A DNA stretch of 36,713 nt, from positions 1 to 36,713 of the forward strand of contig NZ_JACBXB010000004.1 of NCBI RefSeq assembly GCF_013870575.1. The letters are read 5' to 3'. The position numbers and the translations under genes are program-made. Source of the stretch: Pseudonocardia pini. GTDB lineage: Bacteria; Actinomycetota; Actinomycetes; Mycobacteriales; Pseudonocardiaceae. The notes under the pieces were generated by a model. It was not told the origin of the DNA and did not search any database. It saw only the letters and a program-made list of their open reading frames with translations. How positions within the stretch are numbered: position 1 is the first letter of the stretch; each line of letters starts with the position of its first letter. Below, in pieces: positions 1 to 36,713 of the stretch.

Positions 1-1092
1 CGCCGGGAGCGGTGCGTTCGTGACCAGCGCGCCCGGGTCGAGCAGGGCGTTCGCCACGTGCCCGGCGATTAGGGCGTGCCCGGCGTCGGTGGGGTGCCAG
101 TCCGACGTCCAGTTCGCCCCGCCCGGCGAGCCGGTGCCCGACATCAGGGAGTCGAGGTTCAGGAACCCCATGTTGCCGTCGGTGGTCACCATGCTCTGCA
201 GCGCGGAGATGTAGGCCGACCACGTGATCGTGCGGCTGTTGGCGTCGGGCGCGACGTTGCGTGGCGCGAGCACGAGGATCGACGGGACCTTGGTCAGCGC
301 ACGGAGCCGGGTCGCGATCGTCTGCAGGTCGGTGATGTAGGCTGCTGTGGCGGTCTGCGCGTCCCAGTCGTTGAGGCCGAGCGCGATCAACACCAGGTCT
401 GGGGCGAGAGAGTCGATCCCGCGCTGCCACGACGTGGTGTGCGGCTCGGCGGCGTTGTTGGTGTAGGTGTCGGCGGTGATGCCGACCTTCGCCGAGTCGA
501 GCAGGGTCACGCCCGTGGTCGAGTCCCCGTCGAACACGACCAGGCCGCCGACGAACGCGGACTGTCCGGCCGCGGTGATGATCTGCACGGTGTGAGACCC
601 GGACGACCCGAGCGTGAGCGCCACCGACGTCCACGTGGGGTTGCTCGGCGAGGTGGCCGCCACCGTGACCGTGCTGCCGCCGTCGATCTTGTAGCCGAAC
701 GCGGACATTCCGGAATAGGCGCCGTACCAGATCTGCGCGTGGGTGCCCTGCACGGTCCACGTGAGCGTGGACGAGGCGTTGACGATCCGGCCGCGCTGCC
801 CGAAGGGTCCGGCGGCGTAGTCGTCCACGCTGCCGGACGTGGCGAACCCCGTCGTGCCCCACGTCGAATCCGGGCCGTAGACCTCGTACTTCGCGGGCAC
901 CGCGCCCCGGCCGCCCCCGGAGAGGGCGAGCCGGGACCGCAGCGTGCCGAGCATGAGGTCTTGCCAACGGTTCGCCCTCGCGCTGGCGCCCTGGCCCTCG
1001 GCCTGCGAGTCGCCGAACACGGCCACCCGGGCGCGGCCGGTTCCCGCCTTGGCCGAGGCCATGGCGGTGTTCCACGTGTCGGACCAGGCCAT
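1..1092 (-). CDS. SGNH/GDSL-family hydrolase, tail-associated, C-terminus cut by the window edge
   Basis: A 364-codon frame from ATG at 1092 is open to the left edge, so the stop is not seen. Seen: block I VFGDSQ with Ser29, block III GLND with Asn241, and block V DWHPTD with Asp331 and His333, which is the full SGNH catalytic set. A beta-rich stretch of about 150 residues lies between block I and block III and looks like an inserted carbohydrate-binding or jelly-roll domain. Family members are esterases, often deacetylating polysaccharides. As the last visible gene of the tail-tip cluster, the protein is probably a virion enzyme acting on host surface glycans; the substrate is inferred. It starts 7 bases after the preceding gene's stop. 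Confidence 0.85.
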   Translation of the reverse strand, partial: MAWSDTWNTAMASAKAGTGRARVAVFGDSQAEGQGASARANRWQDLMLGTLRSRLALSGGGRGAVPAKYEVYGPDSTWGTTGFATSGSVDDYAAGPFGQRGRIVNASSTLTWTVQGTHAQIWYGAYSGMSAFGYKIDGGSTVTVAATSPSNPTWTSVALTLGSSGSHTVQIITAAGQSAFVGGLVVFDGDSTTGVTLLDSAKVGITADTYTNNAAEPHTTSWQRGIDSLAPDLVLIALGLNDWDAQTATAAYITDLQTIATRLRALTKVPSILVLAPRNVAPDANSRTITWSAYISALQSMVTTDGNMGFLNLDSLMSGTGSPGGANWTSDWHPTDAGHALIAGHVANALLDPGALVTNAPLPA

Positions 1093-1099
1093 CGGGGGG

Positions 1100-1522
1100 T
1101 CAGTCCGCGGCGCCGGCGGGGACGGTGACGGTCCCGCCGCTGGTGATGTCCACGGACAGGCCCGTGGTGATCGAGGTCGTGGCCAGGGTCAGGTCCCCGC
1201 CGCCGCCGGTCGCCGTCACCTTTCCGTCGAAGACGGCGACGGCGTTGGAGTCCAGCGCCCGGAACCACGTGGCGGTCCCGTCGGCCACCGCGGTGACGGC
1301 GTTCGGGTCGGCGAGCGTGGCCACCCCGGACGAGGCCGCGCCGAACGCGGGGTCGATCAGGGTCACGGTCGCCAGCAGGGTGCCGGTCGCCGTGGTGCCT
1401 GGACCAGCCGGGCGGGTGCCCGAGCGGATCTGAATGGTGCCCGCGCCGGCCCCGGCGTCGAGCAGGTCGACGAGGGTGTCGGCCATGGCGGTGCGGGCGG
1501 CAGCGGAGAGCGTGAGCGTCAT
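1100..1522 (-). CDS. Tail-module protein of unknown function, 140 aa
   Basis: Starts ATGACGCTCAC at 1522. The protein is Ala/Thr/Gly-rich and predicted to be mainly beta. It opens with a short amphipathic helix (LSAAARTAMADTLVDLLDAG) and continues with alternating hydrophobic strands. Proteins of this look are common in actinobacteriophage tail-tip clusters, but I cannot name a family or function. It has no signal peptide or membrane segment and lies directly before the SGNH hydrolase gene, so a structural or adaptor role at the tail tip is the best inference. It could also be a small baseplate or fibre-associated protein. Confidence 0.7.
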   Translation of the reverse strand: MTLTLSAAARTAMADTLVDLLDAGAGAGTIQIRSGTRPAGPGTTATGTLLATVTLIDPAFGAASSGVATLADPNAVTAVADGTATWFRALDSNAVAVFDGKVTATGGGGDLTLATTSITTGLSVDITSGGTVTVPAGAAD

Positions 1523-1544
1523 CGGAGCATGATCCTTTTCGTGG

Positions 1545-2000
1545 TCAGACGGGGGAGATCCACACGTCGCCCACGGTGGGCGAGGCGGGGGCGTTCGAGC
1601 CGACGAAGATCCGGCGCCCCGGGTCCCCGTCGGTGTTCACGACGGGCGCCACTGGCACCAGTGGGCTGGCTGGCTGCAGCTCGGCCAGTGAGGACAGGTC
1701 GATCTCATCGCCCGCGTCGTGCGGCACCTCGATCAGGTACGAGCGGCGGGCCTGACCGGTGATGTCCTCGACCACCCGGTAGGCCACCCGGGGGTCGGCG
1801 GGCAGGGTCTCGGGGTCGGTGTTCGCGGCGACCAGGACGGTGAGGTCACCCTCGACGTCGAGCACGGTCTCTACCGGCGCGGCGACGGTGGTGTTCGCGT
1901 TGACCATCGGCTGGGTCGGTGTGATCCGGACCTTCCCTGTGGCCGGGGCCCCGGACGGCAGGAGGTACCGCCGCACGAGGGTGACGTAGGTGAAGGCCAT
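1545..2000 (-). CDS. Minor tail-module protein, 151 aa
   Basis: The start is ATG at 2000, chosen because GGAGAG sits just upstream and because the longer in-frame extension overlaps the collagen-like gene. The sequence begins MAFTYVTLVRRYLLPSGAPA, a beta-rich fold reminiscent of phage proteins that pack strands around a short linker, and ends in a PTVGDVWISPV tail. The short C-terminal motif GSNAPASPTVGDVW resembles the small tail-fibre trimer-tip motif seen in many phage fibres (inference). No catalytic residues are visible. It lies two bases after the collagen-like gene, in the tail-tip cluster. Confidence 0.65.
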   Translation of the reverse strand: MAFTYVTLVRRYLLPSGAPATGKVRITPTQPMVNANTTVAAPVETVLDVEGDLTVLVAANTDPETLPADPRVAYRVVEDITGQARRSYLIEVPHDAGDEIDLSSLAELQPASPLVPVAPVVNTDGDPGRRIFVGSNAPASPTVGDVWISPV

Positions 2001-2002
2001 GG

Positions 2003-2599
2003 TCAGCTCTCCGAGGGGGTGGGGGTGACGCAACGGGTCCCGGTGCGTCCGTCGGGGTAGAGGTAGGACTCGGCGGTCTGACCGGACGGGCAAACCGGGC
2101 CGGGCTCCCCGGGCGGGCCCTGCGGACCAGGCGGCCCCGCAAGCCCCGGAGCACCGTCCTGGCCGTCGCTGCCGTCCTGCCCAGCGCTCCCGATGGATCC
2201 AGGTGCCCCCGGCGCGCCGGGCGCGCCAGCAGGCCCCGCAGGACCAGCCACACCCGGAGCGCCCGGCGTGCCCGGCAACCCGGCCGGGCCAGGCTCGCCC
2301 CGCGCACCAGGGATCGGCTCGACCTGCACCTGCACCGCCTTTGAACAGACCGCCGAGTACCGCTCCGGGATCTGCCCCGACGAACACGCCCGCCCGATCT
2401 CCGCCGCCAGGTCCAGCGCCTGATACGCGGTCGCGTCACGCTGCTCCACCGCAACCGACGCCGCCGTCTGCGCATCCGACGCCGAGCTCTGCGCCTCCGT
2501 CGTCTGCCGGGCCACCAACACCCCAGCAGCCACCGTGCCCAACGCGAGCAGCACGAACAGCCCGATCAGCCACCGCGGCAGCGGCTTGCGGTCACGCAC
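2003..2599 (-). CDS. Membrane-anchored collagen-like protein, 198 aa
   Basis: The GTG start at 2599 is chosen because it overlaps the previous stop (TGA at 2592-2594) by 8 bases and gives an N-terminus of typical form. Residues about 9-31 ([20 protein letters not shown]) form one membrane span preceded by basic residues. Residues about 32-100 are a helical Gln/Ala/Ser-rich stalk with two Cys. Then come 24 uninterrupted Gly-X-Y triplets rich in GAP, GPA and GQD, and a tail with two more Cys. Collagen-like repeats are common in phage fibres, but a membrane anchor is unusual for a virion fibre. The protein may instead sit in the cell membrane during lysis or lysogeny. The longer 331-codon frame looks like a shadow over the preceding gene. 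Confidence 0.75.
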
Positions 2600-2840
2600 G
2601 ATGCGTCCCCCCGGTCGTCGGCGCGGGCGGAGCCGCCGGGCCCTCGTCGTCCTCGTCATCCAGGACCGCGGGCCGAGGCGGGACCGGGAGGCCCCGCTCA
2701 GCGAGCTCGGACTCCAGCCGGAAGATGTGCGCGAGAGCGGCGAGAAGTCGCCGCTGAACAGCTCGGGAGTGCCGGGCGTCCATCCCGATCCGCCGGGACC
2801 GGGTGCCGATGAGGCCACCGACCGCGCCGAGGAGGAGCAC
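2592..2840 (-). CDS. Small membrane protein near tail genes, possibly lysis-related, 82 aa
   Basis: The first standard start is GTG at 2840, but the frame is open further upstream and reads [13 protein letters not shown] just before it. The natural protein may begin there at a non-standard codon, or the upstream bases may have changed. One hydrophobic segment ([16 protein letters not shown]) is followed by a basic stretch and a helical region ([20 protein letters not shown]), ending in an acidic Pro-rich tail. This build is frequent in small actinophage proteins near lysis or tail-tip genes. Its role is unknown; a holin accessory or membrane tether is possible. It overlaps the collagen-like gene by 8 bases. 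Confidence 0.55.
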
Positions 2841-2913
2841 CAGGCCGCCGAAGATCGAGTTGAGCAGCTCGGGACTGATGGCGCACCTGCCTGGATCGTG
2901 CCGGTCGTGGTCG

Positions 2914-3183
2914 TCATGAGGCAGCGGCCCCGAAACGGCGGGCGATCACCGAGACACACCAGGCCGCGGCGAGCACGATCCCGACGCCGAGCGCCCACGT
3001 GCGCCAGGTGAGCGGCTGGCCGATCGAGTCGAGCTGCCCGGACACCGACACGACCGCCATGGCGAGGACGGCGAGGTAGCCGAGGACGTCATGATCCCGC
3101 CAGCGGACCGCGCAGCCGAGAGCGAGCGCGGCCAGCAGGGCGGCCAGACCGGCGATCAGGTAGCGGACGACGTCGGGGTTCAC
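2914..3183 (-). CDS. Small three-span membrane protein, holin-like, 89 aa
   Basis: GTG at 3183 is chosen because it forms a GTGA overlap with the stop of the upstream fibre gene. The sequence shows three likely membrane spans: [32 protein letters not shown] and [19 protein letters not shown], with a short charged loop (RWRDHD) between the first two. Size and topology fit a class I holin or a holin-associated protein, but no specific family is recognised. A second holin-like gene is present at 21747-22094, so this one may be an accessory or have another membrane role. About 70 bases separate it from the next gene. Confidence 0.65.
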
Positions 3184-3899
3184 GTCGCCACCAGGGCCGC
3201 GTTGAACCGCACCCACCCCTTCCCCAACGTCCCGTCCGGGCCGGGCTCGAGGTTCCGGGCAGAGCCGGAGCCCTGCCACACCTGCACGAAGACGACCGCG
3301 TCAGCGTCGAACCAGCGGGTCACGGCCACGTTGTTCGTGATCGCCCCGTTCGCCGCGGTGCCGGGACCCTGGGCGGCGAGAGCATCCCCGTTGCCGAGGT
3401 GGATGCCGGTGTACCGCTCGCCCGCGCTGCCGCCCGTGGCGAACCGCACCGTCGTCGACAGCGTCCACAGCCCGGAGGTGCCCAGCTTGAACTGGTGGCC
3501 GGCGCCGCGGGACTCCCGCGTGACGGACGTCGTCGTCGAGTCCGCCGTGGCGAACAGGACCGGGGTGTTCGTGGCCGCCGGGATCGACTGGGCCGCGGCC
3601 GCCGAGTACTGCGCCCACGCCCCACCGGTCCCGCCACCCCCACCGCCGCCGCCACCGCCGGAGGCGAGGAGGTCACCGGACCAGGAGTCGCCGTCCCACA
3701 GCCGGAACGCGCCCGAGTCGGTCTCCCGGATCAGGAATCCGTCATCCCCCGCCCCGAGTGCGGGCCGGGCGGTCGACAGGCAGGGGTAGGCCCGCCACAG
3801 CCGGGCGTCCACGGTCCCGGCCAGGGCGGCGATCTGCGCGGGCCCGTTCGGCTCGTCCGTTAGCTCCGGGGACGTCAGGCCCCACCTCGTGGTGCCCAT
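3180..3899 (-). CDS. Minor tail or fibre protein with Gly-rich hinge and jelly-roll-like C-terminus
   Basis: 239 aa from ATG at 3899, which overlaps the previous stop as TGATG. The N-terminal 75 residues (including ALGAGDDGFLIRETDSGAFRLW) resemble a fibre shaft or attachment segment. A run of ten Gly residues with GTGG follows at about 81-94. The C-terminal 140 residues are beta-rich, with a pattern (YTGIHLGNGD, VFVQVWQGSGSARNL) like C1q/TNF-type trimeric heads found on phage fibres. Family knowledge suggests receptor binding; the assignment rests on pattern rather than a signature motif. The next gene overlaps by four bases. Confidence 0.7.
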   Translation of the reverse strand: MGTTRWGLTSPELTDEPNGPAQIAALAGTVDARLWRAYPCLSTARPALGAGDDGFLIRETDSGAFRLWDGDSWSGDLLASGGGGGGGGGGTGGAWAQYSAAAAQSIPAATNTPVLFATADSTTTSVTRESRGAGHQFKLGTSGLWTLSTTVRFATGGSAGERYTGIHLGNGDALAAQGPGTAANGAITNNVAVTRWFDADAVVFVQVWQGSGSARNLEPGPDGTLGKGWVRFNAALVAT

Positions 3900-4267
3900 C
3901 AGGTGGCCAGGGGGTAGGTCATGGTCACGGTCCCGGCGGGGAGGATCGCGTCGTCACCGACACCCCACGAGCGCGGCGCGATGGTGCCCGAGTGACCGAA
4001 CGTGCCGCCCGTCGAGGCGTTCCACAGCGAGTAGTGCGTCCACGTCTGGATCGCGGCCAGGTCCGGCCACTCGATCTCGGCCGCCGACTCCATCGCCCCA
4101 CCCGTCGGGGTGGTCCAGTCGACCAGCTTCCGGGTCGTCTCCGGCGCCGGGTTGGCGGTGCCGTTCGGCCCCGGATCACCGGTGTGCATCTTGACGTAGA
4201 CGTAGCTGTTCGCCTCGACGACCGCGAGCTTCAGGTTCGCGAGCGTCGCGGATAGTCCGGGCGCCAT
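3899..4267 (-). CDS. Conserved tail-module protein, 122 aa
   Basis: Begins MAPGLSATLANLKLAVVEAN and carries the motif VKMHTGDPGPNGTANP followed by an aromatic-rich beta region (TWTHYSLWNASTGGTFGHSG). The pattern HTGDPGPNGT together with a SLWNASTGG-type stretch recurs in small actinophage tail proteins of unknown function. It is joined to the upstream gene at 4267 and to the downstream fibre gene at 3899 by TGATG-type overlaps, so it is translated as part of the tail-tip set. No enzymatic residues are seen. It is probably a structural baseplate or fibre-adaptor protein. Confidence 0.7.
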   Translation of the reverse strand: MAPGLSATLANLKLAVVEANSYVYVKMHTGDPGPNGTANPAPETTRKLVDWTTPTGGAMESAAEIEWPDLAAIQTWTHYSLWNASTGGTFGHSGTIAPRSWGVGDDAILPAGTVTMTYPLAT

Positions 4268-4545
4268 CAGACCTCCTCATCTTCCTGCTGGTAGCGGTAG
4301 ATCCGGCCGAGCACGACCGGACCGTCGTCGGTGTGCGCGAGCAGCACGGGGCCGATCGACAGCCCAGCCGGGTCGATGGCGGGCAGGTTCGAGAAGGACA
4401 CGGTGCCGATCGCCACCGTGTTGGCGTGGGTGACCGCATCCCACGCGGTGAGATAGCCGCCCAGGAACAACGGCTGCCGACCGCCCGGCCCGTTGTCCCC
4501 GGCCTCCTCGCGCATGAGCGCGGCGAACTGCGCGACGGCGCTCAC
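4267..4545 (-). CDS. Small tail-module protein, 92 aa
   Basis: GTG at 4545 is chosen because it makes a GTGA overlap with the stop of the large tail hub gene at 4542. A longer frame to 4593 would run deep into that gene. The sequence begins MSAVAQFAALMREEAGDNG, continues with a beta-rich middle (LFLGGYLTAWDAVTHANTVA and VLLAHTDDGPVVLGRIYRY), and ends with an acidic tail QQEDEEV. The protein has no recognisable domain. Its position between hub and fibre genes suggests a small structural component of the tail tip. Confidence 0.65.
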   Translation of the reverse strand: MSAVAQFAALMREEAGDNGPGGRQPLFLGGYLTAWDAVTHANTVAIGTVSFSNLPAIDPAGLSIGPVLLAHTDDGPVVLGRIYRYQQEDEEV

Positions 4546-6734
4546 GCGTTCGGCCTCTGGTAGTGGCGGACCCACGCGATGTCGAAGTTGCACGGGCGCG
4601 GGTTCCCACCGAAGTCATCCAGCTGGATCGTGAGGTGCATGGGGCCCGGGGCCTCAGCAACCCGCCCGGACCCGGCATACACCTCGCGGCCGTCGACGTA
4701 GGCCTTCAGGGTCTTCGCCGACGGGTTCCACTCGCACGCATAGTTGTGCCACTGCGTGAGATCGAGGGGCTCCTCGTAGTGGTCCTGCCGGTACGGCTGG
4801 TGGTTCGGCAGGTGCATGAACAGGCCGAACTTGCCGGTCCCCTCGTCGCACTCCATGAAGTCGTACTCGGCGCCGCCTGGCCAGTCGTCGTTGTCCGGCC
4901 ACAGGATCAGCACAGGGTGGTAGCGGTCGTTCCCGCCGCCGGTGTTGTAGACCCGCGCCCGGATCTCGACGCGAGCGCCCATCTCGCCCCGGCTGAACGC
5001 GCACCCGCCGCTGACCTTGTTCTCGCCGTGGCAGGTCATCATCCCGTCGTGCACCGTGTACGCGGACGGCGACCGGCGGCCGTTCCCGTCGTGGCCCGCG
5101 CCGTCGTAGAGCCCCCACTTGCCTGACGGGCGGCCGGTGTAGTCGAACTCGTCCCCGTCGATGATCGCGCCCCACCCGCGCTGCACCGCCGCCTGCGTGC
5201 CGTCCGTCGGGTCCGGCTCGCCCGTCCCCGGGCCCGGGTCGGTCGGGTCCGTCGGGTCGACCGGGTCCGTCGGGTCCGTCGGGTCGGGGAAGTTGGGGTC
5301 CTGCGGGTCGTCCACCGACACATCGGCGATCGCGTTCATCGTGCGCGTGCGCAGCTCCGGCGCACTCGCACCCTCACCCGACGCCAGCGGGATCGTCACG
5401 CTCTCCAGGACATGCCGCTCCGGCTGCTGACCCCGCCCCGTCAACGCCGAGCTGATGATGTCCAGCGGTCGCAGCGCCGGGTTCGGCACCACGAACAGCG
5501 ACAGCTCCTTCGGCAACCCCCGCACACGGGCCTGGATCGTCTCCGCAGCCTTCGCCGCAGCCTCCGCCGTCTTCAGCACCGGCGACGCATAGAACCGCGG
5601 CACCGTCCCGAACAGGCCACCCTGCCGCAGCGGCGACAACGGGTCCGTGATCCGCGCGATCTGATAGCCGGTCTGCGCCGTCGTGTCCGACCCCACCGCC
5701 CGAGTCAGGTTGTACACCCCGCGGCGAGTCTTCGACCGCGACGCATCCACCAGCGTGCCCGACGGGCCACCGTGGATCTCCCACACCACCGGCGACAACG
5801 CCGCCTCACCCTCAACGACCCGCTCGAGATAGAGCACCGGGTCCGGCGTCCACACGTAGTGGCCGTCCCCGTCGGGCTCGAACGTCGCGCCCGGGTGGGC
5901 GGCGATGTAGCCCGTGACGAGCCCGTCGTTCCACGACCCCCCGTTGTCCGACATCCCCACGAACGAGAAATCCTCGTGCACCTGGATCGTCGGATCGCCG
6001 AACGCGGCGATGAGTTCCTGCGCGGCCCGCCCGATCCGCCCGGCCGCGAGCTCGGCGCCGTCGACACGCTCGACCGCGAGCTCACCGGTCGGACGGAACC
6101 GCAGCACGCACCCGCGGGCCGAGGCGAGCTTGGCGAGGAAGTCGAACCCGGAGTCCTCGACGATCTGCCCCGCCGTGACGGTGGCCTCGTCCGGGTCGTA
6201 GCCGGCGTCGTCCCAGTCGATCGGGACCACGGCGTCGGAGAACATGGGGGCGACGACCTGCGCCCCACCCTCCGGGGTGTAGCCGTTGACCAGCGCGTAG
6301 AACGCGCTCCGATGGGTGACACCGGTCGGGACCTGGTACGGCAGGATCGGCCGGTTGTCGATCAGCTGGGCCTCGCGCGACACCCCGTCGATGCGGGCCG
6401 GGCCGTTCGGCGCCGGACGCTGCACGACGTCGTCGATGCGGAAGTAGCCGACCGGCACCATCTCCGTCGACCCGTCGCCGAAGAAGATCCCCCGCTCGAC
6501 GAAGATCTCCAGCCCGTACGGGTCGACCTGGTCGAAGTAGTCGGCTGGCACGGTGAGGTCGAGCGTCCCCTTGATGTCCGACGACGCGGTGAGCTGCACA
6601 TCCCCACCGAGGATCGGCAGCTCGACCCCCGTCGGGTTCGGCCCGAACTGGTGGCCCTCGACGAGCACAGCCCGGGAGATCGCCCGGTGCGACCCGGCGA
6701 TGACGTCCCGGAAGCGGGCAGACACGGGCCACAT
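4542..6734 (-). CDS. Tail hub protein fused to a GH16 glycoside hydrolase
   Basis: 730 aa from ATG at 6734, chosen for its TGATG overlap with the previous gene. Residues 1 to about 470 resemble the DUF5047-type phage tail protein (RFRDVIAGSHRAISRAVLVE, then GYFRIDDVVQRPAPNGPARI), equivalent to a hub at the tail tip. A linker of repeated DPT units (about 475-510) leads to a C-terminal domain of about 210 residues. That domain has the GH16 catalytic signature EYDFME, with Glu623, Asp625 and Glu628, and the usual family end (FDIAWVRHYQ). GH16 enzymes cleave beta-1,3/1,4-glucans or galactans by retaining hydrolysis. The fusion would place a polysaccharide-degrading enzyme at the site of cell contact. 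The exact glycan is unknown. Confidence 0.88.
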   Translation of the reverse strand: MWPVSARFRDVIAGSHRAISRAVLVEGHQFGPNPTGVELPILGGDVQLTASSDIKGTLDLTVPADYFDQVDPYGLEIFVERGIFFGDGSTEMVPVGYFRIDDVVQRPAPNGPARIDGVSREAQLIDNRPILPYQVPTGVTHRSAFYALVNGYTPEGGAQVVAPMFSDAVVPIDWDDAGYDPDEATVTAGQIVEDSGFDFLAKLASARGCVLRFRPTGELAVERVDGAELAAGRIGRAAQELIAAFGDPTIQVHEDFSFVGMSDNGGSWNDGLVTGYIAAHPGATFEPDGDGHYVWTPDPVLYLERVVEGEAALSPVVWEIHGGPSGTLVDASRSKTRRGVYNLTRAVGSDTTAQTGYQIARITDPLSPLRQGGLFGTVPRFYASPVLKTAEAAAKAAETIQARVRGLPKELSLFVVPNPALRPLDIISSALTGRGQQPERHVLESVTIPLASGEGASAPELRTRTMNAIADVSVDDPQDPNFPDPTDPTDPVDPTDPTDPGPGTGEPDPTDGTQAAVQRGWGAIIDGDEFDYTGRPSGKWGLYDGAGHDGNGRRSPSAYTVHDGMMTCHGENKVSGGCAFSRGEMGARVEIRARVYNTGGGNDRYHPVLILWPDNDDWPGGAEYDFMECDEGTGKFGLFMHLPNHQPYRQDHYEEPLDLTQWHNYACEWNPSAKTLKAYVDGREVYAGSGRVAEAPGPMHLTIQLDDFGGNPRPCNFDIAWVRHYQRPNA
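5236..5286 (-). repeat. Short tandem repeat encoding the Asp-Pro-Thr linker of the tail hub
   Basis: The plus strand shows a run of GGGTCNGTC-type 9-base units in tandem, encoding PTD/PVD units on the minus strand. Such units form stiff, extended linkers between enzyme domains. Copy number could change by slippage and alter linker length without breaking the frame. Confidence 0.75.
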
Positions 6735-8167
6735 CAGGCGGTCACATCCCGCCACGAGTCATAGGCCTCGACGACGTCCGCCCACGTGTCGTAGCGATCC
6801 ATGAGCATCTGCCAGGTCATCCCCGCCCCGTAGACGGACAGCGGCGGGGCGGAGATCTCCGTGACCGGCACCGTGAACATGTGCCGGAAGCCACGCCGGC
6901 GGGTCCGCTCCCACCGGTACGAGCCGATCGAGATGTACATCGACGGCAGCGCCAACCGGGCCGGGGTCTGCAAGAAGGCCGGAAGCCCCTGGCCGAGCGC
7001 CTCATCGAGGGCGTCCCGCTCGGCGAGGGACTGGGTGTAGAAGCGCAGGGTGGTGGTCTTCGCGGTGTGGGAGTCGGTGACCACGACCGGGTCGCGGCGC
7101 CCGGACACCGGGTAGATGTCGGAGCGGGCCTGCCGCTCGAACGCATCCCACTCGCCCAGCGTGACCTTGCGGTTCGAAAGGGGGGCGACGATGAACTTCA
7201 GCCACGCCCCGGACAGGTCGTCCCGGACCGTGAGGACGCGCTGCTGCACGATCTCCGGGGGCACGTTCTCCGGGGTGGAGTAGGCGACGATCTTGTACTC
7301 CATGACCGCGCCCGCGGTGAACTCGTAGTGGTCGACGGTGCGCTGGAACGCGTTGCCGACCAGGGCGACGCGGCCGCCGCGGATCTCGGCCCACTTCGTG
7401 GTGCCCTGCGCGCGGGCGAACACGACCGCGCGGATCGCCTCCGGGACGAGGCCACCGACGTGGATGCGGATGCGGCCGCGGACGTCGTCGTAGGAGACCT
7501 GCGCGGTGAGGCCGATCGCGCCGCGCGGCGGGGCGAGGTTCATCGCGATCTCGAAGCGACCACGGGCCTTCGCCCCGACGATCCGCCCGACCGGCGGAGT
7601 CACCGTCATCGGCAGGGTGAAGGTGCTGCCGGTGTCGAGGGTCGACTTGCCGTTCGTACCGACGTCCCAGACCGCCCGGGCCGAGTCGCCGTCGAAGAAC
7701 GTCATATCCGCGGCCGACGCCGCGAGCGCGGTGTCGAACTCCCGGACGATCACGGCGGTGAACTCGGCCGCCCCGTCCAGGCCGACGATGTTGAGCAGCC
7801 CCTCGGCTGCCCCGGCGGGCGCGAGCGCGACCCCGGAGTCGGCCTGGAACGTGGTGTCCCCGGTCCGGTTGTAGGCGTTGCCCGCCGAGTATGTGAGGTA
7901 AGCGCCGCCGCTGGCGTACCAGTTGATGGCCGTGTCGAAGATGGTCGGCGCGAGGTTCCTCATCCACACCGCGGCCCGGTAGTACTTCCCCGGGGTGACG
8001 GCGAACCGAGGCGTGGCGATGTCCCCGGCCGTGGTGCCCTTCCACACCGCGGGCCGCGGGAGGGTCGGGTCGCCGAACGCGACACGGGCCCACCCGGACG
8101 GGCCGAACCAGCCGGTCCCGGACGTCTTCAGCGACGGGTTTGGGGACAGGTTGTGGACCAGCGCCAT
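6734..8167 (-). CDS. Minor tail protein, distal-tail type, 477 aa
   Basis: Starts ATG at 8167, overlapping the tape measure stop as TGATG. The N-terminal half begins with SPNPSLKTSGTGWFGPSGW and FAVTPGKYYRAAVWMRNL, the pattern of a carbohydrate-binding beta-sandwich of the kind found in phage tail proteins. The C-terminal third (AYDSWRDVTA end, preceded by TQSLAERDALDEALGQGLPA and FRHMFTVPVTEI) resembles the distal-tail (Dit-like) proteins that follow the tape measure in actinophages. The gene order tape measure, this gene, hub is the usual one for siphoviruses. No catalytic residues are evident. The binding function of the N-terminal part is inferred. Confidence 0.78.
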   Translation of the reverse strand: MALVHNLSPNPSLKTSGTGWFGPSGWARVAFGDPTLPRPAVWKGTTAGDIATPRFAVTPGKYYRAAVWMRNLAPTIFDTAINWYASGGAYLTYSAGNAYNRTGDTTFQADSGVALAPAGAAEGLLNIVGLDGAAEFTAVIVREFDTALAASAADMTFFDGDSARAVWDVGTNGKSTLDTGSTFTLPMTVTPPVGRIVGAKARGRFEIAMNLAPPRGAIGLTAQVSYDDVRGRIRIHVGGLVPEAIRAVVFARAQGTTKWAEIRGGRVALVGNAFQRTVDHYEFTAGAVMEYKIVAYSTPENVPPEIVQQRVLTVRDDLSGAWLKFIVAPLSNRKVTLGEWDAFERQARSDIYPVSGRRDPVVVTDSHTAKTTTLRFYTQSLAERDALDEALGQGLPAFLQTPARLALPSMYISIGSYRWERTRRRGFRHMFTVPVTEISAPPLSVYGAGMTWQMLMDRYDTWADVVEAYDSWRDVTA

Positions 8168-11100
8168 CAGGCCACCCCCGCCCGGACGCGGTACGCGCGG
8201 GCCGACGCCCGGTCCGCGTTCTCGATCTCCGTGCGGATCACCCCGGACACCTCCCGGCCGTCGAGGTAGACCCGCGCCACGAGGGACGGGCTGTACGAGG
8301 GCGCAGTCACGGTCGACGTCCCGCCTGCGCCCACCGCGCCGCCGCCGGCGAACCCGGGGATCTCCCCGGCCCGGATCATCGCGCGCAGCTGGTAGACGTT
8401 CGCCTGCCCGCCGAGCGCCCGCACCTCCGCCGCGGTGAGGACATGCTCGCCGTTCGCCAGCCGGAACAGGCCCGCCTCATCCGACGTGCCGGTCCCGGGG
8501 CCGTGGATCGCGCCACGCGGACGCCCCTTGTAGATCATCGGGGCGCCGCCGGACGCCATGCCGGGGAAGTCGTCGACCGCGCCGCCGTTCGCGCCGCCGA
8601 AGAACTCCTGCACCACCCGGACGACCTGCGTGATGACCCCGGAGAAGGTGCGCTGGATCGCCGCGAACACCGACCCCGAGTTCTCGTCGCGAGACTGGAT
8701 CGGCTTCACGACGGTCGCCTTCCCCGCCGCGTCGAGCTTCTGCACCTCGCCCATGCCCTGCGCGTTGTCACCGTTCAGCGGCTTCGTCTGCGGCGTGGTC
8801 TGCGCCCCGTCGAGCGCGGCGACCTCGCCCATGCCCTGGGCGTTGTCACCGTTGAGCGGCTTCGTCTGAGGGGTGGTCTGGGCGCCGTCCAGCACCGCGA
8901 CCTGACCGAGGCCCTGGGAAGGGTCGCCGAGCAGCGGCATCGTCGCCGGCGCGGAACCGGCGCCCCGCAGCTTCTCGACTTCGCCCATGCCTTGCGCCGG
9001 GTCGCCGTTCAGCGGCATCACCGCGGGCGTCCCGTTAGCCAGAGCGATGATCGCCGCGATCGCCTGCTCGACGGGGACCTTGTTCCCGCCGATCGAGACC
9101 TCGGCCTCGCCAGCACGAATCGCGGCCAGCGTGTCGGTGAGCGCCTTCCCCGCCGGGACCGGGTCCCCGCCGATGGTGACGTCGCCCTGCGTCTGGTTGA
9201 TCACGGCCTCTACGGCGCGCAGCGCGCCGTAGGCGCTCATCGTCTGGCCGTTGATCACCACCTCGCCCTGACCCGTGTTGATAGCGGTGATGACCCTGTT
9301 CAGGGCCTCCGTCACCGGTACCTCGTCCGCGCCGATCTTGACCTTGGGGGCGTCCTCGGAGATTCGACCGTAGAGCGTCTGCAGGCTCGCCTCGATCGGC
9401 GACAGCTCACCCTCGACCGGCACCCTGGCCTGGCCGGGCCTGTTCGCCGTCTCCAGGAACATGCGCAGCGCGTCCCCGGCCTTCACGTACTCGCCGTTGA
9501 TCTCGACCATGCCGCCGGAGGCGTTGATCTGGTCGACCACGATCTGGAGCGCGTCCTGGACCGGGGTGGCCTTGCCGTCGATCAGCACCTCGGCGCGGCC
9601 CTGATTGATGGCCTGCATGATGTTCGCGAGTGCTTGGGATGCGTCTGTGGTCCGGCCGTCGATGTTGATCTCGCCGACGGTGCCGCGGAGCGCCCCCATG
9701 AACTGGACGACCTGTGCCTGCGCAGGGCCCGTGTCGGCCTCGAACTCGAAGGAGTTATTCCCCTCGATGTGCCGCTTCATCTGGTCGAACTCGGACGTGA
9801 TGTCGTCGAAGATCCCGCCGACATCCCCCGACAGCACCTGCTGGATCGCACCGGAGAGGTCCTGCAGGGTGTCGGTCAGCTCCGAGATCTTCCCGTCGGC
9901 CCCCTCGGTCGAACGCTGCAGCTCGGCGAGCGCCGTCACCGCAACCCCGACACCGAGCGCGCCGAGCGCACCCTTGATCAGACCTGACTTGGCGATGAGC
10001 CCGTCGGCCTTCTTCCCGGCGTCGTCTGCGCCAGCCCCGAACAGGCCGAGGGCGGTCGTCGCTCCGCTGACCCACCCCGCCACCTGCGAGACGATCTGCA
10101 TGCCCCGGTAAGCGGCCACGGCGGCGAGCACGATCGGCACGAGGTCGCCGAGGAGCTGGCTGTGATCGCCGAGGAAGCCAGCCACCCCCTGCAGGATCGG
10201 GCCGACGGTCTGCAGTGCGTTGACGAGGAAGTCCCCGATCGCTGTGGCGACCGCCCGCGCGGCCGGGGCCAGCTCGACGATCACCGGCCCGAGCTCCTGC
10301 AACGCGGTCATCAGGATCTCGCGGGCGACGTCACCGGTCACCTGCAGGGTCTCGCCCAGCTCCTTGAGAATCTCCTGCCCCTCGGCGGAGTCCAAGAACT
10401 CGTCGAGCGCGGCCGTGGTCTCCTCGAGCGAGCCGGCCAGGTCGTACCCGCCGGTCGAGAGCCCGTCGAAGACGGTGGCGCCGATGCTGCCGACGTTCTG
10501 CAGGACCCGGCCCCACGTCGTGAACTCGTCGATCGCGCCTTCGATCCAGTCGTCGACCTTCCCGGCCGCGGCTGCTTCGTTGGCCCAGTCCTTCCACGCC
10601 GCGGCGCCCCCAGCGATGGAGTTACCCAGGTCGGCCATGTACTTCGAGCCCTCGCCGCCGAGCGCGAGGAAGCCCTCCAGCATGTCGCCGACGAGGTTCG
10701 TGGAGTTGGACAGCAGCATGTTCGTGCCCCGCAGGGCGTCGGACACGTTGTTGACCGTGGCCGGCTTCATCAGGGCGTCGGCCGCGTACTTGCCCATGCT
10801 GTTGAGCGAGTCCGCCGCGGCCAGGAACCGGCCCTCGAGGATCGGCATGTAGGTGCCGCCGAGCCGCTGCACGTCCTCCGCGAAGTCCGCGAACGCCACG
10901 TTCTGCACGTCCTGCTGGAGCTCGCGGAACCCGGGCCCGAGATCGCGGACCGCCTCGGCGGCCTCCCGCGCGTTGGGGGCGAGCTTCGCGGCGGCCTCGG
11001 CGAAAGCCTCGGCGTCGCCCGCCAACCCGGCCGAGAAAGCATCCCCGACGCCCTGCGTGGCCAGCTTGAACGTCGCCATCGCGCCCGCGCCGGCCAGCAT

Positions 11101-11373
11101 CACGGCGGGCAGCGCCGCGGCGATCCCGGCCATGGTGCCGATCGACACCGCGGCGGCGCCGACGGTCTGCAGGCCACCCGCCGCGGACCCGATCGCGAGG
11201 ATGCCCTTCGTCGCCCCGAGGGCGGCGCCCTGGATCGCGTCGGCGCTCTTCGAGAGCTTCCCCGACTCGTCGTTGACCGACGCGATCGCCGCGCGCGCCT
11301 CCGCGGCTGCGCCGACGACGCCGCGGGCGGTGCCGTCGAAGATGATCCGGATCTGTGACGAGGTGTCAGCCAC
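8167..11373 (-). CDS. Tape measure protein, 1068 aa, with twelve internal repeats
   Basis: The longest tail gene, starting GTG at 11373 and overlapping the previous gene by 8 bases. The N-terminus is Ala-rich and helical (VVGAAAEARAAIASVNDESG). Hydrophobic helices lie near residues 50-105 and 390-490, as in tape measure proteins, which set tail length and may insert in the host membrane. Residues 567-887 are twelve tandem repeats: eight of 27-28 residues with a beta-strand then helix pattern (for example GEVVINGQTMSAYGALRAVE), then four of 26 residues around PLNGDNAQGMGEV. The C-terminus is GREVSGVIRTEIENADRASA. Position after the tail chaperones and before distal-tail and hub genes supports the call strongly. 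Confidence 0.93.
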   Translation of the reverse strand: MADTSSQIRIIFDGTARGVVGAAAEARAAIASVNDESGKLSKSADAIQGAALGATKGILAIGSAAGGLQTVGAAAVSIGTMAGIAAALPAVMLAGAGAMATFKLATQGVGDAFSAGLAGDAEAFAEAAAKLAPNAREAAEAVRDLGPGFRELQQDVQNVAFADFAEDVQRLGGTYMPILEGRFLAAADSLNSMGKYAADALMKPATVNNVSDALRGTNMLLSNSTNLVGDMLEGFLALGGEGSKYMADLGNSIAGGAAAWKDWANEAAAAGKVDDWIEGAIDEFTTWGRVLQNVGSIGATVFDGLSTGGYDLAGSLEETTAALDEFLDSAEGQEILKELGETLQVTGDVAREILMTALQELGPVIVELAPAARAVATAIGDFLVNALQTVGPILQGVAGFLGDHSQLLGDLVPIVLAAVAAYRGMQIVSQVAGWVSGATTALGLFGAGADDAGKKADGLIAKSGLIKGALGALGVGVAVTALAELQRSTEGADGKISELTDTLQDLSGAIQQVLSGDVGGIFDDITSEFDQMKRHIEGNNSFEFEADTGPAQAQVVQFMGALRGTVGEINIDGRTTDASQALANIMQAINQGRAEVLIDGKATPVQDALQIVVDQINASGGMVEINGEYVKAGDALRMFLETANRPGQARVPVEGELSPIEASLQTLYGRISEDAPKVKIGADEVPVTEALNRVITAINTGQGEVVINGQTMSAYGALRAVEAVINQTQGDVTIGGDPVPAGKALTDTLAAIRAGEAEVSIGGNKVPVEQAIAAIIALANGTPAVMPLNGDPAQGMGEVEKLRGAGSAPATMPLLGDPSQGLGQVAVLDGAQTTPQTKPLNGDNAQGMGEVAALDGAQTTPQTKPLNGDNAQGMGEVQKLDAAGKATVVKPIQSRDENSGSVFAAIQRTFSGVITQVVRVVQEFFGGANGGAVDDFPGMASGGAPMIYKGRPRGAIHGPGTGTSDEAGLFRLANGEHVLTAAEVRALGGQANVYQLRAMIRAGEIPGFAGGGAVGAGGTSTVTAPSYSPSLVARVYLDGREVSGVIRTEIENADRASARAYRVRAGVA
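8713..9675 (-). repeat. Twelve tandem coding repeats within the tape measure gene
   Basis: Eight units of about 81 bases followed by four units of 78 bases. The two central 78-base copies, around 8763 and 8841, are almost identical in DNA (cgttgtcaccgtt begins both), which indicates recent duplication or gene conversion. The units keep the reading frame exactly. Changing the copy number would lengthen or shorten the protein in steps of 26-27 residues. Confidence 0.9.
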
Positions 11374-11812
11374 GGGGCCACTCCCTCACGATCCGCTTGG
11401 CAACCTCGCGCCACTCCGCCTTGACGTACGGCTGCATCTGCTCGGCCGTCTCGAAAAACCAGTAGGACGCCGAGCCGCGGTGCGGGCGGAACTGGCGGCC
11501 CGGGGAGCTGTAGTAGCGGCCCGCCGCGTACCAGCCGAAGTGCCGGGTCGCCCCGAACTCCGAGCCCAGGAGCAGCGGGTGAGGTCCGGCGGTGATGACA
11601 GGGAACCGGTCGCGGCGTTCCCGCACCGTCCGCGACGCCCGGGCGGACTGGCGGTCCGACGCAGCACCGGCGTACTTGATCCGATCCGCGAGGGTCCGGG
11701 CGATGTCGAACGACTGGTCCCGGAGCTCGTCCTCGGCGTCACGGCCGACACGACGACACGCCGCCATCAGCTCTGTCGCGCCCTCGATGCGGACGTTCAG
11801 CCGCAGCACCAC
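11366..11812 (-). CDS. HK97 gp10-like tail-completion protein, 148 aa (family uncertain)
   Basis: Begins MVLRLNVRIEGATELMAACR at 11812, followed by helices with many basic residues (DRQSARASRTVRERRDRF). A conserved-looking GSEFGATRHFGWYAAGRYY stretch and a C-terminal helix near WFFETAEQMQPYVKAEWREV come after it. The build (N-terminal helix, FGxxxH centre, aromatic C-terminus) resembles gp10-like head-tail joining proteins. Here it lies unusually between the tail chaperones and the tape measure. A role in tail completion is inferred from the resemblance only. It overlaps the tape measure gene by 8 bases. Confidence 0.6.
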   Translation of the reverse strand: MVLRLNVRIEGATELMAACRRVGRDAEDELRDQSFDIARTLADRIKYAGAASDRQSARASRTVRERRDRFPVITAGPHPLLLGSEFGATRHFGWYAAGRYYSSPGRQFRPHRGSASYWFFETAEQMQPYVKAEWREVAKRIVREWPRG

Positions 11813-11826
11813 GCCGGGTCCTCCTC

Positions 11827-12014
11827 TCAGCCGCTCATCTGCCGGTCATCACGTACGGGTGGCTCGTCCGGGTTCTCCTGCTCCTGCAGGAGCTCCAGCG
11901 CTGTCGCGACCGCGCGCGGGCTCTCCGCCGCCCACTCGGACGGGAGGTTGTTGTTCCGCAGCGCGAGCGCGACGAGGGACCGGCTCAGGGAGCCGGGCGG
12001 GTAGGGTCCGCGCT
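11827..12014 (-). CDS. Probable frameshift extension of the tail assembly chaperone (T part)
   Basis: The frame at minus one relative to the chaperone gene is open across the end of that gene and continues about 60 codons beyond its stop (PGSLSRSLVALALRNNNLPS and AVATALELLQEQENPDEPPV). In tailed phages the chaperone G is made with a minor longer GT form by minus-one slippage, and both act on the tape measure. Position and relative frame fit exactly. I could not find a canonical X-XXY-YYZ slippery site. The upstream boundary given is approximate, and independent initiation is an alternative. Confidence 0.6.
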
Positions 12015-12308
12015 CTCGGCCAGGTCGTCGACGTCGCCGTCCGCGTCCGCCTTGGGCAGGGTGTGGCCCAGGTCGACCACGGCGGTCCGCATGAAGTCCT
12101 TCACCGACCCCACCTCGCGGCCGTCCCGCTTCGCTGCGAGCCGGGCGAGCTCGTACACGTCCCGCGCGGTGTAGTCGTTCTTCATCAGGTCGACGACCTT
12201 GCGGCCCGGCTTCGCGTCCTCCCACGCGACGACGTCCCGCAGGTCGGCGGTCACCTGGTAGGGGTCGCCGTCATCGGGTCGAACGGTGAACGGGTAGGTC
12301 TGCGACAC
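11985..12308 (-). CDS. Tail assembly chaperone (G-type), 107 aa
   Basis: Starts MSQTYPFTVRPDDGDPYQVT at 12308, after a 60-base gap containing a strong hairpin. The middle is helical and charged (VVAWEDAKPGRKVVDLMKND and DVYELARLAAKRDG), typical of actinophage G-type chaperones that bind the tape measure protein during tail assembly. The C-terminus is acidic (ADADGDVDDLAESADPT). The stop lies inside a second open frame that continues downstream, as expected for the G/GT arrangement. Position between the tail tube gene cluster and the tape measure is diagnostic. Confidence 0.8.
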   Translation of the reverse strand: MSQTYPFTVRPDDGDPYQVTADLRDVVAWEDAKPGRKVVDLMKNDYTARDVYELARLAAKRDGREVGSVKDFMRTAVVDLGHTLPKADADGDVDDLAESADPTRPAP

Positions 12309-12327
12309 GCGGGCCTCCGGCTAGGTG

Positions 12328-12364
12328 GGGTGCCCGGCCGCCGGGGAGCAGCGGCCGGACACCC
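12328..12364 (-). terminator. Strong hairpin between tail-tube cluster and tail chaperone
   Basis: On the minus-strand transcript, GGGTGTCCGGCCGC pairs with GCGGCCGGGCACCC over 14 positions (one G-U pair) around a 9-base loop. No U tract follows, so it may attenuate rather than fully terminate transcription, or it may be an mRNA-stability element. It would set head and tail-tube transcripts above tail-chaperone transcripts. Confidence 0.55.
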
Positions 12365-12370
12365 AGGGGG

Positions 12371-12706
12371 TCAGAGAAGGATTCGCTCGACCGACGCGAC
12401 GGCCGAGTAGTCGACGAGGGCCAGGTTCGGGCCGACCGTCGCGTCCGCGGGCTGCCGGTACGTCGAGTCGATCGGGCCGAACACCCGGTAGCCGCCCGCC
12501 GGGACCGATCCGCCGCCGTCGGGCAGCTCCCGACCGGACCGGGCGTAGGTGGACTGCAGGGTGACGGTGATCGGCGCCCCGGACCCGTTGCGGACCAGGA
12601 GCGACACCCCGATCGGGACGATGTCGCCGTCCGCGTTCGGGGTGAGGCCGGTCGGGGTGGCGCCAACGGCCGTGGGGACGACCGCGCTGGGGGTGCTGCG
12701 TGCCAT
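12371..12706 (-). CDS. Conserved structural-module protein, 111 aa
   Basis: Begins MARSTPSAVVPTAVGATPTG at 12706. It is beta-rich and small, with VSLLVRNGSGAPITVTLQST and VGPNLALVDYSAVASVERIL. The NGSGAPITVTL pattern is common in phage or decoration-type proteins with immunoglobulin-like or beta-barrel folds. It follows the tail tube gene with about 14 bases between and precedes the hairpin. A structural role is likely, as a tail tube accessory or a decoration protein. No better assignment is supported. Confidence 0.65.
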   Translation of the reverse strand: MARSTPSAVVPTAVGATPTGLTPNADGDIVPIGVSLLVRNGSGAPITVTLQSTYARSGRELPDGGGSVPAGGYRVFGPIDSTYRQPADATVGPNLALVDYSAVASVERILL

Positions 12707-12720
12707 GGGTCAGTCCTCCG

Positions 12721-13146
12721 TCAGGGCCGCGAGTACTCGGGCTCGCCGTTGCAGGTCCACTCCGCCGACGTGATCTCGGTGGTGCGGACCTCACCGCCGA
12801 CGGACGGGGCCTTCACCTTCACCTCGCCCTCCCAGCGGACGTGCTCCGCGGGGATGTCGGGGTGGTGGTCGATGACGAACGCGACGGTCTCCTTGTTGTG
12901 GGAGAAGATCCAGTCCGAGATCCCCTCAGACCGCCAGTCCGAGTAGAACTCGAGCGACAGCGTCCAGGAGTCCTCGGCGTCCTCGACGAACGACGAGTCG
13001 TCCCCGCCGTAGGTGTAGAACACCTCGCCCTCGCCCTCGCCCGTGCCGTTGTTGAGGGTCCAGTTCCGCAGCTGCGTCTGGAACTCCTCCCCGCCGATCG
13101 AGAGGGTGATCTGCTTCAGCTTGCGGTTGTGCACCGGTGTGGTCAC
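12721..13146 (-). CDS. Major tail (tube) protein, 141 aa
   Basis: GTG at 13146 is chosen because it makes a GTGA overlap with the preceding gene. The protein reads MTTPVHNRKLKQITLSIGGE, then FQTQLRNWTLNNGTGEGEGE and SWTLSLEFYSDWRSEGISDW. A beta-sandwich with a long acidic loop and the motif WTLSLEF is typical of lambda-like tail tube proteins in actinophages. Its position after the tail-terminator-type gene and before the chaperones supports this. It would polymerise around the tape measure to form the tail tube. Confidence 0.8.
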   Translation of the reverse strand: MTTPVHNRKLKQITLSIGGEEFQTQLRNWTLNNGTGEGEGEVFYTYGGDDSSFVEDAEDSWTLSLEFYSDWRSEGISDWIFSHNKETVAFVIDHHPDIPAEHVRWEGEVKVKAPSVGGEVRTTEITSAEWTCNGEPEYSRP

Positions 13147-13502
13147 AGCGCGCACTCCACTTCGAAGAGGTAGGCCGGGAGCGGGGACCCGCTACCGGAA
13201 GGGGTGGTGCCGGGGATCGCGCGCTTCACGACTGCGTCCTGCACCTGGTCGATGGCCACGGCAACCGCCGGGGCGAGATCCCAGAGCCGCTGCATCGCCC
13301 GCTCGTCCGCGCGGACCGCGAGCACGACCGTGAACGTCGCTTCGGTAGGGGCGGACAGGTAGCCGTCCCAGGACAGTTCGGGGGGCATCACGACGAGCGC
13401 GGGCGGGTCGAACGTGGTGCCGAGGTCCTCATAGACCCGGACCCCGTCCACGGCCTTCAGCGCGGCGTTCAGCGCCGCCCAGGCCTCCCCCACCGCGCTC
13501 AC
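13143..13502 (-). CDS. Tail terminator / head-tail joining protein, 119 aa
   Basis: GTG start at 13502 overlaps the previous stop as GTGA. The protein starts MSAVGEAWAALNAALKAVDG and contains RVYEDLGTTFDPPALVVMPP, then FTVVLAVRADERAMQRLWDL. The pattern of N-terminal helix, strand, PPALVV and central helix resembles gpU/gp17-like tail terminator or minor capsid proteins of HK97-type phages. Position between the connector and the tail tube gene is the usual place. Confidence rests on order and fold-like pattern, not on a catalytic motif. Confidence 0.7.
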   Translation of the reverse strand: MSAVGEAWAALNAALKAVDGVRVYEDLGTTFDPPALVVMPPELSWDGYLSAPTEATFTVVLAVRADERAMQRLWDLAPAVAVAIDQVQDAVVKRAIPGTTPSGSGSPLPAYLFEVECAL

Positions 13503-13846
13503 GCGATCACCGGTCCGCGGTAGCGACCGATGCCGAGCAGGCGCTCGATGTCCGGGTCGAACGACGGAACCCGGGCCGTGCCCAGCTCGCCCATCGAGAT
13601 CAGCCCGTCGGGTGACCGGCCGCGCTCATGCCAGCGGCCGGCCAACCGAACGGTGCCCACCACGACGTCGTCGGGGGGCGGGGGAAGCAGCGAGTCGGGG
13701 TCGCCGCTGAAGTCGAAGTCGCCGCCGCGGACACGCTCGACGAAGGCCACGGCCGCGGCGAGCACCGACTCAAGCCGGGGGTCGTCCCGGCTGTCGTCGA
13801 TGCTGCGGTCGACCTTGAGCCTCTCCAGCAGCGGCGGCCACTCCAT
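13499..13846 (-). CDS. Head-tail connector (gp6-like), 115 aa
   Basis: ATG at 13846 is preferred over the GTG three bases upstream; no clear ribosome site separates them. The sequence MEWPPLLERLKVDRSIDDSR is followed by an acidic helical stretch, a Pro-rich loop (SLLPPPPDDVVVGTVRLAGR) and a basic C-terminus. First-connector proteins of HK97-like phages begin with such a helical PPLLERLKVD-type segment and follow the major capsid gene, as here. It would bind the portal ring. It overlaps the next gene by four bases. Confidence 0.75.
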   Translation of the reverse strand: MEWPPLLERLKVDRSIDDSRDDPRLESVLAAAVAFVERVRGGDFDFSGDPDSLLPPPPDDVVVGTVRLAGRWHERGRSPDGLISMGELGTARVPSFDPDIERLLGIGRYRGPVIA

Positions 13847-13851
13847 CACGA

Positions 13852-15222
13852 TCAGGTCGCGGCCGTGATCGCGATGCGCTCGACGCCCGCGCCCGCGTAC
13901 TTCACGTAGGTGGCGGTGTAGCCCCAGATGCCGACCCGGATGGTCTGCGGGCCCGCGATCTCCTCGAACCGGAACTGGGTCAGGGCCGATTCGAACAGCG
14001 TCACGTCCGACGCGCGCAGCACCAGGATGGACTCCGGGTACTGGGTGATGCCGTCGGAGGCGATGATCGGGAGGCCCTGGAAGCGGCCGTCGACCTGCAC
14101 GCTGCCGACGCCCATGATGTTCGCGGCGCCCTGCGAGTCGACCGGGACCAGGGGGCGACCCGAGGTGTCCTTCAGCTTCAGCAGCGAGCCGTAGCGCAGG
14201 ACCGAGGAGATGATCAGGTCGGCGGGCAGCTTCCGCGCGGCCCGGACCGCCATCGCCGTGTCGACGACGTAGTCACCGATGAACGTGGCGTGCGTGGCGA
14301 TCGAGCCGTTGCCGGTGAAGGCCGCCTCGTTCGCGTACGTCTTCGTGGCGGAACCGGCCGCCGTGACGGCCGCGGCCACGACCTTGGTCTCGACCTTCTG
14401 GTCGTACACCGCGATGAGGTCGGCCATGATCAGCCGGTCCACGGTCGGGTCCGACATGTCGAGGAGCTGGCGCGAGAAGTTCTGCGCCCCGGCGGTCACC
14501 GTGGGGGTCACGGTGTAGACGTCGGTGTCGTAGGCGTCGGTCTGCGCCACCGCGTCGTTCTCCGCGGCCTGCGCGGCGACGACGTTGTCCGTGCCCGCGG
14601 ACTGGTACGGGATGGTCATCGGCCGCGGGTCGGACCCGAGGTCGATGTGCGCGACCGCTGCGGCGGCGCGGCGGCCCTGTCGGTTGATCGGCTCGAACAG
14701 CTCGGTCAGCCACTTCGGGGCGACGAGGCCGGGGCCGTGCGCGGCCGTGGTGAGCGCACGGGTGTGCTCCTCCAGGCGCTTGGCCGCCTCGCGGTCGCCG
14801 CCGCCGAGCTGCGAGGCCCGGAACTGGTCGGAGAACCAGGAGCGGGTGCCGCCCTCGGCCGCGGACCGGTAGTGGCCGGGGTCGCGGTCCTGGGTGCGGG
14901 CCTTCCCGCCGAGGCGCTCGACGCCCTCGCCGGACTCGCCCGAGGAGCGGTGCTGCTCGCCCTCCTCGCCGCCCTCGCCGGACTCGCCCGCGGCGAGCTC
15001 GGCGGCCAGCGCGGCGCCCTTGCGGGCGCGGAGCTCCTCGGTGGACACGGCCTCGATCTCGCCGTCCAGGTACTCCAGGCGGGAGCGGTGCGCGTCGGTC
15101 TCGGTACGCTCGGTGGCGGTCATGGGCCGGGTCTCGGCCACGATCTTGTCGCGGACGGTCTTGACCTTGGCGCGCAGCTCGTCGCGCTCGCCGGTCAAGA
15201 CCTCCAGGTAGGTCTTGGACAA
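13852..15222 (-). CDS. Major capsid protein, HK97 family, 456 aa
   Basis: The start is TTG at 15222 with GAGGGG six bases upstream; no better in-frame start is near. Residues 1 to about 130 form a coiled, charged N-terminal region (LTGERDELRAKVKTVRDKIV) ending in a Gly/Glu/Ser-rich stretch. This matches a scaffold-like delta domain that the prohead protease would remove. The rest has the HK97-type order, including ITQYPESILVLRASDVTLFE, GPQTIRVGIWGYTATYVKY and a long beta-rich P-domain. It lies directly after the protease gene. Its ribosome site is enclosed in a stable hairpin, suggesting translational control. Confidence 0.93.
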   Translation of the reverse strand: MSKTYLEVLTGERDELRAKVKTVRDKIVAETRPMTATERTETDAHRSRLEYLDGEIEAVSTEELRARKGAALAAELAAGESGEGGEEGEQHRSSGESGEGVERLGGKARTQDRDPGHYRSAAEGGTRSWFSDQFRASQLGGGDREAAKRLEEHTRALTTAAHGPGLVAPKWLTELFEPINRQGRRAAAAVAHIDLGSDPRPMTIPYQSAGTDNVVAAQAAENDAVAQTDAYDTDVYTVTPTVTAGAQNFSRQLLDMSDPTVDRLIMADLIAVYDQKVETKVVAAAVTAAGSATKTYANEAAFTGNGSIATHATFIGDYVVDTAMAVRAARKLPADLIISSVLRYGSLLKLKDTSGRPLVPVDSQGAANIMGVGSVQVDGRFQGLPIIASDGITQYPESILVLRASDVTLFESALTQFRFEEIAGPQTIRVGIWGYTATYVKYAGAGVERIAITAAT

Positions 15223-15228
15223 CGGAAA

Positions 15229-15270
15229 CCCCTCACGGGACGGATCGACTGGACTCCGTCCGGCGAGGGG
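15229..15270 (-). promoter_or_regulatory. RNA hairpin enclosing the ribosome site of the capsid gene
   Basis: On the minus-strand RNA, CCCCTC (15265-15270) pairs with GAGGGG (15229-15234), and GGACGGA pairs with TCCGTCC inside it. A 3-by-3 internal loop and a 10-base apical loop complete the hairpin. The GAGGGG arm is the ribosome-binding site of the TTG start at 15222, so the hairpin would block initiation unless opened. Two weaker inverted repeats lie further upstream (15316-15371). Confidence 0.6.
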
Positions 15271-15372
15271 TGCCGTACGCGCTCGCGGCGCGCCGGGGGT
15301 GCTCTGGCCCGGATGCGGTGCTACTGCGGCGGATCGTAGCGGATCCGTGGTTGTGCTGACGTTACGACATGC

Positions 15373-15960
15373 TCACAACAGGGCCAGATCGAGCGCGTGA
15401 GCGTCCGCGCGAGCGCGCGCCTGCGCGTCCGCGTCCTCCGCTGCCGAGCGCACACCGGTCACCACGGCCTCACGGCCGTACGCGCCCTGCATGACGAGCG
15501 CGACCTCGAACAGCCCCGCACGGTGGCGGACCACAATCCCGTCCCCCCGCCTGCGCGAGCCGCCAGGAAGCGCCCGGAAGCCGACGCTCAACTCGTCGAG
15601 GACACCCTCACGCGCCAGCTCCAGCGCCTCGTCCCCCGCGGGGGTCTTCGCCACGCGCAGCGCGGTGTACAGCCCGGAAGCGTCCTCGCGCAGCTCGACG
15701 GCCTTGCCGATCACCGCGCCGCCCAGCTTGTGGTGCTCGCGGGACAGGTGCACGCGGTAGTTCGGCGGCCGGCCCGGGGCGGCGGCGCGATGCGCGGTCA
15801 TGAGCTGGTCGGCGAACGCGCCCGCCTCGAACATCTCGGTCAGGTGCTCGTCGATCATCTGCGGCACGCCGTAGGGGACGGCGATGCCCTCGATCGTCCG
15901 GCCGTCACCGCTACTGCGGAGCTCCAGCCCGGCAGCGGAGCGGTACAGGGTCTCACTCAC
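15373..15960 (-). CDS. Prohead protease, HK97 (U35) family, 195 aa
   Basis: The GTG start at 15960 overlaps the previous gene by 8 bases. Visible hallmarks: an N-terminal strand (GRTIEGIAVPYGVPQ), His71 in YRVHLSREHH, and Ser125 in DELSVGFRAL, the catalytic His and Ser of this serine protease family. It cuts the N-terminal scaffold region of the major capsid protein during maturation. The gene lies just before the capsid gene, separated by 150 bases containing hairpins. The C-terminus ends in an Ala/Asp/Arg-rich tail (EDADAQARARADAHALDL). Confidence 0.9.
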   Translation of the reverse strand: MSETLYRSAAGLELRSSGDGRTIEGIAVPYGVPQMIDEHLTEMFEAGAFADQLMTAHRAAAPGRPPNYRVHLSREHHKLGGAVIGKAVELREDASGLYTALRVAKTPAGDEALELAREGVLDELSVGFRALPGGSRRRGDGIVVRHRAGLFEVALVMQGAYGREAVVTGVRSAAEDADAQARARADAHALDLALL

Positions 15961-16159
15961 TGGAGGCGACCTCCTCGAGCTTCGGGTCTGCGTCGCCGCG
16001 GCGGGACGCCCAGTGCGCGGGGCACAGGCCGCGGGTGAGGCCGATGCTCTCGCCGATCTCCTGCTGGCCGGTCTTGGTGCAGCCCTCGATCTTGCACACG
16101 GCGGGGGCGTCGTCCTCGGCGGCGTGGCGGGCGCGGGGGCTGGGCTTGTCGGCGGTCAT
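15953..16159 (-). CDS. Small Cys/His zinc-binding-type protein, 68 aa
   Basis: ATG at 16159 overlaps the endolysin stop as ATGA. The motif CKIEGCTKTGQQEIGESIGL followed by CPAHW has the spacing of a small zinc-binding finger (C-x4-C, then C-x2-H). Short proteins of this type occur in actinophage head regions without known function. The ends are charged and look disordered. It overlaps the protease gene by 8 bases, so it is co-translated with it. Whether it binds DNA, the capsid or the host is unknown. Confidence 0.65.
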   Translation of the reverse strand: MTADKPSPRARHAAEDDAPAVCKIEGCTKTGQQEIGESIGLTRGLCPAHWASRRGDADPKLEEVASSE

Positions 16160-16893
16160 GCGGCACTCCTCGGGATGGCCGCGATCATCGCGGCGGCGAG
16201 CTGGGCGTAGTCGATCTGGACAGCGGACAGCGGGTTCGTCCCGGTGAGCTCGGCGCGCATCGCTCGGACCTCCTCACGGAGCGCCCGGACCTCTTCGCGG
16301 GCTTCGGTGGCGCGGTCGCGGGCGTTCGCGGCATGCGCGGTGCCCCACGCCATGCAGTCCCACGCCTGCATCGGGCGCCGGTCCTCCCGGTAGTAGTCGG
16401 GCACCGGGGCCCGCCAAAAGTCGTCGACGGTCGGCATGGACACCTCCGGGAGAGCGGGGATGGTCGGGGCGGCGGTGGAGATCCCCCACGCGCCCACGTC
16501 GTCGAACCCGGCGGGGTTCGTGGTGAAGCTCACGTGCACGTGCTTGGTGTGCGGGTTGGTGCCGGTGTAGCGCCGCCAGCCCGAGAAGTCGGGAGTGGTG
16601 ATCCGCTCGTTGAAGATCACGTAGCCGCCGGGGTACAGCCGCCGGTCGCGCTTCGCCCCGAGCAGGCGGAGGTGCTCGGCCAGCCAGGCGGCGTCGATGC
16701 CGTCCACGTCGATGTCGCGGGCTCGCACCACGCCGGTGCCGGCGACGACGATGGACGGATTATGGTCCGACGTCCGTGAGGCGTGCGCCGCGTCACCAAT
16801 GGTTCCGTCAGACGTCTTGTCGCGATTCGGCCAACGCGAATTGACCTCGCTGACCAGCGACAGGCTCGCTTCACAATTGCGCCACGCTGGCAT
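16156..16893 (-). CDS. Endolysin, M15-type peptidase with C-terminal coiled coil
   Basis: 245 aa. Residues 1-130 carry the metallopeptidase pattern: SDHNPS with His44, RARDID with Asp60, and HTKHVHVSF with His118 and His120 as zinc-binding and catalytic residues. This peptidase would cut peptide bonds in peptidoglycan. Residues about 175-225 form a coiled coil (ATEAREEVRALREEVRAMRA), perhaps for dimerisation or wall binding. The first 47 codons (16753-16893) use AT-richer codons than the rest and are a diverged copy of the interrupted start at 17364-17486. The gene is therefore a mosaic rebuilt by the HNH element. Its ATG overlaps an upstream in-frame stop as TGATG. Confidence 0.85.
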   Translation of the reverse strand: MPAWRNCEASLSLVSEVNSRWPNRDKTSDGTIGDAAHASRTSDHNPSIVVAGTGVVRARDIDVDGIDAAWLAEHLRLLGAKRDRRLYPGGYVIFNERITTPDFSGWRRYTGTNPHTKHVHVSFTTNPAGFDDVGAWGISTAAPTIPALPEVSMPTVDDFWRAPVPDYYREDRRPMQAWDCMAWGTAHAANARDRATEAREEVRALREEVRAMRAELTGTNPLSAVQIDYAQLAAAMIAAIPRSAA

Positions 16894-16910
16894 CAGATCA
16901 TCACCCTTGG

Positions 16911-16916
16911 TATAGT
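16911..16916 (+). promoter_or_regulatory. Candidate -10 box for a leaderless HNH transcript
   Basis: TATAGT lies exactly six bases before the HNH ATG at 16923, the spacing expected when transcription starts on the A of ATG. There is no good ribosome site in front of the ATG. Leaderless mRNAs are common in actinobacteria. No clear -35 is visible. Confidence 0.4.
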
Positions 16917-16922
16917 GGTGAA

Positions 16923-17363
16923 ATGACGTGGGGAACTCCGATGGAGCGCTTCTGGCAGAAGGTTGACCGCCGCGGGGACGCCGAATGCTGGCCGTGGGTT
17001 GGTGGACGAAAGGCGGCCGGCTATGGCCAGTTCACCGTGGACGGCCACAAGGTCATCGCCCACCGGTGGTCCTACCAGCAGTTCGTCGGACCGATCCCCG
17101 CCGACTACGAGGTGGACCACACCTGCGGGAACCGGCAGTGCGTGAACCCCGCACACCTTGAGGCGGTCACGCTGGCGGAGAACCGTCGCCGCCGGAACGC
17201 GGCGAAGACGACGTGCCGCCGAGCAGGCCACCCGTACACCGAGGAGAGCACCGGGTGGCAGTGGGGCTCCGACGGGTGCTGGTCCCGCGTTTGCCTCACC
17301 TGCCGCCCGAACTACAGCCGTCACCGCGGCCTGGTCCCGCCGACGACTCCGCGAGTCGCCTGA
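16923..17363 (+). CDS. HNH homing endonuclease, free-standing, 146 aa
   Basis: The only plus-strand gene inside the minus-strand late operon. It has the HNH_3 layout: FWQKVDRRGDAECWPWVGG at residues 10-28, GYGQFTVDGHKVIAHRWSYQ, then the catalytic core DHTCGNRQCVNPAHLEAVT with Asp65-His66, Asn75 and His78. A C-terminal zinc-type finger follows (Cys97, His102, Cys123, Cys126). These enzymes cut DNA at specific sites and spread by repair. Its stop directly abuts the interrupted endolysin start, and its own start faces the restored endolysin start 30 bases away, with a probable leaderless promoter. Its likely target is the endolysin zinc-site sequence (inference). Confidence 0.9.
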   Translation: MTWGTPMERFWQKVDRRGDAECWPWVGGRKAAGYGQFTVDGHKVIAHRWSYQQFVGPIPADYEVDHTCGNRQCVNPAHLEAVTLAENRRRRNAAKTTCRRAGHPYTEESTGWQWGSDGCWSRVCLTCRPNYSRHRGLVPPTTPRVA

Positions 17364-17486
17364 CGACGTGCGGGCGGCGTGGGCGGCGTCGCCGATCGTC
17401 CCGTCGGAGGTCTTGTCCCGGCCCGGCCAGCGGGCGTTGATCTCGGCGACGAGCGCGAGGGAAGCACCGCAGTTCCGCCAGCTCAT
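17364..17486 (-). pseudogene. Native 5' end of the endolysin gene, cut off by the HNH element
   Basis: ATG at 17486 overlaps the stop of the upstream gene as ATGA, the normal coupling style of this operon, which shows that this was the original start. It encodes WRNCGASLALVAEINARWP and DKTSDGTIGDAAHAARTS, then joins HNH antisense DNA just before the zinc-site codons. The frame stays open for 197 codons through the antisense of the HNH gene and stops at 16893-16895. There the TGA overlaps the restored endolysin ATG as TGATG. It cannot make an active enzyme, but its translation may feed ribosomes to the restored start. Confidence 0.8.
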
Positions 17487-17680
17487 GCAGGCCTCCCCGA
17501 GTCCAGCGGCGCGCCCGCGGGCTCGCCCGCGTACTGCCACGGGTCGGAGTGGTCCTGCTCGCCTGCGGTCGCGGCGGGCGGGGACGGCTCGATCACCGGG
17601 AGGACGTGGGTGTCCTCGACGGTCGATCGGGGCTCGTACCTCCACCCGGACGGGTAGGAGCTGTCCTCGTACCAGGGCAT
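17483..17680 (-). CDS. Small hypothetical protein after the portal, 65 aa
   Basis: ATG at 17680 overlaps the portal stop as TGATG, and the stop overlaps the native endolysin start as ATGA. The frame has more upstream codons, but these lie inside the portal gene. The protein reads MPWYEDSSYPSGWRYEPRST, then an acidic, Pro-rich, probably disordered remainder. No domain is recognised. Its coupling on both sides supports that it is translated; the role may be structural or accessory to the portal. Confidence 0.6.
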   Translation of the reverse strand: MPWYEDSSYPSGWRYEPRSTVEDTHVLPVIEPSPPAATAGEQDHSDPWQYAGEPAGAPLDSGRPA

Positions 17681-19167
17681 CAGGCGCCGCCCTCCTCGTA
17701 CGGGGAGCGGCCGAACACGATGCGGTACCAGACCGCGGCCGTGTGCCGGGCTCGCGCGGCGGTCATGTGTCCGGTCAGGTACTCCCGCAGCGCGTCGAAC
17801 GGATCGGGCTCCGTCGCCCACAGCGCGAGGCCCTCGCCTCGGGTCCAGTACTCCCGCAGGTTCGACCCGTCGCGGTCCCGCGCCCGCTGCTCCTCGGTAG
17901 GTGCCCCCGCGCCGCTCTCGCCGTCTGGGGACGAACCGTCAGCGGGCCCAGGTGCGGGCGGCGTGGGGGCAGGCTTCAGGGCGGTCAGGTCCGCCTTCTG
18001 CTCCGGGGTGAACGGCGGCTTCCCCTCGATCTGGCGGACCTCGTCCGGGGTGGCCCACTGGTTCCGGATGGAGATCTCGTGCGCCTGGTACCGGGTGAGG
18101 GTGTCCCCGCGCATGATCGCGTCGAGGTTCGCCTCGACCTTCTGCCCGCGCGGCGTGCGCAGCGACAGGGTCTGCTCGAACCGGGTGAAATGGTCGATCA
18201 TCGAGAACTTCACGAGGTTGATCGCCTCGGTCTCGACGTTCGAGTAGGTGCGGGTCGTCTGCGCGGCGCCGAGCCACGACGGGTCCAAGTCGAACAGCAG
18301 CGCCTGCTCGACGAGCGACAGGTTCCGCGCCTCGATGAGCTGGGCGTCGTCCGGCGTCCACGCCAGCGGGGTGACCTTCGTGGCCGGGTTCAACACCATC
18401 GGCGACCGCGTCCGCTGCGACCGCATGTAGGCCTTCTTCAGGTCCGCGGCCTGCTCCGGGGTGAGGTCCGGGTTCAAGCTCTCGATCAGCACCGACGGCA
18501 CCGCGTGGTCCGCGACGCTGTTGGCCTGCTCCTGGAGCGACTTCGCGAGCTGCAACGTCCCAGCGAGGTGCGCCTCCAGGATCCCCATGCCGTACAGCGC
18601 CCCGGGCCGGGACAGGCCCTTGAAGTGGATGACCCGCGACGCCGGCCACCACTGCCCGCCAGCCCAGTACCGCACCGCGCCGACCGGCCAGCCGGGGATC
18701 CGCTCCCCCATCCGCTCGACCCCGACGAGCTCCGCGGGCACGGGCACGATGACGTCCGGGTAGCCCTCGCGGGTCCAGTCGGTGATGATCCCGATGGCGT
18801 TGCCGTGCCACATCAGGTCCAGGTGCCACGCCGAGAACGTGTCGACCTGCGTCTGCGGCGGGATCGGCTGCTCGAGGAACAGCGGCCGTGGGGTGATCTT
18901 CTCGTCGACCCCCGCGCGGGTCCGGACCACGTCCCACGGCACGGTCGCGAGCACCGCCGACTTCAGGCGGGCGGCGCGCCAGCACCCGGCGAGGCCCATC
19001 CCGCCGCGGTAGGTGGCGTCCCCGCCCCAGTCCGGGGCCATGCCGCCCTGCATGCGGACGACCTCGTGGGTGGCGGTCTGCCCGGTCTCGGTGTCGGTGG
19101 CCTCGTACACGAGGTTCCGCAGGAACTCGCGTGCCCGACCGGCGGCGAGCGCGCCGCGCGTGGGCAT
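17680..19167 (-). CDS. Portal protein, HK97 family, 495 aa
   Basis: Starts ATG at 19167, overlapping the previous gene as TGATG. Recognisable portal features: HLDLMWHGNAIGIITDW, a long central helix region (GILEAHLAGTLQLAKSLQEQ), and FDLDPSWLGAAQTTRTYSNV with ETEAINLVKFSMIDHFTRFE, typical for HK97-type portals. It forms the dodecameric ring through which DNA is packed by the terminase and to which connectors bind. The C-terminal 90 residues are Pro/Gly/Ser-rich and then helical. Order terminase, small membrane protein, portal fits. Confidence 0.92.
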   Translation of the reverse strand: MPTRGALAAGRAREFLRNLVYEATDTETGQTATHEVVRMQGGMAPDWGGDATYRGGMGLAGCWRAARLKSAVLATVPWDVVRTRAGVDEKITPRPLFLEQPIPPQTQVDTFSAWHLDLMWHGNAIGIITDWTREGYPDVIVPVPAELVGVERMGERIPGWPVGAVRYWAGGQWWPASRVIHFKGLSRPGALYGMGILEAHLAGTLQLAKSLQEQANSVADHAVPSVLIESLNPDLTPEQAADLKKAYMRSQRTRSPMVLNPATKVTPLAWTPDDAQLIEARNLSLVEQALLFDLDPSWLGAAQTTRTYSNVETEAINLVKFSMIDHFTRFEQTLSLRTPRGQKVEANLDAIMRGDTLTRYQAHEISIRNQWATPDEVRQIEGKPPFTPEQKADLTALKPAPTPPAPGPADGSSPDGESGAGAPTEEQRARDRDGSNLREYWTRGEGLALWATEPDPFDALREYLTGHMTAARARHTAAVWYRIVFGRSPYEEGGA

Positions 19168-19376
19168 CAGGAGCCGTCCAGCGGGCTACGCCGGCGGCCG
19201 TGCGCGGGCACGGCGGGCACGGGCCGGGACAGGTACACGAGCAGCGACACCCCGATCAGCGCGAGGCCGCCCCAGAACGCGGCGACCTCCCAGCCGTAGA
19301 GCGTGAACGCGCCCGCGACCAGCGCCAGGAACCCGAGCAGCAGGCCGGTGAGCGGCACCCATGAGCGAACGGTCAT
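19167..19376 (-). CDS. Small two-span membrane protein, 69 aa
   Basis: ATG at 19376 overlaps the large terminase stop as TGATG; the longer frame upstream is a shadow of the terminase gene. Two hydrophobic spans are visible: WVPLTGLLLGFLALVAGAFT and AAFWGGLALIGVSLLVYLS, followed by a basic tail (AHGRRRSPLDGS). Small membrane proteins between terminase and portal recur in actinophages, but the role is unknown. An accessory lysis or superinfection-exclusion function is possible. Confidence 0.65.
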   Translation of the reverse strand: MTVRSWVPLTGLLLGFLALVAGAFTLYGWEVAAFWGGLALIGVSLLVYLSRPVPAVPAHGRRRSPLDGS

Positions 19377-20875
19377 CAGAAGATCCTCGGGATCGGGATG
19401 GGCGCGGGCGGCGGGAGCATCCGGGCCAGGTAGACCGCGCCCGCGGCGGCGTAGAGGGCGTCGACGTGCCCGGCGCCCTTCCGGAGGAACCGCCACCCGT
19501 CTCCGGTCTCGTACTTCGTGGAGCCCGCGACGTGGGCGTTCAGCAGCGGGTCGTTGGGCTGGGCGAGCTGGCGGCCCTCGACGAGCCCGGCGAGGCCCTG
19601 GCAGGCCTCCCGCTCCATCGCCCCGGCGAGGCGGGCGGCCTCCTCCTCCCACGTGTCGACCACGCGGCCGTCGACGACTTTCGCGACGTCGAGGCGGCCG
19701 GTGCGGCGGAACTGGCGGAGTTCGGGGCCGAGCTCGGCGGCCGGGCCGTTGGGGAACCAGCCGACGTCGGCGGGCCGGATCTGCTGGAGCAGCGGGACGA
19801 CCTCGGCGCGGGCGGCGGTGGTGGAGTCCCAGGCCTTCAGGATCTCGACTCGGACGCGGCCGTCGGGGAGCAGCGCGGCGCCGGCGAGGGTGGCGTGCTG
19901 GCCGTCGGGGGCGACGTCGAGGCAGACGGCGACGCGGTCCCGGTGCTGGCCGAGGGAGGTGACGGTGTCCTCGCAGGCGCGCCAGGCGGCCATGTCGATC
20001 GCGGAGTCGAGGGTCTCGACGTGCTGGCAGAGCAGCTCGGTGCGGAACACCGCGGGCGGGTCCGTCGCCTTCGCGGACAGGATCGCGGAGAGGGTGATGG
20101 TGCGGCCGAGGCCGGGGCAGGCCTGCGCGATCGCGTCGAGGTCGTCGAGGTCGCAGCCGTCCGGCGCGGACCACTCGAACAGCCCGAGCCGCTCGTCCGA
20201 CCCGGCGATGGCCGCGGCGCGCAGCGAGTTGAGCACCACGGACTGGTCGTCGCCGGCGTTCGAGATCCCGACGGTGATGGCGTTGGGGCGGGCGATGGTC
20301 GTCTTCGTGAGTGCGCCCCACGCGGCCCAGTCGCGGTGCTCGCGGAGCTCGTCGAGGACCAGGAGGTCGACGGACAGGCCACGGCCAGCGCCGCGGGTGG
20401 CCGCGGTGATGCGGTACCGGGAGCCGTCGCGGAGGGTCAGGCACTGCTCGCCGTTCGCCCGCCGGATGTTCGCGACCTCGGGGGCGAGCTCGTCGTTGTC
20501 CTCGGCCAGCTCGACGGCGCCCTGCCAGGACTCACGGGCGATGTCGAGGGACTGCGCGGCGCCGAGGACGAGCTGGGCGTGGCCCATGTACATCGCCCAC
20601 AGGGAAACGATCTTCAACAGCGTGGTTTTGCCCTGCTGACGTGCGACAAGGGTGAGAATCGTGCGGAAACGGAACGATCCGTCCGGGAGTAGCTCCAGGG
20701 CGTGGAGGAGCCAGAACCGCTGCCACGGGAGCAGCTCGACCCCGAGGATCTCGGTGGCGAACCGGATGGCCTGGTACCCGAGTGTGGTGTCGGGGGTTAG
20801 GTCGCGGAGGGGGCGGGTCCAGAGCCGCGGCTCCTCCTTGCCCATGACCTCCGGGGCGTCCAGCAGCGCCGTCAC
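19376..20875 (-). CDS. Terminase large subunit, 499 aa
   Basis: GTG at 20875 overlaps the previous stop as GTGA. The ATPase has a Walker A-type ARQQGKTT at residues 78-85 and Walker B LLVLDE at 171-176. A nuclease-type Asp320 lies in VAVCLD and a further acidic site in GHVDALYAA near the C-terminus. It pumps phage DNA into proheads through the portal and cuts the concatemer. The HNH protein at 22468-22740 is probably its packaging partner. Length and domain order match actinophage large terminases. Confidence 0.93.
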   Translation of the reverse strand: MTALLDAPEVMGKEEPRLWTRPLRDLTPDTTLGYQAIRFATEILGVELLPWQRFWLLHALELLPDGSFRFRTILTLVARQQGKTTLLKIVSLWAMYMGHAQLVLGAAQSLDIARESWQGAVELAEDNDELAPEVANIRRANGEQCLTLRDGSRYRITAATRGAGRGLSVDLLVLDELREHRDWAAWGALTKTTIARPNAITVGISNAGDDQSVVLNSLRAAAIAGSDERLGLFEWSAPDGCDLDDLDAIAQACPGLGRTITLSAILSAKATDPPAVFRTELLCQHVETLDSAIDMAAWRACEDTVTSLGQHRDRVAVCLDVAPDGQHATLAGAALLPDGRVRVEILKAWDSTTAARAEVVPLLQQIRPADVGWFPNGPAAELGPELRQFRRTGRLDVAKVVDGRVVDTWEEEAARLAGAMEREACQGLAGLVEGRQLAQPNDPLLNAHVAGSTKYETGDGWRFLRKGAGHVDALYAAAGAVYLARMLPPPAPIPIPRIF

Positions 20876-21051
20876 GAGGTCGGCTCCGCCCGGACGACCG
20901 CGAGGACCTCGCAGCGGACCAGCAGGGCCACGTTGACGCCCGGCATCAGGTCGGCGAGGTGCGACTTCAGCGCCTCGGCCTGCTTACGGCTGGTGTCGTC
21001 AGCGAGCTGGATCAGGACGGTGTCGCCGGGGCGGGCCACGTAGCCGTTCAC
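20872..21051 (-). CDS. Small hypothetical protein between terminase genes, 59 aa
   Basis: GTG at 21051 overlaps the upstream stop as GTGA, and its own stop overlaps the terminase start as GTGA, so a much longer frame to 21201 is not needed. Sequence: MNGYVARPGDTVLIQLADDT followed by a helix (SRKQAEALKSHLADLMPGVN) and a hydrophobic strand (VALLVRCEVLAVVRAEPTS). The small alpha/beta pattern could bind protein or nucleic acid. No family is recognised. Confidence 0.65.
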   Translation of the reverse strand: MNGYVARPGDTVLIQLADDTSRKQAEALKSHLADLMPGVNVALLVRCEVLAVVRAEPTS

Positions 21052-21137
21052 CGCTGAACCGCCTCGGCCACGAGGATCACGCCCAGGACGATGAGCACCG
21101 CGGACGCGGCCAGGGCGTCGAGCACGAGCTGCCTCAC
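21048..21137 (-). CDS. Tiny single-span membrane protein, 29 aa
   Basis: GTG at 21137 overlaps the small terminase stop as GTGA, and TGA at 21048-21050 overlaps the next gene's GTG as GTGA. The protein has a short basic/polar start (MRQLVLDALAA), one clear membrane span (SAVLIVLGVILVAEA) and a VQR end. The double coupling is the main evidence, since so short a frame could arise by chance. It may be a small membrane regulator or lysis accessory protein. Confidence 0.6.
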   Translation of the reverse strand: MRQLVLDALAASAVLIVLGVILVAEAVQR

Positions 21138-21532
21138 GCCCCCGCACCCCCGCGGAGCCCCATGAGCCGGGACGGGCCAGCGGAGGGCTTCCCCGCCCCA
21201 CCGCTGGAACCCGCGGCCCGCGCCTTCGGGGTGGCCTTCAGCTCGACCAGCGCCGTCGTCAACCGGGCGCCGATCTTGTCGATGGTGTCGCGCTCGTTCA
21301 GCTTCGCCCGCAGCGCCGCCACGATCTCCATCAGCGCCCCCTCGTCGTCCTCGGACGCGGCGAGACGGGCCGCACGGTCCGCCATCGCCGCCGTGGCCGA
21401 GGCCCGGTCGATCTGGCGTGCGTACAGCCGGGCCAGCTCCACGAGGCCCTGGTCGGTCTTCTCGGGGTCGAGGGCCGCGATCGTCTCCTCGACGGCGTCC
21501 AGCAGGGACCGGCGCCCCTCGCGCTCGGTCAC
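21134..21532 (-). CDS. Terminase small subunit-like, 132 aa
   Basis: GTG at 21532 overlaps the upstream stop as GTGA. The protein is helical: RRSLLDAVEETIAALDPEKT, LVELARLYARQIDRASATAA, a coiled middle and a basic, Gly-rich C-terminus (AAGSSGGAGKPSAGPSRLMG). Such short helical proteins with QGLVELARLYARQID-type segments are the DNA-binding small terminases of actinophages. They recognise the packaging site and load the large subunit. The gene lies just before the large terminase cluster, as expected. Confidence 0.75.
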   Translation of the reverse strand: MTEREGRRSLLDAVEETIAALDPEKTDQGLVELARLYARQIDRASATAAMADRAARLAASEDDEGALMEIVAALRAKLNERDTIDKIGARLTTALVELKATPKARAAGSSGGAGKPSAGPSRLMGLRGGAGA

Positions 21533-21750
21533 GAGGCCACCGACGCCACGATCCGGAGCGCGGAGGGCTTCACGGCCCGAACCGCGTAGAGCTGATCGGC
21601 CAGCAGCGCCGCACGGAGCTGGCCCGTCCAGGACTGTTCCGCGAACGCCCGGAGGTCTGCGAACTCCGGCACCCAGGGCCGGGGGTCGACGCCCGGGGCG
21701 TACCGGATGCGCCGCGGACCCCGAGCCGGAGCCAGGGGGCAGGCGGTCAC
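21529..21750 (-). CDS. Small hypothetical protein before the terminase, 73 aa
   Basis: GTG at 21750 overlaps the holin-like stop as GTGA, and its stop overlaps the small terminase start as GTGA. The protein reads MTACPLAPARGPRRIRYAPG, then VPEFADLRAFAEQSWTGQLR and a hydrophobic, basic end (LYAVRAVKPSALRIVASVA). No known domain. Translation is supported by coupling on both sides. A DNA-packaging accessory role is possible given position, but this is inference. Confidence 0.6.
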   Translation of the reverse strand: MTACPLAPARGPRRIRYAPGVDPRPWVPEFADLRAFAEQSWTGQLRAALLADQLYAVRAVKPSALRIVASVAS

Positions 21751-22094
21751 GCGGTGTGCCGCCCGGACCCGCCGAGACCGGCGGTGAGGGTGCTCTGGAC
21801 GGCGCCCTCCGAGCCGGTCACGCCGCCCGGCTTCCACACCCCGAAGTGCGCGGCCACGGCCACCACGAAGCCCATCACCGTGGTGAACCCGGCCTGCGAC
21901 CAGTCGAACGGCAGGACCGCGTTCAGGGCGTCCAGCCAGGACACCAGGAACCCTGACACGGCCGACAGGCCGAGCAGGACCAGCGCCTTCACGGCCCCCG
22001 CCGCGGCCCGAGCGGTCACCACCGCCACCAGAATGGGCAGCAGGACGTTGATCCCAGCGTTGAGCCACTGAGCCAGCGAGATGGTCGTACCCAC
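21747..22094 (-). CDS. Holin-like membrane protein, 115 aa
   Basis: GTG at 22094 with GGAGG seven bases upstream. Three membrane spans are visible: WLNAGINVLLPILVAVVTA, VKALVLLGLSAVSGFLVSWL and FTTVMGFVVAVAAHFGVW. A Lys/Pro/Gly turn follows (KPGGVTG), a feature often seen in actinophage holins just after the last span. Holins make membrane holes that release the endolysin to the cell wall. Here the holin-like gene sits before the terminase genes and is separated from the endolysin by about 4.8 kb, so the lysis functions are split in this phage. Confidence 0.72.
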   Translation of the reverse strand: MGTTISLAQWLNAGINVLLPILVAVVTARAAAGAVKALVLLGLSAVSGFLVSWLDALNAVLPFDWSQAGFTTVMGFVVAVAAHFGVWKPGGVTGSEGAVQSTLTAGLGGSGRHTA

Positions 22095-22252
22095 CGAGGA
22101 GCCTCCGGAGCGGGGAGCGGGAAGCGGTCGCGCGCACCGTAAGGGGGCACTGCGACATTCCTGTGACTCGCGGGCTGGCCGACCCCGAGCCGGATGGTGC
22201 CCTCGGGCAGCTCAGGCAGGACTGTCACGCTCTGTATTGCTCGCCGCGATTG

Positions 22253-22477
22253 TTACTCCTTGTATTCGTAGATGATCTTCCTCGCGAGCCGGTCAACCGC
22301 GGGGAGAGGGATGTATAGGGGACCTTGGGTCTGCGGTGGCTCCTTGATCAGGAAAAATCGGGGGCCTGGGCGATGAGCTGCGGGCCTCTGACCTGCGGTT
22401 TTGCGTCTGGCAACGTTGTCACGTTGTGTGACCACCTTCCGTCTGCTCCGACTCTTGTCACGTTGTGTCACCACCAT
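22253..22477 (-). CDS. Possible small basic protein, 74 aa
   Basis: ATG at 22477 lies within the end of the HNH gene. The N-terminus carries a repeat in which VVTQRDK and VVTQRDN are encoded by near-identical DNA (see the repeat at 22416-22475). The rest is basic, then ends with IPLPAVDRLARKIIYEYKE. The composition is less GC-rich than its neighbours, and the frame may be a shadow of a non-coding repeat region rather than a gene. A possible DNA-binding or processing role is not supported further. Confidence 0.35.
   Translation of the reverse strand: MVVTQRDKSRSRRKVVTQRDNVARRKTAGQRPAAHRPGPRFFLIKEPPQTQGPLYIPLPAVDRLARKIIYEYKE
22416..22475. repeat. Pair of 21-22 bp direct repeats with internal dyads
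   Basis: Two near-identical copies of TTGTCACGTTGTGT lie 39 bases apart, at 22416 and 22455. The first contains GTCAC-gttgt-GTGAC, a small inverted repeat; the second reads GTCACC and lacks the perfect dyad. Such repeats near the HNH and terminase genes could be packaging (cos) or regulatory binding sites. This is the only low-GC interval in this part of the genome. Confidence 0.5.
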
Positions 22478-22740
22478 TGGTTGACTCTGGGTTGTGGGTC
22501 TTGTCTGGTGCGTGACTTGGTGGCTCGGTTGCAGGCCTCGTGCTCGGGACCTCGGTAGCGGGTTCTGTCCTGGTCGTCGTGGCCCAGGTCCCAGCGTGCG
22601 TGGGGCTCGATGGGCTGCTTGCAGCGCCAGCAGATCACGCCACCTGCTTGGACGATGGGCTTCCATCTGGCTCTGAGCTGCTGGTGTGCGCGCCCGTACC
22701 CACGCTTGCCTGAGCTGGGCCTACCCCTGCTGTCGGGCAC
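22468..22740 (-). CDS. HNH endonuclease, packaging-associated type, 90 aa
   Basis: GTG at 22740 is chosen because it gives a typical HNH start (MPDSRGRPSSGKRGYGRAHQ); a longer frame to 22836 overlaps the preceding gene completely. The catalytic layout is visible: VICWRCKQPIEPHARWDLGH, then HEACNRATKSRTRQ, with two Cys, the DLGHD-type core and the EACN end. In HK97-like phages, small HNH proteins beside the terminase are needed for efficient cos cleavage during packaging. It lies upstream of the terminase genes, separated by the holin. Confidence 0.8.
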   Translation of the reverse strand: MPDSRGRPSSGKRGYGRAHQQLRARWKPIVQAGGVICWRCKQPIEPHARWDLGHDDQDRTRYRGPEHEACNRATKSRTRQDPQPRVNQWW

Positions 22741-22885
22741 GACGCTCGACCAGCGCGCAGGCGTGGGCGTACGCCTCACGCCAGGTCGGCCAGTACGTGA
22801 GCACGTCGCTGAGCCACGCCTGGCCCACGTCGACAACGCACCACATCCCGGTCGACGAGATGCGGCCTACCTGCGGCTTGGTCAC
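22721..22885 (-). CDS. Small hypothetical protein, 54 aa
   Basis: GTG at 22885 overlaps the VRR-NUC stop as GTGA. The sequence begins MTKPQVGRISSTGMWCVVDV and continues QAWLSDVLTYWPTWREAYAH, ending ALVERRARQQG, a small alpha/beta pattern rich in Trp and Tyr. No known domain. It overlaps the HNH gene by 20 bases. Translation is supported by coupling. It may be a partner of the nucleases around it, but nothing visible proves this. Confidence 0.6.
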   Translation of the reverse strand: MTKPQVGRISSTGMWCVVDVGQAWLSDVLTYWPTWREAYAHACALVERRARQQG

Positions 22886-23202
22886 GGGGTCCTCCTGAGT
22901 CGGGCGAGGATTGCGGGTCGGTCGGCTGGCCGCCAGACGGTGGCGTGCTGTCCGAGGTGGTCGAGCCAGGTGCGTTGGTCTGGCCGGAGTTGGCCGCGGT
23001 CGGTCTTCAGCTCGACGAGCAGGACGTCGCCGTCTCGGGCGAGGAGCAGGTCCGGGCTGCCGATGTGGCCCTGAACGGCCGTGCGCCAGCCCGCGGCGGT
23101 GCGGGCTGGCCGGAAGTGCGCGACGCGCCAGCCGTGGAGCTGGGCGGCCTGGATGACCCACTCGGCGAAGGCGGCTTCGGACTCGGCGGGGCGGGTCACC
23201 AT
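22882..23202 (-). CDS. VRR-NUC domain nuclease, 106 aa
   Basis: ATG at 23202 is used; a GTG three bases downstream (23199) overlaps the previous stop as GTGA and could also serve. The motif order is E-A-AFAEWVIQAAQLHGWRVA, then GSPDLLLARDGDVLLVELKT with the catalytic Asp and ExK-type site (PD-(D/E)XK family), and QRTWLDHLGQHATVWRP. Small VRR-NUC proteins of phages process DNA junctions during replication or recombination. It lies among the recombination genes of this module. Confidence 0.8.
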   Translation of the reverse strand: MVTRPAESEAAFAEWVIQAAQLHGWRVAHFRPARTAAGWRTAVQGHIGSPDLLLARDGDVLLVELKTDRGQLRPDQRTWLDHLGQHATVWRPADRPAILARLRRTP

Positions 23203-23438
23203 CGGCGGAACTCGCGGTCGGGGTCGTGCGCGAGCTCGCGGGGGTCGAGCGGGGCGTGGATGACCCCGGCGGCGTCGAGCCGGGCCGGGTGGGCCGGGAG
23301 GTTGGCGAGCGGCTCCCGCTCGCCAACCATGGACTCCCGCGTGCACGGCTGGCCAGCAGGCTCGCCGCAGCCCTTCGGCGGGAACGGGCAGGGCACGGTG
23401 AGCGCCTGCTGCCGGTCCTGCTCCAGCTCGGGGGTCAC
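23196..23438 (-). CDS. Small Cys-rich zinc-binding-type protein, 80 aa
   Basis: GTG at 23438 overlaps the replication gene stop as GTGA. The motif CPFPPKGCGEPAGQPCT has three Cys with zinc-ligand spacing and is followed by LANLPAHPARLDAAGVIHAP. Proteins with this C-x6-GC-x6-C plus HPARL pattern are common, small and unassigned in actinophages. Placed between the replication protein and the VRR-NUC gene, it is probably an accessory nucleic-acid-binding protein (inference). Confidence 0.65.
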   Translation of the reverse strand: MTPELEQDRQQALTVPCPFPPKGCGEPAGQPCTRESMVGEREPLANLPAHPARLDAAGVIHAPLDPRELAHDPDREFRRW

Positions 23439-24262
23439 GTGCCCACCGCACGGAGGTGCGGGGCGTGGTCACAGCGCGCGGAGCGGCCGTCCGGGAGGTC
23501 CCGCATGCCGCGCTCGTCGCACTGCCCGCAGGCGTCGACGGCGGCCCGGAACGCGGCCCGCTGGGCTTCCTTCGGGTCGACCGGCGTCGAGGCTTCCAGG
23601 GACAGCCGGACGTCGCGGCAGGCCCGGCAGTTCGGGCCCGGGTCTCCGGCAGGGATGTCGCGGTGGCGGCCGCAGCGCGGGTTGACCGGGTCGAGCCGGG
23701 GGGCGGGGGGCTCGTGCGCGTTCGAGTCAGGAACCCCCCCGCCCCAAGTCTCTCCTGAAGGGGACGGGCCGGGACGGGCCGGGACGGGCCGGGACGCCTG
23801 CGCAGGCGTACGCGCGCCCGTGAGTACATCCTCCGTTACTAACGGCGTTGGTAACGCGTTACCGAACCTGTTACCGCCCGGAGGGGTCGGCGGGGCCTCG
23901 TCGGGAGCCTGTTGCGGGTTTCGCCTGGTCCGGTGCTTAGCGACCCGCTTGCGGGTCTCCTCCCGGCGGGCCTCGACGTCCGCCCGCGTCGGGTTCGAGT
24001 CGGCCCAATCGTGGAACCGGTAGCCGCGCTCCCCCTGCTCGGTCGCTGCTTCCCACAAGCCAGCCGCCTGCAACTTACCCGCGAGTAGCTCGCGCGAATC
24101 GTGTCGACGGACGACCTCGGACGGCACGAACCCGTCAGTCAGGTTGCGCGCCGCCCACGCCCCGCACAGCGTCCAGAGGCCCATCGCGGCCACCCGCTGA
24201 CGGCCGAGGGCACGCACCTTCCGGTGCTCCGGGAGCCCGTCGTCGACCTTGAACCACGCCAT
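23435..24262 (-). CDS. Replication initiator-like protein with winged-helix N-terminus, 275 aa
   Basis: ATG at 24262 overlaps the previous stop as TGATG. The N-terminal 100 residues (MAWFKVDDGLPEHRKVRALG, MGLWTLCGAWAARNLTDGFV) match the helix-turn-helix replication proteins seen in actinophages. Next come RADVEARREETRKRVAKHRT, a Pro/Gly-rich linker and a C-terminal part with CGRHRDIPAGDPGPNCRACR and CGQCDER, two Cys clusters probably binding zinc. The linker-coding DNA carries repeats and palindromes resembling an origin. Lambda O has its origin in the same relative place in its own gene. Its partner may be host helicase-loading machinery. Confidence 0.7.
   Translation of the reverse strand: MAWFKVDDGLPEHRKVRALGRQRVAAMGLWTLCGAWAARNLTDGFVPSEVVRRHDSRELLAGKLQAAGLWEAATEQGERGYRFHDWADSNPTRADVEARREETRKRVAKHRTRRNPQQAPDEAPPTPPGGNRFGNALPTPLVTEDVLTGARTPAQASRPVPARPGPSPSGETWGGGVPDSNAHEPPAPRLDPVNPRCGRHRDIPAGDPGPNCRACRDVRLSLEASTPVDPKEAQRAAFRAAVDACGQCDERGMRDLPDGRSARCDHAPHLRAVGT
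23761..23877. other. Candidate phage replication origin inside the replication gene
   Basis: Seen: a 10-base unit repeated three times exactly (gggacgggcc, 23761-23790) and a perfect 14-base palindrome at 23795-23808. Beyond them, in 23835-23875, four copies of GTTACC/GTTACT occur in both orientations, including the perfect palindrome GGTAACGCGTTACC at 23850-23863. This stretch is less GC-rich than its surroundings. Inference: iteron-type binding sites for the initiator encoded by the same gene, as in lambda O. Confidence 0.5.
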
Positions 24263-24558
24263 CAGGCGGCCTTTCTGGGAGCGCGGGGAGCCCGCCCCTG
24301 GGGAGCAGGGGCGGGCTCGGTCCACGCGAGGAGTTCGGACAGGCGTGCGTCCACCGGGACGAGCGCGGCGAGGGTGAGGCACCACGTCCACACCCAGTAC
24401 GGGTCACCGTCGGACAGCCGCTCGGCCTCCGCGTAGGCGTCGAGCGCCTGGCCGGGCTTGCCGTCGTGCACGGCGTACACGAACGCCAGAGCGGCGGGGA
24501 CCAGCGCATCCGACTTCGGGTGCCCCGTGGACGGGATCGGGCGCGCAGGGCGGCTCAC
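24262..24558 (-). CDS. Conserved hypothetical protein, 98 aa
   Basis: GTG at 24558 overlaps the previous stop as GTGA; its stop overlaps the replication gene as TGATG. The protein is helical: PKSDALVPAALAFVYAVHDG, then GQALDAYAEAERLSDGDPYW and VWTWCLTLAALVPVDARLSE, ending in a Pro/Ala/Arg-rich tail (APAPQGRAPRAPRKAA). The alternating helix-turn pattern suggests a small helical repeat protein, perhaps an interaction partner of the replication protein. No family is recognised. Confidence 0.65.
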   Translation of the reverse strand: MSRPARPIPSTGHPKSDALVPAALAFVYAVHDGKPGQALDAYAEAERLSDGDPYWVWTWCLTLAALVPVDARLSELLAWTEPAPAPQGRAPRAPRKAA

Positions 24559-25004
24559 AGCACACCCCCGACCGTCGCCACGGTCTCGACGGGCCGCGGC
24601 TTCCGGTGCAGCGGCTCGGCGAGCTGGACCACCTCGACCGCGAGCGGAGTGAGCCGACCGTCAGCGGCCAGCCCGCGCCGGGTGAGCGCCCGCACCGTCA
24701 GTGGGTGGGTGCCGTCCGGCAAGGCCGGGAGCGGCAGCACGTCCCCCGGCTGCGCGGACGCGAGCGCGGCGCGGACCGGGTTGACGATCGCCGCGCGGGC
24801 ACGCCTCGTCAGCGGCCGGAACAGCCGGTCCGCGGCGAGCATCCGCGTGAGCAGCTCGACGCCCGTCGGGGTTGCGAGCGGGTGGGCCGCGGTGGCGGCG
24901 TCCAGGGGCTCGCGCTCGACGACCTGGCAGGTCCCGAACAGCGGCTCGGGCTGGTCGCCCTGCTCCCGCAGCCGCTCGACGAGCGCCGGGTCCACAGCGG
25001 TCAT
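24555..25004 (-). CDS. Conserved hypothetical protein, 149 aa
   Basis: ATG at 25004 overlaps the upstream stop as ATGA, so the longer frame to 25193 is rejected. The sequence MTAVDPALVERLREQGDQPE is followed by helical segments (GVELLTRMLAADRLFRPLTR, RAAIVNPVRAALASAQPGDV) and LPLPALPDGTHPLTVRALTR, then GLAADGRLTPLAVEVVQLAE. It has no obvious catalytic motif and may be a helical DNA- or protein-binding factor of the early module. Stop overlaps the next gene's start as GTGA. Confidence 0.65.
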   Translation of the reverse strand: MTAVDPALVERLREQGDQPEPLFGTCQVVEREPLDAATAAHPLATPTGVELLTRMLAADRLFRPLTRRARAAIVNPVRAALASAQPGDVLPLPALPDGTHPLTVRALTRRGLAADGRLTPLAVEVVQLAEPLHRKPRPVETVATVGGVL

Positions 25005-25240
25005 GTCGTCCCCTCGGTCAGGGCGCGGACGGTGCGGCAGGGCCACTCGAATCCGCAGTCGGTGCACCAGTCGTCCTGGCGCTGGTGGAGGGCGAGGGCG
25101 GCGGCGATGCGCTCCCCGCGGCGGTCCAACTCGGCGATCAGGGCGTCGTAGTGGGCCCAGAACGCGCCCGCTGGAGATGCCGGTTCGGCGCACTGGCGGG
25201 AGATCTGGACGAAATCGGCGACCAGGTCCTCGGCGGTCAC
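25001..25240 (-). CDS. Small hypothetical protein with Cys pair, 79 aa
   Basis: GTG at 25240 overlaps the RecT stop as GTGA. The N-terminal 60 residues are helical (AEDLVADFVQISRQCAEPAS, LIAELDRRGERIAAALALHQ), and the C-terminus carries DDWCTDCGFEWPCRTVRALT, with three Cys in C-x2-C-x6-C spacing that probably binds zinc. The ORF of the other frame, running to 26131, is a shadow of the RecT gene. Probably an accessory factor in the recombination cluster. Confidence 0.65.
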   Translation of the reverse strand: MTAEDLVADFVQISRQCAEPASPAGAFWAHYDALIAELDRRGERIAAALALHQRQDDWCTDCGFEWPCRTVRALTEGTT

Positions 25241-26124
25241 GACGGCTGGCCCGTCGGCTGCGCCTTGAGCGCGGCGAGCAGCTGCTCGGCGTCGGAGTAG
25301 GTGACCTGCCCGTACGAGGTGATCTCCCGACCGAGGACCCCGGACGCGTAGTCGAGGCGGTTGCCGATCTCCTGCTCGCGGATCAGCGCGAAGATCTCCC
25401 GCTGCTGCTCCTGGTCCATCAGCCGGTCGGCGGCGGCCGCGGGGCCGGTGAGCTCGGCGGCGGTCGGGGCGGGCTGGTCGACGACGCGGGTCATGCGGCC
25501 GGTGGCCACCGGGTTGTCGGTGTGCGCCATCTCGTCCTCGGAGTAGACCGCGGCGAGGTCCTGGGGGAAGGCCTTGCGGATCGCGAGGGCCTCGGCGCAC
25601 TTCGCGATCATGTGGGCGCTCTTGTCCTGCCACATCTTCGTGAGGCGGGTGACGTTGTCCCACGTCTTCGTCTGGGCGTACTCGCGGAACATCGCGACGC
25701 CCCAGGTGGGCTCGTCGCGGTCGTCCCGCAGGATCCCGACCCGCGCGGCGGCGGGGGGCTCCTCGGCGAGCCACACGTCCACCCAGACGCCATCGGGTCC
25801 GCACCACTGGGGGGCGGTCTGCCCGCGGTAGTGCGGGTTGCGGGCGGCGACGAGCCGGAACCCGTCGATGCCGGTCTGGATGGTCCACTTCGTGGTCTTG
25901 TCCGCGCCGCGGCCCTCGGAGCGGGGGATCATGTAGATCTGCCGGGCGAACGGGTCCAGCCCGGTGCGGGCGCACACGTGGTGGAAGACGGCGAGGTCGC
26001 CCTCCGGGGCGTCGGCCACGCCGATCTGAGCGAGGGTGGCCCGCTGCGCCGGGGTCCACGCCTGCTGGTGCATCGCGAGGGTGCCCGCGGGCTCGACCTC
26101 GACGGTGGCGATCTCGGTGGTCAC
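25237..26124 (-). CDS. recT: RecT family single-strand annealing protein, 295 aa
   Basis: GTG at 26124 overlaps the upstream stop as GTGA. Recognisable RecT segments: GLDPFARQIYMIPRSEGRGA, TKWTIQTGIDGFRLVAARNP, then MFREYAQTKTWDNVTRLTKM and KSAHMIAKCAEALAIRKAFP. RecT binds single-stranded DNA and pairs homologous strands in phage recombination. The C-terminal 70 residues vary and may bind partners. It lies next to a RecE-like nuclease, forming the classical RecE/RecT pair used for phage DNA repair and gene exchange. Confidence 0.92.
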   Translation of the reverse strand: MTTEIATVEVEPAGTLAMHQQAWTPAQRATLAQIGVADAPEGDLAVFHHVCARTGLDPFARQIYMIPRSEGRGADKTTKWTIQTGIDGFRLVAARNPHYRGQTAPQWCGPDGVWVDVWLAEEPPAAARVGILRDDRDEPTWGVAMFREYAQTKTWDNVTRLTKMWQDKSAHMIAKCAEALAIRKAFPQDLAAVYSEDEMAHTDNPVATGRMTRVVDQPAPTAAELTGPAAAADRLMDQEQQREIFALIREQEIGNRLDYASGVLGREITSYGQVTYSDAEQLLAALKAQPTGQPS

Positions 26125-26987
26125 TGGGCACTCCCGATCAGGTCGTCGTACTTGTGGGTGAGGTAGCCGGGCAGCGCGAGCGGCTGCGGGGCGTCCGGGC
26201 TGTAGCCGGGCCAGTGGTTGGCCTCGGTGCAGTCGCGGTAGATCTCGCGGGCCTGCCGGTTGAGCTCGCGGCCGTAGGCCATGGCCTCGGGGTCCGGGTA
26301 GGTCACGGACACGAGGTAGGGGGCGACCTTCTCCTGCGCGATGAGCACGAAGATGGGTTCCAGACCGCCGTTGAGGCCGAGGGCGGGCCAGGCGTCGCAG
26401 TACCAGGGGGCCTGCTGGTGGTAGCCGTAGCGGGCCATCGAGCGGGCGAACGCGCCCGGCTCGGCGTCGTCGGTGGTCTTGTAGTCCACGACGATCGGCC
26501 GCTCGCCCTCGTCGACGTCAGGGATCCGGTCGGCCATCACCCGGCACATCACCCCCGTTTCGGGGTCCCGGTAGACGAGCACGAGCTCGGAGCGTCCGGG
26601 GCGGGCGAACAGCGGCCCGGCGACTGGATGGCGGCGGGCCGCGGCGACCATGTCCCGAACTCGCATGGCGTCCTTCGTCAGCAGCGGTGTCGCCCCGACA
26701 GCGCGGGCCTCGGCCGCGGCCTCCTTGGCGGCGTTCGTGCGCCAGTCCTTCGCCGCGATCTCCGCGATCGGGTCACCGACGCCTAGGAGCTCGGCATGCG
26801 CGGCGCGGCCGAGGTCGAACGCGTCCGTGTCGGGCCGCGGGTGCTCGCGGTTCCACGCGAACAGGGCGGGCGGGTTCGGCGGGGTCAGCATCCGCGCCCC
26901 GGTCGAGGACAGCGAACCGCCCTCGACCGGGTCCCGCTGGTACCGGGCGGGCGTGACGTCCTCGTAGACGCCGGGCTCGGCGATCAT
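26121..26987 (-). CDS. PD-(D/E)XK nuclease, RecE-like exonuclease, 288 aa
   Basis: ATG at 26987 overlaps the upstream stop as ATGA. The N-terminus PGVYEDVTPARYQRDPVEGG and SLSSTGARMLTPPNPPALFA fits PDDEXK-type exonucleases of phage recombination modules. The catalytic region shows FDLGRAAHAELLG, IPDVDEGERPIVVDYKTTDD with the Asp and DYK catalytic triad of the family, and YGYHQQAPWYCDAWPALG. It would make single-stranded 3' tails for RecT. The tail (DLIGSAQ) overlaps the RecT gene start, so the two are coupled. Confidence 0.88.
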   Translation of the reverse strand: MIAEPGVYEDVTPARYQRDPVEGGSLSSTGARMLTPPNPPALFAWNREHPRPDTDAFDLGRAAHAELLGVGDPIAEIAAKDWRTNAAKEAAAEARAVGATPLLTKDAMRVRDMVAAARRHPVAGPLFARPGRSELVLVYRDPETGVMCRVMADRIPDVDEGERPIVVDYKTTDDAEPGAFARSMARYGYHQQAPWYCDAWPALGLNGGLEPIFVLIAQEKVAPYLVSVTYPDPEAMAYGRELNRQAREIYRDCTEANHWPGYSPDAPQPLALPGYLTHKYDDLIGSAQ

Positions 26988-27238
26988 GCTGCGCTCCTGG
27001 TGTTGGGTCGGTCGGGGAACCCGGGCGGCCGCCACGCCGTGTCGACCAGCCGCCAGGTGTGGCCGGCGGTCGCGGTGGGGGTGAGGACGGGCTTCGGGGA
27101 CGGTTTGCGGCCCTGGATGGCGTGGGCGCGGGAGCAGAACCGGCGGAGGGCGTAGTGCGTCCAGGACTCGTTCCGGCGCTTCGGGAACGGGGCGGCGCAC
27201 ACGTCGCAGGTCCGGTCCGTCCGGGCGGCGGCGGTCAT
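26984..27238 (-). CDS. Small zinc-ribbon-type protein, 84 aa
   Basis: ATG at 27238 overlaps the upstream stop as ATGA. The N-terminus is MTAAARTDRTCDVCAAPFPK with C-x2-C, followed by HYALRRFCSRAHAIQGRKPS with C-x3-H, the pattern of a zinc ribbon. The rest is basic and disordered (KPSPKPVLTPTATAGHTWRL). Small zinc proteins beside the RecE-like gene are common in actinophages and may help DNA binding. No specific function is established. Confidence 0.65.
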   Translation of the reverse strand: MTAAARTDRTCDVCAAPFPKRRNESWTHYALRRFCSRAHAIQGRKPSPKPVLTPTATAGHTWRLVDTAWRPPGFPDRPNTRSAA

Positions 27239-27579
27239 GCTGCGCGCCTGGCGGGGAAGCCGGGGTGATCGGTGGCGGCCTTCCGGGCGCGCCGGTCGCC
27301 CTCGGCCTGGGCGCGGTAGAACGCCCGCCGCCACGCGGCGGCGGTGATCCCGACCCGGGTGTGGAAGTCGACGAAGCGGACGAGGCCGCGGTGCCGGTCC
27401 CACTCCTCGAGGATCTCGTCGCGGGAGCGGTAGATCCTGGTGGGTGGGGGGCGGCGGGCGCCGACGGCGACGCGGTGGGCGTCGAGGCAGGGGTCGCAGG
27501 CGAGGTCGCCGGCGCGGACGTGCCGCTGGTAGGCGGCGTCCGTGCCGCACGGGAGGAGCTCGCGGACGGCGGCGGTCAT
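27235..27579 (-). CDS. Small Cys-pair protein with helical C-terminus, 114 aa
   Basis: ATG at 27579 overlaps the upstream stop as ATGA. The sequence begins MTAAVRELLPCGTDAAYQRH and continues HVRAGDLACDPCLDAHRVAV, where three Cys and a His have zinc-ligand spacing (CGT-x12-GxxCDxC). The helical part (RSRDEILEEWDRHRGLVRFV) and basic end (RKAATDHPGFPARRAA) follow. The CGT...GDLACDPC pattern recurs in actinophage and actinobacterial small proteins of unknown role. A WhiB-type Fe-S protein is not indicated, because the fourth Cys and GVWGG are missing. Confidence 0.65.
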   Translation of the reverse strand: MTAAVRELLPCGTDAAYQRHVRAGDLACDPCLDAHRVAVGARRPPPTRIYRSRDEILEEWDRHRGLVRFVDFHTRVGITAAAWRRAFYRAQAEGDRRARKAATDHPGFPARRAA

Positions 27580-27779
27580 CGCGCACCGGCCATGCGCACG
27601 AGCCCGGCCAGGTGGTCGGCCACCGCGATCGCGTCCGCGGCCGTGCGCTCGCGTCCTTCGACCCACGTGTCCTGACCGGTGCGGACGCGGAACCGCCAGG
27701 GCAGGATCCCGCCGATCCGGATGTGCTCGCGGGTGACCTCGGCACGGCCGACGGGCACCGGCCGGTACCCGCGGCTCAT
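27576..27779 (-). CDS. Small hypothetical protein, 67 aa
   Basis: ATG at 27779 overlaps the upstream stop as ATGA; a longer frame to 27869 would overlap the previous gene. The protein is MSRGYRPVPVGRAEVTREHI and FRVRTGQDTWVEGRERTAAD, ending DAIAVADHLAGLVRMAGAR, with a helix at the end. No domain is recognised; it may be a small alpha/beta factor. Double coupling to its neighbours supports translation. Confidence 0.6.
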   Translation of the reverse strand: MSRGYRPVPVGRAEVTREHIRIGGILPWRFRVRTGQDTWVEGRERTAADAIAVADHLAGLVRMAGAR

Positions 27780-28231
27780 GCGGCACGCTCGCGGAGCTGG
27801 CGGGCGCAGTCGCGGAGCGCCTGGACGACGTCGGCGGCGGCCTGCGGGCGGCAGCGGTCGCACGGGCACGCGGCGTCGCGGCCGTCGAGCCAGTCGAAGA
27901 TGCCGTCGACGTGCGCGTGGCCGAGGTGCTCGGCGAGCGCCACGTACGCGGGGTGTGCGCCGTGCGCGTGGGGTCCGAACCCGGCGACGTGCTGGGCGCC
28001 GTCCACGGACGGTGTGCCGCAGACGATGGCGATGGCGCCGGCCACGTCGGTGGGGTATCCGGGCAGCCAGGTGCTGGAGGGGTCGCCGGTGACGGGGTTG
28101 AGGTAGTGGGCGGAGTGCGCGAGGCCGTGGGTCTCGATGATCGTGGCGGAACGATCGAGGATCTGATCGGTTGTTGCGCTATTCGGGTGGATCTCGCGGG
28201 TCTGAAGCAACCTGCGGGATAGCGTCGACAT
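27776..28231 (-). CDS. Conserved hypothetical protein (DUF6197-like), 151 aa
   Basis: ATG at 28231 with GGGAG eight bases upstream; an in-frame extension to 28282 is unlikely. The first third is basic and Thr-rich (STLSRRLLQTREIHPNSATT); then come DRSATIIETHGLAHSAHYLN and VAGAIAIVCGTPSVDGAQHV, and an acidic/Cys end (WLDGRDAACPCDRCRPQAAA). A block of His/Gly residues (GFGPHAHGAHPAYVALAEHL) is also present. The layout recalls the DUF6197 family of actinobacteria and phages, which has no known role. Confidence in the family is low; in the gene itself it is high. Confidence 0.6.
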   Translation of the reverse strand: MSTLSRRLLQTREIHPNSATTDQILDRSATIIETHGLAHSAHYLNPVTGDPSSTWLPGYPTDVAGAIAIVCGTPSVDGAQHVAGFGPHAHGAHPAYVALAEHLGHAHVDGIFDWLDGRDAACPCDRCRPQAAADVVQALRDCARQLRERAA

Positions 28232-28313
28232 GACGTACTCCCTGTCGGGGGGATGGCGTTGGATCGGATTCGGGGCTCTCACCGTTGGCGCGGTGGGGGC
28301 CCCTCGGTCTGTG

Positions 28314-28709
28314 TCAGGCCGGTGGCCTGGTTTCGGCGATCAGCCGGTCCACGGCCTCGCCGATCTCCTGGTCGACTTCGTCCCGGGCTTCCCGCAGGAC
28401 CGCGGCGAGTGCCCGGTCTGCTGGGTTGCTGGCGCGGCCGAGGTCGTCGAGGAACGCGTCGTCGTCGAGGACCTGCGCGAGGTCAAGCACCTCGACCCGA
28501 CCGGCTTGGCGTGGCGGTCCTGGCCGGTACCGGCGGCAGTCGCAGAACGCACAGTCCGTCCCGGCCCGGTAGTGCTCGTGGGCTTCACCGACGTGCCCGC
28601 AGGTGCAGGGCCGCGCGGTCTGCACCTCCGAGTCCCCGAACGGGTTGAGGACCAGGGCCACGACCCCCAGGACGAGGAGGACCAGCCCTGCGATCACCTC
28701 GCGGCTCAC
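28314..28709 (-). CDS. Membrane-anchored Cys-rich protein, 131 aa
   Basis: GTG at 28709 overlaps the upstream stop as GTGA. Residues 1-21 (MSREVIAGLVLLVLGVVALV) form one membrane span. Then comes CTCGHVGEAHEHYRAGTDC with CAFCDC, a set of at least six Cys and His residues with zinc-binding spacing on the cytoplasmic or outer side. The C-terminal half is acidic and helical (ALAAVLREARDEVDQEIGEA). The mix of membrane anchor and zinc cluster is unusual. It may be an early anti-host or superinfection factor (inference). Confidence 0.65.
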   Translation of the reverse strand: MSREVIAGLVLLVLGVVALVLNPFGDSEVQTARPCTCGHVGEAHEHYRAGTDCAFCDCRRYRPGPPRQAGRVEVLDLAQVLDDDAFLDDLGRASNPADRALAAVLREARDEVDQEIGEAVDRLIAETRPPA

Positions 28710-29014
28710 ATCTCCTCCAGCGCGGTGACGGCGGCGATCAGGTCGGCGGCGGGCGAGACCGGCAACGGGGTGAAGGTGCCCTCCCATGCCTCGACCAGGG
28801 CGCGGGCGGCACCGATGACGGCGACGGCCTCGGCCGACCCGACCGACACGATCTTGTCGACCGGTGCGGTCGCGACGGCTAGCCGGACGAGGGCCCCGTG
28901 CGCGGCACACACCCGGGCAGGCCGCCGGTCTGCGTCGGGGATGCAGTCACAGCCGTCCTCGCCGATCGCGCGGGCCATCTCGATGATCGCCGCAGCGTGC
29001 TCGGACGGGGTCAT
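28706..29014 (-). CDS. Conserved hypothetical protein, 102 aa
   Basis: ATG at 29014 overlaps the upstream stop as ATGA, and its stop overlaps the next gene as GTGA. The protein is helical and acidic: MTPSEHAAAIIEMARAIGED, with Cys in GCDCIPDAD and VCAAHG, then helices (ALVRLAVATAPVDKIVSVGS, AVAVIGAARALVEAWEGTFT). The Cys/His spacing could bind zinc. A small regulatory role in the early operon is likely, but no family is named. Confidence 0.65.
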   Translation of the reverse strand: MTPSEHAAAIIEMARAIGEDGCDCIPDADRRPARVCAAHGALVRLAVATAPVDKIVSVGSAEAVAVIGAARALVEAWEGTFTPLPVSPAADLIAAVTALEEM

Positions 29015-29169
29015 GAGGTCACCTCGTCGATCTCCTCGTCGGAGATCCCGAGGACGTGGAGCGCCTGCCGGACCTCAAGGTCGAGGCCGTCCGGGGTGTC
29101 GGCGAACCAGTAGTCGTCGTCCAACGACTCCAGGATGAAGACGAGGGCCTCGCCCCGCGCGGTACTCAC
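29011..29169 (-). CDS. Small acidic protein, 52 aa
   Basis: GTG at 29169 overlaps the upstream stop as GTGA. The sequence is MSTARGEALVFILESLDDDY, then WFADTPDGLDLEVRQALHVL and GISDEEIDEVTS, strongly acidic with alternating Leu. Acidic small proteins of temperate phages can mimic DNA and block host factors, but no such match is visible here. Coupling to both neighbours supports that it is a gene. Confidence 0.6.
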   Translation of the reverse strand: MSTARGEALVFILESLDDDYWFADTPDGLDLEVRQALHVLGISDEEIDEVTS

Positions 29170-29387
29170 AGCTCCTCCCCGGCGAGGATCCGGCGGGCCG
29201 CGACCAACGCGAGGCAGTCGCCGCGCACGTCGGTCAGGCACCGCCCGGCCGCGTGGTCGGGGACGGTGGCCTCCAGCTGAAGGATGAGGCTGGTGCGGGG
29301 CTGGCCGTCGGCGACCTCACGGAGGAGGAGCGTGTCGATCGCGTCGCCGATGACCTGCTGGTCCTCGATCGTCGTGGCGGTGGTCAT
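29166..29387 (-). CDS. Small hypothetical protein, 73 aa
   Basis: ATG at 29387 overlaps the stop of the 51-residue gene as ATGA; the frame from 29525 is therefore not the true gene. The protein: MTTATTIEDQQVIGDAIDTL, then LLREVADGQPRTSLILQLEA and RCLTDVRGDCLALVAARRIL, with a helix, two Cys and an acidic end. No family is recognised. Stop overlaps the next gene as GTGA. Confidence 0.6.
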   Translation of the reverse strand: MTTATTIEDQQVIGDAIDTLLLREVADGQPRTSLILQLEATVPDHAAGRCLTDVRGDCLALVAARRILAGEEL

Positions 29388-29539
29388 CGGGTCGTGGCTC
29401 CTCGGAGGGTGATGCGCGAGCGGCGGGCCGCGGCGCGGGTCAGGCGGTGACGGGGCCGCGGCGCGGTGACCGCCAGCCCCAGGACGACGACGAACACGAG
29501 GGCGTCGAGCGCGAGCGCCGCGCACAGCACGCCGGTCAC
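29384..29539 (-). CDS. Small single-span membrane protein, 51 aa
   Basis: GTG at 29539 overlaps the antirepressor stop as GTGA, and its TGA at 29384-29386 overlaps the next ATG as ATGA. The protein has one membrane span (LCAALALDALVFVVVLGLAV) followed by a strongly basic tail (PRPRHRLTRAAARRSRITLR). Such small basic membrane proteins can modify the host envelope. It is placed in the early operon and would be expressed soon after infection. Confidence 0.65.
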   Translation of the reverse strand: MTGVLCAALALDALVFVVVLGLAVTAPRPRHRLTRAAARRSRITLRGATTR

Positions 29540-30306
29540 GCCGCAGCCCTCGTCAGGTGCGTGCGGAGGGCCTCGATCCCCTTGACCGTGATCCGGATCT
29601 GAGGCGGGTCGAGCACGAGCTCGCCCGTCCGCGGGTGGTAGTGCGACATCGGCATCTCAGACAGGCGGCCGGTCTCGATCGCGGTCTGGTAGGTGCGCCA
29701 GCGGCCGTCACCAGCGCCGCGGTAGATCCACCGCAGCTCGCTGAGCAGCGTGTACAGCCGGTTCTGGCCTATCTTGATGGCCGAATCGCGGGACAGGATC
29801 TTCGCCGCGTCCGCGACGAGGAAGTCCCCGTCCGCGGTCGCCAGCGTGTTCCACGACGCCGCAGCCGGTTCGAGCTCCGCGACCTGCGCCTGCGTGGCGA
29901 CGAGCTGCCGGGCGGTGGCCGCGAACTGCTCGGCCATCGCCAGCACACCCGTGGGGGTCGTGATGTCCGGGAGGGCCGGGGCGGCGCCGTACTGGCCTGT
30001 GCGGCGGATCTGGGGGAGGACCTCGTGGGTGATCCACCGCTTGAAGGCCTTCGCCTCCGGCTTCCTGCTGCGGAGGATCAGCGAGTAGAGGCCGGGCTCG
30101 TTGACCGTCGCGAGGCTCTGCGGGCCGCCGAGGGTCTCCACACTGTGGAGCCCCCTCTCGTCGTCGTCGAGCAGGGCGACCGAGCTGTGCGGGTTCGCGA
30201 TCGCGAGGACAGCGCAGACGTCGGCGGCGACGAACCACGGCTCGCCGTCGAGCACGACGGTGCGGACGTCGGTCGAGCCGTAGGAGAACAGCTCGACGGC
30301 GCTCAC
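29536..30306 (-). CDS. Phage antirepressor with BRO-N and KilAC-type domains, 256 aa
   Basis: GTG at 30306 overlaps the upstream stop as GTGA. Residues 1-100 have the BRO-N pattern: ELFSYGSTDVRTVVLDGEPW, FVAADVCAVLAIANPHSSVA, LGGPQSLATVNEPGLYSLIL and FKRWITHEVLPQIRRTGQY. Residues about 120-250 match the antirepressor (KilAC/ANT) domain, including a helix with DFLVADAAKILSRD and a wing with IYRGAGDGRWRTYQTAIETG. Antirepressors inactivate the CI-type repressor and trigger lytic growth. It is the third gene of the early operon, next to Cro-like and excisionase-like genes. Confidence 0.9.
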   Translation of the reverse strand: MSAVELFSYGSTDVRTVVLDGEPWFVAADVCAVLAIANPHSSVALLDDDERGLHSVETLGGPQSLATVNEPGLYSLILRSRKPEAKAFKRWITHEVLPQIRRTGQYGAAPALPDITTPTGVLAMAEQFAATARQLVATQAQVAELEPAAASWNTLATADGDFLVADAAKILSRDSAIKIGQNRLYTLLSELRWIYRGAGDGRWRTYQTAIETGRLSEMPMSHYHPRTGELVLDPPQIRITVKGIEALRTHLTRAAA

Positions 30307-30521
30307 GCGGCGGCCTCCCGCCGGGCCTGCTCCTCGTCGATCCACCACGCCGGGATCCGGATCAGGCGGCCGAACATGCGGTGTGGGATCTCGCCGCGCT
30401 TAACCAGCTCGATGACCTGCCGGTAGCCGACGCCGATCGACTCGGCGACCTCGCGGGCGTCGTAGAAGGTGCGGGGGAGGGGGGCCGGTGAGGGCCGAAC
30501 GGGTGACATCTGAGAACTCAC
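30303..30521 (-). CDS. Excisionase-like HTH protein, 72 aa
   Basis: GTG at 30521 overlaps the previous stop as GTGA. The helix-turn-helix/winged domain is visible as FYDAREVAESIGVGYRQVIE, LVKRGEIPHRMFGRLIRIPA and WWIDEEQARREAAA, the pattern of the MerR-like excisionase (HTH_17) family. Such proteins bend attachment-site DNA and steer the integrase to excision, or act as transcription factors. It sits in the early operon just behind the Cro-like gene, and its presence with the tyrosine integrase supports an excisionase role. Confidence 0.8.
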   Translation of the reverse strand: MSSQMSPVRPSPAPLPRTFYDAREVAESIGVGYRQVIELVKRGEIPHRMFGRLIRIPAWWIDEEQARREAAA

Positions 30522-30772
30522 GCTGCGCTCCGGGTCTGGACGGATCGGCTAGCGCTCCTTGACGGCATCGGCACGAAGAGGTCGCGCACGCTGCGACGCA
30601 GGGACCTCGCGATCAGCAGCGCGGTGCTGGCGTCGGTGGCCTGGCCGTTGAAGACGAGGTGGATGTTCTGGCGGGTGCACTCGGCCAGACGTGCCAGCTC
30701 GCCGTAGGTGAGGTCTCGTTCCTCCCGTGCCTGCTCCAGCAGGACGGGGTCACGCGGCTTCTTCAGGGGCAT
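30518..30772 (-). CDS. Cro-like HTH regulator, 84 aa
   Basis: ATG at 30772 is preferred because GGAG lies seven bases upstream; a TTG at 30844 would lie on the -35 box. The HTH is visible: PRDPVLLEQAREERDLTYGE, LARLAECTRQNIHLVFNGQA, TDASTALLIARSLRRSVRDL. This is the XRE fold with a recognition helix near QNIHLVF. Placement opposite the repressor with a shared control region is that of Cro in lambda-like phages. It would reduce repressor expression and allow lytic growth. The start choice affects the promoter interpretation. Confidence 0.75.
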   Translation of the reverse strand: MPLKKPRDPVLLEQAREERDLTYGELARLAECTRQNIHLVFNGQATDASTALLIARSLRRSVRDLFVPMPSRSASRSVQTRSAA

Positions 30773-30824
30773 TGAGGGGCTCCGGGGGGGCTGCTCCGTT
30801 GGCTTGACGACCCGAACAGTGGCA

Positions 30825-30871
30825 CTTGACGAAACCTCTGTCAAGCGACGCTAGGCGATCCGGCTAGCGTC
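30825..30871. promoter_or_regulatory. Operator and early promoter region between cro-like and repressor genes
   Basis: Two palindromes sit side by side: CTTGAC-(9)-GTCAAG at 30825-30845, and GACGCTAG-(9)-CTAGCGTC at 30847-30871, with perfect arms of 6 and 8 bases. The minus-strand -35 TTGACA at 30839-30844 overlaps the first palindrome, and CACTGT lies 17 bases on as a weak -10. A repressor bound there would block the early operon. Further CTTGACGA copies occur at 30803 and 30942. Confidence 0.6.
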
Positions 30872-30942
30872 TCTCGACGCGTAGCGCGTGACCTTCGCGC
30901 GACGAATTAACAGGTCAGATAGGGTCCGGCCGTCCAAATCGC

Positions 30943-30970
30943 TTGACGACGAAATAGGTTCGGCCGTCTA
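30943..30970 (+). promoter_or_regulatory. Candidate repressor promoter with direct repeats
   Basis: TTGACG at 30943-30948 is a possible -35; the -10 is unclear. Two copies of CGGCCGTC with similar flanks lie at about 30927 and 30962, 35 bases apart. This would drive the repressor, whose start is 60-80 bases on. Confidence 0.35.
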
Positions 30971-31027
30971 GCCACAGGCAGCGCCGTAGCCGCCCGACCA
31001 GCGATAACCGTAGTGAGAGGGTCTCCG

Positions 31028-31501
31028 TTGACCGACCAGCACAGCACAGGCGACGGTGACGATGTGGCGACGCTTCAGGTCCTCATCGGGACCCGCATGG
31101 CCGAGCGTGAGTGGTCATACTCCGACCTGGAACGACGCAGCCGAGGAGCCCTCACGAAGGGCCGCTGGCAACAACTCGCCAAGGGCGTCGACCTCCGCCG
31201 CCTCCCCGCACCCGACTCCATCATGGTCATCGCCGAGGTCCTCGAGGTCGAGCCGACGACCGTGCTGCTCGCGGCCGCCGCGTCCGTCGGCATCCCCGTC
31301 CGTCGGACTGGATCGATCCTGGCCCACCTACTCCCCACCGGCACCGAGATGCTCTCCCAGCGCACCCAGGACGCCGTCCTCAACATGCTTCGCGCCGTTG
31401 TGTCCGACGCCGTGGACGCACAGCGCCGGATCGACGAGGCCGAGGGGCGCAGCGAGCCGGGCAACGGGCCGCGTGGGTTGCGCGCATTGGGTGATCAGTA
31501 G
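31028..31501 (+). CDS. Immunity repressor, XRE-type HTH protein, 157 aa
   Basis: The start is taken as TTG at 31028, with GAGAGGG six bases upstream; GTG at 31013 is the alternative. The HTH is in LQVLIGTRMAEREWSYSDLE, RRSRGALTKGRWQQLAKGVD and LPAPDSIMVIAEVLEVEPTT, an XRE fold with a long DNA-binding loop. The C-terminal half (TGSILAHLLPTGTEMLSQRT, AVLNMLRAVVSDAVDAQRRI) is helical and probably mediates dimerisation. It faces the early operon across palindromes, as a CI-type repressor. It overlaps the next gene by 11 bases. Confidence 0.8.
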   Translation: MTDQHSTGDGDDVATLQVLIGTRMAEREWSYSDLERRSRGALTKGRWQQLAKGVDLRRLPAPDSIMVIAEVLEVEPTTVLLAAAASVGIPVRRTGSILAHLLPTGTEMLSQRTQDAVLNMLRAVVSDAVDAQRRIDEAEGRSEPGNGPRGLRALGDQ

Positions 31502-32105
31502 GGCCTTTAGGCCTGAATGGTGCAACGTGGTCGAAGCCACATGGCTGATCAACTACATCGCCGAAATTGACTATTCGTGTCCGCCAAGTAACGCAGCGAC
31601 GTTGCACCACGACGTTCTTGCCATGACGAACTGGTGTCCACTCCCCATGGGCACGGAGGACGACGCGGTGGTCGCCCTCCTGCTGGACGTGGTCAAGAAG
31701 TACGGCGAGCTCAACCTCTGCCTCACCGACCTCGCACCCGGCCAGCTGGCCGACACGTCATGGGGCGACAGCCTCATCGAACTCGCGAGGGACCTCGACG
31801 ACGACGAACTCCGCGCCGTCCTCACCCGCGAACTGGCCTACCTCCTGCACCACCCTGACGGGGCGGACCGCCAGGACGAGTCGCCCGACCTCGCGGTCGT
31901 GCTCCAGTTCCCCGACGACGGAGCCACACTCCGCGAGCTCCGCCGACAGACCGCAGCGGCAGCGAAGGCCGCCGACCCCGGCGAGGACACTGGCTCCGTC
32001 CCGGTCCCCGCGCCGCGGCACGCACTCGCCGACGAGGACATCCCGCGCTCCAGCGTGTGGGTGGCCCGCCGCGCCGAGCGCTACTACCGGATCAGCCACC
32101 ACTAG
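31491..32105 (+). CDS. Degenerate ImmA/IrrE-like protein, 204 aa
   Basis: GTG at 31491 is chosen for coupling to the repressor stop. A region SWGDSLIELARDLDDDELRA followed by VLTRELAYLLHHPD aligns with the ImmA/IrrE metallopeptidase core (LxxxxxRxVLxHELxHxxLH), but the zinc site HExxH is REL-A-Y at residues 113-117. Both His are replaced while Glu114 stays. Family members cleave or inactivate phage repressors and are coded next to them. Without its zinc ligands it is probably inactive as a protease, or acts by binding only. The family assignment is inferred from this one region; other roles are possible. Confidence 0.55.
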   Translation: MISRAFRPEWCNVVEATWLINYIAEIDYSCPPSNAATLHHDVLAMTNWCPLPMGTEDDAVVALLLDVVKKYGELNLCLTDLAPGQLADTSWGDSLIELARDLDDDELRAVLTRELAYLLHHPDGADRQDESPDLAVVLQFPDDGATLRELRRQTAAAAKAADPGEDTGSVPVPAPRHALADEDIPRSSVWVARRAERYYRISHH

Positions 32106-32117
32106 CCGGAGGACCCC

Positions 32118-33305
32118 GTGGCCCGACCAATGCTCCCGATCGGCACCCACGGGAACATCAACACCACCCTGATCAGCCCCGCCGGGACCCCGCGGAGCGA
32201 CCAGGTGTGGGAGGCCCGCTGCCGGTTCCGGGACTACGACGGGCACACCAGGCCGGTCCGCCGCACCGGCCGATCGAAGACCGCCGCCGAGAACGCCCTC
32301 AAGGTGGCGCTCGCCGAGCGCAGGCCCACCGCCGGAGCCGTCCTCACCGGCGACTCTCGCCTGTCCGACGCAGGGCGGCTCTGGCTGGAGAAGCGCGAGC
32401 AGGAAGCCACCGACGGCGAGATCAGCCTGAATACCCCCGGCCAGTACGAGGTCGCGTGGCGACTGCACGTCGAGCCGTCCATGGGCGGCCTGCGGCTCCG
32501 CGAGATCACCGTGGCCCGCTGCGAGGCGTGGCTCCAGGAGCTCCGCAAGCATCGCAGCGCGTCGACCGCGAAGACGGCAAAGACCGTGCTGTCCGGGATC
32601 CTCGGCTACGCCGCCCGCATGGGCGCCATGCCGGCCAACCCCGTCCGTGACACCTCCCCGGTCCCGAGGACCACGAAGCGGAAGCCCCGCGCGCTCACCC
32701 GCGTCGAGCGGACCACGTGGCTGGCGAAGCTCGAGGAATCGGACAAGGCGCGGCGGTGGGACCTCCCGGACCTGACCCGGATGATGCTGGCCACCGGCGG
32801 CCGGGTGGGGGAGGTGCTCGCGCTGTCGTGGGACGACGTCGAGTTCGATACCTCGCGGGTCTGGCTGCGGGCCCGCCTGATCCGGGTGGCTGGGCTCGGG
32901 CTGATCCGGGAGGACGGCACGAAGGGCACCCGGGCCGCGGCGACGGTGAAGGCCCGCCGGCTGAAGCTGCCGACGTGGGCGATGGACGTCCTGCGGGTGC
33001 GGCAGCTCGACCCGGACCACGCCCGGTCGATCGCGGTTTTCCCGGACTCGAAGGGCGGGTGGCGGGACCCGTCGAACACGCTGCGGGTCCTCCGGCAGGA
33101 GCGCGCGGGCATCGAGGGCTTGGACTGGGTGCACACCCACGCGTTCCGGAAGACCGCGCTCACGCACCTGGACACGAAGCAGCTCACGGCGCGGCAGGTC
33201 GCCGATGTGGCCGGCCACGCGGACCCGTCGATGACGCAGCGGGTCTATCTGGTCCGGGACGACGTGCACGACGAGGCCGCGGACGCGCTGGAGGACCTGC
33301 TGTAG
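32118..33305 (+). CDS. int: Tyrosine recombinase / phage integrase, 395 aa
   Basis: GTG at 32118 with GGAGG seven bases upstream. An N-terminal arm-binding domain (VWEARCRFRDYDGHTRPVRR) is followed by a core-binding helical domain (ISLNTPGQYEVAWRLHVEPS) and the catalytic domain. Active-site residues: Arg229 (TGGRVGEVLAL), a Lys in TVKARRLKL, His341 and Arg344 (HAFRKTA), His367 (GHADPS) and the nucleophile Tyr377 (MTQRVY). It integrates the phage by recombining attP with attB in a tRNA gene. The gene is adjacent to the right attachment site, as is typical, and the excisionase-like protein would reverse the reaction. Confidence 0.93.
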   Translation: MARPMLPIGTHGNINTTLISPAGTPRSDQVWEARCRFRDYDGHTRPVRRTGRSKTAAENALKVALAERRPTAGAVLTGDSRLSDAGRLWLEKREQEATDGEISLNTPGQYEVAWRLHVEPSMGGLRLREITVARCEAWLQELRKHRSASTAKTAKTVLSGILGYAARMGAMPANPVRDTSPVPRTTKRKPRALTRVERTTWLAKLEESDKARRWDLPDLTRMMLATGGRVGEVLALSWDDVEFDTSRVWLRARLIRVAGLGLIREDGTKGTRAAATVKARRLKLPTWAMDVLRVRQLDPDHARSIAVFPDSKGGWRDPSNTLRVLRQERAGIEGLDWVHTHAFRKTALTHLDTKQLTARQVADVAGHADPSMTQRVYLVRDDVHDEAADALEDLL

Positions 33306-33345
33306 GGCGGGGCCCGGTTACGCCACTGTTTGGGGCGCACCGGAC

Positions 33346-33413
33346 CCGACCTGAACTGACCTAGAGCGACGTATCCGCGCTGGTCAGGTTACCTGCGCCG
33401 ACCTGGACTGACC
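33346..33413. repeat. Direct repeats near the attachment site, probable integrase arm sites
   Basis: Copies CCGACCTGAACTGACC (33346-33361) and CCGACCTGGACTGACC (33398-33413) differ at one base and lie 52 bases apart, close to five helical turns. An inverted partial copy (GGTCAG) lies between them. Placement between the integrase gene and the attachment core fits arm-type sites of tyrosine integrases (inference). Confidence 0.5.
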
Positions 33414-33434
33414 GGGACCGGCCACGGGACGACC

Positions 33435-33473
33435 AATCCGCGGGTTCAGGGTTCGATCCCCTGGGGGCCCACC
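33435..33473 (+). other. Right attachment site: 3' part of a tRNA gene
   Basis: Seen: an anticodon-stem 3' strand TCCGC (33437-33441), a five-base variable region GGGTT, a T-arm CAGGG-TTCGATC-CCCTG, then acceptor strand GGGGCCC and discriminator A71. The 5' half is absent; no GGGCCCC-type acceptor partner occurs at the needed distance upstream. So the host tRNA gene was split by integration and its 5' part is at the unseen left end. Isotype cannot be assigned. Confidence 0.75.
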
Positions 33474-33579
33474 TCGTCTCGACCTTCGTCGAGTGTCTGG
33501 GCTGCGGGGTTGGCCCGGCGGCGGGACCGGTCCGGCTTGCGGGTGTCGGCGGTCGTGGCCGAGACCGGAGACGACCTCG

Positions 33580-34533
33580 TCAGGCCAGCTTGGGCAGGAT
33601 GTGCTCGCCCCAGGCGCGGAAGAAGCCGTCGTGGTCGGGGCCGACCTGCTGGACGTAGACCTCGTCGACACCCGCGGCCAGGTAGGACTGGACGCGGTCG
33701 AGGTGCTCGGCGGTGTCGTCGCCGCAGACGATCGCCTCGGCGACGGCCTCGCGGGGGACCAGGGACATCGCGTCGGCGAAGTCCTGCGGACGGGGCAGGG
33801 TCTGGGCGAGCTGGCCGGGGAGCACGTCGTTGGCCCACAACCGGTGCGCGTGGTCGAGCGCGGCCTCGCGGTCGGTGTCCCAGCAGACCTTCATGCCCGC
33901 CTGGACGGGCTTGTCACCGCCGCCGCTCTCACGGAAGGTGCGGGCGAGGTCGGCGTCGGGCAGCACGGTGCAGTAGCCGTCGCCGATCCGGCCTGCCAGC
34001 TCGGTGGCCTGCGGCCCGAACCCGGACACGTAGATCGGGACGGGCTGCTCGGGGAGGGTGTAGATCCGGGCCTCCTGCACCTCGTAGTACGTCCCGTGGT
34101 GGCTGATCTGCCCGCCGCGGTGCAGCAGCCGGATCAGCTCGACGGCCTCCTCGAGCATCGCCAACCGCACACCGACCGAGGGCCAGGCGTCGCCGAGGAC
34201 GTGCTCGTTGAGCGCCTCGCCGCTGCCGACGCCGAGGGTGAACCGGCCCTCGAGCTGGACCGCGGCGGTGGCGGCCGCCTGGGCGACCACCGCGGGATGG
34301 ATGCGGACGGTCGGGCAGGTGACCGCCGTGGTGACGGGGAGCGAGACGGCCTCGGAGAGCGCCCCGATCACCGACCAGACGAACGGGCTCTGGCCCTGCT
34401 CGTCGTTCCAGGGATGGAAGTGGTCGGAGATCCAGAGCCGCTCGAACCCCGCCTGCTCCGCCGCCTTCGCCTGGGCGACGAGCTCGCGGGGGCCGTACTG
34501 CTCGCAGGACAGGAAGTAGCCGATGCTCGCCAT
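33580..34533 (-). CDS. F420-dependent LLM-class oxidoreductase, G6PDH-type, 317 aa
   Basis: Host gene. Family segments of F420-dependent glucose-6-phosphate dehydrogenase-like proteins are visible: IGYFLSCEQYGPRELVAQAK, GFERLWISDHFHPWNDEQGQ, SPFVWSVIGALSEAV, VTCPTVRIHPAVVAQAAATA and FTLGVGSGEALNEHVLG. The TIM-barrel binds coenzyme F420 and passes hydride to or from a substrate. The exact substrate is not known from sequence, and not every member acts on glucose-6-phosphate. Presence of F420 chemistry supports an actinobacterial host. The gene is 100 bases after the attachment site and reads towards the prophage. Confidence 0.9.
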   Translation of the reverse strand: MASIGYFLSCEQYGPRELVAQAKAAEQAGFERLWISDHFHPWNDEQGQSPFVWSVIGALSEAVSLPVTTAVTCPTVRIHPAVVAQAAATAAVQLEGRFTLGVGSGEALNEHVLGDAWPSVGVRLAMLEEAVELIRLLHRGGQISHHGTYYEVQEARIYTLPEQPVPIYVSGFGPQATELAGRIGDGYCTVLPDADLARTFRESGGGDKPVQAGMKVCWDTDREAALDHAHRLWANDVLPGQLAQTLPRPQDFADAMSLVPREAVAEAIVCGDDTAEHLDRVQSYLAAGVDEVYVQQVGPDHDGFFRAWGEHILPKLA

Positions 34534-34677
34534 GGGGGAGCGCTACCCGCGAGGTGTCCGGCGAACCGTCCTCGCCGACCGTCCGGCCGCGTCGGTCGTG
34601 GCGCCTCGGTCGCGGTGGAGCCTGGCGCGGCGTCGAGGGCGGGCGGCCCTGGACCGGCCCCGCAGGCACTCCGCGCA

Positions 34678-35352
34678 CTACGGGGTCGATCGGGCTCCGG
34701 GTGCGGTGATGGGGCTGGTCCGGCGGCCGCGAGCGGGAGCCTTCAGGACGACGTGGACCTCGGTCCGCGGGGGCGCGGGGGGAAGGGAGTCCTCGGGTTC
34801 GTCGGCGCGGAGACCGTCGATGAGCAGCGCGAGGATCCGCTCCCAGGCGTGGGGGGCGCCGCCCTGGATGACGCCGCTGACCGCTTCGAGGATGGACACG
34901 AAGTCCTCGGGCACGATCCCGGCCCGCAGGGCGCCCGCCTGGTGCGCCCGCTCGATCAGCGTCAGCTGGGTCGTGCGGATGGCCGCGCGGTGGGTGGCGA
35001 CCTGGGTGGAGTCGGGCAGGCTCAGCGTGAGCGCGTGACAGACGCTGCGGTCGTTGAGCTGCTGGGTGCACAGCGAGTGCAGGTAGTGGTCGACGCTCTC
35101 GGACGCCGGCAGCGCCAGCGACTCCTCCAGCAGCGCCAGGTGCTCGTCGGTGCGGTCGACGAGGACGGCCTCGACCAGGCGGACCCTGGTGAAGCGCCGG
35201 GTGAGCGTGGCCAGCCCGACGCCGGCCTCCTTGGCGATCTCGGCCAGGGGGACGTCGACGCCCTGCTCGGCGAACACGTGTCGCGCGGCCTCGACGATGC
35301 GGGCCTGGTTGGCCGCCGCGTCGCGGCGCAGCTGTCGGCCGTCGGTGGACAT
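34678..35352 (-). CDS. TetR-family transcriptional regulator, 224 aa
   Basis: ATG at 35352 is chosen by its position behind the operator region; the longer frame to 35625 would overlap the divergent transporter. The N-terminal HTH (QARIVEAARHVFAEQGVDVP, LAEIAKEAGVGLATLTRRFT) is TetR-type. The C-terminal domain is helical (HYLHSLCTQQLNDRSVCHAL, FVSILEAVSGVIQGGAPHAW) and probably binds a small hydrophobic ligand. The C-terminus ends in a basic, disordered tail. Divergent orientation to a DHA2-type exporter shows that it most likely represses that exporter until a drug is present. Confidence 0.88.
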   Translation of the reverse strand: MSTDGRQLRRDAAANQARIVEAARHVFAEQGVDVPLAEIAKEAGVGLATLTRRFTRVRLVEAVLVDRTDEHLALLEESLALPASESVDHYLHSLCTQQLNDRSVCHALTLSLPDSTQVATHRAAIRTTQLTLIERAHQAGALRAGIVPEDFVSILEAVSGVIQGGAPHAWERILALLIDGLRADEPEDSLPPAPPRTEVHVVLKAPARGRRTSPITAPGARSTP

Positions 35353-35367
35353 GAGCCCAGCGTAGCT

Positions 35368-35447
35368 CAAATGAAAATATTCGAGCCACTTGTTGCGGGT
35401 CGTCGGCCACAGGCTTACGTTGCAAGTGGATCCAATATTTTCACTTG
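35368..35447. promoter_or_regulatory. Two inverted 25-bp operator arms between tetR and the exporter
   Basis: Arm 1 at 35368-35392 and arm 2 at 35423-35447 are inverted copies with 22 of 25 matching bases; each contains ATGAAAATATT or its complement, and arm 2 also has CAAGTG...CACTTG as its own small dyad. AT-rich centres in very GC-rich surroundings suggest TetR dimer sites covering both promoters. GGAGG lies just before the exporter ATG at 35462. Confidence 0.7.
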
Positions 35448-35461
35448 TGGGAGGTGGGAAG

Positions 35462-36713
35462 ATGTCCGATTTGCCCAGGTCAGACGGTCGCGACAGGCAG
35501 CTCGTGCTGCTCGTGGCCTGTCTGGCCCAGTTCATGGTGGTGCTCGACGTCGCCGTCGTGAACGTCGCCATCCCGGACATGACGCAGTCGTTGTCGCTGT
35601 CGGCGTCCGGCCAGCAGTGGGTCATCGACGCCTACACGCTGACCTTCGGCGGGCTGCTGCTGCTCGGCGGGCGGCTGTCCGACCTGTTCGGCCAGCGCCG
35701 CATGTTCCTGGTCGGGGTCACGGTGTTCACCGTCTTCAGCCTGCTGTGCGGGCTGTCGACGAACGAGACCACGATCGAGGTGTTCCGCGGTCTCCAGGGC
35801 GTCGGCGGCGCCATCCTGGCACCGACCTCGCTGAGCCTGATCACGGTCGCCTTCACCGACCCGCACGAGCGGGGCAAGGCCATCGGCGCGTGGTCGGCCG
35901 TGTCCGCGGGCGGTGCGGCGGCCGGGGTCCTGATCGGTGGGGTGCTGACCTCCGCGCTCGACTGGAGGTGGGTGTTCTTCATCAACATCCCGGTCGGGAT
36001 CGCGGTCTTCCTCGTCACCGCCTCGGGTGTGCACGTCCCGCGGGTCACCCGGAAGGTGCGTCTCGACGTGCCCGGCGCGGTGCTCATCACCGCCGCCCTG
36101 GCCCTCGTGCTCTACGCCGTCATCGGGGTCGCCGGGCGCGGATGGGGCTCGCCCACCACGATCTGGCTCCTCGTCGCGGGCGCCGCCGCGCTGGTCGCGT
36201 TCCTTCTCGTCCAGGCCCGCTTCGCCGCCGACCCGCTGCTGCCCCTCGGCCTGCTGCGCGACCGGCAGCGGGCGAGCGCCAACGTCCTGTTCATGGTCAT
36301 CGGCGCCGTGATCTTCTTCCTCTACTTCGACGTCTCCGTGCACCTGCAGCGCGTCGACGGCGACAGCCCGCTGCGGGCCGGGCTGTCGTTCCTGCCCGTC
36401 GCGCTGGCCACCACGGTCGCCGCGCTCAACGGGCGGCGCATCCTCGCCGTCCTCGGCGCCCGCACGCAGCTGTTCCTCGCCATGGTCCTCGCCGCCGTCG
36501 GTCTCGTGTGGATCTCCGGGATCGGGGTGCACGGCGAGTACTGGACGCACGTCGGGCTGCCGATGATCGTCCTCGGCGTCGGGCTGGGCATGTCGTTCGT
36601 GCCCGCCACGGTCGCGGCGACCGCAGGGGTGCCGTCCGACCAGGCCGGGATCGCGTCCGGGCTGGTCAACACCAGCCGTCAGGTCGGCGGGGCGATCGGG
36701 CTCGCGGCCCTGT
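35462..36713 (+). CDS. MFS transporter, DHA2 (EmrB/QacA-type), cut by the right edge
   Basis: 417 codons are visible from ATG at 35462 without a stop. GGAGG precedes the start. Hallmarks: LVLLVACLAQFMVVLDVAVV with VNVAIPDM (motif D1), the RRMFLVGV-type loop after GRLSDLFGQ (motif A), LQGVGGAILAPTSLSLI (motif C region), and several further membrane spans. DHA2 members have 14 spans and export drugs using the proton gradient. It is the host partner of the TetR regulator, divergent from it. Reverse-strand frames across it are shadows. Confidence 0.92.
   Translation, partial: MSDLPRSDGRDRQLVLLVACLAQFMVVLDVAVVNVAIPDMTQSLSLSASGQQWVIDAYTLTFGGLLLLGGRLSDLFGQRRMFLVGVTVFTVFSLLCGLSTNETTIEVFRGLQGVGGAILAPTSLSLITVAFTDPHERGKAIGAWSAVSAGGAAAGVLIGGVLTSALDWRWVFFINIPVGIAVFLVTASGVHVPRVTRKVRLDVPGAVLITAALALVLYAVIGVAGRGWGSPTTIWLLVAGAAALVAFLLVQARFAADPLLPLGLLRDRQRASANVLFMVIGAVIFFLYFDVSVHLQRVDGDSPLRAGLSFLPVALATTVAALNGRRILAVLGARTQLFLAMVLAAVGLVWISGIGVHGEYWTHVGLPMIVLGVGLGMSFVPATVAATAGVPSDQAGIASGLVNTSRQVGGAIGLAAL

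Follow-up and report, generated by a model that had tools for sequence, protein, structure and literature searches.

The window, a 36,713-nucleotide stretch of a draft genome of Pseudonocardia pini (1246 contigs), holds a phage head module made up of terminase, portal, an endolysin-like gene, prohead protease and major capsid protein. The endolysin-like gene is complete, and an HNH endonuclease gene lies between it and a fragment of its own 5' end. The locus comprises the following features.

17483..17680, minus strand: small upstream ORF of 65 aa, its stop codon sharing bases with the native start
17364..17486, minus strand: 41-codon stub that keeps the native 5' end of the endolysin-like gene; it is coupled to the upstream ORF through ATGA, and its GC3 (39/41) resembles that of the gene body
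16923..17363, plus strand: HNH endonuclease gene of the HNH_3 family, 146 aa (PF13392, 1.4e-15; phrog_826, 2.5e-43)
16887..16916, plus strand: promoter-like site CTGGCA-18-TATAGT ahead of the HNH gene, from a promoter-site scan
16759..16893, minus strand: recoded, apparently foreign 5' end of about 45 codons that rebuilds the endolysin-like gene (GC3 0.71 in its first 42 codons versus 0.93-0.94 downstream)
16759..16770, minus strand: probable junction of the foreign 5' end and the native body, beside the D-H-N-P codons, placed by composition and by the end of the stub match; the presumed homing site, where a cut would fall
16156..16893, minus strand: rebuilt, chimeric endolysin-like gene, 245 aa, a probable peptidoglycan metallopeptidase (peptidoglycan-binding domains in some family members)

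Inspection of the stub places the native ATG at 17486-17484, where it overlaps the TGA of the upstream ORF as ATGA. The stub ends in ...AARTS after 41 codons, and the match to the lysin stops at 17363, where the HNH stop codon (TGA, 17361-17363) has its final base. An earlier note on this DNA had described the coupled start, the run of 41 codons to RTS and a match ending at the HNH stop, all of which the coordinates bear out. It had also seen a second start that re-encodes the same 5' end in AT-richer codons, and this too holds: 33/41 residues of the stub are identical in the rebuilt protein, with one residue inserted after Met, and GC3 is 30/42 in the rebuilt end versus 39/41 in the stub. Of the 39 codons that align, 19 differ synonymously, 8 differ nonsynonymously and 12 do not differ, leaving the two copies 69% identical in DNA (81/117 nt). 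The HNH gene scores 57.1 bits against Pfam HNH_3 PF13392 (cutoff 24.8); it is a free-standing gene of its own, outside any intron or intein, and adjoins its presumed target. The promoter-like site is the sole one in 15900-17700 (mean of shuffles, 0.0), beginning inside the start of the rebuilt gene and ending 6 nt before the HNH ATG, a position from which leaderless expression of the HNH gene is likely.

The rebuilt gene was analyzed for a change in composition along its length. Its first 42 codons have a GC3 of 30/42 and those past codon 47 one of 186/198, and the best changepoint falls at codon 45, at the DHNP motif, with none of 2000 shuffles giving one as strong. Among 11 other minus-strand ORFs, some of which are possibly not real genes, a comparable 5' drop is absent from 10 and present in one (20872-21201, 0.57 versus 0.90), so a GC3-poor 5' end is not proof by itself. 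The frame that begins at 17486 stays open for 197 codons, up to a TGA that overlaps the rebuilt ATG (TGATG), exactly as the earlier note had reported. This antisense frame is in register with the HNH codons and is therefore open unless the HNH gene uses TTA, CTA or TCA; given the codon usage of the 11 minus-strand ORFs, the chance of an open frame is about 0.58. That is to say, the open frame across the HNH gene is mostly chance, and the idea that translational coupling is kept through it finds no support beyond that.

The lysin-like protein of the window matches a single PHROG, whose function is unknown, and has no match among Pfam families (E 0.001) or NCBIfam families (E 0.1). An AlphaFold model (mean pLDDT 75) gave no PDB fold match in a fold search. 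A peptidoglycan-binding domain (PG_binding_1) was matched by 6 of the 13 family members scanned (E up to 0.1, best 1.6e-18), and the family alignment reveals S42, H44, P46, A58, D60, H118 and H120 to be invariant or nearly so. We take H44, D60, H118 and H120 to be zinc residues, and the protein is likely a peptidoglycan metallopeptidase. The name endolysin, first given to it from the letters alone, is thus likely apt as far as the domain in its relatives goes, and has no counterpart among Pfam families or PDB folds. The gene lies between portal and prohead protease, an odd spot for a lysis gene, and a virion role for its product is possible. In Actinoplanes phage phiAsp2 a relative spans two annotated genes, Pas66 and Pas65 (AY576796.1:53500-53901), for which the record notes putative translational coupling.

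The best relatives of the window gene are about 64-72% identical to it, with no close empty-site allele among them. Judged by protein end, 41 of the 61 testable relatives are nearer the rebuilt end, 17 are nearer the stub and 3 are ties; L328-L330 also count, by this resemblance, against a native stub. Since there is no close empty-site allele and the relatives lean to the rebuilt end, the view that the stub is native in the window rests on composition. Among 60 near genomes, the window's own included, just one other has a match, a weak one, and the best of 397 genomes of the order reaches 66%. A single lysin copy is present in 16 viral and 48 genomic relatives, with at most about 4 kb examined per side.

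To learn how common this build is, HNH loci were surveyed for fragments left and right of the HNH core that share a strand and code for the same end of a gene. Loci came from five HNH queries in IMG/VR, target-gene scans, one lysin-family genome scan and genome searches, together with 20 hand-picked regions of named phages. This yielded 259 distinct HNH ORFs, 249 with enough flank for testing. A strict rule demanded that both copies lie on the same strand within 450 nt of the core, that they represent the same gene end and that the complete copy continue as a long frame. Under this rule 14/249 HNH ORFs pass versus 3/564 control ORFs (p=1.3e-5), where the measurement differs slightly in that control cores are ORFs less 30 nt per end and HNH cores are profile envelopes. 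Dropping the gene-end rule gives 21/249 versus 11/564, and a first look had given 12/169 HNH ORFs versus 5/374 other ORFs of the same loci. A first scan with the window HNH as sole query passed 5/77, the window included, and the named phages contribute one case among 19 HNH ORFs tested. The resulting rate of about 5% is rough because some later HNH queries were themselves cases. The earlier note had suggested looking for other HNH genes between split and rebuilt gene ends; such genes exist, in excess over controls. The same geometry is seen at many genes, and the build of the window is not unique.

The 14 strict passes include the window itself and L359, and L099 counts twice. L359 was rejected as a paralogue, having paralogous frames that matched as a control too; L174, an HNH-HNH pair, and L169, with a partial repeat, are the other two control passes. 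Two passes, L039 and L099 plus, are bare ones (E 0.004). Among further candidates, L049 proved to hold a repeated zinc finger in the HNH, and L371, L118, L206, L179 and L349 were discarded on inspection by eye. Streptomyces phage Rusticus (L321:1019-4353) was likewise rejected, having repeated intergenic motifs instead: a short motif recurs in several copies between small genes. L184, L054 and L348 are probably cases too, but they fail the strict rule and stay outside the count, and L056 and L355 are too short for judgement.

Curation left 13 cases. The 5' end is affected in the window endolysin-like gene, a VRR-NUC nuclease (L099), a DNA methylase (L191), a gene with a weak winged-helix match (L194), a DUF7227 protein (L227), the lysin B of Gordonia phage Malisha (L320) and the unnamed genes of L039 (short and weak), L353, L426 and L361. 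The 3' end is affected in the VRR-NUC gene of L099 again (E 0.004), a terminase (L178) and an unnamed gene (L083). At L099 (2914-4410) the VRR-NUC gene has apparently been struck at both ends by two related HNH genes, one per strand and each with a stub. Four comparisons with its two nearest relatives, over stretches too short to lean on, favour the stub in three and slightly favour the rebuilt end in one (L284, 3' end). At L191 (2103-4331), sub-cutoff Pfam matches suggest that the rebuilt DNA methylase also holds an intein with a LAGLIDADG domain, which would place two kinds of homing element in one gene.

Composition was compared across the curated cases. GC3 of the rebuilt end is below that of the stub in 12/13 and below that of the gene body in 11/13 (Wilcoxon p about 0.001 each), and stub and body show no average difference (p=0.64; 13 cases). 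GC3 of the HNH gene is below that of the body in 12/13 and above that of the rebuilt end in 10/13 (p=0.08). In general, then, the stub has a native look and the attached end a foreign one. Two cases, L178 and L083, depart from this in the body comparison; in these, body GC3 goes with the rebuilt end and not with the stub; in L178 the values are 1.00 for the stub, 0.56 for the rebuilt end and 0.50 for the body, and the donor tract there may cover much of the gene. The HNH gene is on the strand of its target in 9/13 cases and on the opposite strand in 4/13. All 8 of the same-strand 5' cases have a candidate rebuilt start no further downstream than the HNH stop (in three of them as ATGA; the start in L353 and in L099 is uncertain), so coupling looks direct in these cases.

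Two loci allow comparison with alleles that lack the insertion. Malisha gp29 is annotated as an HNH endonuclease, and its first 27 codons are those of a lysin B start; gp30, after the HNH gene, is the full lysin B with a recoded 5' end. At this locus the annotations of phages Spooky, Periwinkle and Ecliptus list one lysin B gene apiece. Malisha 3201-3840 is identical to Spooky 2378-3017 (L325) at 640/640 nt, lysin B codons 1-27 included, and by this match Spooky can be taken to show the empty-site allele for the Malisha insertion. Over the 69 nt before the break, the three uninterrupted genes are mutually identical at 62-66 positions, and Malisha gp30 matches them at 45-47. Against Spooky alone, gp30 matches at 46/69 nt before the break and at 72/78 just after it. 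The two phages are 99.5% identical over 3,017 nt upstream of the break and about 84% identical further downstream. On these identities the Malisha junction is also a wider mosaic boundary, and a longer donor tract or another mosaic exchange is present too.

At the terminase, L253, with no HNH match in the stretch examined, aligns with L178 on both sides of the insertion and matches its stub at 68/84 nt and its rebuilt end at 53/84. These alignments clearly mark the L178 stub as the recipient end; the source of the new end is marked less clearly. The nearest sequence to the last 84 nt of the rebuilt end is L254 (60/84), which also has no HNH match in the stretch examined, and the HNH-bearing L256 reaches 49/84. 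In the 60 nt before the terminase end the order of closeness to L178 is L256 (47/60), L254 (36/60) and L253 (32/60). L256 aligns with L178 through the terminase end and the HNH gene and shows no stub. The differing histories of the two parts of the complete gene are apparent by composition in the window and by sequence in Malisha, and are less clear in L178.

We consider the locus to be probably the product of a gene-end-replacing homing event driven by the HNH enzyme, with the old end left behind as a stub, as in the WHO elements of yeast. With two related phages in one cell, the HNH enzyme would cut an uninterrupted target gene, and repair would copy in the HNH gene along with a diverged target end (in the window, codons 1 to about 45 of the endolysin-like gene). 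The gene body would thereby be joined to a new end that is functional and presumably uncut, and the recipient's own end would be left beyond the HNH gene as a non-functional stub. Cleavage at the zinc-site codons, with the recoded end immune, is plausible. The HNH gene and the diverged end would probably go on to move as one lasting unit, for which the stub could be the second homology arm in the next transfer: a donor with a stub would present homology on both sides of the unit, so that clean insertion at a single point may be possible. The earlier proposal that the HNH gene arrived with a diverged 5' end that restored the gene is supported by the GC3 breakpoint, by the recurring class of loci and by the two insertion-free comparisons (Malisha with Spooky, L178 with L253).

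The earlier note knew of no described element with this build, yet its design is common to two groups of elements outside phages that use other nucleases. According to the accessible part of their description, the WHO elements of Torulaspora and Lachancea home into FBA1, replace its 3' end each time and leave fragments (Coughlan 2020, PMC7282813). As in the present loci, an endonuclease gene, sometimes in the opposite orientation, adjoins a target whose end has been swapped for a diverged one, and the old end lies beyond the nuclease gene. The complete WHO target likewise consists of two parts with different histories, which meet at the cut site, a site that is presumed in the phage loci. The described WHO nuclease is HO/intein-related with a zinc finger, acts on yeast chromosomes at mainly one target, FBA1, and at its 3' end, and its cleavage has been shown; in contrast, the phage loci have an HNH_3 nuclease and many targets and are affected at the 5' or the 3' end. 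We assume the WHO nuclease to be of the LAGLIDADG class. The second group consists of fungal mitochondrial mobile ORFs with carboxy-terminal duplication, reported for Allomyces atp6 and for Glomus atp6, atp9, cox2 and nad3 (PMC3630166, in the portions available). Here too an endonuclease ORF sits in a gene, a foreign end restores the gene and the native end is left, the two ends being much diverged in DNA; unlike the phage cases, these ORFs are LAGLIDADG or GIY-YIG, mitochondrial and confined in that account to the C-terminal end.

Among phages, the nearest system is the ShiLan domain, an HNH insertion in mycobacteriophage methylases (PMC11855218), which we infer to be a possible minimal relative of the present class. 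The available text of that study reports that residues 1-11 of the insert are similar to the 11 residues that follow it, and that the start of the insert is closer to uninvaded genes (75.9%) than to invaded ones (69.5%). ShiLan thus shares an HNH inserted in an actinophage gene and end sequence that recurs across the insert; it differs in that its HNH is out of frame within a continuous methylase frame and that 11 codons recur, with no whole end rebuilt. Free-standing phage homing endonucleases, T4 seg/mob and others, are likewise nuclease genes outside introns that are moved by recombination, and include the split-gene cases mobE and mobA (PMC2988022, PMC10448857). In the accessible accounts these T4-type systems split or flank genes without the pairing of stub and rebuilt end, and the consulted parts of PMC10448857, PMC12724721 and PMC13096335 describe no such pairing. 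A search of the open-access literature, a scope outside which most subscription papers fall, found no description of it in phages. That an unrelated nuclease seems to follow this logic in phages points to a general solution.

The closest competitor is a narrower version of the homing event, counted within its odds: a free-standing HNH gene beside a related endolysin was copied by one-sided repair into the cut gene in a single episode, leaving a stub as a scar and no lasting mobile unit of HNH gene and gene end. One-sided illegitimate repair with microhomology junctions is known from T4 intron homing, according to the part of PMC2988022 that was available. The HNH gene of L256 beside a terminase without a stub and the L178 rebuilt end, whose nearest relative has no HNH match, would both fit such an episode. 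Against it, the HNH gene and the rebuilt end seem to travel together, because both are below gene-body GC3 in most cases and because in the 8 same-strand 5' cases the HNH stop overlaps a candidate rebuilt start. We regard the single-scar version as rather unlikely, though a serious contender.

Ordinary mosaicism, in which illegitimate recombination brought in a divergent 5' end with a passenger HNH gene that played no part, we judge distinctly improbable. Phage genomes are mosaic, the Malisha junction sits on a wider boundary (99.5% upstream versus about 84% downstream) and the body composition of L178 follows its rebuilt end, all of which this explanation would accommodate. Against it, gene-end duplications are enriched beside HNH genes (14/249 versus 3/564), the same geometry is seen at many genes, and Malisha gp30 differs from its relatives most strongly ahead of the break (46/69 nt matched there, 72/78 after it).

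A duplicated gene, or a pair of endolysin genes around the HNH gene of which the short one decayed, is very improbable. The protein ends of 41/61 relatives, nearer the rebuilt copy, speak in its favour; against that, the rebuilt gene itself switches composition where the stub ends, and the 16 viral and 48 genomic relatives examined over at most about 4 kb per side have a single copy. The earlier note had named two separate endolysins flanking an unrelated HNH gene as the finding that would overturn its reading, and the composition switch and the other cases make that arrangement unlikely. An assembly artefact is scarcely credible: the window case is a single assembly from a draft of 1246 contigs, and the one further copy found, IMG/VR 2915358134 (L003), lies entirely within the window without a difference and is not an independent assembly, but the two gene ends are just 69% identical and the same build occurs in the complete genome of Malisha and in terminase contigs L251 and L252 from two metagenomes. 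HNH enzymes are often intron-encoded, yet a group I intron or intein carrying the HNH gene is the least credible account of all, as the HNH gene is on the opposite strand, the target gene is complete without splicing, and neither the window nor the six case loci searched had an Rfam match at the gathering threshold.

Beyond the single locus, the homing reading extends to a broader proposal that we favour on balance, with restrained confidence: phages would carry a widespread third homing-element architecture, 'home-and-rescue' drives, in which an HNH gene and a recoded target end form one non-splicing unit. Such units would act at either end of many genes, account for about 5% of the HNH family and steadily chimerise phage genes. 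A selfish nuclease could then enter a needed gene without splicing if it carried an immune replacement for the part that it breaks. The genomic footprint for finding such elements is simple, consisting of a stub, a nuclease gene and a recoded end, and it may help explain why nuclease genes lie at boundaries of phage exchange, a claim made in the title of PMC10448857. Caution in annotation would also be due, as homing scars would account for some of the short ORFs annotated in phages and for some gene ends that evolve oddly. Malisha and Spooky, both on Gordonia terrae 3612, offer a lab-ready pair.

Several observations lie beside this argument. At L054 (1932-3456) a possible two-gene cassette, consisting of an HNH gene and a 279-aa gene without a Pfam match, separates a glycosyltransferase-like gene with a rebuilt 3' end from its stub. 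In Mycobacterium phages Mantra (L451:2615-2971) and Filuzino (L452:2603-2965), an annotated HNH gene shares 4 nt with the beginning of a DNA methyltransferase gene, possibly a donor-like arrangement; the HNH profile found no match in these two phages and missed the annotated HNH genes as well. Within the window, the minus-strand ORF at 22882-23829 has a nuclease/resolvase-like end (phrog_93, phrog_5702).
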